Source: Candidatus Levyibacteriota bacterium (GTDB taxonomy: Bacteria > Patescibacteriota > Microgenomatia > Levybacterales > UBA12049). From it: a stretch of DNA of 49,022 bases. This document shows, one piece after another, positions 1 to 49,022 of the stretch. The notes beneath the pieces were generated by a model. That model saw nothing but the letters and a program-made list of their open reading frames with translations, had not been told where the DNA came from and did not search any database. The stretch's first letter is position 1. Each line of letters opens with the position of its first letter. Both the position numbers and the translations under genes were made by a program. The stretch is from positions 1 through 49,022 of the forward strand of contig JAUSEW010000018.1 in NCBI GenBank assembly GCA_030651475.1, written 5' to 3'.

Positions 1-974
1 GTAGTTTCCCCTCCCACCAACAAAATTTCCTTATCGGCAGTTTCACTAATTAGTATTTTTCCTGCGTCATCAGCGTTGGATTCAAATTTATCCGAATAAA
101 TCCTTGACGTAAGTCCTAATTCTTGGGCCTTTTTTTGCATCGCATTTAGGGCTGTTTTATTGCTCAGTATTATTATATTTTCAACCCTTTCAAAATATTT
201 ATCTTCTTTGGTATTTTCTACAAATGCATCGTTGGGCAAATTCAATTCTTTCTCAAGATTATATTTTTTGAGAATATTAATAGCGTCATCTATTGTCGTA
301 GTGTCTTTTGCTGTTGGACCGGAAGCAATATAGGAAATATTATTTCCTGGAACGTCAGAAAATATTAAACTAATAACTGATGATGGATATAATATTTGCG
401 CAAGACCCCCTCCCTTTACGTCTGACAAATGTTGCCTTACCGTATTTATCTCCGTAATATCTGCGCCCGATCTAAGCAAAGCTTTATCAACTTTTATTTT
501 TTCTTCCAAAGTTATGTTGTGCGGATGAATAAGCATTGAAGATCCTCCTCCGCAAATAACAACTATAACCAAATCTTTTTCATTAAGATTAGAAAGTCTG
601 GATATTATATTCTGAGTAAAATTTAAATTCGTTTGGGAAGGGAGAGGATGAGTGCCTTTTGTAAACTTTATTTTATTAAACTTTTCACTTTCAATGTCAA
701 TGACATAACCCTCTGTTAAAAAATCCCCTAACAAATTTTCTATATTTTTTGAAAGACGAGCGGATCCTTTGCCAAATCCCAAAAGAAATATTCTTTCAAA
801 TTCTTTAAGATTTACTGTTTTATCTTGAATGCTTAATACGGAATTTGTTAATGAAATATTTTCTTCTATTATCTTTTCCGGCTGGATTGAAGAAATGCCC
901 GCTTCAATAATCTCTAAGCATATTTTTCTCTCTTTAGTTACAGCCAATTCATCGAAGTTTTTAATTATTCTCAT
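1..974 (-). CDS. Glycerate 2-kinase (MOFRL/GckA-like), partial at left edge
   Basis: My reverse-strand translation MRIIKNFDELAVTKERKICLEII...LLGFGKGSARLSKNIENLL...VICGGGSSMLIHP... is open to the window edge; motifs typical of glycerate kinase type 2. Absent from the ORF track because it is truncated. Confidence 0.85.
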   Translation of the reverse strand, partial: MRIIKNFDELAVTKERKICLEIIEAGISSIQPEKIIEENISLTNSVLSIQDKTVNLKEFERIFLLGFGKGSARLSKNIENLLGDFLTEGYVIDIESEKFNKIKFTKGTHPLPSQTNLNFTQNIISRLSNLNEKDLVIVVICGGGSSMLIHPHNITLEEKIKVDKALLRSGADITEINTVRQHLSDVKGGGLAQILYPSSVISLIFSDVPGNNISYIASGPTAKDTTTIDDAINILKKYNLEKELNLPNDAFVENTKEDKYFERVENIIILSNKTALNAMQKKAQELGLTSRIYSDKFESNADDAGKILISETADKEILLVGGET

Positions 975-976
975 TT

Positions 977-1432
977 TCAAGAAGTCTGACTTCTTTCAAT
1001 CATTTTGATTTTCTCAATTCTTCTAATATGGCGTTCTTCATTGGAGAAAGGAGTATTGATAAATATTTTAGTTAGCTCTTTTGCCAGTACTTCATCCACA
1101 AATAACGATCCGAGGGATAATACGTTTGCATCATTATGAGTACGGGATAATTCCACATTAGTTTTATTGATCCCCAATACTGCTCTTACTCTTTTAATTT
1201 TATTCGCAACTATACATTCGCCGGCACCCGATTTGCCAAATACGAGTCCTTTGCTATTGGAATCTTGGGCTACTTTTTTCGCACATGACGCAATAAAGTC
1301 AGGATAATCATCATTTTTGTCAAACTCAAATGCGCCGCAATCTTCAACATCATATTCCTCATTTTTTAAGTATGACTTTACTTTTTCTTTTAATTCAAAT
1401 CCCGCATGATCTGCCCCCAAATAAATCTTCAT
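977..1432 (-). CDS. rpiB: Ribose-5-phosphate isomerase B / LacAB family
   Basis: MKIYLGADHAGFELKEKVKSYL N-terminus and GKSGAGECIVANKIKRVRAVLG motif. Confidence 0.93.
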   Translation of the reverse strand: MKIYLGADHAGFELKEKVKSYLKNEEYDVEDCGAFEFDKNDDYPDFIASCAKKVAQDSNSKGLVFGKSGAGECIVANKIKRVRAVLGINKTNVELSRTHNDANVLSLGSLFVDEVLAKELTKIFINTPFSNEERHIRRIEKIKMIERSQTS

Positions 1433-1435
1433 TTT

Positions 1436-2302
1436 TTAGATTACATTTACAGTGTTATATATTTTTAACTTCTCAATTACTAACTCTGCGACTGCATCGC
1501 GGGCGAGAGCAAGATATTTATACGGAGTGGTTTCGTTAACATCTTTTGCCAAAGCTTCTCTTAAGGCATTAGTATAAGCAACTCTTATCTCGGTTGATAT
1601 ATGAATATTATTAAATCCCATTTCTACAATTTTCTTTAGATCTAAAGCATCAGTTCCTGATCCTCCATGTAGGGTAAAAGTAAGATTTGCAGGAAGAGCT
1701 TTTCTTAATTCCTCGATAAGATCAAATCTTATTTTTTTTGGTCTTACGGAAATGCCATGCATATTTCCAATCGCAGGTGCAAATCTATCTATTCCAGTTT
1801 GCTGAACATATAAAATTGCCTCGTCAATTTTCGTATAGCTGTCTTGCGGAATTTCTATAACTTCGTTATAAACTTTCGATGAGTCAGTCGCCAAATAACC
1901 CAATTCTCCCTCTACCTCAACTTCAGGGTTTTTACTTTTTACATAATCAACCACTTGTTTTGTTCCTTCCAAATTTTCCTTAAAGGGTTTTTTAGAGAGA
2001 TCAATATGTATGGAGTCGTATCCTGCATCAAAGGCAATTTTGGCTGATTCAACGCTGTGGCAATGATCGGCATTTAAGAAAATTGGAATATTATTTGATT
2101 CCCTCAAGCTTTTAATTATGTCAACAGCTTGTTTTATCCCAATAAATTCTCTTTCGCCTTCCGATGTTCCTGCTAAGACCGGCGCTCTTAACTGCGATGC
2201 TCCTTTTATAATACCCAACAGCTGGGAATAACTTGAAAAATTAAAGTGAGGAACTGCCCAATGCTCTTTTTTGGCTTTTAAATGTAAATCTTTTAATGTC
2301 AT
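1436..2302 (-). CDS. fba: Class II fructose-bisphosphate aldolase
   Basis: Start re-assigned to MTLKDLHLKAKKEHWAVPHFNF; NADHCHSVESAKIAFDAGYDSIHIDLS and LHGGSGT motifs. ATGA overlap with the upstream kinase stop. Confidence 0.92.
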   Translation of the reverse strand: MTLKDLHLKAKKEHWAVPHFNFSSYSQLLGIIKGASQLRAPVLAGTSEGEREFIGIKQAVDIIKSLRESNNIPIFLNADHCHSVESAKIAFDAGYDSIHIDLSKKPFKENLEGTKQVVDYVKSKNPEVEVEGELGYLATDSSKVYNEVIEIPQDSYTKIDEAILYVQQTGIDRFAPAIGNMHGISVRPKKIRFDLIEELRKALPANLTFTLHGGSGTDALDLKKIVEMGFNNIHISTEIRVAYTNALREALAKDVNETTPYKYLALARDAVAELVIEKLKIYNTVNVI

Positions 2303-3252
2303 AATGATTTTTCCTCCATTTCTTTTCTCGGCAAGAGTCCGTTTTGCGCTCCAATAATAGCCATTGTAGCCGAAGCATTTATCGTTCCCCATTTCATCGC
2401 TGTTTGTATTGGAAGATTTGAAAGCATTGCCGCTAAGAAACCGCTAGCGTAAGCATCTCCAGCTCCTGTTTTTTCAACAATTGCTGTTTTTATAATAGCT
2501 TGAGTAAGAAATTCTCCTTTTTCATTGACGGCGAACGATCCGTTTTCTCCGTCTGTTATTACTACGATTTTTGGTCCAAGCTTTTGTAATGAAATTAAAA
2601 GCTCATTATTTGATATTTGATTTTTAATGTTTAAGATTGTTATGGCCTCTTCTTTATTCACAAAGAGCATATCTGAAATAGCGAGTACGCTTTTTATTTT
2701 TTGGTAACCTGTGAGAAGCTGCAGTGTCCCGGGATTAAATGCAAGCTTAGAGCCCGAACTTTTTGCAAAAGCTTCGGTTAGTTCATATGTTTTCTCCCAT
2801 TCATTTCCCAAAGATGTAAGATAGATCCACTTAGTGGAAATCCCATCAAAAGAGAAATTGTGTTCTCGTTCAATGTGTTTACTGAAAATAGTTCTTTCTT
2901 GCTGGAAGCTTAAAATTACGGAAAATGACGATGGGCTATTGGCGTTTTGGAGTAAAAAATCCGTATTCACATTTTCTGACTGTAAACCATTAATAATTTT
3001 TTGAGAAAATTCATCTTTTCCTATTTCTGCCATAACAGCAGTTTTCATTTGAAGTTTTGCCAAGCCGACAGCGACATTATAAGCATTCCCTCCAAGCTGC
3101 AGGGAACATGCATCAACTGGAATTTTTTGACCATATGCAACACATAACTCCTTAGTATCTCTATTGAGATGGATATTGGGATTTTCCTCCAGAAGTGATA
3201 AAAAAATATCTATTTTTGCGTCGCCAATACAAATAACATCGAAGGACAACAT
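2299..3252 (-). CDS. PfkB-family carbohydrate kinase
   Basis: Likely start MLSFDVICIGDAKIDIF; LGGNAYNVAVGLAKL and C-terminal KTGAGDAYASGF (PfkB signature). Confidence 0.88.
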   Translation of the reverse strand: MLSFDVICIGDAKIDIFLSLLEENPNIHLNRDTKELCVAYGQKIPVDACSLQLGGNAYNVAVGLAKLQMKTAVMAEIGKDEFSQKIINGLQSENVNTDFLLQNANSPSSFSVILSFQQERTIFSKHIEREHNFSFDGISTKWIYLTSLGNEWEKTYELTEAFAKSSGSKLAFNPGTLQLLTGYQKIKSVLAISDMLFVNKEEAITILNIKNQISNNELLISLQKLGPKIVVITDGENGSFAVNEKGEFLTQAIIKTAIVEKTGAGDAYASGFLAAMLSNLPIQTAMKWGTINASATMAIIGAQNGLLPRKEMEEKSL

Positions 3253-3332
3253 AACTCTATCGTACAAAAAGCAAACTGCGTTTGCAATAAGCTTGACTTT
3301 TATCGTCAAGTTTTTTACTATAAATTAGAACC

Positions 3333-3824
3333 ATGATAAGAAAACGAATTATAAATTTTCTGATAAAATATCTGCCCGGTGAGATAGCCTATGCGCATTG
3401 CGACATCCCATGCGGTATTTACGATCCTCATGCTGCACAAGTTGGAGCCCATACTGTTATTCGGATGACTCAATTGCTTAACGAGTTAAAAAGAGAAGGC
3501 GAAACAAAAGCAGAACACGATATCGCAAGGATGACCCAGGCGAAAGAAGAACATGGTAGCTTGATTGAGGATGAGCTTGGCACTTTGGAGAATGATTATT
3601 TTAAAGAAGAACACTTTAGGGAATACCCGGAGTTAAAAAAGTTAATTGCTGATGCAGTAAAACTTTCAATTAAAACGAGACAAACTATAGATATGGTATC
3701 GGCAGAACAATTACTTGAGGCGGTTTTAAAGATTGCTGAAATATTTTATAAGACAAAAAATCTTGAACCTGTCCGAGTAAAGTCTCCCTATCCAACAGAG
3801 CGGGAAATTGTCGTCTATAAATAA
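3333..3824 (+). CDS. sodN: Nickel-containing superoxide dismutase precursor
   Basis: Ni-hook motif HCDIPCGIYDPHAAQ after a 21-aa leader; rest of protein fits the NiSOD four-helix pattern. Confidence 0.93.
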   Translation: MIRKRIINFLIKYLPGEIAYAHCDIPCGIYDPHAAQVGAHTVIRMTQLLNELKREGETKAEHDIARMTQAKEEHGSLIEDELGTLENDYFKEEHFREYPELKKLIADAVKLSIKTRQTIDMVSAEQLLEAVLKIAEIFYKTKNLEPVRVKSPYPTEREIVVYK

Positions 3825-4105
3825 TGCTTCTTTCCAAAATCAAAGTAGTTGGTCATAGTATGGAGCCAACTCTGAAACAAAATAAAATAGTTATAGTGAG
3901 TTCGATTCCATATCTTTTTAAAAAACCAACAATTGGAGATATTGTGGTATTGAAGCGACAAAAGTATATAATAAAACGAATTACAGCAATAAAAAAGGAG
4001 CAAGTTTTTGTTATTGGCGATAACAAAAAAGAAAGCACAGACAGCAGAAATTTTGGTTGGATTAAGAAAGATAGTATTTTGGGAAAAGTTATTCATATTG
4101 GATAG
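3824..4105 (+). CDS. S26-type signal peptidase, NiSOD maturation protease (SodX-like)
   Basis: GHSMEPTL serine motif, KRIT lysine motif, GDN...DSR...G motif; 93 aa; TAATG overlap with sodN. Confidence 0.88.
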   Translation: MLLSKIKVVGHSMEPTLKQNKIVIVSSIPYLFKKPTIGDIVVLKRQKYIIKRITAIKKEQVFVIGDNKKESTDSRNFGWIKKDSILGKVIHIG

Positions 4106-4630
4106 ATGAGTTTTTTATTTTTCAATTTATTATTATTTGCAATAATTGTTTTTCTTTTTCTTGTTCTTTCTATGGTTTGGCCGCCGGATAGCCCTTGGGC
4201 ACCATGGTGGAGAACAAATAGAAAAACAGCAAGAGCAATGTGCCGTTTGGCAAAAGTCACTAAGGATGACGTTATTTATGATCTGGGATCAGGCGATGGG
4301 ACAGCGCTTCTTGTTGCTTGTAAGGAATTCGGTGCAAAAGGAATAGGAATAGAAATAGACCCATTGCGTGCTCTGATATCTAAAATTAGAGTTAAATTCA
4401 GTAATTCTGAAAAAGATATAAAAATAATCAGAAAAAACTTTTTCGAAGTAGATATTGCAAAAGCAACAGTAATATTTGTATATCTTGTGCCAAAGGCTCT
4501 TAATAAGCTTAAGCAAAAGTTCTTAAAAGAATTAAAATCCGGTACGAGAATAGTAAGTTTTAGATATAAAATGGATTTACCTCTTAAGTCGTACGATAAA
4601 GATTACAATATTAATTTATACACAGTTTAA
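4106..4630 (+). CDS. Membrane-anchored class I SAM-dependent methyltransferase
   Basis: N-terminal hydrophobic helix, then VIYDLGSGDGTALLVA...GIGIEIDP; ATG immediately after the previous stop. Confidence 0.75.
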   Translation: MSFLFFNLLLFAIIVFLFLVLSMVWPPDSPWAPWWRTNRKTARAMCRLAKVTKDDVIYDLGSGDGTALLVACKEFGAKGIGIEIDPLRALISKIRVKFSNSEKDIKIIRKNFFEVDIAKATVIFVYLVPKALNKLKQKFLKELKSGTRIVSFRYKMDLPLKSYDKDYNINLYTV

Positions 4631-5994
4631 TAGCATTTAAAAAAGTTAATCCTGTTTGCAACTCCTTCAGCTTGAACAGGTACGCTAAGTATTACCTTAC
4701 ACGCTTTATATATTTTTTCTTTGTTGAATATTCCATCCAAAATATCTTGTTTTACATTAGCTTCCGGATAATTTGCTCCGTGGGCAATGATAATAGTTTT
4801 ACTTGAAATGGCGTCATTTGTTAAAACTTCTTTATCGTATAGGCCTTTTGTAAAAAAATATTCATGAGCATCTCTAATATTATCTAGAGGAGGAGTGCGG
4901 GTTAATATGAGAAGAGCTGGAGTAATGTCGTTAACTCCGTAAAGAAATTTCGGTTTTTCTTTTTTAATGACAGCAATAATTTTATTTATATCATTAATTT
5001 TTTGTAAATTTCTATATGAAGAAATATATGTATAAAGATTAAGGGTAAGGAAAGTAAAAATAATAGTAGGTATTACGAGTTTTTGAATACGAAGCTTGTT
5101 CTTGGAAAATTCAAAAAATTCATACAAAGAAAGGCACAAAAAAGGAATTATGAAGTTAAGATATAAATAGTATACGTCTTGATAGTAAAGGAAAAAGGCA
5201 ATTCCCCAAAGAGAAACAGCGGCAAAAAATTTGTTTTTCTTAAAATTTAACAGATTAAAAATTAAAAGAACAAAGAAGACAAAATCTTTTGTTATGAAAA
5301 ACCATCCAACTTCTGTTTTTGAAATTCCGGCAGGACGCATAAGAGAAAAACCAAAAATATCGTTAAGGAATTGTTTTGGGGCAATAATTAAGGAGGGAAG
5401 AAGAACAATAATTAATGTTACGACAAAACCGATACTAAACTGCAATAATTTCTTCCAATTTCTATCTATTAAAAGTATAGTAAAAAAAGATAAAGGTATA
5501 GGAATAAAATATGCTTTGGTTAATAAGGAAAGAGCAATTAAGGCGCCAGAGATAAGAAATTTATTTTTTTTGAATAAGAAAAAACCTAATACTGCGAATA
5601 GAGAAGCGGTAAAAACGCCGGTCTGATGATCAGAAGTAGACAGAACCATAAAAGAAAAAAGATAAAGTAAGGAACTTATTGTAGAGATAAAATTATTTTT
5701 CGTGGAATGATAAGCCGTTAAATAGATCAGAAAAGCTACAGCTATGACTTCTATCGTGGGCGTGAGGTAAAAAAGATTGATATTGTCTCCAGTTATAAAA
5801 TAATAAAATGATGAAATATATCCAAATAGGGGGAAGTTGGAGAAAAATAAATCTTTGTATAATATTTTCCCGTGGATAATTTGGTATGCGATATTATAAT
5901 AAATATTAGTATCGGAAAGTCTTATTCCTAAATTTGTTACTTTTGCGGCAAAAAATATAAGAATAAAACTAAGAAGGGGAATAAAACGTATCAT
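4627..5994 (-). CDS. Multi-pass membrane protein, GT39/PMT-like glycosyltransferase
   Basis: Multiple TM segments; NIYYNIAYQIIHGKILYKDLFFSNFPLFGY pattern of GT39-like proteins. Confidence 0.6.
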   Translation of the reverse strand: MIRFIPLLSFILIFFAAKVTNLGIRLSDTNIYYNIAYQIIHGKILYKDLFFSNFPLFGYISSFYYFITGDNINLFYLTPTIEVIAVAFLIYLTAYHSTKNNFISTISSLLYLFSFMVLSTSDHQTGVFTASLFAVLGFFLFKKNKFLISGALIALSLLTKAYFIPIPLSFFTILLIDRNWKKLLQFSIGFVVTLIIVLLPSLIIAPKQFLNDIFGFSLMRPAGISKTEVGWFFITKDFVFFVLLIFNLLNFKKNKFFAAVSLWGIAFFLYYQDVYYLYLNFIIPFLCLSLYEFFEFSKNKLRIQKLVIPTIIFTFLTLNLYTYISSYRNLQKINDINKIIAVIKKEKPKFLYGVNDITPALLILTRTPPLDNIRDAHEYFFTKGLYDKEVLTNDAISSKTIIIAHGANYPEANVKQDILDGIFNKEKIYKACKVILSVPVQAEGVANRINFFKCY

Positions 5995-6968
5995 TTTTTA
6001 ATTCTTAAAATAGCCCATCTAATCTTATCTAGCACTTTGTAGATTTCATAAATGAATGGATTAATAACTAGATCAAAACTTCCAATAAATTCGATAAGTT
6101 GTCCTCCATAACCTTCTTTGAAGCGATGGAATCCATACCATGGATCATTTTTATCTGGATTAGGTCCGAGCGCTCCCCACATATCAAATTTTTTTAAACC
6201 AAGCTTTTTCCCAAATTTAATAGCTTCCCACATCATTAGATTTGATGCCATAGTTTCTCTATGAAGACTGCTCGAAGCGCCATAAGGATAATAAAGAGTA
6301 TCGTTATAAACAAAAAGAATCCAGGCAGTTAATATCTGATTTTTATATTTTGCTAATAAAAGCCGTGCAGTTAATTTATCCGTATTCAATTTTTGATTTT
6401 TGATTTTTGATTTTTGATTTTTTAACGTTTCCCACATCAGCCTATGATAGTTTTCTGTGTGCGCATAGAAATTTTGACGTTTAGTTGTTTCTTTTGTAAG
6501 TTTTAGATATTCCTCAAAAGCTTTATCCAAATTATCTTCAATTATTTCAACGTTATGTTTTTGAGCTATCTTAATATTATATCGAGTTTTTGGATGCATT
6601 GATTTTAGTAAATCTTCTTCACTTTTTGTTAAATCCAAAACAAACGTATATTTGGTAAAAAGAGGATGAAAAGATGAACGCAGACCTAAATTTGAAATTT
6701 TAAATTTTAAATTTGAATTTTTTAATACATTTGGTTCAAGTTGGATAAAAATACATTTCTCTTTTTGTCCAATCTCGCGAAGTCTAACTATCATTTCTTT
6801 TGTTGGCATAGGACTTTTGGGTAGATATCCGACCGTCCAAGGAGTATGCGGAATTTTGTGGATTGTTAGCTGAAATCCATTTTCTCTTATAACTTTTAGT
6901 CCTGTTTTTTTTCTAAATTCGCCCCATTCCAAAGATTGCATGGGATAAATTGAATTATCGTTACTCAT
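5991..6968 (-). CDS. FemAB/FemX-like aminoacyltransferase (peptidoglycan bridge formation)
   Basis: MQSLEWGEFRKKTG..., LLKSMHPKTRYNIKIAQK, YPYGASS..., NLMMWEAIKFGKKLGLKKFDMWG motifs. Confidence 0.85.
   Translation of the reverse strand: MSNDNSIYPMQSLEWGEFRKKTGLKVIRENGFQLTIHKIPHTPWTVGYLPKSPMPTKEMIVRLREIGQKEKCIFIQLEPNVLKNSNLKFKISNLGLRSSFHPLFTKYTFVLDLTKSEEDLLKSMHPKTRYNIKIAQKHNVEIIEDNLDKAFEEYLKLTKETTKRQNFYAHTENYHRLMWETLKNQKSKIKNQKLNTDKLTARLLLAKYKNQILTAWILFVYNDTLYYPYGASSSLHRETMASNLMMWEAIKFGKKLGLKKFDMWGALGPNPDKNDPWYGFHRFKEGYGGQLIEFIGSFDLVINPFIYEIYKVLDKIRWAILRIKK
6391..6418. repeat. 7-bp tandem repeat (ttttgat)x4
   Basis: Four perfect units; encodes KNQKSKIKNQK in the FemX-like CDS. Confidence 0.9.
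6688..6722. repeat. 7-bp tandem repeat (aaatttg/aaatttt)x4
   Basis: aaatttg aaatttt aaatttt aaatttg; encodes NSNLKFKISNL. Confidence 0.85.
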
Positions 6969-8836
6969 AGATATTCTGGTAAATTTCTATCTAAATTTAC
7001 AGCATGTAAATTATTTGAGATTACTTTTTCCGGTAGTTCCAAGAGAAATCGGGATATTATATTGGATGTTCGTTGTCCAAAGAACATTCTGCGGGACGCA
7101 AAAGTTAAAAAGAGTTTCTCTTTAGCTCTTGTCATTCCCACGTAGCATAAGCGTCTTTCTTCCTCTAATTCATTTTTATCCATAAGGCTTCTTTGATGAG
7201 GGAATAATCCTTCTTCCATCCCAACCATAAAAACTATGGGAAACTCAAGTCCCTTAGCGGCATGAAGAGTCATTAAGGTTATCGCATCTTTTTTGCCGCC
7301 ATCTTTGGCAGGTTTGTCTGGCATATACTCTTGTTCGACTAAGGCAATATTTTCCAGAAACTCCGTAAGATTTGGAAAGGCAACTGCAACCGAACGAAGT
7401 TCTTTGATATTCTCCAGCCTTTCCTTCTCCTCTTCGTCGCTTTTATCATATAACGAAAGATAATCAGTTGCTTGTAATATTTTATCCAATATATCAAGAG
7501 TTATAATATTTTTCAGATCTTTTATCTTGTCTACCAATTCCAGGAACTTATTCATTCTTCCCTTGCCCAATTTACAAGTCCTTTTATATGAAACCATATC
7601 TTTTGGATTCTCCAAAAATCTAACATATGCCAGAATATCTTTTATCTCCTTTCTTTCATAAAATCTAGTACCGCCAACCAGAACATAAGGTATGCCTTGA
7701 TGTAGTAATACTTCCTCAATTACTCGGGATTGAGCATTAGTTCTATAAAAAATCGCTACATCAGTAAATTTCCAGCCAGAGGTTGGTCCGCCTTTGGCAG
7801 AAAAATTTGAGCTTTGATATTTAAGATTGTTGATTTCCCTAACTATAAATTCCGTTTCGTCCTGCTCATTCCTTGCTTCATAGATTATTATATTTTCTCC
7901 TTTTGGATTCTTGGTCCAAAGAGATAGGACAGGATGAGTAGTATTATGTGAGATAACCGAAGAAGCGGCATCCAAAATTTTCTGTGTAGAGCGATAATTT
8001 TGTGAAAGGGCAAATGTTTTTGCACCCTTGAAGTCCTCTTTGAATTTCGTAAGATTAGTAAAATCCGCACCCCGCCAGCTGTAAATGCTTTGGGAAAAAT
8101 CACCAACAACGCAAATATTTTTCCACTTAAGAGAAAGAGTCTTGGTTAAATAGTATTGCGCATGATTTGTATCTTGATATTCATCCACCATAATATATTG
8201 AAAGCGGTTCTGATATTTTTTAAGGATTTCCTCTTCTTTATTAAAAAGTTCTATGGTTTTTAATAAAAGGTCGTCGAAATCCAAAGCATTGTTCTCTTTG
8301 AGAAGTTCTTGGTATTTGATATAAACTTTGGCTGCTTGCTCCTGAAAATGTCCTCTTGCGTATCTGGGATACTCAAGTGAGGTTATTAATTCATTCTTTG
8401 CTTGGGAAATTGCGCCCAATATGGAAGAGGGTTTATAATCTTTGGTTGGAATATTTAGTTTCAGCATAGCTTCTTTGATGGCATCCAGCTGATCGGTAGT
8501 ATCGTATATAGCAAATTTTTCCGAAAGGCCAAGATATTTTCCTTCTATTCTAAGAATTCTGGCGCATAAGGAATGAAAGGTCGCGATTAATGGTTTTCCT
8601 TTCGTGATAAATTTTCCAATTCTTTCTTTCATTTCATTTGCCGCTTTATTGGTAAATGTCACCATTAATATATTGGAAGGATCGATATTTTTTTCTTGTA
8701 TTAAATAAACAACTTTATAAGTTAAAACTCTGGTTTTTCCTGATCCGGCGCCTGCAAGTATGACCATTGGACCGTCTGTTTGCAAAACCGCCTGCAGCTG
8801 TTCTGAATTTAGCTCCTTGAGAAAGTCTTTTTGCAT
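6965..8836 (-). CDS. UvrD/PcrA-family superfamily 1 DNA helicase
   Basis: LNSEQLQAV, GAGSGKTRVLTYK, VDEYQDTNHAQY, FSQSIYSWRGAD, TLHAAKGLEFPIVFMVGMEEGLFPH, EEERRLCYVGMTRAKE motifs. Confidence 0.96.
   Translation of the reverse strand: MQKDFLKELNSEQLQAVLQTDGPMVILAGAGSGKTRVLTYKVVYLIQEKNIDPSNILMVTFTNKAANEMKERIGKFITKGKPLIATFHSLCARILRIEGKYLGLSEKFAIYDTTDQLDAIKEAMLKLNIPTKDYKPSSILGAISQAKNELITSLEYPRYARGHFQEQAAKVYIKYQELLKENNALDFDDLLLKTIELFNKEEEILKKYQNRFQYIMVDEYQDTNHAQYYLTKTLSLKWKNICVVGDFSQSIYSWRGADFTNLTKFKEDFKGAKTFALSQNYRSTQKILDAASSVISHNTTHPVLSLWTKNPKGENIIIYEARNEQDETEFIVREINNLKYQSSNFSAKGGPTSGWKFTDVAIFYRTNAQSRVIEEVLLHQGIPYVLVGGTRFYERKEIKDILAYVRFLENPKDMVSYKRTCKLGKGRMNKFLELVDKIKDLKNIITLDILDKILQATDYLSLYDKSDEEEKERLENIKELRSVAVAFPNLTEFLENIALVEQEYMPDKPAKDGGKKDAITLMTLHAAKGLEFPIVFMVGMEEGLFPHQRSLMDKNELEEERRLCYVGMTRAKEKLFLTFASRRMFFGQRTSNIISRFLLELPEKVISNNLHAVNLDRNLPEYL
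7775..7798. repeat. 8-8-8 inverted repeat inside the uvrD-like CDS
   Basis: GCCAGAGG-TTGGTCCG-CCTTTGGC. Confidence 0.65.
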
Positions 8837-8877
8837 AAAGTATAATGAGAATAATTGACTTTGTTATTGTAGCATAT

Positions 8878-8918
8878 GACCCTTCGACGTTGCTCAGGGT
8901 CATACTGAGCTTACCGAA
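8878..8918. repeat. REP-like element, intergenic uvrD/tpiA
   Basis: gacccttcgacgttgctcagggtcatactgagc, related to the 32281 copy. Confidence 0.65.
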
Positions 8919-8929
8919 TGTATGATTGT

Positions 8930-9592
8930 ATGAAAAAGCTTTTTATTGTGGCTAATTGGAAATCAAATAAAGCAACGTTTGAAGCCAAAAACTGGCTCGA
9001 CGAGTTTAAGATTAATGATTTAGAGATTGAAAACAAAGAAATTGTAATTTGTCCGTCGTTTAATCTTTTATCTTTAGTTTCGTCAGAAATTAGAAATCAG
9101 AAGTTAGAAGTTAAAATTGGCGCACAGGATATTTCTCCTTTTGATGAAGGAGCATATACAGGGGAAATCAATGGGAAACAAATCGAAGAATTTGCAGATT
9201 ATGTTATTATCGGACATTCGGAAAGACGGCAATATTGTAAGGAGGATAACGAAACCTTAAATAGAAAAGTAGTAATGGCTATCAAATATAATTTGCTGCC
9301 AATCTTCTGCGTCCAAAATCAAAATACTCCTGTTCCTCCAAACGTTAAAATTGTAGCCTATGAACCAGTAAGTGCAATTGGCACCGGTAATCCTGATACT
9401 CCGGATAATGCGGAACAAGTTGCGAGAACGATAAGAGCGATTAATAAGGAAATTATATCTGTTCTTTATGGCGGGAGCGTAACATCCGAAAATATAAATA
9501 GTTTTACGAAAATGCCCAATATAGATGGAGTTTTGGTTGGAACTTCAAGTTTAGACTCCATGGAGTTTTTAAAGATCATTAATAATGCATAA
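8930..9592 (+). CDS. tpiA: Triosephosphate isomerase (short form)
   Basis: MKKLFIVANWKSNK, YVIIGHSERRQY, AYEPVSAIGTG, LYGGSV motifs; ATG chosen at 8930. Confidence 0.94.
   Translation: MKKLFIVANWKSNKATFEAKNWLDEFKINDLEIENKEIVICPSFNLLSLVSSEIRNQKLEVKIGAQDISPFDEGAYTGEINGKQIEEFADYVIIGHSERRQYCKEDNETLNRKVVMAIKYNLLPIFCVQNQNTPVPPNVKIVAYEPVSAIGTGNPDTPDNAEQVARTIRAINKEIISVLYGGSVTSENINSFTKMPNIDGVLVGTSSLDSMEFLKIINNA
9085..9112. repeat. 7-bp tandem repeat in tpiA
   Basis: agaaatt agaaatc agaagtt agaagtt; encodes EIRNQKLEV. Confidence 0.8.
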
Positions 9593-10679
9593 AAAAGTAC
9601 TTATTATTTTCCTAATTCTGCTTCTGATAGTAGTTGGCAAAATAACAATCGAAGCAGTCAAATTTTCTCCATTTTTATTTCAGCTGATTTTCACTAAAGA
9701 TATAAATCTTAGCAAATCTGATGACCATTTAAACATATTGCTTTTGGGTATTGGCGGGGGAACGCATGAGGGGCCGGATCTGACAGATACGATAATTTTC
9801 GCCAGTGTCGATATGAACAACAACAAAGCAATTCTTGCATCTATTCCGAGAGATCTATGGAGTCCTGATTTAAACGCAAAAATAAATACAGCCTATTCAG
9901 GAGGAGAAGCAATAAGGAAAGGCGGCGGAATTACTCTCGCAAGCAGTGCTATTTCAAAGATATTAAATCAACCTATAAATTATACAGTTAGAATTGACTT
10001 TAAAGGATTCGTAAAAGCATTGGATATTTTGGGAGGTCTTGATGTAAACGTTGATAAAAGTTTTGATGATTATGAATATCCAATTTCAGGTAAGGAAGAT
10101 GATCTTTGCGGGCACACTCAAGAAGAAGTGTCAGCTCTTGCCACTGCATCTTCACAACTTGAAGCATTTCCTTGCCGTTATACTAATATACATTTCGATA
10201 AAGGATTACAGCATATGGATGGAAAAACTGCTTTAGAATTTGTCAGATCGCGTCATGCGCAAGGAGAAGAGGGTACTGATTTCGCAAGATCTAAGAGGCA
10301 GGAAATTATTATAAAAGCTCTTAAGGATAAAGTATTTTCCTTGCAAGTTCTGGCGAATCCAATAAAAGTAATTGGCGTTTATACTGCAATTAAAGATAGC
10401 GTAGATACCAACATAAAACAGGAGGAGCTTGATGATTTTGTCCGCTTGGCGCAAAAAATGAAAAACGTAAAAATAGAAAGCGCGGTTTTGGATTATGGCG
10501 ATGATCAAACGGGGAGACCTGGACTTTTAATAAATCCACCAATAAGTCAAGAATTTAATTATGCCTGGGTTCTTATCCCAAGAATAGGAAACGGCAACTT
10601 CTCCGAAATACAAAAATTTGTTGCGTGCAAAATAACTATTGGTAATTGTGTGATTTCCCAAAATCCCTTATTTAATTAA
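9585..10679 (+). CDS. LytR-CpsA-Psr (LCP) family protein
   Basis: N-terminal TM; NILLLGIGGGTHEGPDLTDTIIFASVD, SIPRDLW, DFKGFVKALDILGGLDVNVDKSFDD, LEFVRSRHAQGEEGTDFARSKRQ. Confidence 0.93.
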   Translation: MHKKVLIIFLILLLIVVGKITIEAVKFSPFLFQLIFTKDINLSKSDDHLNILLLGIGGGTHEGPDLTDTIIFASVDMNNNKAILASIPRDLWSPDLNAKINTAYSGGEAIRKGGGITLASSAISKILNQPINYTVRIDFKGFVKALDILGGLDVNVDKSFDDYEYPISGKEDDLCGHTQEEVSALATASSQLEAFPCRYTNIHFDKGLQHMDGKTALEFVRSRHAQGEEGTDFARSKRQEIIIKALKDKVFSLQVLANPIKVIGVYTAIKDSVDTNIKQEELDDFVRLAQKMKNVKIESAVLDYGDDQTGRPGLLINPPISQEFNYAWVLIPRIGNGNFSEIQKFVACKITIGNCVISQNPLFN

Positions 10680-12981
10680 CCTTATAAATTTTCGTAGAGC
10701 CAGATTTAAAAATTGTTTTACCAAGTTTGGAAAATTTTTCCTCATAAAGATTTGGATATTTTTGTCGCTCCAAATCCCCAACATAGATATATGAAATATT
10801 ATATTTCTTGATTAAATTTTTAACATTATCTAATTTAGAATTATCAATGTTATTAACGGACCCTTTTATTATTAACTTTTGGTTTGGATATATTAGATTA
10901 GGATTTTCAATAGTTTTTTTGTTTAGCTCAAACAAATTTCTCCAATCTCCAAACTTAATCTCAGCAGCAATTTTAATTAGATAGTCTCCTGATTGAACGG
11001 TATAAAATTCTTCAGACGAACTATTTATATTTAATTCATATATTTTTTGAACATCCAAAATCCTTGGAGCGGGGATGTCATAAGTTCCGCGCCATAACCA
11101 CTCATGTACTGTCCAGCCCAAAACTGTCGGAAGACCTGTATTCGCAGATATTCTGGCATAGTCCGTATAGGAATCTCCTTGCGCTTCCAAAATAACAGGT
11201 TGTCCTTTGATATTTTTGTTTATCCATTGAATTGCCAAATAATCATTTGAATAAAGAGAATCTAAGTAAGATGTTCCGTTAAGTCCTTTGTAGGAATTTA
11301 ATCCTGCGTAATAAGAATTAATTGCGAAATAAGGATAAATTCCTACGAGGAATAATTCCATCACTCCAATTATTAATACTGCCAATTTTAAATAAGAATG
11401 TTTAATATCTAAAAATATTTTAAAAATTATGTATCCGGAAGAAATAGATAGCATTATGAAAGATTCGTAAACAAGTTTAAACATAGTATTTGCTCTATAG
11501 TGAGCAGGATAAATGTCTTTCAAATACACAAATTCCGGAACAATTATAAGAATTGTAGATAAGATTATTAGAATTCCAACGAAGATATCGCTAGCGTTTA
11601 GCGTATAGCGTTTAGCGTTTAGTTTTAGGAAAATAATAAATGATATAACCCAGAAATAGAAAAATCCGTAAAGGATTACTAATTGCCAAAGAGGAGATTT
11701 TTGACAGTGGTTTGGTTCGAAAAGAAAAGGACCGACATATCCAATGTCAGTCAAAAACTTTGGCGCGCAAAGAATGCCAATATTGGAGACGAAAGGCGTA
11801 AAATTTTTGGAAAAAGGAAGAGAGAAAAGAAATGTTCCTCCGATAAGAAATAAAAGATTCATATATATTCCGGATTTAGGCCTAACATAAAAAATAACAA
11901 GAGCAGTGAGCAGGAAATAGATAATTGCGTCCCAGACGTTTGTCATATACATTACCGCTAATAAAAAACTTACCAAAAATAAAGTTGGAATCTTAAAATT
12001 TTTGGAATAAAAAGATGAAAGTAAAATAGCTATCATAAGTAGAACGAAAGGTATATCGAGAACATGGCCGTGTAGATCGGAAACAACGAAAGAATAAATT
12101 GGGAATTCGTGGATAGTATTAAAAATAAAACGAGTGGCATTAGGATACCAGTATGCATTTGGGAAATTTTGAGGAGAAAATATAAGCTGCCAAAATGGGA
12201 CAGGAGCACCGTTCGTATAAGGAGTAAAAAATGAATAGATAGAGTGGATGTTTCCTCCTATAGTTGCAAGAAAAGCAATTATTAGTCCGCCGCCAATAGC
12301 GTATAGCGTATAACGTTCTCGCCCTGAGCGAAGCCGAAGGGTAGCGTTTAGTTTGGAAAGAAGGTTTATTCCGATGGAAAAGCTGGCAGTAAAGGTTAAA
12401 GAGAATAAACTTGCTATCATGAGATTATAAGTTATAGAAGAAGGGATTTGAGATATTCTTGTCAAAAGAGCAGTTACCAGATGGCCGAAATAATAATAGT
12501 TTATGGGGAATGGGGTAAACCACATATCACGCGGCGGAAAATAATCAGCCCGTAAAATGGAATTTACGAATCCAAAATCCATAAATTTCTCCAGTCCATG
12601 GATATCAGGCTGAAATCCTCTTATATATGACCAAAAGACAAGAGCTGCCAAAAAGATTGCCTCTTCAAGCAAATAGAGTCTCCAATTTTCCTTAAAATCT
12701 AATTTCGTTAAGAATTGAGTTTTTTTGGCAACAAATAGATTAATAATCAAGCAAATTACACAAACAAGAATAATAGTAGGCATTTGAAATGGAAGAACTT
12801 TTAATACCCCAAGTAAAAAAACTATATAACTTAAAACTGCTATGCCCAAAATTCTTGAGAAAATATATCCTCTGTCAGAGAAATTAGAAAAAATAATTGT
12901 AGTCAGAGGTAGAAAAATAATTCCGATAGCAAAAAACATTGGCCACCATTTAAAAACGTAAGATAAATCAGATAAAAACAT
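10672..12981 (-). CDS. DUF2298-family multi-pass membrane protein with embedded LysM domain
   Basis: FMDFGFVNSILRADYFPPRDMWF...INYYYFGH, DLHGHVLDIPF, TNVWDAI; LysM-like EFYTVQSGDYLIKIAAEIKFGDWRNLFELNKKTIENPNLIYPNQKLII near the C-terminus. Confidence 0.82.
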   Translation of the reverse strand: MFLSDLSYVFKWWPMFFAIGIIFLPLTTIIFSNFSDRGYIFSRILGIAVLSYIVFLLGVLKVLPFQMPTIILVCVICLIINLFVAKKTQFLTKLDFKENWRLYLLEEAIFLAALVFWSYIRGFQPDIHGLEKFMDFGFVNSILRADYFPPRDMWFTPFPINYYYFGHLVTALLTRISQIPSSITYNLMIASLFSLTFTASFSIGINLLSKLNATLRLRSGRERYTLYAIGGGLIIAFLATIGGNIHSIYSFFTPYTNGAPVPFWQLIFSPQNFPNAYWYPNATRFIFNTIHEFPIYSFVVSDLHGHVLDIPFVLLMIAILLSSFYSKNFKIPTLFLVSFLLAVMYMTNVWDAIIYFLLTALVIFYVRPKSGIYMNLLFLIGGTFLFSLPFSKNFTPFVSNIGILCAPKFLTDIGYVGPFLFEPNHCQKSPLWQLVILYGFFYFWVISFIIFLKLNAKRYTLNASDIFVGILIILSTILIIVPEFVYLKDIYPAHYRANTMFKLVYESFIMLSISSGYIIFKIFLDIKHSYLKLAVLIIGVMELFLVGIYPYFAINSYYAGLNSYKGLNGTSYLDSLYSNDYLAIQWINKNIKGQPVILEAQGDSYTDYARISANTGLPTVLGWTVHEWLWRGTYDIPAPRILDVQKIYELNINSSSEEFYTVQSGDYLIKIAAEIKFGDWRNLFELNKKTIENPNLIYPNQKLIIKGSVNNIDNSKLDNVKNLIKKYNISYIYVGDLERQKYPNLYEEKFSKLGKTIFKSGSTKIYKVN
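11591..11626. repeat. 7-bp tandem repeat (agcgttt/agcgtat)
   Basis: ctagcgtttagcgtatagcgtttagcgtttag; encodes LNAKRYTLNA. Confidence 0.8.
12295..12354. repeat. Heptamer repeat interrupted by REP-like half-element inside CDS
   Basis: aatagcgtatagcgtataacgtt-ctcgccctgagcgaagccgaaggg-tagcgtttagt; encodes KLNATLRLRSGRERYTLYAIG. Confidence 0.7.
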
Positions 12982-12986
12982 ATGTT

Positions 12987-13526
12987 TTATGTAAACATTT
13001 CCGAAAGATCTTTTATGGCAAATAAATTATCTTCTAATTCCCTGCTTTCCTTATTGTTAAGCCAAAAAAATTTTACTTTCGGATTTTTTACCGATAAATA
13101 TTGCAAAAGCTGCAAGTCATCGTCAACATAAAGATTAATCTTCAATTTTATAATAATTTTTTGCTTAAACAAATGAGGTTGGTTATTGGCGAAGTTGAAA
13201 TAAAGCCCATTAAAAATTTTGTCAAATTTATATTTTTTAATTACCTCATCCGTTCGATTTTTTAAAAACCCGAATCTACCTGATATAAGATAGTATTTAT
13301 TTGTATTTTTTCGATGAAGTTTTTTTATAATTTCGATGTTTTTTTTAATCGAGGGACGGAAAAGAGAATAATGTGAAATTAATCTTATAATCTGCTCCAC
13401 CCTAGATGGTATTCGGTATGAGAGTTCGCCATTTGCCCTTTTTTTGTATAATCTGTCAATTAGTCCATCAGGGACAAAAGGAGGATAATCAATAAAGATT
13501 TTATCCAGATCGAAACCTATATTCAT
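12987..13526 (-). CDS. HAD-like hydrolase
   Basis: MNIGFDLDKIFIDYPPF and YYLISGRFGFLKNRTDEVIKKY plus LYVDDDLQLL. Confidence 0.5.
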   Translation of the reverse strand: MNIGFDLDKIFIDYPPFVPDGLIDRLYKKRANGELSYRIPSRVEQIIRLISHYSLFRPSIKKNIEIIKKLHRKNTNKYYLISGRFGFLKNRTDEVIKKYKFDKIFNGLYFNFANNQPHLFKQKIIIKLKINLYVDDDLQLLQYLSVKNPKVKFFWLNNKESRELEDNLFAIKDLSEMFT

Positions 13527-13565
13527 AATTTGCTTTACCTTGAATAATATCTTATCATTATTTTT

Positions 13566-14606
13566 ATGAAAATTCTTATAACAGGAGGAGCCGGTTTTTT
13601 AGGTCTGCATCTTGCCTCTTTTTTTTCCAAAAAGAATCATAGGTTAACATTATTAGATATTCAGAAGTTTGACGAAAGTGAATATGCAAAAAGTTACAGA
13701 ATAGAAGTTTGCGATGTAAGGAACAAAAGCAAACTTACTAGTTTGATTAAAGATCAGGATATTGTTATTCATGCGGCCGCGGCACTTCCGCTTTGGAAAA
13801 AAGAGGATATTTATACTACAAATATCGATGGAACAAGAAATATTTTAGAGTTGGCAAAAAAACACAAAGTAAAAAGAGTCATCTATGTTTCATCAACTGC
13901 TGTTTATGGCATTCCCAAAAAACATCCTATCGTAGAGAACGATCCGAGAGTTGGGGTAGGGGCTTATGGTAAAACCAAAATTTTAGCAGAAGATCTTTGT
14001 TTTCAGGCCATTAAGGAAGGATTGAATGTTACGATTATTCGACCAAAAACTTTTGTCGGCACAGGACGCTTAGGAGTTTTTGAGATTCTTTTTGATTGGA
14101 TACACGACGGTAAAAAAATCCCAGTGTTGGGAAATGGCAACAATAGATACCAATTATTGGATGTTGACGATATCGTTAGGGCAATATATACATTCTGCCT
14201 AAAAAGCAAAAAGTCTTATAACGGCGTTTTTAATATAGGAGCGGAAAACTTTGATACAGTAAAAAATGATTTACAGGAAGTCTTTGATGTGGCTAATTCA
14301 GGATCAAAAATTTTTCCAATGTCCGCTTTTTTTCTAAAAAAAGCATTATGGTTTTTTGAAAAAATTGGAGTTTCCCCTTTGTATCAATGGGTATATGATA
14401 CTGCTGATAAAGATTCATTCGTTTCGATCGAAAAAATTAAAAAAACATTAAAATGGAAGCCTGAATATTCTAATTCCCAAGCCCTTGTTAAATCTTATCG
14501 TTGGTATCTTAAAAATTATAAAAAGATAAAATCTAAGACTTCAGGCGTTACACATACAGTTGGCTGGAAACAAGGAGTTCTTAAGTTATTTAAGTATTTC
14601 GCATAA
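13566..14606 (+). CDS. NAD-dependent epimerase/dehydratase (extended SDR)
   Basis: MKILITGGAGFLGLHLASFF; VIYVSSTAVYG; YGKTKILAE (YxxxK). Confidence 0.92.
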   Translation: MKILITGGAGFLGLHLASFFSKKNHRLTLLDIQKFDESEYAKSYRIEVCDVRNKSKLTSLIKDQDIVIHAAAALPLWKKEDIYTTNIDGTRNILELAKKHKVKRVIYVSSTAVYGIPKKHPIVENDPRVGVGAYGKTKILAEDLCFQAIKEGLNVTIIRPKTFVGTGRLGVFEILFDWIHDGKKIPVLGNGNNRYQLLDVDDIVRAIYTFCLKSKKSYNGVFNIGAENFDTVKNDLQEVFDVANSGSKIFPMSAFFLKKALWFFEKIGVSPLYQWVYDTADKDSFVSIEKIKKTLKWKPEYSNSQALVKSYRWYLKNYKKIKSKTSGVTHTVGWKQGVLKLFKYFA

Positions 14607-14623
14607 CTTACCCTTTGTCTCCG

Positions 14624-16348
14624 CTATTGTTTTTTGAAGATCATCACTTTCGGGTGGTCATATACAGTGAAGGATTCGTCAGCGTTTTGGTCATTGATTG
14701 GAATATCCAACAGCGGAATTGTCGGTAGATTTTCAAATTCTGCTACCTTTTCGTATCCCAAGCGCCCGTTAAAAAGATCTTTATAATATTTTGTGGTTAT
14801 TGGATAGCAATGATAAGGAGGGAATTTTTTGCAATCAGTAAGTTTTTGTAACGGTACATATAAGCGGTTTGAGGCGATGATAATATAATCAATCTCACCA
14901 AGGTTTTTATTTATTATTTGCCATTTTTGAAAAGTGTCAGGATCATAAAGAGGAAGGGTTATGGTTTTGTATGGCGATCCTCCAAGAGGCAATTGGTCAT
15001 CCCAATGCTCAACAGCGATAGTTTTATCCAAAGGTATATTTTGGTAAATCCAATTAGATGCAAGAACTCGAGTATTAGGTTTTGTATAAATATTCATAAA
15101 AGCCAAGGGCCAAACGAGTAAGAGAATTATGAATAATGAATTAAGAATTATAGATATAGACGGATTTATTTTTAGTTTTTCTTTAACTAATGAATGTAAC
15201 TTCCAAACTAGAACTGCGGCAAAAAGAGAAAAAAGAGGATATAAGGGAAGCATGTAGCGCATCCATCCAACTGCAAATTTCCCTACAACGAAGAAATAAG
15301 TCCAAAAAAAGACTACCAAAATCAATTCCTGTGCCCACTTAGTTTTCTTCTCTTTTCTTATGGCAACAATAGTGAAATATAATGCTCCGACAAAAGACAC
15401 AATTGCTAAAATTGGTCCTTGTCCCCATAAGAAAATATTTTTTAACTCGTAAAAATATGGTATTTTTCCGACGTATTGTAGAGTATAGGGAAATGTGAAA
15501 GCGTCATAAGTCATCTGCCGCTGTTGTATTGTTTGCTGCCAAAATTCACGAAAATCTATAAGAGCATACGGCTCGACAATTATAAAGACGACGATTGCAG
15601 ATATGGCAACGACGACACCTTTTAAGATAAGCGTTTTAATAAATTTCGGTATATGAGGAAACCATATTTTGGGATGATGAAGATTTTTTAAAAAAATCAG
15701 GATGAAATCTATTGCCAATGCGAAACCGATGGATGCCAAGATTACCGTAGCGCTTATTTTTGTTCCTAAAGCAAAACCAAATGCAGCGCCTGTTATAAGA
15801 GCGTTACGTATCGTTGACTTCTCATAAAAATTTATAAGAAGATAAAGGGTGAGGAAAATAAAAAAATTTAAAAGCGTGTCAACCGCATAGAAATGAGAAA
15901 GTTGAATAGGAAGAACGCTTATCGCATAAAAGAAAGCAGAAAGATTTGCAATATATTTATTGAATAATTTTTTGCCCAAAAGGTAGATTATAAATAGAGT
16001 TCCAATATCAAAAAATGCAGAAATAAAGCGGCCGACAAGATTAATCTTTTCATACTGCGCGAACAATAGACTGCTATTGCTTATAAAAGTTCCGCTTAAT
16101 TTTAATAAATACAAGGGTAAACTTCCGTAGGCAAAAAAATGAGGATTCAAGGGGCTATTTACGGATAGAAATTCTTGTATAGATATCGGCATTTCAAGAG
16201 GTACGGTAAAAAGAGTTATCGCCCTTTCATCTGGATGCAGATGAAATCCCTGATCCCAATTAAGATCATACAATCTAAGAATAAATCCAAGAGCAAGAAT
16301 AACGACCAGAACGTAATTAATTTGTTTTATATGCCAACTTTTAATCAT
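14624..16348 (-). CDS. GT39-like membrane glycosyltransferase
   Basis: FILRLYDLNWDQGFHLHPDERAI, multi-TM; paralogous to the next CDS. Confidence 0.75.
   Translation of the reverse strand: MIKSWHIKQINYVLVVILALGFILRLYDLNWDQGFHLHPDERAITLFTVPLEMPISIQEFLSVNSPLNPHFFAYGSLPLYLLKLSGTFISNSSLLFAQYEKINLVGRFISAFFDIGTLFIIYLLGKKLFNKYIANLSAFFYAISVLPIQLSHFYAVDTLLNFFIFLTLYLLINFYEKSTIRNALITGAAFGFALGTKISATVILASIGFALAIDFILIFLKNLHHPKIWFPHIPKFIKTLILKGVVVAISAIVVFIIVEPYALIDFREFWQQTIQQRQMTYDAFTFPYTLQYVGKIPYFYELKNIFLWGQGPILAIVSFVGALYFTIVAIRKEKKTKWAQELILVVFFWTYFFVVGKFAVGWMRYMLPLYPLFSLFAAVLVWKLHSLVKEKLKINPSISIILNSLFIILLLVWPLAFMNIYTKPNTRVLASNWIYQNIPLDKTIAVEHWDDQLPLGGSPYKTITLPLYDPDTFQKWQIINKNLGEIDYIIIASNRLYVPLQKLTDCKKFPPYHCYPITTKYYKDLFNGRLGYEKVAEFENLPTIPLLDIPINDQNADESFTVYDHPKVMIFKKQ
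15124..15151. repeat. 7-bp tandem repeat
   Basis: gaattat gaataat gaattaa gaattat; encodes IILNSLFII. Confidence 0.75.
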
Positions 16349-17987
16349 TTTTCATTTTTTTAAAGATAAAAACAGTTGGTCTATCGAATACATTTGCTGT
16401 TTCCTCGAGTGAAGAGACCGGATTTCCTAGATAGGTTATCTTGCAAAAAATATCACAAGGTGTTTCATAGACTTTTCGATAGCCTAATTTATTATTAAAC
16501 AATAAACTATAAAATTCATTTCCATTTTTGAATTTTTGTTTATTTAAAAGGCGAGTTTTCATAATCCGTTGACTTGGAAGAATTATATAGTCAGTTTTAT
16601 GAAAAAGAGAATAAAGCTCACCTAATTTATTATTATCAGGTTGTTCAAGGTCATAAAAATTAAATAAAGTAATATTTGGAAAAAATGAATTAAAGGGAAG
16701 TATTCCCAAATCGTAAACTTCACTTACGATGAGTGCGCTACTGGGAATATTTTGCTTTGCAAAGTTAACAGCAGATATCCTAGCATCACCACTCATAAAA
16801 GCAGTTTTAAAATAAGAGAAGGCAAAAATTATCGTAGACATACCTAATATCAGAAATATAATTTTAAAAAAAATCCTTATGGCATTTATTTTTACTTCTA
16901 ACAAGTTTGTTATTGATAAGGAGATTATAAGATAGATAAATGGTAAAGTCGGCATCATATATCTTGTCCACTTAGCGAATAAAAATGCTTGAGGAAGGAA
17001 TAGTATTAAGTAGCAAGTATTAAGTATTAAGTATTGGGGATTTTTAGTTTTTATTCCTTTGAGAATCAAATAAAAAAACGAGAAAATAAAAACAATTGTT
17101 AAAGCTGGATTTAGAAGAAAAGGGTAAATTTTTGTGAATTGGAAAATAATAGGAGCAGAATTAAAAAATTCACCAGTGTAGAATACGGGTAGAGTTCCCA
17201 ATGCGACTGATGATTCGTATTTTAGGCTGGATAAAAATGACCCAAAATCCAAAAATGCGAAAGGAGAAGTTAAAAATAATATAATTATTGCCGGAATAAA
17301 AACTATTAATGAATCAACGATTAAACCCTTTATTAGAGGTAATGGTTTTAGTCTATTTTTAAGATTATTTATTAAAACTAAAAATAGAATATATAAAAAA
17401 ATAAAACCTCCTGATATTTTCGTAGATAATAAAAGCCCAAAAATAATACCTATTATCAAAAGCAGTTTCTTGTTGCCCGAGTTTAAAAATAATAAAGAAA
17501 GATAAAAGATAACTAACGATAAGAATGTTATCCACGTTTCAAATGTAGAGAAATGGGCGAATTGAATAAGCCCAATACTAAAGGTAGCCAAAAAGGCGGA
17601 AAAAATTCCTGTTTTTTTATCTTTTAATGTTTTTCCTGTAATGTAAATTAGGGGAATAATTAACAGAGAAAGAAGAGCAGAATAAAATCTTCCTATAATA
17701 ATTGATTCTTCAAAAGATGCTTGGGTTATAGGTTTTAAAGAAAAAATTACATTGATTATTATAGTACTAAAATAATTTAAGTATATTGGAAAATTTCCGT
17801 AGGCAAAAAAATGAGGATTCATTTGTAGAGGAAAATTAAGTTGAGAAGCCGCAGAAGCAATATTACGTTCATCCGGGTGGAAATAAAAAGGAGCGCCCCA
17901 ATTAAGATTATAAAATCTTAAAAACCCGCCAATTAATATTAATAAAATTATTATTAATGTTTCCTTATTTTTTAAGAAATTTTTCAT
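16341..17987 (-). CDS. GT39-like membrane glycosyltransferase (tandem paralogue)
   Basis: FLRFYNLNWGAPFYFHPDERNI, NPHFFAYGNFPIYL, multi-TM. Confidence 0.75.
   Translation of the reverse strand: MKNFLKNKETLIIILLILIGGFLRFYNLNWGAPFYFHPDERNIASAASQLNFPLQMNPHFFAYGNFPIYLNYFSTIIINVIFSLKPITQASFEESIIIGRFYSALLSLLIIPLIYITGKTLKDKKTGIFSAFLATFSIGLIQFAHFSTFETWITFLSLVIFYLSLLFLNSGNKKLLLIIGIIFGLLLSTKISGGFIFLYILFLVLINNLKNRLKPLPLIKGLIVDSLIVFIPAIIILFLTSPFAFLDFGSFLSSLKYESSVALGTLPVFYTGEFFNSAPIIFQFTKIYPFLLNPALTIVFIFSFFYLILKGIKTKNPQYLILNTCYLILFLPQAFLFAKWTRYMMPTLPFIYLIISLSITNLLEVKINAIRIFFKIIFLILGMSTIIFAFSYFKTAFMSGDARISAVNFAKQNIPSSALIVSEVYDLGILPFNSFFPNITLFNFYDLEQPDNNKLGELYSLFHKTDYIILPSQRIMKTRLLNKQKFKNGNEFYSLLFNNKLGYRKVYETPCDIFCKITYLGNPVSSLEETANVFDRPTVFIFKKMKND
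17002..17036. repeat. 7-bp tandem repeat (agtatta)x5
   Basis: agtatta agtagca agtatta agtatta agtattg; encodes QYLILNTCYLIL. Confidence 0.9.
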
Positions 17988-19263
17988 TTTTGTTTATTAT
18001 TTTAGCGATTTTTTCTCCAAGCTCTACTGCATAATTTGTTCCTCTATCCCAAGGGTAAACTTGTTGGATATTAGCAAGATATACATTGGGAATTGGAGTT
18101 TCAAAAGGAGGCATTATTTTTGAATAATTAATCGGGATAATAGGTTGTGAAAAAGGAGCCTTAAAGAGCTGATAACTGATAATAGATAGTTTATAGTTAG
18201 GATTTATTTTTTTCAAAAAAGGATCATAGATTTTCAATAATGCTTCAGAGCCCATTTTCATATGCGGATGATCATAAGGCAAATAGTTTCCTAAATAGAT
18301 TATATGTTCATTATTATAATATTTTTTATCCATAAAATTTGTATGTTCGACAACAGCCATTATGGGTGAGTTTTTTTCGCATATACTTAACCAATACGTA
18401 CCGTCTTCTAAAAACTGTTTTTTTAAACGTAATACAAGATTTAAAGAACCCAATCCTTTAAGATTTGTTAACTTATTTTTATAATCATTTGGAAGTTGAG
18501 GCGCAATTTTAATAAACGAGAAAGAAGGTAGAGTAACAACGACTGCATCAAATGTTAGCGTATAGCGTTTAGCGTCTAGCGTATAGTTAATTGAAAGTTT
18601 TTCATTTCTTTTTAGTTCAGTTACTTCTGTATTAAAAAAAACTTTTCCTCCATTTTGTTTAATTTTTTCAACAAGAGCATTTGCGAAGTTTAAAAATCCT
18701 CCTTCCGGATAGGCAAGGGAAGAAGTTCTTTTTACCAGTCTAGCCCAAAACCATGCAAGAGATATGTCATTAGCGTATTTGCCGAATTTATTAATAAGCT
18801 GAGGTTCCCAAATTTTCTCGTAAGCATTTTTTCCCATTGTTTTAGAAAGAAAGTCCGCAGCTTTTATTTTTTCAAGAGGTTTCCAAAAGGGGTTATAACG
18901 AAGCAGCCCGATAACTGCCGCCATTCTCAATTTTTCGTATAAATTAAGCTTTGGGAAGATCAAAACTTTATTTAAAGAATCAAGTTGATAAATATTACTA
19001 TCCAAATAAACAGAAGTTTTTGACCTTTTTATTAAAAATTTATAACCAATTTCTTTTGCAAACCCTAAAACACTTTTGTCATTTGTAAACCAATGATGGT
19101 AGTGTTTTTCCAAAGACCACTCCCACTCTTTTTGAGAAAATCCTACCGCAAGTCCTCCAGGACTATCATCTTTTTCAAATAGAGTAACTTGATGATTTTT
19201 TTTCGTAAGATAATAAGCTGCGGACAGACCTGTAAATCCAGCTCCTATAATTGCTATCTTCAT
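17965..19263 (-). CDS. NAD(P)/FAD-dependent oxidoreductase (protoporphyrinogen oxidase/amine oxidase-like)
   Basis: MKIAIIGAGFTGLSAAYYLTKKNHQVTLFEKDDSPGG dinucleotide-binding motif. Confidence 0.85.
   Translation of the reverse strand: MKIAIIGAGFTGLSAAYYLTKKNHQVTLFEKDDSPGGLAVGFSQKEWEWSLEKHYHHWFTNDKSVLGFAKEIGYKFLIKRSKTSVYLDSNIYQLDSLNKVLIFPKLNLYEKLRMAAVIGLLRYNPFWKPLEKIKAADFLSKTMGKNAYEKIWEPQLINKFGKYANDISLAWFWARLVKRTSSLAYPEGGFLNFANALVEKIKQNGGKVFFNTEVTELKRNEKLSINYTLDAKRYTLTFDAVVVTLPSFSFIKIAPQLPNDYKNKLTNLKGLGSLNLVLRLKKQFLEDGTYWLSICEKNSPIMAVVEHTNFMDKKYYNNEHIIYLGNYLPYDHPHMKMGSEALLKIYDPFLKKINPNYKLSIISYQLFKAPFSQPIIPINYSKIMPPFETPIPNVYLANIQQVYPWDRGTNYAVELGEKIAKIINKNEKFLKK
18171..18198. repeat. 7-bp tandem repeat
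   Basis: gataact gataata gatagtt tatagtt; encodes YKLSIISYQL. Confidence 0.75.
18554..18590. repeat. 7-bp tandem repeat (agcgtat/agcgttt)
   Basis: gttagcgtatagcgtttagcgtctagcgtatag; encodes NYTLDAKRYTL. Confidence 0.8.
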
Positions 19264-19269
19264 AAAGAC

Positions 19270-20616
19270 CTAATGGACAAGAAGAAAAAATAATAAGCCA
19301 AAAATAGTTGCGGCAGCTGCACCCATACCCAGAAAAATAACAGATGAGTTTCCAGCTGCAGGCAAGGGAATTTTGGTTGGCGAAGGTATCATTGAAGACG
19401 GAACTGACGTTGGGATTATTGAAATAGTTGATATTGGAATTGACGTTGGATTAGGCACGGAAGTTAATATTGGTGTTGCTGATGGAGTTGCAGATTGATT
19501 GACTTGCGTACCTGATGCGTAGACTACAAATGATTGCTGTATTGTTTTTAAAATTCCAGATTTATCTCTGCTAACTATAGATATAGTATGATTTCCCGGG
19601 GAAAGGGGAGCTGATGGACGATATGTCCAATTTCCGTTTGCATCTGCTTTTACCTCTGTTTGTATTTGCTCATCGGAATGAATTATAATCTGAACTTTTT
19701 CATTAGGAAGAGCATTGCCCTTAAATAGCGGTTTGTTGTCGGTAAAACCTTCATCTTTTTTAGGCGCTAAAATTTGCGGGCTTTGATTAGCGGAAGAAGA
19801 TGATACTAGTTGTGAGGAAAAAGATGGAAAACCAACAGATGTTGCAGATTGCGATTTCGTAGGAGAACTTCCTATTGTAAAATCATAATCATTGGAAAGA
19901 GTTACTGTTGGGATTGGATTAATTTGATCTTTTGATAACAAAACATTTGACCTAAGAGAATCTCCTACTACGAGCAATTTAATAATAGTGTTTTTTTGAA
20001 AAGCAAAATATCCGCTTAAATCCTTATTTAGAAGAGAATTTAAAGGTAGCATATAGCTTCCATCCTGTTTGACAAGAGCAGATATGACTTGTGCATTTTC
20101 CGAAGTTACATAAATTATCGCCTCGCTTGGTATAGTTCCATTAGGCAAAATTATTTTGCCGCTAAGAGGCGTTTGCTGGGAAGGAGATTCATCAATAGCT
20201 CTTGCCGTAAAAGCTTCAAATAAACTGTTGTTGTTTAAGAATGTGTTTTGCCCCGAAAGTATAGAGAAATAATATTTCGTAGAAGGGTTAAGTCCCCTTA
20301 CGGTAATATTGTGTATCCTATGGGGACTAACAGAACCTGTTTGCTGGTCTCTGTTGTCCAAAGCACTTTGTCCTAAATTTTTACTGTCGCCAAAATTAAT
20401 GGAACCGATTACTTGATCTTCTGTTGTGTAAGATACGCTAAATGATGAGTCTTGTATATTGGAAATTCTAACATCAGTTGGAGTTTGGGATGGACCGGCG
20501 CGGCTAATAAAAATTACGCCGCTTTTAACAAGTAACGAAGTTATTATTATGCCGATTCCTATCATTCCAATCCCTAACAATGTAGGTATGCGTTTATTCC
20601 ATATATTATTTTTCAT
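19270..20616 (-). CDS. Surface/pilus-associated protein with FN3-like and Ig-like repeats and C-terminal LPAAG-TM tail
   Basis: N-terminal TM; DVRISNIQDSSFSVSYTTEDQVIGSINFG (FN3-like); SP/TP-rich linker; LPAAGNSSVIFLGMGAAAATIFGLLFFLLVH. Confidence 0.6.
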   Translation of the reverse strand: MKNNIWNKRIPTLLGIGMIGIGIIITSLLVKSGVIFISRAGPSQTPTDVRISNIQDSSFSVSYTTEDQVIGSINFGDSKNLGQSALDNRDQQTGSVSPHRIHNITVRGLNPSTKYYFSILSGQNTFLNNNSLFEAFTARAIDESPSQQTPLSGKIILPNGTIPSEAIIYVTSENAQVISALVKQDGSYMLPLNSLLNKDLSGYFAFQKNTIIKLLVVGDSLRSNVLLSKDQINPIPTVTLSNDYDFTIGSSPTKSQSATSVGFPSFSSQLVSSSSANQSPQILAPKKDEGFTDNKPLFKGNALPNEKVQIIIHSDEQIQTEVKADANGNWTYRPSAPLSPGNHTISIVSRDKSGILKTIQQSFVVYASGTQVNQSATPSATPILTSVPNPTSIPISTISIIPTSVPSSMIPSPTKIPLPAAGNSSVIFLGMGAAAATIFGLLFFLLVH

Positions 20617-20876
20617 AATTTTATATTTCCTCCAGATGTTGCTTGTTTGATAGGGATAGGTGTAGGAAGCAGTTCGTAAATCGGGGAAACTCTATCTCTT
20701 TTTTTAAGCTTGTCAATAGTTTTAGTGTCAAAAGTAGGATTTATAGATTTGATATCTACGCTTTGCACTTGCGAAATTGTGGATGTTGCCAAATTATGGT
20801 AAACGCTAAAAGCTATCCAGGAGATAACAATAATAGATGTCAATGTCAAAATCAAAATTATGTCTTTTTGTTTCAT
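20613..20876 (-). CDS. Small single-pass membrane protein, function unknown
   Basis: Single N-terminal TM; ATGA-like overlap with neighbouring CDS in a pilus-like cluster. Confidence 0.55.
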   Translation of the reverse strand: MKQKDIILILTLTSIIVISWIAFSVYHNLATSTISQVQSVDIKSINPTFDTKTIDKLKKRDRVSPIYELLPTPIPIKQATSGGNIKL

Positions 20877-20880
20877 AAAA

Positions 20881-21465
20881 TTATTTTTTGTAAAAAGCCA
20901 TGCCTCTAAGAGTAAAACGCAAAGAAGTATTGCTATCAGTCTGTCTGTTAATTGAAAGAGCTTCTATGTTGATGAGTCTTTGCATATTAGCCAAGGAGCT
21001 AATAAATTTCGAGATGTTGTCATAAGACCCAAATCCCGAAACGGAAAACTCGAAAGAATAATATTTATTATTGATGTTGTTATTCTTAACAAGTTCTACC
21101 TGAAAGTTTTGCAGGCTTTCCAATTGGATATTTGATTGTTTAACAAGAGATTGAATTTCCCCCATAATAAGAGGAATTTGAGAGTCCTGCGGGATTGCAT
21201 TTAAAATAATCGGTATATCATTTTGCAATGTAGAATACTTTTGCTGAAGAATAGAAAGGTTTGAAATTTTTTGCCTAAGACTATTGTCGATAAATTGATT
21301 GTCCTCTAATTCTTTTTGGAGTTTTGCAATTGTAGATAAAGTTGGATTTATGGCAAATAGTCCAAAAAATGACAAAGCAATCAAAGTCAAAATGATTGTC
21401 GTGAATTTCCTAGTATTCTTATTCCCAAAGTTGGGCAAAAGGTTAAAATATTTGTTTATTTCCAT
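20881..21465 (-). CDS. PilO-like type IV pilus assembly protein
   Basis: N-terminal TM, coiled coil, then VSGFGSYDNISKFISSLANMQRLINIEALSI, PilO-like. Confidence 0.6.
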   Translation of the reverse strand: MEINKYFNLLPNFGNKNTRKFTTIILTLIALSFFGLFAINPTLSTIAKLQKELEDNQFIDNSLRQKISNLSILQQKYSTLQNDIPIILNAIPQDSQIPLIMGEIQSLVKQSNIQLESLQNFQVELVKNNNINNKYYSFEFSVSGFGSYDNISKFISSLANMQRLINIEALSINRQTDSNTSLRFTLRGMAFYKK

Positions 21466-21472
21466 ATTGATA

Positions 21473-22012
21473 TTATTTTTGCTTCAAGGATGCAGTAAGA
21501 CTAACTGCGATAGAACTGCTTAATGGTTTATTTTCTATGTTGCTAATAACAACAGTTTTAATCAAGGGATAATTGGTAAGGGAATTTACAAAAGAACTCA
21601 AAGAGGACGTAGTCTGAACACTCGCATCTATATTAATCCCATTTTTGTTTAGAGTAAGCGAATTAAATGTCATATCTGAAGGAGCAAATCTAATAACGTC
21701 TTGAAAAATCTTAGGCGTAGCATTTTCCGAGTTAGAAAAACTGGAAGCTAGAGATAAACGATCTTGAAGGTTTCGATATTTATCTTCGTTATTCTTCAAT
21801 ATGGCAACTATAGCTTGTTCTTGTTTAATTTTGGAGTGAAGATCGATAAGCTGCCTATCCAAAGAAAATCTGTATATAAATGAAGATAATGCTATTAGTT
21901 CGGTTAGTATCACAAGCAGCCGTCCAACCGTAAGAGCCCAATTTATTACTTTATCTAAAACACCGATCTGTTCATTCCTAAGTAAATTAATAGAAGTAGG
22001 CTTATTCGCCAT
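21473..22012 (-). CDS. PilN-like type IV pilus assembly protein
   Basis: INLLRNEQ N-terminus, TM, coiled coil, LTNYPLIKTVVISNIENK; directly upstream of a PilO-like gene. Confidence 0.6.
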   Translation of the reverse strand: MANKPTSINLLRNEQIGVLDKVINWALTVGRLLVILTELIALSSFIYRFSLDRQLIDLHSKIKQEQAIVAILKNNEDKYRNLQDRLSLASSFSNSENATPKIFQDVIRFAPSDMTFNSLTLNKNGINIDASVQTTSSLSSFVNSLTNYPLIKTVVISNIENKPLSSSIAVSLTASLKQK

Positions 22013-22060
22013 AGTGATTTTAGTCTAGGCGAATTTGAGGTTTTTGTCAAAGATAATTTT

Positions 22061-22348
22061 CTATTTTTTGGATTTTTTAACAGGTTTTTTCGGAGAAATT
22101 GTTGCTTGCCCTTTTTTACTGATTAATTTAGAAAGGCTAGATTTTAGTCTTGCAGCTTTATTTTTATGAATAATGTACTTTTTTACAGCTTTATCTATAA
22201 GTTTAGTAGCTTGAATTATATTTTTTTCCGAAGGATTTTTTCTTCCCTTTTTAATAGCGTCTCTTAAGAGATTTTTTGCTTTTCTATTTTCCAGGGTTCT
22301 TTTTTTATCTTGCCGCAACTTTTTCTTTGCTGATTTTGTTACTGGCAT
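22061..22348 (-). CDS. rpsT: 30S ribosomal protein S20
   Basis: MPVTKSAKKKLRQDKKRTLENRKAKN...IDKAVKKYIIHKNKAARLKSSLSKLI. Confidence 0.92.
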   Translation of the reverse strand: MPVTKSAKKKLRQDKKRTLENRKAKNLLRDAIKKGRKNPSEKNIIQATKLIDKAVKKYIIHKNKAARLKSSLSKLISKKGQATISPKKPVKKSKK

Positions 22349-22384
22349 AGGTTTATTTTAGCATGCTATACTATAAAAAACAAT

Positions 22385-24046
22385 ATGCCTACGGATTTTA
22401 TTAAGAGAAGTCTTCGAATTTTGCTTTCCCGCCAAACAAATATTTTGTCTGCGGCGATTGTAATTATGGCAACTATTATTTTTTCCCAACTGCTCGGTTT
22501 AGTTAGGCAAAGACTTCTGGTTAGTATTTTTGGAGCGTCTGACACATTGGGAGTTTATCTTGCTTCATCTCGTCTTCCTGATTTTCTATTCCAATTAACT
22601 ATCGCCGGAGCATTATCGTCGGCATTTATACCAATTTTTTCCAATTATCTGGAAAAAGGAAAAGAAAAAGATGCTTATAGGCTTGGATCGACGTTTCTTA
22701 TGCTAAGCTCAATTGTTTTCTTATTTCTGTCCATAATCCTTTTTATTTTTTCAAAAGAGCTGTCAAGACTCATAGCTCCTGGTTTTTCCCAAGAGCAGAT
22801 AGAACTTATGGCAGGTCTTATGCGAATAATAATAGCAGGAGAGTTTTTATTTATAATTGGGAGTTTTTTGTCTGCAGTTCTCCAGTCGTATAATCATTTT
22901 TTCATTCCGGGAATTGCCGCCGCACTTTATAATTTGGGAATTATTATTGGGATTGTTTTATTAGCGCCTGTACTAGGAATATATTCGGCTGCATTCGGAG
23001 TTGTTCTGGGTGCTTTTATCTTTATTTTGGTTCAGCTGCCGCAAATTAAAGCAGTTGGATTTTCTTTTATGCCATCCTTTTCTATAAAAACAAGCGGAGT
23101 TTTGGACATTTTTAAACTTATGTGGCCAAGAACAATTTCCATAGGAGTTTTTCAATTAGGAACAATTGCTACAGTTACCCTTGTTTCTTTTCTGCAATCC
23201 CCAGGCAGGAATTATGTAATCTTTGATTTCGCACAAACTTTGGCATTTGCTCCGGTTGTTCTTTTTGGTCAGGCTATAGCACAAGCTGCTTTTCCGATCT
23301 TATCAAGAGAAAAAGACAAATTAGAAGATTTTAAAGCAACCTTTTTAACAAGCTTTAACCAAATAATTTATTTAATCATGCCTGTCTCTGTTTTGTTTTT
23401 GGTATTAAGAATTCCGGTTGTAAGATTAATATATGGAGCAGCGCAGTTTGACTGGCAGGCAACAGTACTTACAGGCAGAACTCTTGCTTTTTTTAGTATT
23501 TCTCTTTTTGCCCAAGCTCTTGTTTATCTAGTCTCAAGAGGTTTTTATGCATTGCACGATACAAAAACTCCTCTTATTATCGGAGCAATAACTACAATCC
23601 TTATGATTGGCTTGGGTGCGCTATCTATATTGGTATATCATCAGGGGATAGAAAGTATAGCGATTGCATACTCTATTGCCAGTATTGTTAATTTTTTGGC
23701 GCTTTTTATAATTTTAGATATAAAAGTTGGAGGTTTCCAAAAGCTTACTTTAGTATTATCCTTAATGAAAATTTTCATAGCGACAATTTTTATGGGAATA
23801 GCCCTTTATGTGCCTATCAAGCTTTTGGATCAGTTAGTTTTCGATACTACGAAGACAATTAATCTCTTGTTGCTTACGGGTATATCCAGTACTATAGGTA
23901 TAGGGATATATCTTTTCCTAACGTGGATTTTAAACGTAAAGGAAGCATTTACTTTTCTTCTAATTTTTAGAAAAATCGGAAATTGGAAAGAAATTTTAGG
24001 AAAATCTGAAGAAGTTATAGACGGTACGCAGATAAATAAAATCTAA
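22385..24046 (+). CDS. murJ: Lipid II flippase MurJ (MviN)
   Basis: SQLLGLVRQRLLVSIFGASDTLGVYLASSRLPDFLFQLTIAGALSSAFIPIFS, multi-TM. Confidence 0.93.
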   Translation: MPTDFIKRSLRILLSRQTNILSAAIVIMATIIFSQLLGLVRQRLLVSIFGASDTLGVYLASSRLPDFLFQLTIAGALSSAFIPIFSNYLEKGKEKDAYRLGSTFLMLSSIVFLFLSIILFIFSKELSRLIAPGFSQEQIELMAGLMRIIIAGEFLFIIGSFLSAVLQSYNHFFIPGIAAALYNLGIIIGIVLLAPVLGIYSAAFGVVLGAFIFILVQLPQIKAVGFSFMPSFSIKTSGVLDIFKLMWPRTISIGVFQLGTIATVTLVSFLQSPGRNYVIFDFAQTLAFAPVVLFGQAIAQAAFPILSREKDKLEDFKATFLTSFNQIIYLIMPVSVLFLVLRIPVVRLIYGAAQFDWQATVLTGRTLAFFSISLFAQALVYLVSRGFYALHDTKTPLIIGAITTILMIGLGALSILVYHQGIESIAIAYSIASIVNFLALFIILDIKVGGFQKLTLVLSLMKIFIATIFMGIALYVPIKLLDQLVFDTTKTINLLLLTGISSTIGIGIYLFLTWILNVKEAFTFLLIFRKIGNWKEILGKSEEVIDGTQINKI

Positions 24047-24059
24047 CCCCCAATGCGAC

Positions 24060-24088
24060 TTGACAAAACCATTATTGGTATATACAAT
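24060..24088 (+). promoter_or_regulatory. Sigma70-like promoter of the mazE-like gene (TTGACA-N17-TACAAT)
   Basis: TTGACA 24060-24065, 17-nt spacer, TACAAT 24083-24088; ATG 9 nt downstream. Confidence 0.65.
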
Positions 24089-24097
24089 GTAATTACA

Positions 24098-24355
24098 ATG
24101 ATAACGACATTAATTGCGATAGGAAATTCTCGCGGGGTACGTATACCTAAACCACTTATTGCTGAAAGTGGTCTTGGGTATCAGGTTGAATTGAGAGCAA
24201 AAAAGGGTGAGATACGAATTATTGCAGCGCCCATGAAAGATACGTCTGTGGCTGATACGCTATTGTTATCAGAAAAAATACTCGCTCGTGACTGGAATCG
24301 ACCGGAGGAGGACAAAGCATGGGCAAGTTTGCAGCCTTCGGCTCTGAGGCCATGA
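24098..24355 (+). CDS. AbrB/MazE-type antitoxin
   Basis: MITTLIAIGNSRGVRIPKPLIAESGLGYQVELRAKKGEIRI; paired with MazF-like gene; start set at 24098. Confidence 0.85.
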   Translation: MITTLIAIGNSRGVRIPKPLIAESGLGYQVELRAKKGEIRIIAAPMKDTSVADTLLLSEKILARDWNRPEEDKAWASLQPSALRP

Positions 24356-24693
24356 GCCTCATCGCTCAGGCTCGAAGAGTAGGTAGTGTTGTTCTCGTTA
24401 CATTCCCATTTTCTAATTTAAAAGGTCAGAAAGTACGCCCGGCGCTTGTTTTGGCAAACGTTGAATTTAATAACCTTATTCTGTGTCAGATTACTTCAAA
24501 GCCGTATACAAGCAAAATATCAATTTGTCTGAAATCGACTGATTTTGCAACAGGCGGCTTACCAATTATCAGTTATGTACGACCGGATAAGCTGTTTACA
24601 GCAGATACGACTATTATAAAAAAGACCGTTGGGAAGTTAACTGCAGCAACTAGGAACACGGTTTTAAAAAATATCCGCTCATTATTTATATAA
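24352..24693 (+). CDS. MazF/PemK-type endoribonuclease toxin
   Basis: GSVVLVTFPFSNLKGQKVRPALVLAN; start at 24352 overlaps the antitoxin stop (ATGA). Confidence 0.88.
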   Translation: MSLIAQARRVGSVVLVTFPFSNLKGQKVRPALVLANVEFNNLILCQITSKPYTSKISICLKSTDFATGGLPIISYVRPDKLFTADTTIIKKTVGKLTAATRNTVLKNIRSLFI

Positions 24694-24899
24694 AAACTTC
24701 CCATCCCCAAATCTCCAAAAATCAAAAAGCATTTCCAAAAAAATTGCTAAATCAACCTAATCGAAAAAGCCGCATTTTAATTTTAAATAGAACATCTAAA
24801 ACTTAGGGAAGAAAAAAATATTACATAAAGTTATTAAATAAGAAAATAGCAAGATCGAAACAATCTATATTATGAATTTAGGTTAAAGTTTGACTAGGT

Positions 24900-25370
24900 T
24901 TAAATATCCCAAACTCCTCCCTGAATATGAGCGAAACTTAGCGTATTCAGTCCTCGTGATGATAAGATTTGATGCAGTGAAAAGTCATCTGTTAGCACAA
25001 CATAGTTTTGTTTTTTAGCGAGTTCGTAGATAGAGACATCCGTGAAACCTATTTTAGGAAGTAGATCTGTATTTTTTAATAAATCAGGGAGAGAAATATA
25101 ATCATCATTCATTTTATTTAGCTTTGCTATAATAATCTCGAAGTACTCGCTTAGTCCTGGTTCTTTGAGGAAAAAAGATTGATTTGATAATTCTGCAAGA
25201 ATATGAGGAGTAATATGAATAGCAGATTGCATATTAATATAAGTCTTAAGTAGAGTAAAATCATCTTTATTATATTTGGATGTATAGTTACAGCTATTAA
25301 TCATGTCTGGTCGGTAGCTTCCCAATAAATAAAGTATTAGTAGGTTTGTATCCAGTACTAGTTTAACCAT
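24900..25370 (-). CDS. PIN-domain-like protein (putative toxin nuclease)
   Basis: Start re-assigned to MVKLVLDTNLLILYLLG; acidic residues in LDTNLL, LAELSNQ, GFTDVSIYELAKK, LTDDFSL match the PIN pattern. Confidence 0.65.
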   Translation of the reverse strand: MVKLVLDTNLLILYLLGSYRPDMINSCNYTSKYNKDDFTLLKTYINMQSAIHITPHILAELSNQSFFLKEPGLSEYFEIIIAKLNKMNDDYISLPDLLKNTDLLPKIGFTDVSIYELAKKQNYVVLTDDFSLHQILSSRGLNTLSFAHIQGGVWDI

Positions 25371-25680
25371 TTTGGGGCTTAGGATAAGTAATAAATTTAA
25401 TATCCATCGAAATAACATCTCCACTCTTGGCATCAATTTTAAAAGTCTTATAATTCAAAAGCTCCTTTAGTCCTTGTGCTAATAAAACGGGATTATCTGT
25501 TTTACTATATATGCCTAATGTTATAAACCAATATTTTTTATCTTCACTTAAAGATACCTCTTCTAAGGTAATCCTATTTCCTTCTGCGCCTATCACATCA
25601 GTAAAAAAGTTTTTTGCATTAAGCGCTGCTTGTTTAGCGGAAATTATTTCTTCTTTTGCTGATTTATCAAATTTTGTCAT
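25363..25680 (-). CDS. Small PepSY-like hypothetical protein, possible partner of the PIN protein
   Basis: 105 aa; 8-bp overlap with the downstream PIN gene; KTFKIDAKSGDVISMDIKF resembles a PepSY-type strand pattern. Confidence 0.5.
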   Translation of the reverse strand: MTKFDKSAKEEIISAKQAALNAKNFFTDVIGAEGNRITLEEVSLSEDKKYWFITLGIYSKTDNPVLLAQGLKELLNYKTFKIDAKSGDVISMDIKFITYPKPQNG

Positions 25681-25904
25681 AACAAAATTATACTATCTTT
25701 AGAATATAAATCAATAGAGCGAATTCTTTGTACCATCACTGTTATTCTCTGCTGGGGCTGTTGTTGATTTTCATTTTTCCACATAATTATTCCCGCTAAT
25801 ATAAACATTATTCCCAAAAAGAAAAGTATCGAAATACGAGGGTCTCTTTTTGATATCAGGTAGATTAAAAGAAAAAAAGAGACAATTACTACAATCCATT
25901 TCAT
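25677..25904 (-). CDS. Small two-TM membrane protein
   Basis: 75 aa with two hydrophobic stretches; 4-bp overlap with next CDS. Confidence 0.45.
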   Translation of the reverse strand: MKWIVVIVSFFLLIYLISKRDPRISILFFLGIMFILAGIIMWKNENQQQPQQRITVMVQRIRSIDLYSKDSIILL

Positions 25905-25916
25905 TTCTCTAAAGGA

Positions 25917-26726
25917 CTAGCGACATAAATTTTCGCAAGGTATACCATCATTATCGCCATCTCTTATGGAACAACCGCAATTATCAAGTTGATAATAAGC
26001 TTCTGCGCATGTTGAAATTTGTGTACAAGTTTTTGCACAGTTGCATGTATAGGGATGAGTTGGTGTAGGAGCAGGAGCGGAAACAATAGCATTCTTATTG
26101 GAGACTAAACCAAATAGCCATTCGAAAAATAAAATAATTTGAGACTTCTTATTTGTAGATGTATCTATAATTGGCGTAGGGGTGGGCGTATCAATAGGCG
26201 TTGAAGTAGGTGTTGGGGCAACCCATGCTGGTACAATAATAGTCCAATACGAGACAGTAGACCAGACATTGTTAATATCCTTTTTAGCGTTTAGATACCA
26301 AGTGCCGGGATAAACATTTTTAAAAGCAAACGAAGGGCTTGTATAGTCTACTAATGGACCGGGATCGCTTCTTGGCACCTTATTTAATGTTACGCTGTAC
26401 CGCGTAGGTGAATTGTCATTTAAAACTATACTAATATCATAAGTCCCGTTTGTATTTGCAAGAGAATTCCAACTCGCATTTATTTTAGGAAATTGAGGAG
26501 GCGGAGGGGGTGGAGGAGGAGCACGATAGCAACCACAAGATGGACTATAAGTGCCATCATTGCAAACATATGTTCCTACTGAACTATCACAATATGCAAC
26601 TCCTCCATGCCATGAGCAACAACCACTAGTAGCTAATGCCTTATTTGTTCCAAATAGAAAAAAAGCAAGTATAAGGGTTAATGTGAGCAGACGTATAAGA
26701 TTTGAAAACGAGATTATTGTCTTCAT
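25917..26726 (-). CDS. Secreted Excalibur-domain protein with Cys-rich N-terminal domain
   Basis: Signal peptide; SGCCSWHGGVAYCDSSVGTYVCNDGTYSPSCGC; proline and TP linkers; C-terminal CGCSIRDGDNDGIPCENLC (Excalibur motif). Confidence 0.78.
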   Translation of the reverse strand: MKTIISFSNLIRLLTLTLILAFFLFGTNKALATSGCCSWHGGVAYCDSSVGTYVCNDGTYSPSCGCYRAPPPPPPPPQFPKINASWNSLANTNGTYDISIVLNDNSPTRYSVTLNKVPRSDPGPLVDYTSPSFAFKNVYPGTWYLNAKKDINNVWSTVSYWTIIVPAWVAPTPTSTPIDTPTPTPIIDTSTNKKSQIILFFEWLFGLVSNKNAIVSAPAPTPTHPYTCNCAKTCTQISTCAEAYYQLDNCGCSIRDGDNDGIPCENLCR

Positions 26727-26830
26727 ATATTCATTTTATGCTACCTATAGTCCCAATATAGCACATGTCAATAAATAAATGCTACAAGGAGAAGCTGGTC
26801 TGTGAGTCCCATTTGTCTTAATCTTTGGCT

Positions 26831-27052
26831 ATGCAAGTTTTATCAGCCACACACAAAAGATTGGGTCAAAGGATTTATCAATTGCGAAAAGATAAGGAAA
26901 TGACACAGGAAGATTTGGCTTTTAAGGTAGGCGTTGACAGGAGCTATATGGGGTTTGTAGAAAGAGGAGAGAAAAACGCTACTGTTAAAATTCTTGCCAG
27001 AATAGCATCTGCTCTTAAAGTTTCTTTATCCGAACTTTTCCGCTCGGTTTAG
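26831..27052 (+). CDS. Xre-family HTH transcriptional regulator
   Basis: LGQRIYQLRKDKEMTQEDLAFKVGVDRSYMGFVERGEKNATVKILARIASALKVSLSELF. Confidence 0.92.
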   Translation: MQVLSATHKRLGQRIYQLRKDKEMTQEDLAFKVGVDRSYMGFVERGEKNATVKILARIASALKVSLSELFRSV

Positions 27053-27070
27053 ATAAGTTAATTTTTCTGC

Positions 27071-27105
27071 TATACCCCTCTGCTTTCAAAATGGAAGGGT
27101 ATAAT
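27071..27105 (+). promoter_or_regulatory. Operator/promoter-like element 1 (TATACC...CAAAATG...GGTATAAT)
   Basis: Inverted repeat TATACCC/GGGTATA with a TATAAT box on the right arm. Confidence 0.4.
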
Positions 27106-27183
27106 ACCTAACGAAGCAATCATTTTCATAATGTTTAGACTATTTTTTTAAGTTAAACCTCACTTTGAAAGCTACGGTAGGCA

Positions 27184-27224
27184 TATACCACTTTTTGCAA
27201 AATGATTGCGTAGTGGTATATAAT
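27184..27224 (+). promoter_or_regulatory. Operator/promoter-like element 2 (TATACC...CAAAATG...GGTATATAAT) before lepA
   Basis: Inverted repeat ATATACCAC/GTGGTATAT; TATAAT 27219-27224; lepA ATG 8 nt downstream. Confidence 0.45.
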
Positions 27225-27232
27225 CTTCAAGC

Positions 27233-28957
27233 ATGAAACAAGAAAATATTAGGAATTTTGCGATTATTGCGCATGTGGATCATGGTAAGTCAACTCTTGC
27301 AGACAGGTTTTTGGAGATTACGAATACTATATCCAAAGAAAAAATGAGAGAGCAGTTTTTGGATCAAAATCCGATAAGCAGGGAACGGGGAATTACCATA
27401 AAGTTAGCCCCTGTACGGATGAACTATACGCTAAACGCTGATAACTATACGCTGAACTTAATTGATACTCCGGGGCATGTGGATTTTTCTTATGAGGTAT
27501 CCCGTACTTTGGCTGCATGCGAAGGTGCGATACTGCTTATAGATGCCACTCAAGGAATTCAAGCTCAGACCGTAGCTCATTTAAATTCCGCAAGAGAAGA
27601 AAAATTAACAATAATTCCGGTTATAAATAAAATAGATTTAGATATTGCCAAACCCGAAGAAGTGGCAGCTGCATTAATCGAAAAATTTGGATTTAGAAAA
27701 GAAGAAATAATTTATATCTCCGCAAAAACAGGCCAAAATGTCGAAGATCTTCTTAAGGCTGTGATCGCAAGAATTCCGGCGCCGCAAGGATTGGAGTTCC
27801 CCTTAAAAGCTTTAATTTTTGATGCTTTTTATGATGAATACAAAGGAGTAATTGTTTATGTAAAGATAATGGATGGAAAAGTTAAAAAAAACGATAGAAT
27901 AAAATTCCTTCAAAGCAGCGCAGAAGGGGAAGTTACAGAAGTTGGATATTTTTCTCCATTTCTTGCAGCTAAAAATGAATTAGCAACAGGAGAGATAGGA
28001 TATATTATCACAGGGATTAAAGATATAAGACTTGCTCGCGTTGGAGACACAGTAGCTCTTAAAAATTATGAAACTTCGGCATTATCGGGCTACAAGCAAT
28101 CAAAGCCTTTGGTGTTTTTTGGCGTGTATCCGAAAGCCTCAAACGAATTAGTCCATCTTAAAGAATCTCTTAATGCGTTGGCATTAAACGATACGTCTTT
28201 AACAATTGCAGAAGAACATTCAGCTTTTTTAGGATCAGGTTTCAGGGTGGGGTTTTTGGGATTGCTGCATGCGGAAATAGTTAAGGAAAGATTAAAAAAG
28301 GAAAAAGAAATTGACGCAATCTTCACAACACCATCAGTTTTATATAAAAAGGAGGGAGAACTAATGTTTGAGCCATATATAAAATTAACTGTGTATTCGC
28401 CAAATGAATATGTCGGACAGATAATGACTGTATGCCAAAATAAAAAAGGAGAACTTTTGGATATGTCTTATCAGGGAGATAATGTTATTTTTACCTATGA
28501 TATGCCATATAGTATGCTTATTCGCGGACTTTCATCAGAGATTAAAACCGCATCATCGGGATTTGCGAGTATAGATTACGCACTCACGGATTATAGAAAG
28601 GCAGATCTTATCAATCTTGAAATCCGAGTAAATGATGTCCCAATAGATGTTTTATCGGAATTTGTGTATAAAGATGAAATAAATACTGAAGCCAGAAAGA
28701 AAGTAGAGAAATTAAAAATTTCATTGCCAAAACAGCAATTTAGGCAGATTATTCAGGCCATTGCCGACTCAAGAATATTAGCAAAAGAAGAGATAGCGCC
28801 TTTTAGAAAAGACGTTTTGGCCAAAATGTCCGGAGGAGACAGAGGACGAAAAGATAAGCTTTTGGATAAACAAAAGAAAGGCAAAAAGCGTCTAATGTCA
28901 CAAGCAAAAGTTACAATTCCGCAGGAAGCATTGCTTTCTTTAATAGGAAATAATTAA
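27233..28957 (+). CDS. lepA: Elongation factor 4 (LepA)
   Basis: RNFAIIAHVDHGKSTLADRFLEIT, LDQNPISRERGITIK, LIDTPGHVDFSYEVSRTLAACEGAILLIDATQGIQAQT, LepA-type C-terminus. Confidence 0.96.
   Translation: MKQENIRNFAIIAHVDHGKSTLADRFLEITNTISKEKMREQFLDQNPISRERGITIKLAPVRMNYTLNADNYTLNLIDTPGHVDFSYEVSRTLAACEGAILLIDATQGIQAQTVAHLNSAREEKLTIIPVINKIDLDIAKPEEVAAALIEKFGFRKEEIIYISAKTGQNVEDLLKAVIARIPAPQGLEFPLKALIFDAFYDEYKGVIVYVKIMDGKVKKNDRIKFLQSSAEGEVTEVGYFSPFLAAKNELATGEIGYIITGIKDIRLARVGDTVALKNYETSALSGYKQSKPLVFFGVYPKASNELVHLKESLNALALNDTSLTIAEEHSAFLGSGFRVGFLGLLHAEIVKERLKKEKEIDAIFTTPSVLYKKEGELMFEPYIKLTVYSPNEYVGQIMTVCQNKKGELLDMSYQGDNVIFTYDMPYSMLIRGLSSEIKTASSGFASIDYALTDYRKADLINLEIRVNDVPIDVLSEFVYKDEINTEARKKVEKLKISLPKQQFRQIIQAIADSRILAKEEIAPFRKDVLAKMSGGDRGRKDKLLDKQKKGKKRLMSQAKVTIPQEALLSLIGNN
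27423..27458. repeat. 7-bp-related repeat inside lepA
   Basis: actatacgctaaacgctgataactatacgctgaac; encodes NYTLNADNYTLN. Confidence 0.7.
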
Positions 28958-28971
28958 AAATATTAAGAAGT

Positions 28972-30171
28972 TTAAAGGGCGAAAAGTAAAATTGCGCCAA
29001 CAATAGAGAGAGCGCCTCCTAATATTCCGATTTTCAAGAATGTTTCTGAAGGTCCAGGAGCTGCTATTGGGGAAATTCTAGGAGTAGGAGAAATTTCTGC
29101 TGCGATAAAATCCCGGATTGGAGTAAGCCCGGCGGTGATAGTTGCGCCTGGAGTACCGCCTGCTGTCGGAGTGCCGGTTACAATTGCTCCGGCAGCAGTT
29201 TTAACAGTAACAGTTTGAGTGCAGCTTGTCGGGCTATTGGCTGTTCCACTATTGTCTGTAAACATTGCCGAAGCAGTGAAGTTTCCCGCATTGTGGTATG
29301 TATGAAATGTTTGTACGCTTACAGAACTTGAACCAATACCTCCTCCTTGAATAACATCTTGTATGGGACCGTCTCCAAAATTAAAACTAACCTTAGATAT
29401 GGTTCCGTTCACTTTTCTGCCATTAGCAGTAAAATTGAGAGAGAAAGGAGCATTGCCCGATGCTGTGCGATCTACGCTTAAGCTATCGCAAACTGGAGGA
29501 GGATTAGCTGCCGCAGCAGCGCCGGGCTGAAGCGTTGGAGTTGGAGTTATCAATGCGGTTGAAGATATTTCAATAGCAGCAGGAAGAGAGCTTATGGCAC
29601 CAGTAGAAGAGTCCGTTTTTAAAACATTTTCGCTTGGCAGATCAGTTCCTGCCACAGAAAAAGCCTGACTATTAGGAGGAGGTGCAAAACTTATTTCTGT
29701 TTTTCCAGCCTTTAATGGAGTAAATGCTACATAAGCAACTGTAATAGGTGATGATATTTTTGCAGTTGCTGCCGTTATGGACATAGAAATAGCTACATTA
29801 TTGCCGCCAAGTATGGGACCTTCAACCGTTTGTAAATTGGAATTTCCCTTATCAGGACAAATGCTATCTTGCGGATTTGAACATACGGAACCGGCAGGAG
29901 CTGGTTTAAGGAATTCAGGGTTGTAATTTATACTTAACTTTAAAAAAGAAATCTGATTATCCTTAGGGTCGACATTAATTTTAAACAATAGCACTTCGGA
30001 AGAGTTAGCTGTTTTAGAGGATGGATCAAAAGAGAGAATTGTGGTTGGAGCCGCTCTGCTTCTTAATTCCTGCTGTTTTTGCACTACATAAACGGTTAAG
30101 GGAATAGCGACAAGAATAACAACAATAAGCATCAAGAGAATTACCTTTTTGATTAAGGATAAAGAAGCCAT
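28972..30171 (-). CDS. Cell-surface protein with cohesin-like and PKD-like domains
   Basis: N-terminal TM + QQELRSRAAPTT; LSINYNPEFLKP (cohesin-like); VSFNFGDGPIQDV...VQTFHTYHNAGNFTASAMFTDNSG (PKD); C-terminal TM. Confidence 0.7.
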   Translation of the reverse strand: MASLSLIKKVILLMLIVVILVAIPLTVYVVQKQQELRSRAAPTTILSFDPSSKTANSSEVLLFKINVDPKDNQISFLKLSINYNPEFLKPAPAGSVCSNPQDSICPDKGNSNLQTVEGPILGGNNVAISMSITAATAKISSPITVAYVAFTPLKAGKTEISFAPPPNSQAFSVAGTDLPSENVLKTDSSTGAISSLPAAIEISSTALITPTPTLQPGAAAAANPPPVCDSLSVDRTASGNAPFSLNFTANGRKVNGTISKVSFNFGDGPIQDVIQGGGIGSSSVSVQTFHTYHNAGNFTASAMFTDNSGTANSPTSCTQTVTVKTAAGAIVTGTPTAGGTPGATITAGLTPIRDFIAAEISPTPRISPIAAPGPSETFLKIGILGGALSIVGAILLFAL

Positions 30172-30241
30172 AAATTAATTAATCTGAATTTATCGTATAG
30201 GAGAAATAAGTTTATGTCAACTCTTTTTAGACTATAGGATA

Positions 30242-30270
30242 TTGACACTGTTTTGGTTTTAGTGTATAAA
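30242..30270 (+). promoter_or_regulatory. groES promoter with CIRCE-geometry dyad
   Basis: TTGACA 30242-30247, N17, TATAAA 30265-30270; CACT-N11-AGTG dyad inside (30246-30264). Confidence 0.5.
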
Positions 30271-30323
30271 TTATCAGTCACTTTCAACGAGTGATATTTT
30301 TTACTCCAATATTTAAGATTACA

Positions 30324-30623
30324 ATGACAAAAACATTAGACATAAGACCATTATTTGACAATGTGTTGATAAAACCGCTTGAAGCAGAAACAAAAACCTC
30401 AAGCGGAATAATTCTTCCGGATAGCGCAAAAGAAAAACCGCAAGTAGGTTTAATTATGGCAGTTGGGCAGGGAAAAAAAGATGATAATGGTAAAATTATT
30501 CCCATAAGCGTTAAAGTTGGACAGAAAGTTATGTATAAGAAATGGGGAGGGAATGAAGTTAAAGTTGGAACGCAAGAGTGGTTATTGGTGGAAGAAAAAG
30601 ACATATTGGCAGTTGTTGGTTAA
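30324..30623 (+). CDS. groES: Co-chaperonin GroES
   Basis: MTKTLDIRPLFDNVLIKPLEAETKTSSGIILPDSAKEKPQVG. Confidence 0.96.
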   Translation: MTKTLDIRPLFDNVLIKPLEAETKTSSGIILPDSAKEKPQVGLIMAVGQGKKDDNGKIIPISVKVGQKVMYKKWGGNEVKVGTQEWLLVEEKDILAVVG

Positions 30624-32258
<1,635 letters not shown>

Positions 32259-32280
32259 AATAAATTAGAAATAAAAAGTG

Positions 32281-32332
32281 ACCCATTCGATAAAACTCAG
32301 GGTCATCCTGAGCGAAGTCGAACGGATGAAAA
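32281..32332. repeat. REP-like imperfect palindrome (copy of dispersed element)
   Basis: gacccattcgataaaactcagggtcatcctgagcgaagtcgaacgg; core CTCAGGGTCATCCTGAG; related copies at 8878 and 12321. Confidence 0.7.
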
Positions 32333-32347
32333 ATTAAAAATTATTAG

Positions 32348-32369
32348 ACCCCGCTATGCGGGGTTTTTT
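32348..32369 (+). terminator. Rho-independent terminator after groEL
   Basis: CCCCGC-TAT-GCGGGG followed by TTTTTT. Confidence 0.92.
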
Positions 32370-32388
32370 ATTATATAATAACAATTGT

Positions 32389-33228
32389 ATGAAAAAGATT
32401 TTTTTGCTTTTAGTTCCTGTATTTGTAGCCATTATAATTTTTTTAGTGGTTACATTTTTTTTAGATCCAAGTTTTGGTAAAGGAGCGTTGCAAGTTACCT
32501 CAATACCCGAAAGCAATGTTTATCTGGATGGTAAATTAATCGGCAAAACTCCGCTTTGCAAATGCGAATTGCAAAATATGCTGCCAAGCGGAGTGCACGA
32601 CATTAAACTTATCCCAACTTCAGGAGATTTAAGGACATATGAGGAGCGAATAACTATTACCAAATCAACACTTACGGTTATAGATAGGACATTTAACAAT
32701 TCGTCGTCAGAAGGTAGTGTAATAAATTTAACGTCTCTTGATAATAAAAACTCGATGGAACTTTCCGTAATATCATTTCCCGATAAGTCAGATGTATTTT
32801 TGGATAACAATATGGTTGGCAACACCCCTCTCTTATTGAAGGACATAACTCAGTCGGATCATGACTTAACTCTTAAGAAAGATGGGTATAAAGATAAGAC
32901 AATTAAGATTAGAACAGCATTGGGATATAGACTTAATGCCTTAATTTCTCTTGGTATAAATTTGGTAACGCCTATCACAGTATCCTCTACGTCAAGCTCT
33001 TCCGCAGTACCTTCAGCGGTCGTTACTATTCAAAAAGTAGTTATTCTTCAGACCCCAACGGGAGACTTAAATGTTAGAGAAAGCGGATCTTTAGATTCGC
33101 CAAAGATTAGTAAAGTTTATCCCGGAGACAGTTTTGACCTTGTTGACGAAAAAGATAACTGGCTTGAAATAAAATTACAAAATGGAAAAACAGGTTGGAT
33201 TAGCGCGGTCTATGCTAAAAAAGAATAA
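32389..33228 (+). CDS. PEGA-domain and SH3-domain membrane-anchored protein
   Basis: N-terminal TM; two PEGA-like repeats (SNVYLDGKLIGKTPL; SDVFLDNNMVGNTPLLL); SH3b-like LNVRESGSLDSPKISKVYPGDSF...GKTGWISAVYAK. Confidence 0.75.
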   Translation: MKKIFLLLVPVFVAIIIFLVVTFFLDPSFGKGALQVTSIPESNVYLDGKLIGKTPLCKCELQNMLPSGVHDIKLIPTSGDLRTYEERITITKSTLTVIDRTFNNSSSEGSVINLTSLDNKNSMELSVISFPDKSDVFLDNNMVGNTPLLLKDITQSDHDLTLKKDGYKDKTIKIRTALGYRLNALISLGINLVTPITVSSTSSSSAVPSAVVTIQKVVILQTPTGDLNVRESGSLDSPKISKVYPGDSFDLVDEKDNWLEIKLQNGKTGWISAVYAKKE

Positions 33229-33231
33229 TAA

Positions 33232-34176
33232 CTAGGGACCTATAAAATATATAATTATTATAACCAAAACTATCCATGTAATTACAGTTATGAATAAAGG
33301 CTTATCTGAAGTTAAGACTCTTTCCGGACTTTCTCCTTCATGTTTTTCGTAAATGTCTTGTAAATACCGCATTAAGCCATAGACAACAGGAGCAATCGTA
33401 ATCATAAGCCACTTTCTTTGGAAAAAACTCGGCAAGAAATCCGGCAAAAATACATCAAGACCTAAACTAAATCCTTTTGGATTTTCCAAAAATGTAAAAA
33501 GGGAGTAAGAGATAAAGGTTGAAGTTGCAAAAATCGAGCTGTACACATCAAGAAGCCTTTCCGAGTAATGAGATAACGACTTTCTTATATTAGTTATATT
33601 TACATCTTTTATTTGGGAGACAAGAGTTAGTTCCGATCTTCGTTTGCCAATAGCTAGGAATAGAGAAAGAGAAATGGTCGTTAGTAAAAGCCAAACTGAA
33701 ATATGAAATCCGCTCGCAACTTCTCCCGCATAGACTCTTAAAATATAACCGGCTGCTATAAGTAAGATATCCAAAACAGCAATTGATTTAAAAAATACCG
33801 AATACGATAATTGCATTAAGAAATAAACAGCAGCTAAAAGAAAGAAAGCTGGAGTTACATAAAATCCTACAAATAGGGAAATAGCTACTAAAAAAATAGC
33901 AAATATTAATGCAAGCTTTACCGAAAAGTCACCATGCGCCAGAGGCCTAAATCTTTTAAATGGATGGAGTTTATCTTTTTCAACATCAAAAATATCGTTT
34001 ATTATGTATGTGGCGGAGGAAAGAACGCAAAATACAAGAAATGCGATTGCTACTTTTTGGAATATTGCAATGTTAAATAATTGTCCGGAAAAAGTTATAG
34101 CTCCAAAAAGCGCAAAATTTTTTATCCATTGTCTGGGACGTAATAGTTTTATTACGCTAATTATTGCTTTTTTCAT
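33232..34176 (-). CDS. UbiA-family prenyltransferase, decaprenyl-phosphate phosphoribosyltransferase-like
   Basis: LLRPRQWIKNFALFGAITFSGQLF; YIINDIFDVEKDKLHPFKRFRPLAHG (NDxxDxxxD), multi-TM. Confidence 0.8.
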   Translation of the reverse strand: MKKAIISVIKLLRPRQWIKNFALFGAITFSGQLFNIAIFQKVAIAFLVFCVLSSATYIINDIFDVEKDKLHPFKRFRPLAHGDFSVKLALIFAIFLVAISLFVGFYVTPAFFLLAAVYFLMQLSYSVFFKSIAVLDILLIAAGYILRVYAGEVASGFHISVWLLLTTISLSLFLAIGKRRSELTLVSQIKDVNITNIRKSLSHYSERLLDVYSSIFATSTFISYSLFTFLENPKGFSLGLDVFLPDFLPSFFQRKWLMITIAPVVYGLMRYLQDIYEKHEGESPERVLTSDKPLFITVITWIVLVIIIIYFIGP

Positions 34177-35227
34177 TATTGTTATTTAAAGCAAGATGCA
34201 GAGAAAAAATAACTCCTCCTACTATCAGTATAACCATAATGGTAACAAAAAGTTTACCTTTGCTTGATAAAACCAAAGCAAGCGCCCCTAATATAGCAGA
34301 AAATATCCAATAAAACAACGCAATACTTCTTTGCTTAAAACCAATACTTAAAAGAAGGTGATGTAGGTGTTTTTTGTCATGCCAGAAAGGAGAACGTCCT
34401 GTCAGGAAGCGGCGAAAAATTGTGAATACGCCGTCTATCATTGGTACACCCATAACTAAAATTGCAGTTGCCACTTTAGCGCTGGATAAAATGGAGGCAG
34501 CAGCAAGAAGAAGATAAACAGCAGTTGCTCCATAGCCTGGAAAAATTTTTGCAGGATGGAAATTAAATATCAGAAATCCTAAAGCCGCGCCAGCTATTAT
34601 GAAGGAAAGCCGTGAACTAATAAGAGTAGATTGATCAAAAGGCTGAAATTTAAGACTTACTATTCCAATTACGATAGCAGATATTGCTACTACCCCCGGC
34701 ATTTGTCCGTCAACACCCTTACTCCAATTTAGCATATTCATTACCCATACAATCCAGATTAAAGCGATAAGGTCGGAGAATACCAAAATAGAATGATGTC
34801 CAAGAAAATCGAAAGAAATCCTTAAAGTATCTAGGTATAATATCCCGCCGAAGGGATTGGTTATAAACGGAATACTTAATCCGCTTCCAACCACTATTAA
34901 AGCACTTATGATATTTATTGAAAAGCGAAGATAAGGAGAGATATCGAATTTGTCATCCATAACGCCGACTATAAGAGATATAAGCGATGCTATGAAAAGA
35001 GCAATAACGATTTTGGTGAACGGCAAAAATATAATGCTTGCTACGAAAATTCCTATAAAAAGAGGTATCCCTCCACCCCTCGGTGTTGTTTTTTTATGAA
35101 TTACAGCAGGATGTCTATGAAGTTTAGGATTATCAATAATTCCTAATTTCTTAATAAAAATAAGAGCAATAGGCGTTGCCACAACAGTAGCTATAAAGGA
35201 TATTGCAAGAGGATAAAGAATACTCAT
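34157..35227 (-). CDS. MraY/WecA-family phospho-sugar transferase (GT4-like)
   Basis: HKKTTPRGGGIPLFIG; VGVMDDKFDISP; MNMLNWSKGVDGQMPG; HHLLLSIGFKQRS. Confidence 0.88.
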   Translation of the reverse strand: MSILYPLAISFIATVVATPIALIFIKKLGIIDNPKLHRHPAVIHKKTTPRGGGIPLFIGIFVASIIFLPFTKIVIALFIASLISLIVGVMDDKFDISPYLRFSINIISALIVVGSGLSIPFITNPFGGILYLDTLRISFDFLGHHSILVFSDLIALIWIVWVMNMLNWSKGVDGQMPGVVAISAIVIGIVSLKFQPFDQSTLISSRLSFIIAGAALGFLIFNFHPAKIFPGYGATAVYLLLAAASILSSAKVATAILVMGVPMIDGVFTIFRRFLTGRSPFWHDKKHLHHLLLSIGFKQRSIALFYWIFSAILGALALVLSSKGKLFVTIMVILIVGGVIFSLHLALNNNNEKSNN

Positions 35228-35228
35228 A

Positions 35229-35582
35229 TCAAATAATTAATTGAATCACTTTTACTATAAAAAGAAATATTAAAATGCTTGCCAGCAGACTTACAGTAGC
35301 GAGCATTCGTGACACAAGAGGGATTTTCTCATATGCTAACCCGGCAACTATTATATTGCAAATGAATATAATAAAGGCAATTAAAGGAGGAATAAATATT
35401 GTCGCTGTTGATCCTAATCTCTGTTCCCCCCAAGGCAACTGATTGAAGATGGGAATAAAAGGAGGCAAATTATGATAGTAAAGCGCTATTAACGCACAGG
35501 TAATTATCACTAACGATAAATTAGCTATAAAGATTTTTCTTGTAGTCTGACCATTGAGGATATCCCTAAAAAAGTCTTTCAT
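35229..35582 (-). CDS. Small multi-TM membrane protein (DUF1648-like)
   Basis: Start chosen at MKDFFRDILNG; hydrophobic segments; YYHNLPPFIPIFNQLPWGE. Confidence 0.5.
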   Translation of the reverse strand: MKDFFRDILNGQTTRKIFIANLSLVIITCALIALYYHNLPPFIPIFNQLPWGEQRLGSTATIFIPPLIAFIIFICNIIVAGLAYEKIPLVSRMLATVSLLASILIFLFIVKVIQLII

Positions 35583-37050
35583 AAATTGCAACATTGTCGA
35601 TATTGATTTTATAGAAATAATTAGCAAGTGAAAAAGGTATAGGAGCTTGATCGGGCATTGTGATAATAAATTTAGGTTTCTTTTTCTCTAAGGCAATTTT
35701 TGTATTTGTAAGTCCGTCGTGGTAGTTTACCATGTGATAAGCTACTATATATTTTCCTGGCGGTACCATATTTATTAATTTGTAAACTTGAGCGTTATTA
35801 CCCCAGATAAATATAGAATCCGTAGCTTTAACTTTCGGTTTAATAAACTGTGCTATCTCATAATCCATAGGAGTTTTTTTATCAAAAAAAGATTGATATG
35901 AAGTAACATTTTCCTTATCTGTTATGAAAGAAAAAATATTTGCATAGTAAAGAACATTTTTATTAAGAGGATAAATAGAAAAATTTTTCAAAATTAAGAG
36001 AAGAGAACCGATAACCAAAACCAAATATATTTGTTTAAATTTATTGCTGACAATAAATAGCCCTAAAAGTAGGGAAAAGCTTGGTAGCAAAACCAGTAAA
36101 TAATGACCGTAAGGACGCTCGGAAAAAAATGCATTAAACAGCGAAAAAGAAAACCAAAGGAGTATGAAAATGGAAGATAGTCCTAACCTATTCCTCTTGA
36201 TAAAAATAATAAGAGAAAATATTGAAAGTGCTAAAAATTTTGCAAAAAGAAGTCCTTGAGGAATTCCAAAAAGCTTATTTCCGTATCCAACATACCCGAC
36301 ATTTGTAGACAAAGTAGCATTCAAAAAATCTGAAAATGCGCCTTTTAATAAGAAAAACAAACAAGTTATGGTTATCGGTAACAAAAAACCAACAACGAAT
36401 GAAAATAATTGTTTTCCCAATACCTTAGCGATCTCTTTAATTTTTAAATGTTTTTGTAAATTGTTAAAAAAGACAAAGGATATAAATAAAAATAATGCTG
36501 CGAAATCAAAAACAGAAACTACTTTAAAAAGGAAAGCTACTCCTAGCAATAATCCTGCAAGAAAGAGATTGGATTGTTTTTGATTAATAATCAAAAGAGC
36601 AGAAAGTATAATGGGCAGCAGCATAAAATTTTCTGCATTTGCGATATTTCCTTCTATCAAGGGAAGACCGAAAATAAAAGCAAAAAAAGCAGTCGAAAAA
36701 TAACAAGCAATTCTATTATTTGTTTTAAATTCTGAAAACAATTTTTTAGTAAGTAGGAAAAAAACAACAACCGATAACAGCCCAAATATTATTGAGACAA
36801 GCCGTACTGTAAACTGGTCGGAATTAAATAAAGAGTACAACAAATATATTAATGGAGGCTTATTATCGAAAATATCTCTATATAAAAGCTTTCCTTGACT
36901 AAGTGCAATTCCTATTGTTTGATAAATTCCTTCATCTCCGTACCAATAAGGCTCGAATAGCGATGGTAATCTAAGAAGAAAGAAGATGGAGGAGACAATT
37001 AAAGCAAACCAAAAATCTTTGCTTTTTTCAAGACGGCCAAGAATCTTCAT
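35566..37050 (-). CDS. GT39-like membrane glycosyltransferase
   Basis: LPSLFEPYWYGDEGIYQTIGIALSQGKLLYRDIFDNKPPLIYLLY, multi-TM. Confidence 0.78.
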   Translation of the reverse strand: MKILGRLEKSKDFWFALIVSSIFFLLRLPSLFEPYWYGDEGIYQTIGIALSQGKLLYRDIFDNKPPLIYLLYSLFNSDQFTVRLVSIIFGLLSVVVFFLLTKKLFSEFKTNNRIACYFSTAFFAFIFGLPLIEGNIANAENFMLLPIILSALLIINQKQSNLFLAGLLLGVAFLFKVVSVFDFAALFLFISFVFFNNLQKHLKIKEIAKVLGKQLFSFVVGFLLPITITCLFFLLKGAFSDFLNATLSTNVGYVGYGNKLFGIPQGLLFAKFLALSIFSLIIFIKRNRLGLSSIFILLWFSFSLFNAFFSERPYGHYLLVLLPSFSLLLGLFIVSNKFKQIYLVLVIGSLLLILKNFSIYPLNKNVLYYANIFSFITDKENVTSYQSFFDKKTPMDYEIAQFIKPKVKATDSIFIWGNNAQVYKLINMVPPGKYIVAYHMVNYHDGLTNTKIALEKKKPKFIITMPDQAPIPFSLANYFYKINIDNVAIYERLF

Positions 37051-38540
37051 AGCTTTTCGGTAACTTTATATTCAAGTCTTTTCCCAAGCATAAGTTGAGT
37101 ATGGGAAATAAGAGCTGGAATTACGGAAAGGAAAAAACTTACAACAGGCAAAAGTATGAACTCCAAAGGAAAAAGAAACTCTCTGATTTTGGGTAAGGAA
37201 TGATTCTTTGGCCTATTGCGAAAATCAATAGCAATCATTATGAGGAACGCGAACGTACAAAGAGTCAGTATAGATCCTGCCAAACTTGCAAGACTATATC
37301 CAAGAGTTGTCCTTTGGAAAACAGGGTTTACGAAAGCGATTATGTTGGCAGAAACTGTTAAGATGAACCAATTGACCGGCCAAAGGAAATGATCGAGTAA
37401 AACGTTGTAGAGAAGTATAGTTTTTCTGAAAAAGGGGACATTGGGAACAGTAAACCACCATTTTATAAACAGAGGGTCATCGGATACTCCCCAAGACCAT
37501 CGTCTTTCCTGTTGATACTTATTTTTTAAGCTTCTGATATAATTATAAGATAAGGGAGCATCCATAGAAGTTTTTAAGAAAATTGGCTCTACGAAGACTT
37601 GTCCTCTCAATTTATAGAAAGCTTTGAAGAAAATTCTGTAATCTTCAGGAATTACATCACAGTCCCAAAAATCGATTTTCTTAAGAAGAGAAAAAGACAA
37701 GGAATAAGTAGAATTAGCAATTAATCTATCTTTTTGGACAAGAACACCTGTTCTCCAGAGGCTGCCAAAAAATGCAATGATTCTAATTGGAGCAGGAACA
37801 TTCCAGAAATTATTGTAATTTACATTAGCTGATTGCCAAAATTTATTATATCGGTTAGTGTCGTTTAAAAATTTGAAAGCCAAATAGGAGAAATATTGCT
37901 TATCAAATATAGAATCAGCATCTACAGATGAAACAGTCGCAAAGTTTATATCAATAGGCCCATTCTCAATTAGCTTTTTGTAAACAATACGGCCTGCAAA
38001 TGCCTCATTTGAAGATTTTCCTTTTACTTCGTTTGGAACATCAGGATGATATGTCGCAAAAATTTGTCCAAAATTTACTTTAAATTCATCAATAAGAGTA
38101 TTTGCTTTTATTATTGCATCTTCTTCTCTTTTTTCCATAGCTAGAACTACAATAATTTTCCTTTTTGGGAAGGTTTGTGATGCAATAGCCTTGAGTGTTT
38201 GACGCAATTTACTTACGGTCTCTTTGTAGTTTGGAATAATTATAACATGGTAAACTCGATTCCAGTTTTTTAATGTTTTTGTTCTTTCCAACCAATCTAT
38301 GCCTTCAGCTTCTCTTATTTTTCTAGAGGCGATAAATGCTGTTGCTGATAGGGAAAAAGATTTATACAGCCAATAAATATCAAAAAATACGATAAAATAG
38401 GCAACGATGTAGGGTATAATTAAAGATCCCCAAACAGGAAATAGAATAAGCGCCCAAGAAACAAAACCGGGAAGTAATTCCAAAGACCTTTTGGTTTTGA
38501 TTGGATATCTGCTAAAAACAGTCTGAAAAAAGTTTGTCAT
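37047..38540 (-). CDS. GT2-like membrane glycosyltransferase
   Basis: VYHVIIIPNYKETVSKLRQTLKAIASQTFPKRKIIVVLAMEKREEDA; TVSSVDADSIF; QQERRWSWG (QxxRW). Confidence 0.8.
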   Translation of the reverse strand: MTNFFQTVFSRYPIKTKRSLELLPGFVSWALILFPVWGSLIIPYIVAYFIVFFDIYWLYKSFSLSATAFIASRKIREAEGIDWLERTKTLKNWNRVYHVIIIPNYKETVSKLRQTLKAIASQTFPKRKIIVVLAMEKREEDAIIKANTLIDEFKVNFGQIFATYHPDVPNEVKGKSSNEAFAGRIVYKKLIENGPIDINFATVSSVDADSIFDKQYFSYLAFKFLNDTNRYNKFWQSANVNYNNFWNVPAPIRIIAFFGSLWRTGVLVQKDRLIANSTYSLSFSLLKKIDFWDCDVIPEDYRIFFKAFYKLRGQVFVEPIFLKTSMDAPLSYNYIRSLKNKYQQERRWSWGVSDDPLFIKWWFTVPNVPFFRKTILLYNVLLDHFLWPVNWFILTVSANIIAFVNPVFQRTTLGYSLASLAGSILTLCTFAFLIMIAIDFRNRPKNHSLPKIREFLFPLEFILLPVVSFFLSVIPALISHTQLMLGKRLEYKVTEKL

Positions 38541-39331
38541 AGGTTAAAAATAACACTGGCGTTTCTCGTAGTTTGATCTTCAACTAAAGAAAAAGAAACA
38601 CCTTTTATTTCGGCAATTTTTGCTGCCACAATTATAGCATAAGAAGGTATGTTTAGGCTACTTCGGTGAGGCTCCGGGGTAAGGAAAGGACTGTCTGTTT
38701 CAACTACGATTCTATTTATGGGGGCATAGCTTACTAAATCTTTTAACTCCGTATTCTCTCCTGGCGCAAAACCTTGATATGTAATATTGCCGTCGAAACC
38801 AACATAAAATCCAAAATTAAGCACTTGTTTTAAAAAGTCGATATCTCCTGACATACAGTGGAACATTCCAGGAGGATTTAAAAGATATGATTTATGGCTC
38901 AAAAGTATCTCCAAAATATCTTTTCCCGCATGGCGATTATGAATTTGCAGGGGTAATTTCAGCTTGAAAGCAAGTTCTACCTGGGCAATAAATACTTCCT
39001 TTTGCAATTTTTTATCAACTATGCTGTTGGATTTATAACTGTAGTAATCCATCCCACATTCGCCAATTCCGACAACTTTTGGATTTTTTGTAATTTTTTC
39101 TAAGTCTTTAAGCCAGTTATCTTCCAGTTTGTCGGCATGGTGCGGGTGGACGCCAACGATTGCATATAAATTGTCATATTTTTGAGCCAGTTCTACTGCT
39201 TTTTGGCTCGAATCTATTTTCGTTCCGACATTTATAATCTTTTCTACGCCGGCTTTTTTTGCTTTTTTAATGACTTCGCCATAGTTTTTTTCGAACGAAT
39301 GAAAATTAAGATGGCAATGTACATCTATCAT
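38537..39331 (-). CDS. tatD: TatD-family metal-dependent hydrolase
   Basis: MIDVHCHLNFHSF; IVGVHPHHAD; VGIGECGMDYY; VVETDSPFLTPEPHR. Confidence 0.93.
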   Translation of the reverse strand: MIDVHCHLNFHSFEKNYGEVIKKAKKAGVEKIINVGTKIDSSQKAVELAQKYDNLYAIVGVHPHHADKLEDNWLKDLEKITKNPKVVGIGECGMDYYSYKSNSIVDKKLQKEVFIAQVELAFKLKLPLQIHNRHAGKDILEILLSHKSYLLNPPGMFHCMSGDIDFLKQVLNFGFYVGFDGNITYQGFAPGENTELKDLVSYAPINRIVVETDSPFLTPEPHRSSLNIPSYAIIVAAKIAEIKGVSFSLVEDQTTRNASVIFNL

Positions 39332-39427
39332 AGTAGTATTATACGATATATACTCTATAATTATGGTAAGAAATCCTTGACAAAGTTATCGTGTGGGGAC
39401 TATCATAAGTTTTTCTAGAGGGTATTT

Positions 39428-42082
39428 ATGAAGGTAAACTTCTTCTTAACAAGATATATTGACAAATTGTCTTCTTCTATTTTTAAAATATCCGTAAGTA
39501 GCGTTAAGCCCAAAATAAATACCACGTCGCAGCTATTTGAAGATGCTTATAGAAATATAAATGAATTATTTCTAGAATTGCACACGTCTACAGAAGGTTT
39601 AATAAACGGACAAGGCAGAAAATTGCTGAAACAGTATGGATTAAATGAGGTAGCGCATGAGAAAAGAAAGCTTTGGCCGATACGTCTTCTAGCCACTTTT
39701 AATAATCCATTAGTTTTTCTTCTCTTATTTTTGGCAATAATATCTTTGATTACAAAAGATATCAAGACAGCGGGCATTATATTAATAATGGTTCTTTTAA
39801 GTGTGTTAATAAGATTTTTCGAAGAGAATCAGGCCTATAATGCTGCGGAAAGTTTAAGGTCTATGGTAAGAACAACGTGTACGGTAATAAGAAAAGGTAA
39901 GCCTAAAGAGATTGATCTTAAGCTAGTTGTCCCCGGAGATATAGTTAGGCTTTCGGCAGGGGATCTTGTTCCTGCAGACGTAAGGATGATTCAGAGTAAA
40001 GATTTATTCGTTAATCAATCATTGTTAACAGGAGAATCTTTGCCTGTTGAGAAGCATGCAGTTTTGCCCAAAGAAAAAGAACAGGATAATATATTTGAAT
40101 TACAAAATATGTGTTTTATGGGTACCAATGTTGAGAGCGGAGTAGCAACAGCCCTTGTTTTGCATACAGGGCGGAATACTTATTTTGGAAGCCTAGCGCA
40201 AAGCATAGTTGGACAGAGAAGTCTTACGAGTTTCGACAAAGGAATAGACCAATTTACATGGCTTATGATCAGATTTATGTTGGTTATGGCTCCGATTGTA
40301 TTTCTTATTAATGGATTGGGTAAAGGCAATTGGTGGGAAGCATTACTTTTCGCAATATCTGTTGCTGTCGGTTTAACTCCAGAAATGCTTCCGGCAATAG
40401 TAACAGTTAATCTTGCGAAAGGCGCAATTGCCATGGCAAAGAAAAAAGTTATAGTAAAAAGATTAAGCGCAATCCAAAACTTTGGAGCTATGAATATTCT
40501 TTGTACGGATAAAACAGGTACCCTTACACAGAATAGAATAGTTTTAATAAAAAACATCAATATTAGCGGAGAAACGGATTACAATATTTTACACCACGCA
40601 TATGTTAATAGTTTTTATCAAACAGGTTTCAAGAATATTTTGGACGAGGCGGTAATTAAGTACACGAAATCAAAAAATCTAAATTCCATAGGGAATACGT
40701 ATGAAAAGATAGACGAGTTGCCTTTTGATTTCATAAGAAGACGCCTTTCGGTTATCGTTAAAGACCAGAATGGCAAAAGGTTTTTAATCTGTAAGGGTGC
40801 AGTTGAGGAAGTTATGAGCATTTGCGAAAGATACGAATTGCATAAAACGCTTTATAAATTATCAGATGAAAATCGTAAGAAAATAAAATCTATGAATGAA
40901 GAATTTAGTCTTGATGGATTTAGAGTCATAGCTGTTTCCTATAAAGAAATAGATAGCAATCGTAAGCATTATAGTAAAGAAGATGAGGAAGACCTGACGT
41001 TTTTAGGCTTTATGACATTTTTCGATCCGCCAAAAGAAACAGCAGCTGCAGCGATTGCCAAGCTTCAGTCGCACGGAATAACAATAAAGGTCTTAACTGG
41101 GGATAATGAGCTTGTAACCAGAAAAATTTGCAGCGAAGTAGGATTGCAAGTTCAAAATTCCTTACTGGGACCGAAAATTGACAATATGACAGATAAGGAA
41201 TTGGAAGATGTTGTGGATGAAACTACAATTTTTGCCAAACTTTCCCCAGACGACAAAAAGAGAGTAATTAAAGCTTTACAGCGGAGAAAACATGCTGTTG
41301 GATTTTTAGGGGACGGGGTAAATGATGCGCCGGCCTTAAGGACAGCGGATGTTGGGATATCTGTAGATACGGCAGTTGATATCAGCAAAGAATCAGCCGA
41401 TATTATTCTTCTCGAAATGAGCTTAATGGTTCTTTCCGATGGCGTTATAGAAGGCAGAAAGGTTTTTGGTAACATTATCAAATATATTAAGATGGGAGCT
41501 AGTTCTAGCTTTGGAAATATGTTTAGCGTGATTGGAGCTAGTATATTTTTGCCGTTTTTGCCGATGATTCCGCTCCAGCTTCTGACTAATAATTTGCTTT
41601 ATGATTTTTCTCAAACTGCAATACCAACAGATAATGTTGACAAAGAGTACTTAGACAAGCCAAGAAAATGGGAGATAGCAGACATCAGGAGATTTATGAT
41701 ATTTATTGGTCCTATAAGCTCTATTTTTGATTACGTAACATTTGCTATAATGCTTGTCTTGTTTCACGCATGGAACAATCCTTCTTTATTTCAAACAGGT
41801 TGGTTTGTGGAATCGCTTCTTACGCAGGTTCTTATTGTCCATGTAATTAGAAGCAGAAAAATTCCGTTCATACAAACGTTGGCAAGCAAATCTTTAATTG
41901 CCACAACTGTTATTATTATGGCAATAGGAATTTCGCTCACGTTATTACCTGTGGGTCGTTTGTTTAGTTTCGTAAGATTGCCATTATTGTACTGGCCGTT
42001 ATTAGCATTAATTTTACTTTGTTATATTACGCTTACCCAGATAGTGAAGACTTGGTATATCAAAAAATTCGGCTATAATTAA
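39428..42082 (+). CDS. P-type ATPase, Mg2+-transporting (MgtA-like)
   Basis: VPGDIVRLSAGDLVPADVR; LTGESLPVEKH; NILCTDKTGTLTQNRI; KVLTGDNELVTRKI; FLGDGVNDAPALRTADVGISV. Confidence 0.92.
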   Translation: MKVNFFLTRYIDKLSSSIFKISVSSVKPKINTTSQLFEDAYRNINELFLELHTSTEGLINGQGRKLLKQYGLNEVAHEKRKLWPIRLLATFNNPLVFLLLFLAIISLITKDIKTAGIILIMVLLSVLIRFFEENQAYNAAESLRSMVRTTCTVIRKGKPKEIDLKLVVPGDIVRLSAGDLVPADVRMIQSKDLFVNQSLLTGESLPVEKHAVLPKEKEQDNIFELQNMCFMGTNVESGVATALVLHTGRNTYFGSLAQSIVGQRSLTSFDKGIDQFTWLMIRFMLVMAPIVFLINGLGKGNWWEALLFAISVAVGLTPEMLPAIVTVNLAKGAIAMAKKKVIVKRLSAIQNFGAMNILCTDKTGTLTQNRIVLIKNINISGETDYNILHHAYVNSFYQTGFKNILDEAVIKYTKSKNLNSIGNTYEKIDELPFDFIRRRLSVIVKDQNGKRFLICKGAVEEVMSICERYELHKTLYKLSDENRKKIKSMNEEFSLDGFRVIAVSYKEIDSNRKHYSKEDEEDLTFLGFMTFFDPPKETAAAAIAKLQSHGITIKVLTGDNELVTRKICSEVGLQVQNSLLGPKIDNMTDKELEDVVDETTIFAKLSPDDKKRVIKALQRRKHAVGFLGDGVNDAPALRTADVGISVDTAVDISKESADIILLEMSLMVLSDGVIEGRKVFGNIIKYIKMGASSSFGNMFSVIGASIFLPFLPMIPLQLLTNNLLYDFSQTAIPTDNVDKEYLDKPRKWEIADIRRFMIFIGPISSIFDYVTFAIMLVLFHAWNNPSLFQTGWFVESLLTQVLIVHVIRSRKIPFIQTLASKSLIATTVIIMAIGISLTLLPVGRLFSFVRLPLLYWPLLALILLCYITLTQIVKTWYIKKFGYN

Positions 42083-42084
42083 TC

Positions 42085-42276
42085 CTATTTTTCCGAAACT
42101 GCCGCATACAAATGTCCCAATAGACTTAATCCAATCAGGCCTAATCCCCAGCGTAAAGGATGAATGCCCACTATCGGGCTTGCTATCAGAACGCCTATTC
42201 CTATGCCTCCGACTGCATGAACGAAGGAATTGTACGTGACGTGTTTCTTAAAATAGTTTGTTATTTTTTTATACAT
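42085..42276 (-). CDS. Small membrane protein
   Basis: 63 aa, two hydrophobic segments; preceded by AGAAGGAGGTGAAAAATG (strong Shine-Dalgarno). Confidence 0.55.
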   Translation of the reverse strand: MYKKITNYFKKHVTYNSFVHAVGGIGIGVLIASPIVGIHPLRWGLGLIGLSLLGHLYAAVSEK

Positions 42277-42314
42277 TTTTCACCTCCTTCTAATATCAGG
42301 ATATCACAAGTAAA

Positions 42315-42360
42315 GGTTAAATTCTTGGAAATAGGGGTTTTTGGGAGGTGATTTTGGGAC
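42315..42360. repeat. Direct repeat DR1 (remnant of metG 3' end)
   Basis: 46 bp, 42/46 identical to 43545-43590; reverse strand reads PKITSQKPLFPRI-stop. Confidence 0.85.
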
Positions 42361-42385
42361 AGTAGAATTTGCTCTGATCTTAAAT

Positions 42386-42411
42386 ACTTCAATGATTTAA
42401 ATCATTGAAGT
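42386..42411. promoter_or_regulatory. 26-bp perfect palindrome ACTTCAATGATTTAAATCATTGAAGT
   Basis: Read directly; abuts the stop codon of the TrpR-like gene. Confidence 0.85.
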
Positions 42412-42863
42412 CAGAATGCCTTTTTATTTTTTTCTCTATGCTTATCAACTTCTTGTTTTAAGTAACGCCAAACTGTTCCGCCTTTTCTTGCTTTAGTTGG
42501 AAAAGATAGGACTTTTGAAACTGATTCGTCTATCATATCAATTAACTTTTCTTCCTTGAGAATTTTATTAAGAAGATTTCTGTATCCCTCGCTTCCGTAT
42601 CGAATTGCCATATTCACGGATGTAATAGTAGGAGCGCTTACTCTAATAATTTTTTGAATAGTTCGGTAGTCATAATCTTTTTGCAGAAGGAGTGCTATTG
42701 TGAGTCTTTTTGCTAGCATAATTTTTTCTGTAGGCGTTAGGAGATCAGAGATAAATTGATCTGCTTCTCCTTGAGTATGAATCTTAACTAAGCTTTTTAG
42801 AAAGATTTCAAAAATTCGATCAGCAATCTCTTTTGAAATAGGGTACTTGGAAACTTGCGTCAT
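42411..42863 (-). CDS. TrpR/YerC-YecD-family DNA-binding regulator
   Basis: FISDLLTPTEKIMLAKRLTIALLLQKDYDYRTIQKIIRVSAPTITSVNMAIRYGSEGY. Confidence 0.85.
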   Translation of the reverse strand: MTQVSKYPISKEIADRIFEIFLKSLVKIHTQGEADQFISDLLTPTEKIMLAKRLTIALLLQKDYDYRTIQKIIRVSAPTITSVNMAIRYGSEGYRNLLNKILKEEKLIDMIDESVSKVLSFPTKARKGGTVWRYLKQEVDKHREKNKKAF

Positions 42864-42869
42864 ACAATA

Positions 42870-42893
42870 CTTTAATGATTTAAATCATTAAAG
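42870..42893. promoter_or_regulatory. 24-bp perfect palindrome CTTTAATGATTTAAATCATTAAAG, candidate autoregulatory operator
   Basis: 7 bp upstream of the TrpR-like ATG; overlaps a putative -10; reverse-strand TTGACA at 42916-42911. Confidence 0.75.
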
Positions 42894-43043
42894 CAGATAT
42901 GCTTGTATTTTGTCAATAAGCATTTCTTTAATGGGAAATTATATCTTGGAAAAAGAAGGATTTGGAAAGAAATTTTATTCACGCTCAACCCCAGGGGTCG
43001 AAAACCAATATACAGTTAAGCAAAATAAAAGAAATCCTATAGT

Positions 43044-43072
43044 TTGACTTGAAGGTTTTATTACAGTATAAT
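43044..43072 (+). promoter_or_regulatory. Promoter TTGACT-N17-TATAAT
   Basis: TTGACT 43044-43049, TATAAT 43067-43072; ATG at 43080. Confidence 0.7.
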
Positions 43073-43079
43073 TCCTCTT

Positions 43080-43550
43080 ATGAATTTGAAAGAAAGATGG
43101 GGAGTTTTAACAGAAGTCAAAACAGCTCCTGTGCCAAAGTTAACTCCAGAATTAATGATAAAGATTAATGCAGTCTACGAGAAACTTTCTTCTAGGAAAG
43201 GATTTCCTACTAACTACTGTGGTCCAGCTATGCAGGAATTAAGAAGGTTGGGATTTCAAGGTATTAGAGGATTTTTCCAAGTTGGTAGATCTGGGGATTT
43301 AGATTTACTTCTGGATCATTCTCATGATTGGGCAGAGGATGCAGGTGGGAAAATTATAGACCTTACAGCAGCACAATATAATAGAGAGAAGTCCTTAGGA
43401 GCAGTTATACCATCTGGAGTTTTGATAATAGATAAAGAGAACCCTTTATATGAAAGATACATAATACTCGAAAGACTTCCAACGAGACCTTTATTCCCTA
43501 CGCCAAAGGACGTATTCTCAAAATGGAAAGTAGTTTTGCTAGGAGGTTAA
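43080..43550 (+). CDS. Papain-like/transglutaminase-like cysteine hydrolase candidate
   Basis: NYCGPAMQEL (C47), DHSHDWAE (H82), KIIDLTAAQY (D94) as a possible Cys-His-Asp triad. Confidence 0.5.
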   Translation: MNLKERWGVLTEVKTAPVPKLTPELMIKINAVYEKLSSRKGFPTNYCGPAMQELRRLGFQGIRGFFQVGRSGDLDLLLDHSHDWAEDAGGKIIDLTAAQYNREKSLGAVIPSGVLIIDKENPLYERYIILERLPTRPLFPTPKDVFSKWKVVLLGG

Positions 43551-43590
43551 ATTCTCGGAAAAAGGGGGTTTTGGGAGGTGATTTTTGGAC
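43545..43590. repeat. Direct repeat DR2 (functional metG 3' end)
   Basis: Encodes PKITSQNPLFPRI-stop of metG; matches DR1. Confidence 0.85.
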
Positions 43591-44983
43591 CTTTAAATTG
43601 TTCTTCGATTTTTTCTGCGGTTTCGGGTAAAAATGGTTCGAGAAGCACTGCAATTTCCTGAATTTGATCAACTGCATGGGAAAGTATAGTTTTTAATTTT
43701 GGAGAATTTTGTTTTGCCAATTCCCAAGGCTTTTCGTTGTTGATATAGCGGTCAAGTTCTGTAATTTTGGTCCACACGAAAGAAAGAGCATCATTAAGAC
43801 GGTACTGCGAAAAGCTTTCAGAATATTCTTCAACAGAAATTAAGTGGCTTGAGGTTTTACCTGCTCCTTCCATCTGGCGGTAATTTGAAGTTTCACAAAG
43901 TTTTGCAACGCGGGAAATTAAATTTCCCAGTCCATTTGCCAGATCGGCATTATAAGCTTGCTTAAGTTTTTCTTCCGAAATATCACTATCGTTTGTAAGA
44001 TTGGTATATCTTAAAAGATAATATCGTACTGCATCTGCTCCATATTTTTTAACCCAATCGGTTGGCCTAATAATATTTCCCAATGATTTGCTAATTTTTC
44101 GTCCGTTAAGATTTAAAAATCCATTTACAAGAATTGTTTTTGGTAGTTTGATATTTGCAGATTTTAGCATCGCAGGCCACAAGAGAGCATGCCATCTCAA
44201 ATTGTCTTTTCCTAAAATATGTACATCTGCAGGCCAAAATTTCTCAAACAATTTTTTATTTTCCAGAAATCCTACGCCTGTTAAATAGTTTGTTAAAGCA
44301 TCAAACCAAACGTACATAACTTGTTTTGTTTCATTGGGAATCGGAACTCCCCAGGTAAAGTTAGATCTTGAAATTGGAATATCTTTTATATTTTTGGCAA
44401 ACTCTAACATTTCGTTTGCTCGGTGTTGGGGAAAAATAAAATCCGGGTTATTCTTAATGTGCTTAATTAGAAAATCTTTGTATTTGGACCATTTGAAGAA
44501 ATAATTTTCTTCAGTTATTTTTTTAATTTCTAGGTTTGGGTGAAAAGAGCATTTGCCATTTTTTAAATCCGAATCATCACAATAAGCTTCGCATCCTTCG
44601 CAATAAAGACCGCTATATTCGCCAAGATAAATATCTCCATTTTCATCAACTCTTTTCCAAATTTCTTGAGCAACTTTGGCGTGATCTTCATCTGTAGTTT
44701 CTATAAATCTGTCATAAGAAATATTTACAGAATCTTGTTGTTCTTTATCAGTTGCGGCAATTTTTCTTACGAACTCCAAGGGAGATATGCCGGATGCTTT
44801 TGCAGCTTTTTCTGCTTTTTGTCCATATTCATCAGTACCGGTAAGAAAGAAAACGTTATCTTTGCCAAGCAGTATGCGATTGTATCTGGCCAAAACATCC
44901 GCAGCTATTTTTTGGAAAGCATGGCCAATATGAATAGTATCGTTAACGTAGTCGATGGCTGTTGTGATGTAAAATTTATTCAT
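43547..44983 (-). CDS. metG: Methionyl-tRNA synthetase
   Basis: YITTAIDYVNDTIHIGHAFQKIAADVLARY; FLTGTDEYGQKAEKAA; GRKISKSLGNIIRP (KMSKS-type). Confidence 0.96.
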   Translation of the reverse strand: MNKFYITTAIDYVNDTIHIGHAFQKIAADVLARYNRILLGKDNVFFLTGTDEYGQKAEKAAKASGISPLEFVRKIAATDKEQQDSVNISYDRFIETTDEDHAKVAQEIWKRVDENGDIYLGEYSGLYCEGCEAYCDDSDLKNGKCSFHPNLEIKKITEENYFFKWSKYKDFLIKHIKNNPDFIFPQHRANEMLEFAKNIKDIPISRSNFTWGVPIPNETKQVMYVWFDALTNYLTGVGFLENKKLFEKFWPADVHILGKDNLRWHALLWPAMLKSANIKLPKTILVNGFLNLNGRKISKSLGNIIRPTDWVKKYGADAVRYYLLRYTNLTNDSDISEEKLKQAYNADLANGLGNLISRVAKLCETSNYRQMEGAGKTSSHLISVEEYSESFSQYRLNDALSFVWTKITELDRYINNEKPWELAKQNSPKLKTILSHAVDQIQEIAVLLEPFLPETAEKIEEQFKGPKITSQNPLFPRI

Positions 44984-44990
44984 AGTTAAG

Positions 44991-45374
44991 CTATTTTAGC
45001 AGTTTAGGTCCTTTTTTTAAAGAAAGCTCGAGGCTTATGAAAAGAGCGATAAGAATAATCAGGAATAAAGGGTGAGTGAGGTGAATAAAGCGCAGGAAAA
45101 GATAGACTGTTGCAAAAAGTCCAAAAAGCAATCCTTGTTTGGTGCTAATGAAAAGATAGGAAAATATGGAATAAATGAAAAGAAAAATCAGAAGGAAGAA
45201 AACGTATATAAATGGAAAATGAAAGATGGAAAATGGAAAATTTGCCGTTGGAGATTGATAGATTGCAAGGTAGATAAGCGAAGTTAAGGATAAAAGGCCA
45301 AGAATAAGAAGCATGGAGGGATGTTTTCGCCGCATATAATCTAGTTTAACACAGTTTTTATTAATTATACCCAC
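44991..45374 (-). CDS. Small multi-TM membrane protein
   Basis: 127 aa hydrophobic; start uncertain (MRRKHPS possible). Confidence 0.45.
   Translation of the reverse strand: MGIINKNCVKLDYMRRKHPSMLLILGLLSLTSLIYLAIYQSPTANFPFSIFHFPFIYVFFLLIFLFIYSIFSYLFISTKQGLLFGLFATVYLFLRFIHLTHPLFLIILIALFISLELSLKKGPKLLK
45212..45239. repeat. 7-bp tandem repeat (atggaaa)x4
   Basis: atggaaa atgaaag atggaaa atggaaa; encodes FPFSIFHFPF. Confidence 0.85.
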
Positions 45375-45403
45375 TTGACAGAGATTAGCAGTTATGGTAT
45401 TTT
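45375..45403 (+). promoter_or_regulatory. hrcA promoter TTGACA-N17-TATTTT
   Basis: TTGACA 45375-45380, TATTTT 45398-45403, overlapping the CIRCE-like dyad. Confidence 0.55.
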
Positions 45404-45411
45404 ACTGCTAA
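45385..45411. promoter_or_regulatory. CIRCE-like element TTAGCAGTT-N9-TACTGCTAA
   Basis: 9-9-9 geometry identical to CIRCE (TTAGCACTC-N9-GAGTGCTAA), outer TTAGCA/TGCTAA conserved, directly before hrcA. Confidence 0.8.
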
Positions 45412-45415
45412 CCCT

Positions 45416-46150
45416 ATGCATGATTTAACTCAAAGACAAATAGAAATTTTAAAAAGCATTATTGAAGAATACATAAACACAGCCGAAGCTGTGGGATCTG
45501 AAACATTGGAGAAGAAATATAATCTAAGCGCTTCTCCTGCAACTATCAGGAATGAAATGGTGCGTCTTACAGATATGGGATATCTGAAAAAAACCCATAC
45601 TTCTTCAGGACGAGCGCCTACTTCTCAAGGCTTGAAATTTTATGTTAAGCAGTTGATGAAGGAAAAAGACCTTTCCGTTACAGAAGAGGTTGCTCTGAAA
45701 GAAAGTCTTTGGGATTATAAAGACAAAACTGACAAATTCTTAAGAGAGTTAACGAAATCATTGGCTTTAAAAACGAAATCTTTGGCTATTGTCTCAACAA
45801 ACGAAGGAGATATCTATGCTGCCGGATATGCCAATATTTTGGATATGCCTGAATTTTTTGACATAGATGTTACGAGAAGTTTGCTTTCTGTTATTGACGA
45901 ATGCGATTATTTTAACAAGATCTGTTCGCAAGCTTTAGGGGAAGAAGATGTTCATGTGCTTTTGGGTGAAGAATTAGGTCCAAAACTTAATGGTCCGTAC
46001 GGTTTCATTTTTACGCATTTTACAACTCCGGCTAAAATACAAGGAGAGGTTGGGGTTTTAGGTCCGGCAAGGTTAAATTTTACAGAAATTATTCCAACAG
46101 TTAGATATTTTGGGGGACTGATTGAGGAATTAGCCAAAGATTGGGTTTAA
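45416..46150 (+). CDS. hrcA: Heat-inducible transcription repressor HrcA
   Basis: LTQRQIEILKSIIEEYINTAEAVGSETLEKKYNLSASPATIRNEMVRLTDMGYLKKTHTSSGRAPTSQGLKFYV. Confidence 0.95.
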   Translation: MHDLTQRQIEILKSIIEEYINTAEAVGSETLEKKYNLSASPATIRNEMVRLTDMGYLKKTHTSSGRAPTSQGLKFYVKQLMKEKDLSVTEEVALKESLWDYKDKTDKFLRELTKSLALKTKSLAIVSTNEGDIYAAGYANILDMPEFFDIDVTRSLLSVIDECDYFNKICSQALGEEDVHVLLGEELGPKLNGPYGFIFTHFTTPAKIQGEVGVLGPARLNFTEIIPTVRYFGGLIEELAKDWV

Positions 46151-46161
46151 AAAAATTAAAT

Positions 46162-46641
46162 ATGACAGACGAAGGAAAAACAAAGAAAACTGACGATAAA
46201 TCTAAAAAAGAAATAGAAGAGTTAAAAATAAAGATAGAAGAACTTGACAATAAATATAAAAGAGCATTAGCAGACTATCTAAATTTGGAAAAAAGAGTAG
46301 GACAAGAGCAAAGAGATTGGATTGTTAAGGCAAATAGACAGCTTATTATACGGCTCTTGCCAATTTTGGATACATTAATGCTTGCAGGAGAGCATGTTAA
46401 GGATGAAAGTTTGCCCTTGAGCATTAAACAGTTTTTAGATATACTAAAGAGTGAGGGTGTACAAAGGATTGAAACTGTTGGTCAGGAATTTAATCCGAGA
46501 ACAATGCAATGCGTAGAAACGATTGAGGGGGAAGAGGGAAAAGTAATGTCCGAAATAAGAGCAGGATTTTTAATGCAAGAGGAAATTCTAAGAGCTGCTT
46601 TGGTTAGAGTAGGTTCTGCAAAGCAGAATCAAAAGGAATAA
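46162..46641 (+). CDS. grpE: Nucleotide exchange factor GrpE
   Basis: Coiled coil then [48 protein letters not shown]...[16 protein letters not shown]. Confidence 0.93.
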
Positions 46642-46643
46642 GT

Positions 46644-48572
46644 ATGGGAAAAATAATTGGAATTGATTTAGGCACAACGAATTCATGTGTTGCTGTAATG
46701 GAAGGTGGAGCACCAAAAGTAATCCATTCCAGAGAAGGCAGAAACACTATTCCTTCCGTGGTTGATCCGGTAACCCACGTTGTAGGAGATGTTGCCAAAC
46801 GTCAACTTGTCTTAAAACCCAAAAATACAATCTTTTCTATCAAAAGATTAATGGGAAAGAAGTTTAAAGACGAGAGTGTTCAGTTTGATATGAAATGGCT
46901 TCCTTACACCATTAAAGAAGGAAGAGACGGAATGGCAGTAGTAGAAGTGGACGGAAAAACTTTAACTCCACAGGAAGTTTCAGCCTCTATCTTACAGAAA
47001 ATTAAAGCTGATGCAGAAGGCTATCTTGGAGGAAAAGTAACTCAAGCAGTTATTACAGTTCCTGCATATTTTGATGATTCTCAGCGCCAGGCTACAAAAC
47101 AGGCTGGAGAAATCGCAGGTTTGGAAGTTCTACGAATTATAAATGAACCAACCGCAGCAGCTCTTGCATATGGACTTGATAAAAAGAATGCCCATACAAT
47201 CGCAGTTTATGATCTTGGAGGCGGAACTTTTGATATATCAATTCTTGAACTTGGTGAAGGAGTATATGAAGTAAAATCCACAAATGGAGATACTCATCTT
47301 GGAGGAGATGATTTTGATCAGGTAATAATCAATTTTCTTGCAGAAGAATTTGAAAAAGAGAATAACGTAGATTTGAGGAAGGATTCTCAAGCACTTCAGC
47401 GCCTTCGAGAGTCAGCTGAAAAAGCAAAGATTGAATTATCAACATCTACTGAAGCACAAATTAATCAGCCTTTTATAACTCAGGGTTCATCAGGTCCTCT
47501 TCATTTAACCATGACCTTGTCACGGGCAAAGCTTGAGCAAATAGTTGATGACTTGGTTCAAAAAACTCTAAAACCGGTAGAGCAAGCACTAAAAGATGCA
47601 AAAGTAAAAGTCAGTGATATTGATGAAATAGTTTTGGTAGGTGGAATGACCAGAATGCCAGCAGTGCAAAAAGCAGTCCAGGATTTTTTTGGCAAAGAAC
47701 CACACAAAGGAATTAATCCAGATGAAGTGGTAGCAGTAGGGGCTGCTATTCAGGGAGGAGTTTTGGGAGGAGAAGTAAAATCAGTGCTTTTATTGGATGT
47801 GACTCCCCTAACTTTAGGTTTGGAAACTTTGGGTGGAGTTAGAACTCCTCTAATTTCTCGAAATACCACTATTCCCACTTCTAAAACAGAAGTTTTCTCC
47901 ACTGCTGCTGATAACCAAACTCAGGTAGAAATTAATGTTTTGCAAGGTGAGCGGGAAATGGCTTCAGATAATAAAACATTAGGCAGGTTTGTTTTAGATG
48001 GAATTCCAACAGCACCCCGAGGTGTTCCTCAAATTGAGGTTACTTTTGATATTGATGCCAATGGAATTTTAAATGTTTCAGCCAAAGATAAAGCTACTGG
48101 CAAAGAACAAAAAATTACTATTACAGGTTCCACTGGTTTATCTAAAGAAGAAGCAGCCAAGATGACCAAAGAAGCAGAAGCTCATGCTGAGGAAGACAGA
48201 AAGAAAAAAGAAGAAATTGATGTTAAAAATCAGGCAGATACTTTAGTTTATACTACAGAAAGATCGCTTAAAGATGCTGGAGATAAAGTTTCAGCAGAAA
48301 TTCGAATTGATGTTGAACAAAAATTAAATGATCTCAAAGGGGTAATTCAAACAGCATCTTCTGAAGATTTAAAACTAAAGATGGAAGCACTCTCTGAGGC
48401 TGTGCAAAAAATTGGTGCAGCAATGTATGGTTCGACAGGCTCACCACAGGATGGTCAAGGAGAGCCTGAAATTAAACCTGAAGAAGAAGTGGAAGCTCAT
48501 GAAGAAGAAGGTCAAACAGATACTAAACAGGCAGTTGAGGGAGAAGTAGTGGAGGATAAAAATGGTAAATAG
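46644..48572 (+). CDS. dnaK: Molecular chaperone DnaK
   Basis: [68 protein letters not shown]. Confidence 0.98.
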
Positions 48573-48915
48573 AGAGCTAAGTCCTGAAAAAGCAGAGGCA
48601 CTTTGGGAAAAAATGGATGATTTAGGTTATGCAGGTAAGCTGGGAAGTAATAAACCTGTAGCAACTCAATTAATTAAAGAAGCTGATCAAGCACAACAAA
48701 CAAAACAAATTTCTCCAGAAATTCTACAAGATGCTCAGTCAGAGCTTATGCCCATGAGTGATTTGGAAAAAAGAGAAGCCGATAGACAGGAAACTGCAAA
48801 CAGATTACAACCAAACGGTCGTTATAAATCTAGTCGTAGAAAATCTGGAATAAAAAACCCAATTGATGGTTCGTCTGTTATGAATTATATTAAGAAAAGT
48901 AGATCATATGGATAA
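48562..48915 (+). CDS. Hypothetical protein in the dnaK operon
   Basis: Start overlaps the dnaK stop by 11 nt (different frame); followed by terminator. Confidence 0.65.
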
Positions 48916-48945
48916 GCTATTGATTGAAGTTATCAATCAAAGTTG

Positions 48946-48968
48946 GCCTCGGGAAACCGAGGCTTTTT
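48946..48968 (+). terminator. Rho-independent terminator between dnaK operon and dnaJ
   Basis: GCCTCGG-GAAA-CCGAGGC followed by TTTTT. Confidence 0.93.
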
Positions 48969-48973
48969 AAATT

Positions 48974-49022
48974 ATGCCAAATAAAAAAGATTACTATGAA
49001 ATTTTAGGGGTTGCTAAATCTG
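48974..49022 (+). CDS. dnaJ: Chaperone DnaJ, partial at right edge
   Basis: MPNKKDYYEILGVAKS, J-domain start. Confidence 0.9.
   Translation, partial: MPNKKDYYEILGVAKS

Follow-up and report, generated by a model that had tools for sequence, protein, structure and literature searches.

A stranded copy of the metG 3' end beside inserted genes in a Patescibacteria genome, best read as an allele-exchange scar

Gene content of the metG–tatD interval

The window, by which we mean the whole 49,022-nt stretch of DNA analysed, comes from a 0.91-Mb draft genome of Patescibacteria in 36 contigs (G000 in the comparisons), and the named relatives of its metG belong to Candidatus Levybacteria and Daviesbacteria. 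We find that metG is separated from tatD by an insert that holds a second, detached copy of the metG 3' end. The features are listed by position, with strand in parentheses where one applies.

38537–39331 (minus), tatD, the immediate next gene after metG in relatives whose junction is empty (neighbourhood comparison)
39332–43546, the whole insert between metG and tatD, a gap of 4215 nt compared with 4–61 nt in G011, G007, G062 and G072
39428–42082 (plus), P-type cation ATPase gene within the metG–tatD interval (PF00122, E = 1e-44), missing there in relatives
42085–42276 (minus), 63-aa ORF just beyond DR1 within the metG–tatD interval, missing from that interval in relatives
42315–42360 (minus), DR1, the stranded copy of the metG 3' end (PKITSQKPLFPRI-stop), 42/46 identical to DR2
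42361–42381 (minus), degraded extension of the DR1 homology to metG, frameshifted by a 1-nt gap in the alignment
42386–42411, palindrome ACTTCAATGATTTAAATCATTGAAGT at the 3' end of the TrpR-like gene
42411–42863 (minus), TrpR-like gene of the YerC/YecD type, 150 aa (PF01371, E = 7e-16; TIGR02531)
42870–42893, matching palindrome CTTTAATGATTTAAATCATTAAAG, 6 nt upstream of the TrpR-like start
43080–43550 (plus), 156-aa ORF from the ORF list, family not assigned, convergent with metG
43545–43590 (minus), DR2, the live metG 3' end (PKITSQNPLFPRI-stop plus 2–3 nt)
43547–44983 (minus), metG, methionyl-tRNA synthetase, 478 aa (TIGR00398 and PRK12267 matches)
43634–43948 (minus), metG codons 346–450, the C-terminal (anticodon-binding) domain, exchanged as a block in relatives (identity profiles, AU tests)

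DR1 and DR2 are identical at 42 of 46 positions in direct orientation, while the runner-up among the 46-mers of the window reaches 28/46 and simulated windows reach at most 27. Without gaps the repeat is 56 nt long at 86% identity, and with one 1-nt gap allowed the homology on the DR1 side spans 42314–42381, which leaves 4 nt before the palindrome that starts at 42386. The mismatches over the last 14 codons are CCC/CCA, AAA/AAC (K/N), CTA/CTT and CCA/CCG, three of the four synonymous, and no metG lies in front of DR1. The initial annotation had described the duplicated 3' end, the mainly synonymous differences and a weak similarity that runs past DR1 and stops near the palindrome; sequence, coordinates and codon comparison agree with the first two, and the third is real, extending to 42381 with a frameshift inside it. 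Between the repeats it had placed a TrpR-like gene, which the PF01371 and TIGR02531 matches bear out, and a papain-like ORF, a label that finds no family match: the 156-aa ORF has no match in Pfam, NCBIfam, PDB or PADLOC and a PHROG match at chance level only, with weak relatives in G074, G071 and G070. The stop of this ORF overlaps the metG stop by 4 nt, and the PF08264 match in the window metG covers residues 384–476. A second long repeat in the window (16106–16149 and 17778–17821; 44 nt, 86%) was considered and rejected, being a motif conserved between two paralogous membrane proteins encoded side by side.

Recurrent insertion next to metG in relatives

In relatives, the gene order on one strand is metG, tatD and then a glycosyltransferase gene, and the metG–tatD gap at empty junctions is 4–61 nt (e.g., G011, G007, G062 and G072); G072, which has the closest metG (79% identity), has an empty junction with a gap of 61 nt. 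Since metG directly precedes tatD in these genomes, the insert in the window is the whole of 39332–43546, wider than the DR1–DR2 segment, and it contains the 156-aa ORF, the TrpR-like gene, DR1, the 63-aa ORF and the P-type ATPase gene. The earlier suggestion of an insertion at the metG tail therefore holds in that a segment was inserted and the tail is duplicated around it, but not in its extent, which also takes in the 42085–42276 gene and the ATPase gene; the empty site had been expected as metG followed by the 42085–42276 gene, an arrangement not found in relatives, where the empty site is metG–tatD.

Where both genes could be located, about half of the family genomes have a filled junction, with inserts of several hundred nt to 8 kb whose cargo differs from genome to genome (GNAT, NUDIX, laccase-like, SAM synthetase, DUF2079 and aspartyl protease genes). 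The metG–tatD junction is thus an insertion hotspot for unrelated cargo, and two of the other inserts also have a duplicated tail (G017 and G076). About ten inserts, on either strand, share the 4-nt overlap with the metG stop.

When every metG tail is compared with the interval downstream of it, strong copies appear only in G000, G017 and G076, so that stranded tails occur in two further genera besides the window, each with different cargo. The G017 insert consists of aspartyl protease and DUF5678 genes and ends in a tail copy of 34/40 nt, beyond which other genes follow; that of G076 is a single NUDIX gene with a tail copy of 26/27 nt that runs straight into the tatD start region. A degenerate tail pattern searched in 73 genomes recovers metG ends and the three stranded copies, with 3-mismatch matches elsewhere in G036, G027 and G076, and its reversed-pattern control gives 2 matches in the same 73 genomes. 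Against a background of 901 gene tails from the loci retrieved, each compared with up to 4 kb of downstream sequence, high-scoring downstream copies are found for 3 of 111 metG tails and 0 of 790 other tails (Fisher p = 0.0018, to be taken as a guide, as the test is post hoc to the metG cases and counts related genomes). This recurrence in three assemblies, with other cargo, bears on an assembly artefact in which a metagenome contig fuses two strain alleles: the genome is indeed a 36-contig draft, but the two copies share no long identical word and hence are not an assembly overlap, and we regard such a fusion as exceedingly improbable.

Most filled junctions have no stranded tail. In G063 the NUDIX gene overlaps the metG stop by the same 4 nt as in G076, with no stranded tail, and G003, a congener of G063, has an empty junction, from which it follows that one cargo can occur both with and without the scar.

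The initial annotation had offered a mobile cassette that brings a replacement 3' end, as elements do at tRNA genes, and integrative elements are known at the 3' ends of housekeeping genes, SGI1 at trmE being one example (discussed in PMC8409611). Here, in the manner of SGI1 at trmE or of integron cassettes, the metG 3' end would be an attachment site for a cassette with a replacement tail, moved by a recombinase encoded elsewhere. Three independent inserts bounded by direct-orientation metG tails, a live metG that is intact every time and a hotspot at the junction are what site-specific integration would give, and the likeness to SGI1 at trmE is that foreign DNA sits at a conserved gene 3' end, the end is duplicated and the live gene stays intact. 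SGI1-type elements carry an integrase and a fixed core site, and neither is found here in the listed cargo families or the tail tests. No integrase or transposase is among the 25 families listed of the 62 matched by 71 cargo ORFs from more than 30 genomes of relatives, and family searches give no recombinase match for the two genes between DR1 and DR2. The insert ends have no sequence in common in a shared-motif search of 44 intervals; the tail has no excess of synonymous conservation in sets of 90–127 metG genes, where it ranks 177 and 279 among 466 windows. The repeat length is not fixed (about 68 nt in G000, 40 nt in G017 and 27 nt in G076), nor are the boundaries constant around a core, and a second tail is absent from most inserts. 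The tail pattern is absent from viral contigs, where the TrpR-like and 156-aa proteins also have no relatives. A site-specific element is less likely than the exchange of metG alleles, and we consider it, also in the form with a trans-acting recombinase, rather improbable.

Mosaic metG genes and a probable route of capture

Allele recombination, the second alternative of the initial annotation, is favoured by the history of metG itself. The family contains two classes of metG catalytic part, with 69–79% and no more than 58% identity to G000, respectively; the class of the window is also found in G072, G007, G068, G070, G071, G074, G010 and G011, and the two classes alternate within genera g8, g11 and g33. 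Congeneric pairs G070/G071, G072/G071, G072/G074 and G081/G082 are 76–81% identical up to codon 340, fall to 51–57% over codons 346–450 and recover to 74–84% over codons 461–478, while pairs G070/G074, G031/G089, G003/G063 and G064/G065 have no such dip. G010 and G092, of the same genus, have the converse pattern, with a catalytic part 55% identical and a C-domain 84–86% identical. By the AU tests, genus g62 forms a clade in the catalytic part (98) and is rejected for the C-domain (p = 0.0003), and genus g11 is rejected for the catalytic part (p = 1.6e-12) and grouped for the C-domain. A single history for the catalytic part and the C-domain is rejected, and metG is a mosaic.

The identity profiles place the C-domain breakpoints near codon 345 and between the C-domain and the last ~20 codons, and the dip with recovery in the tail, together with the AU tests, places crossovers next to or inside the tail. 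The family mean identity of the tail is 57%, compared with 51% for the C-domain, so the tail is somewhat conserved as protein and its identity is inflated accordingly. A homologous recombination tract inside the anchor gene is thus found in relatives, and is only weakly indicated for the window (G000/G072, p = 0.09). Exchange of the C-domain is separable from cargo capture: G063 and G076 share cargo and do not share the C-domain. We give a low probability to the metG tail being a dedicated recombination hub, in which an integrase-free or trans-acting process would exchange the MetRS C-domain and cargo with the tail as a short target.

The reading we consider reasonably probable is that the cargo came with a metG allele, through homologous recombination anchored in metG and an illegitimate join at the far end, which stranded the resident tail. 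An incoming fragment from a relative would have carried the 3' part of metG, or all of it, and its downstream genes, namely the 156-aa ORF plus the TrpR-like gene between its palindromes, and would have entered probably by natural transformation. The fragment would have paired with the resident metG by homology, while its far end, immediately beyond the TrpR unit's outer palindrome, would have been joined without homology at a point ~68 nt from where the resident metG ends. The metG brought in, intact, would have become the live gene that ends in DR2, and the old tail would have been left beyond the captured genes, with one base lost since. DR1 would then be the 3' end of an earlier metG allele, left stranded, at the same moderate confidence as the single event of which it is a part. 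That capture and stranding took place in one event, how the DNA entered and which copy is the older are inferred. The three remnants are as similar to each other and to the tails of other genomes as to their own live tails, and with cross-genus similarity this high neither copy can firmly be called resident.

A recombining anchor, foreign genes past its stop and an old 3' remnant beyond them are what homology-facilitated illegitimate recombination (HFIR) predicts, and non-homologous cargo with a resident-type remnant beyond it is found in the window (DR1) as well as in G017 and G076. The host genome encodes a protein of the ComEC family (PF03772, E = 7e-51), a family tied to DNA uptake, and in Saccharibacteria, another class of Patescibacteria, natural transformation leads to homologous integration (PMC10633639); DNA uptake is plausible because ComEC is encoded and Saccharibacteria are transformable. 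HFIR has been described in naturally transformable Acinetobacter, Streptococcus pneumoniae and Pseudomonas stutzeri (cited in PMC5361080 and PMC2884548), and we infer that our case resembles it, since one homologous anchor beside a non-homologous join would place foreign genes next to a conserved gene and need no recombinase. It differs from those studies in being read from natural genomes, with putative joins and donors, and in having a tRNA synthetase gene as anchor.

Displacement of Vibrio T6SS effectors and of Rhs C-termini has been accounted for by an HFIR-like route (PMC5361080), and there, as here, a new 3' module lies on a conserved upstream anchor and the old 3' end becomes a downstream orphan. 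Those orphans are useful, as an immunity gene or a toxin tip, whereas the orphan here consists of 14 codons from the end of a housekeeping gene, of no use to the cell and with no relation to the cargo. HFIR is also a proposed origin of the small variable segments of E. coli (PMC2884548); these, and dimorphic loci, are likewise small non-mobile inserts between conserved genes, ~10% or more of them flanked by direct repeats, but in our case what is repeated is the working 3' end of an adjacent gene, and it recurs at a single locus in different genera. In our best reading, the feature is an allele-exchange scar on a housekeeping gene, a known kind of process in a new setting. The initial interpretation is partly supported, and its allele-recombination alternative is the better one.

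Two other histories of metG would leave the same repeat. In a two-step merodiploid route, a second full metG would have been inserted alongside the first with the captured genes between them, and the older copy would have been deleted save its last 70 nt. Both the alternation of the two metG classes at this locus within g8, g11 and g33 and the differences in DR1, which with three of four synonymous partly resemble coding divergence, fit this route; however, every family genome searched has one metG in a search at E = 1e-70 and none has two, so that a retained tandem duplication is not seen, and there is no second complete or long partial metG and no remnant longer than about 70 nt in any interval examined. 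We consider the merodiploid route unlikely. Alternatively, the tail could have been duplicated once in an ancient ancestor, with repeated cargo swaps by tail–tail recombination since. That the three remnants match each other as well as their own live tails, and that the three genomes have a similar tatD (71–73% to G000), speaks for a common origin, but the non-coding 27-nt remnant of G076, 26/27 identical to its live tail, looks recent, the neighbours on the far side differ (tatD; the 63-aa gene with the ATPase gene; an FtsX-like gene) and the remnant is absent from most related genera, which makes this history very improbable.

The locus offers a legible scar of gene capture, with a known anchor gene and several independent cases to compare, in a lineage that has been studied mainly through metagenomes. 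An essential tRNA synthetase swaps its anticodon-binding domain en bloc among lineages of genus rank and keeps its last ~20 codons, a pattern that suggests short, conserved gene ends serve as recombination anchors in Patescibacteria. A search for such scars at all conserved genes could yield a map of gene acquisition by these small genomes.

TrpR-like genes, palindromes and dispersed motifs

TrpR-like genes in the family have perfect palindromes (arms of at least 6) on both sides at 14 of 33 loci, compared with 2.6% per side in the control; the loci include the window (42386–42411 and 42870–42893), L069, L070, L071, L072, L107, L109–L112, L080, L086 and L087. In nearly all 14, the two palindromes of a locus have a common core, and this core differs between loci (TTTAAA, TTCGAA, ACGT or ATATAT). 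The core of the window unit is found elsewhere in its genome at one 1-mismatch site only, besides the two ends of the unit. Repressors of the TrpR family recognise palindromes of ~20 bp and often regulate their own genes (PMC9413887), and the upstream palindrome is therefore probably an operator. With a matching palindrome downstream, the pairs look as though every protein came with a paired operator of its own, or as though the unit were a cassette. At least six relatives have a TrpR-like gene beside metG or tatD, on varying sides and strands and above random expectation, at the following positions.

L098, 3054–3503
L099, 3352–3795
L100, 2956–3228
L101, 1883–2332
L102, 6338–6769
L103, 2118–2534

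SAM synthetase genes also recur at the metG–tatD junction, as 5 of the ORFs scanned in L098–L157. The sequence GCTTCCGACCT, present in G076 and G080, was considered as an insert end and rejected, being common to only these two of 44 intervals. In the G074 interval (L121 3011–3412) a small gene looks tandemly repeated, as ORFs of 66 and 60 aa that are encoded opposite to metG. The motif GCTTCCGACC lies near insert ends in three relatives (L147 at ~3105, L156 at ~3266 and L144 just past the metG stop) and is possibly a small dispersed repeat; in G079 it extends as CCCAGGGGTCG, and ACCCCAGGGGTCG is present in the window too, at 42988–43000.
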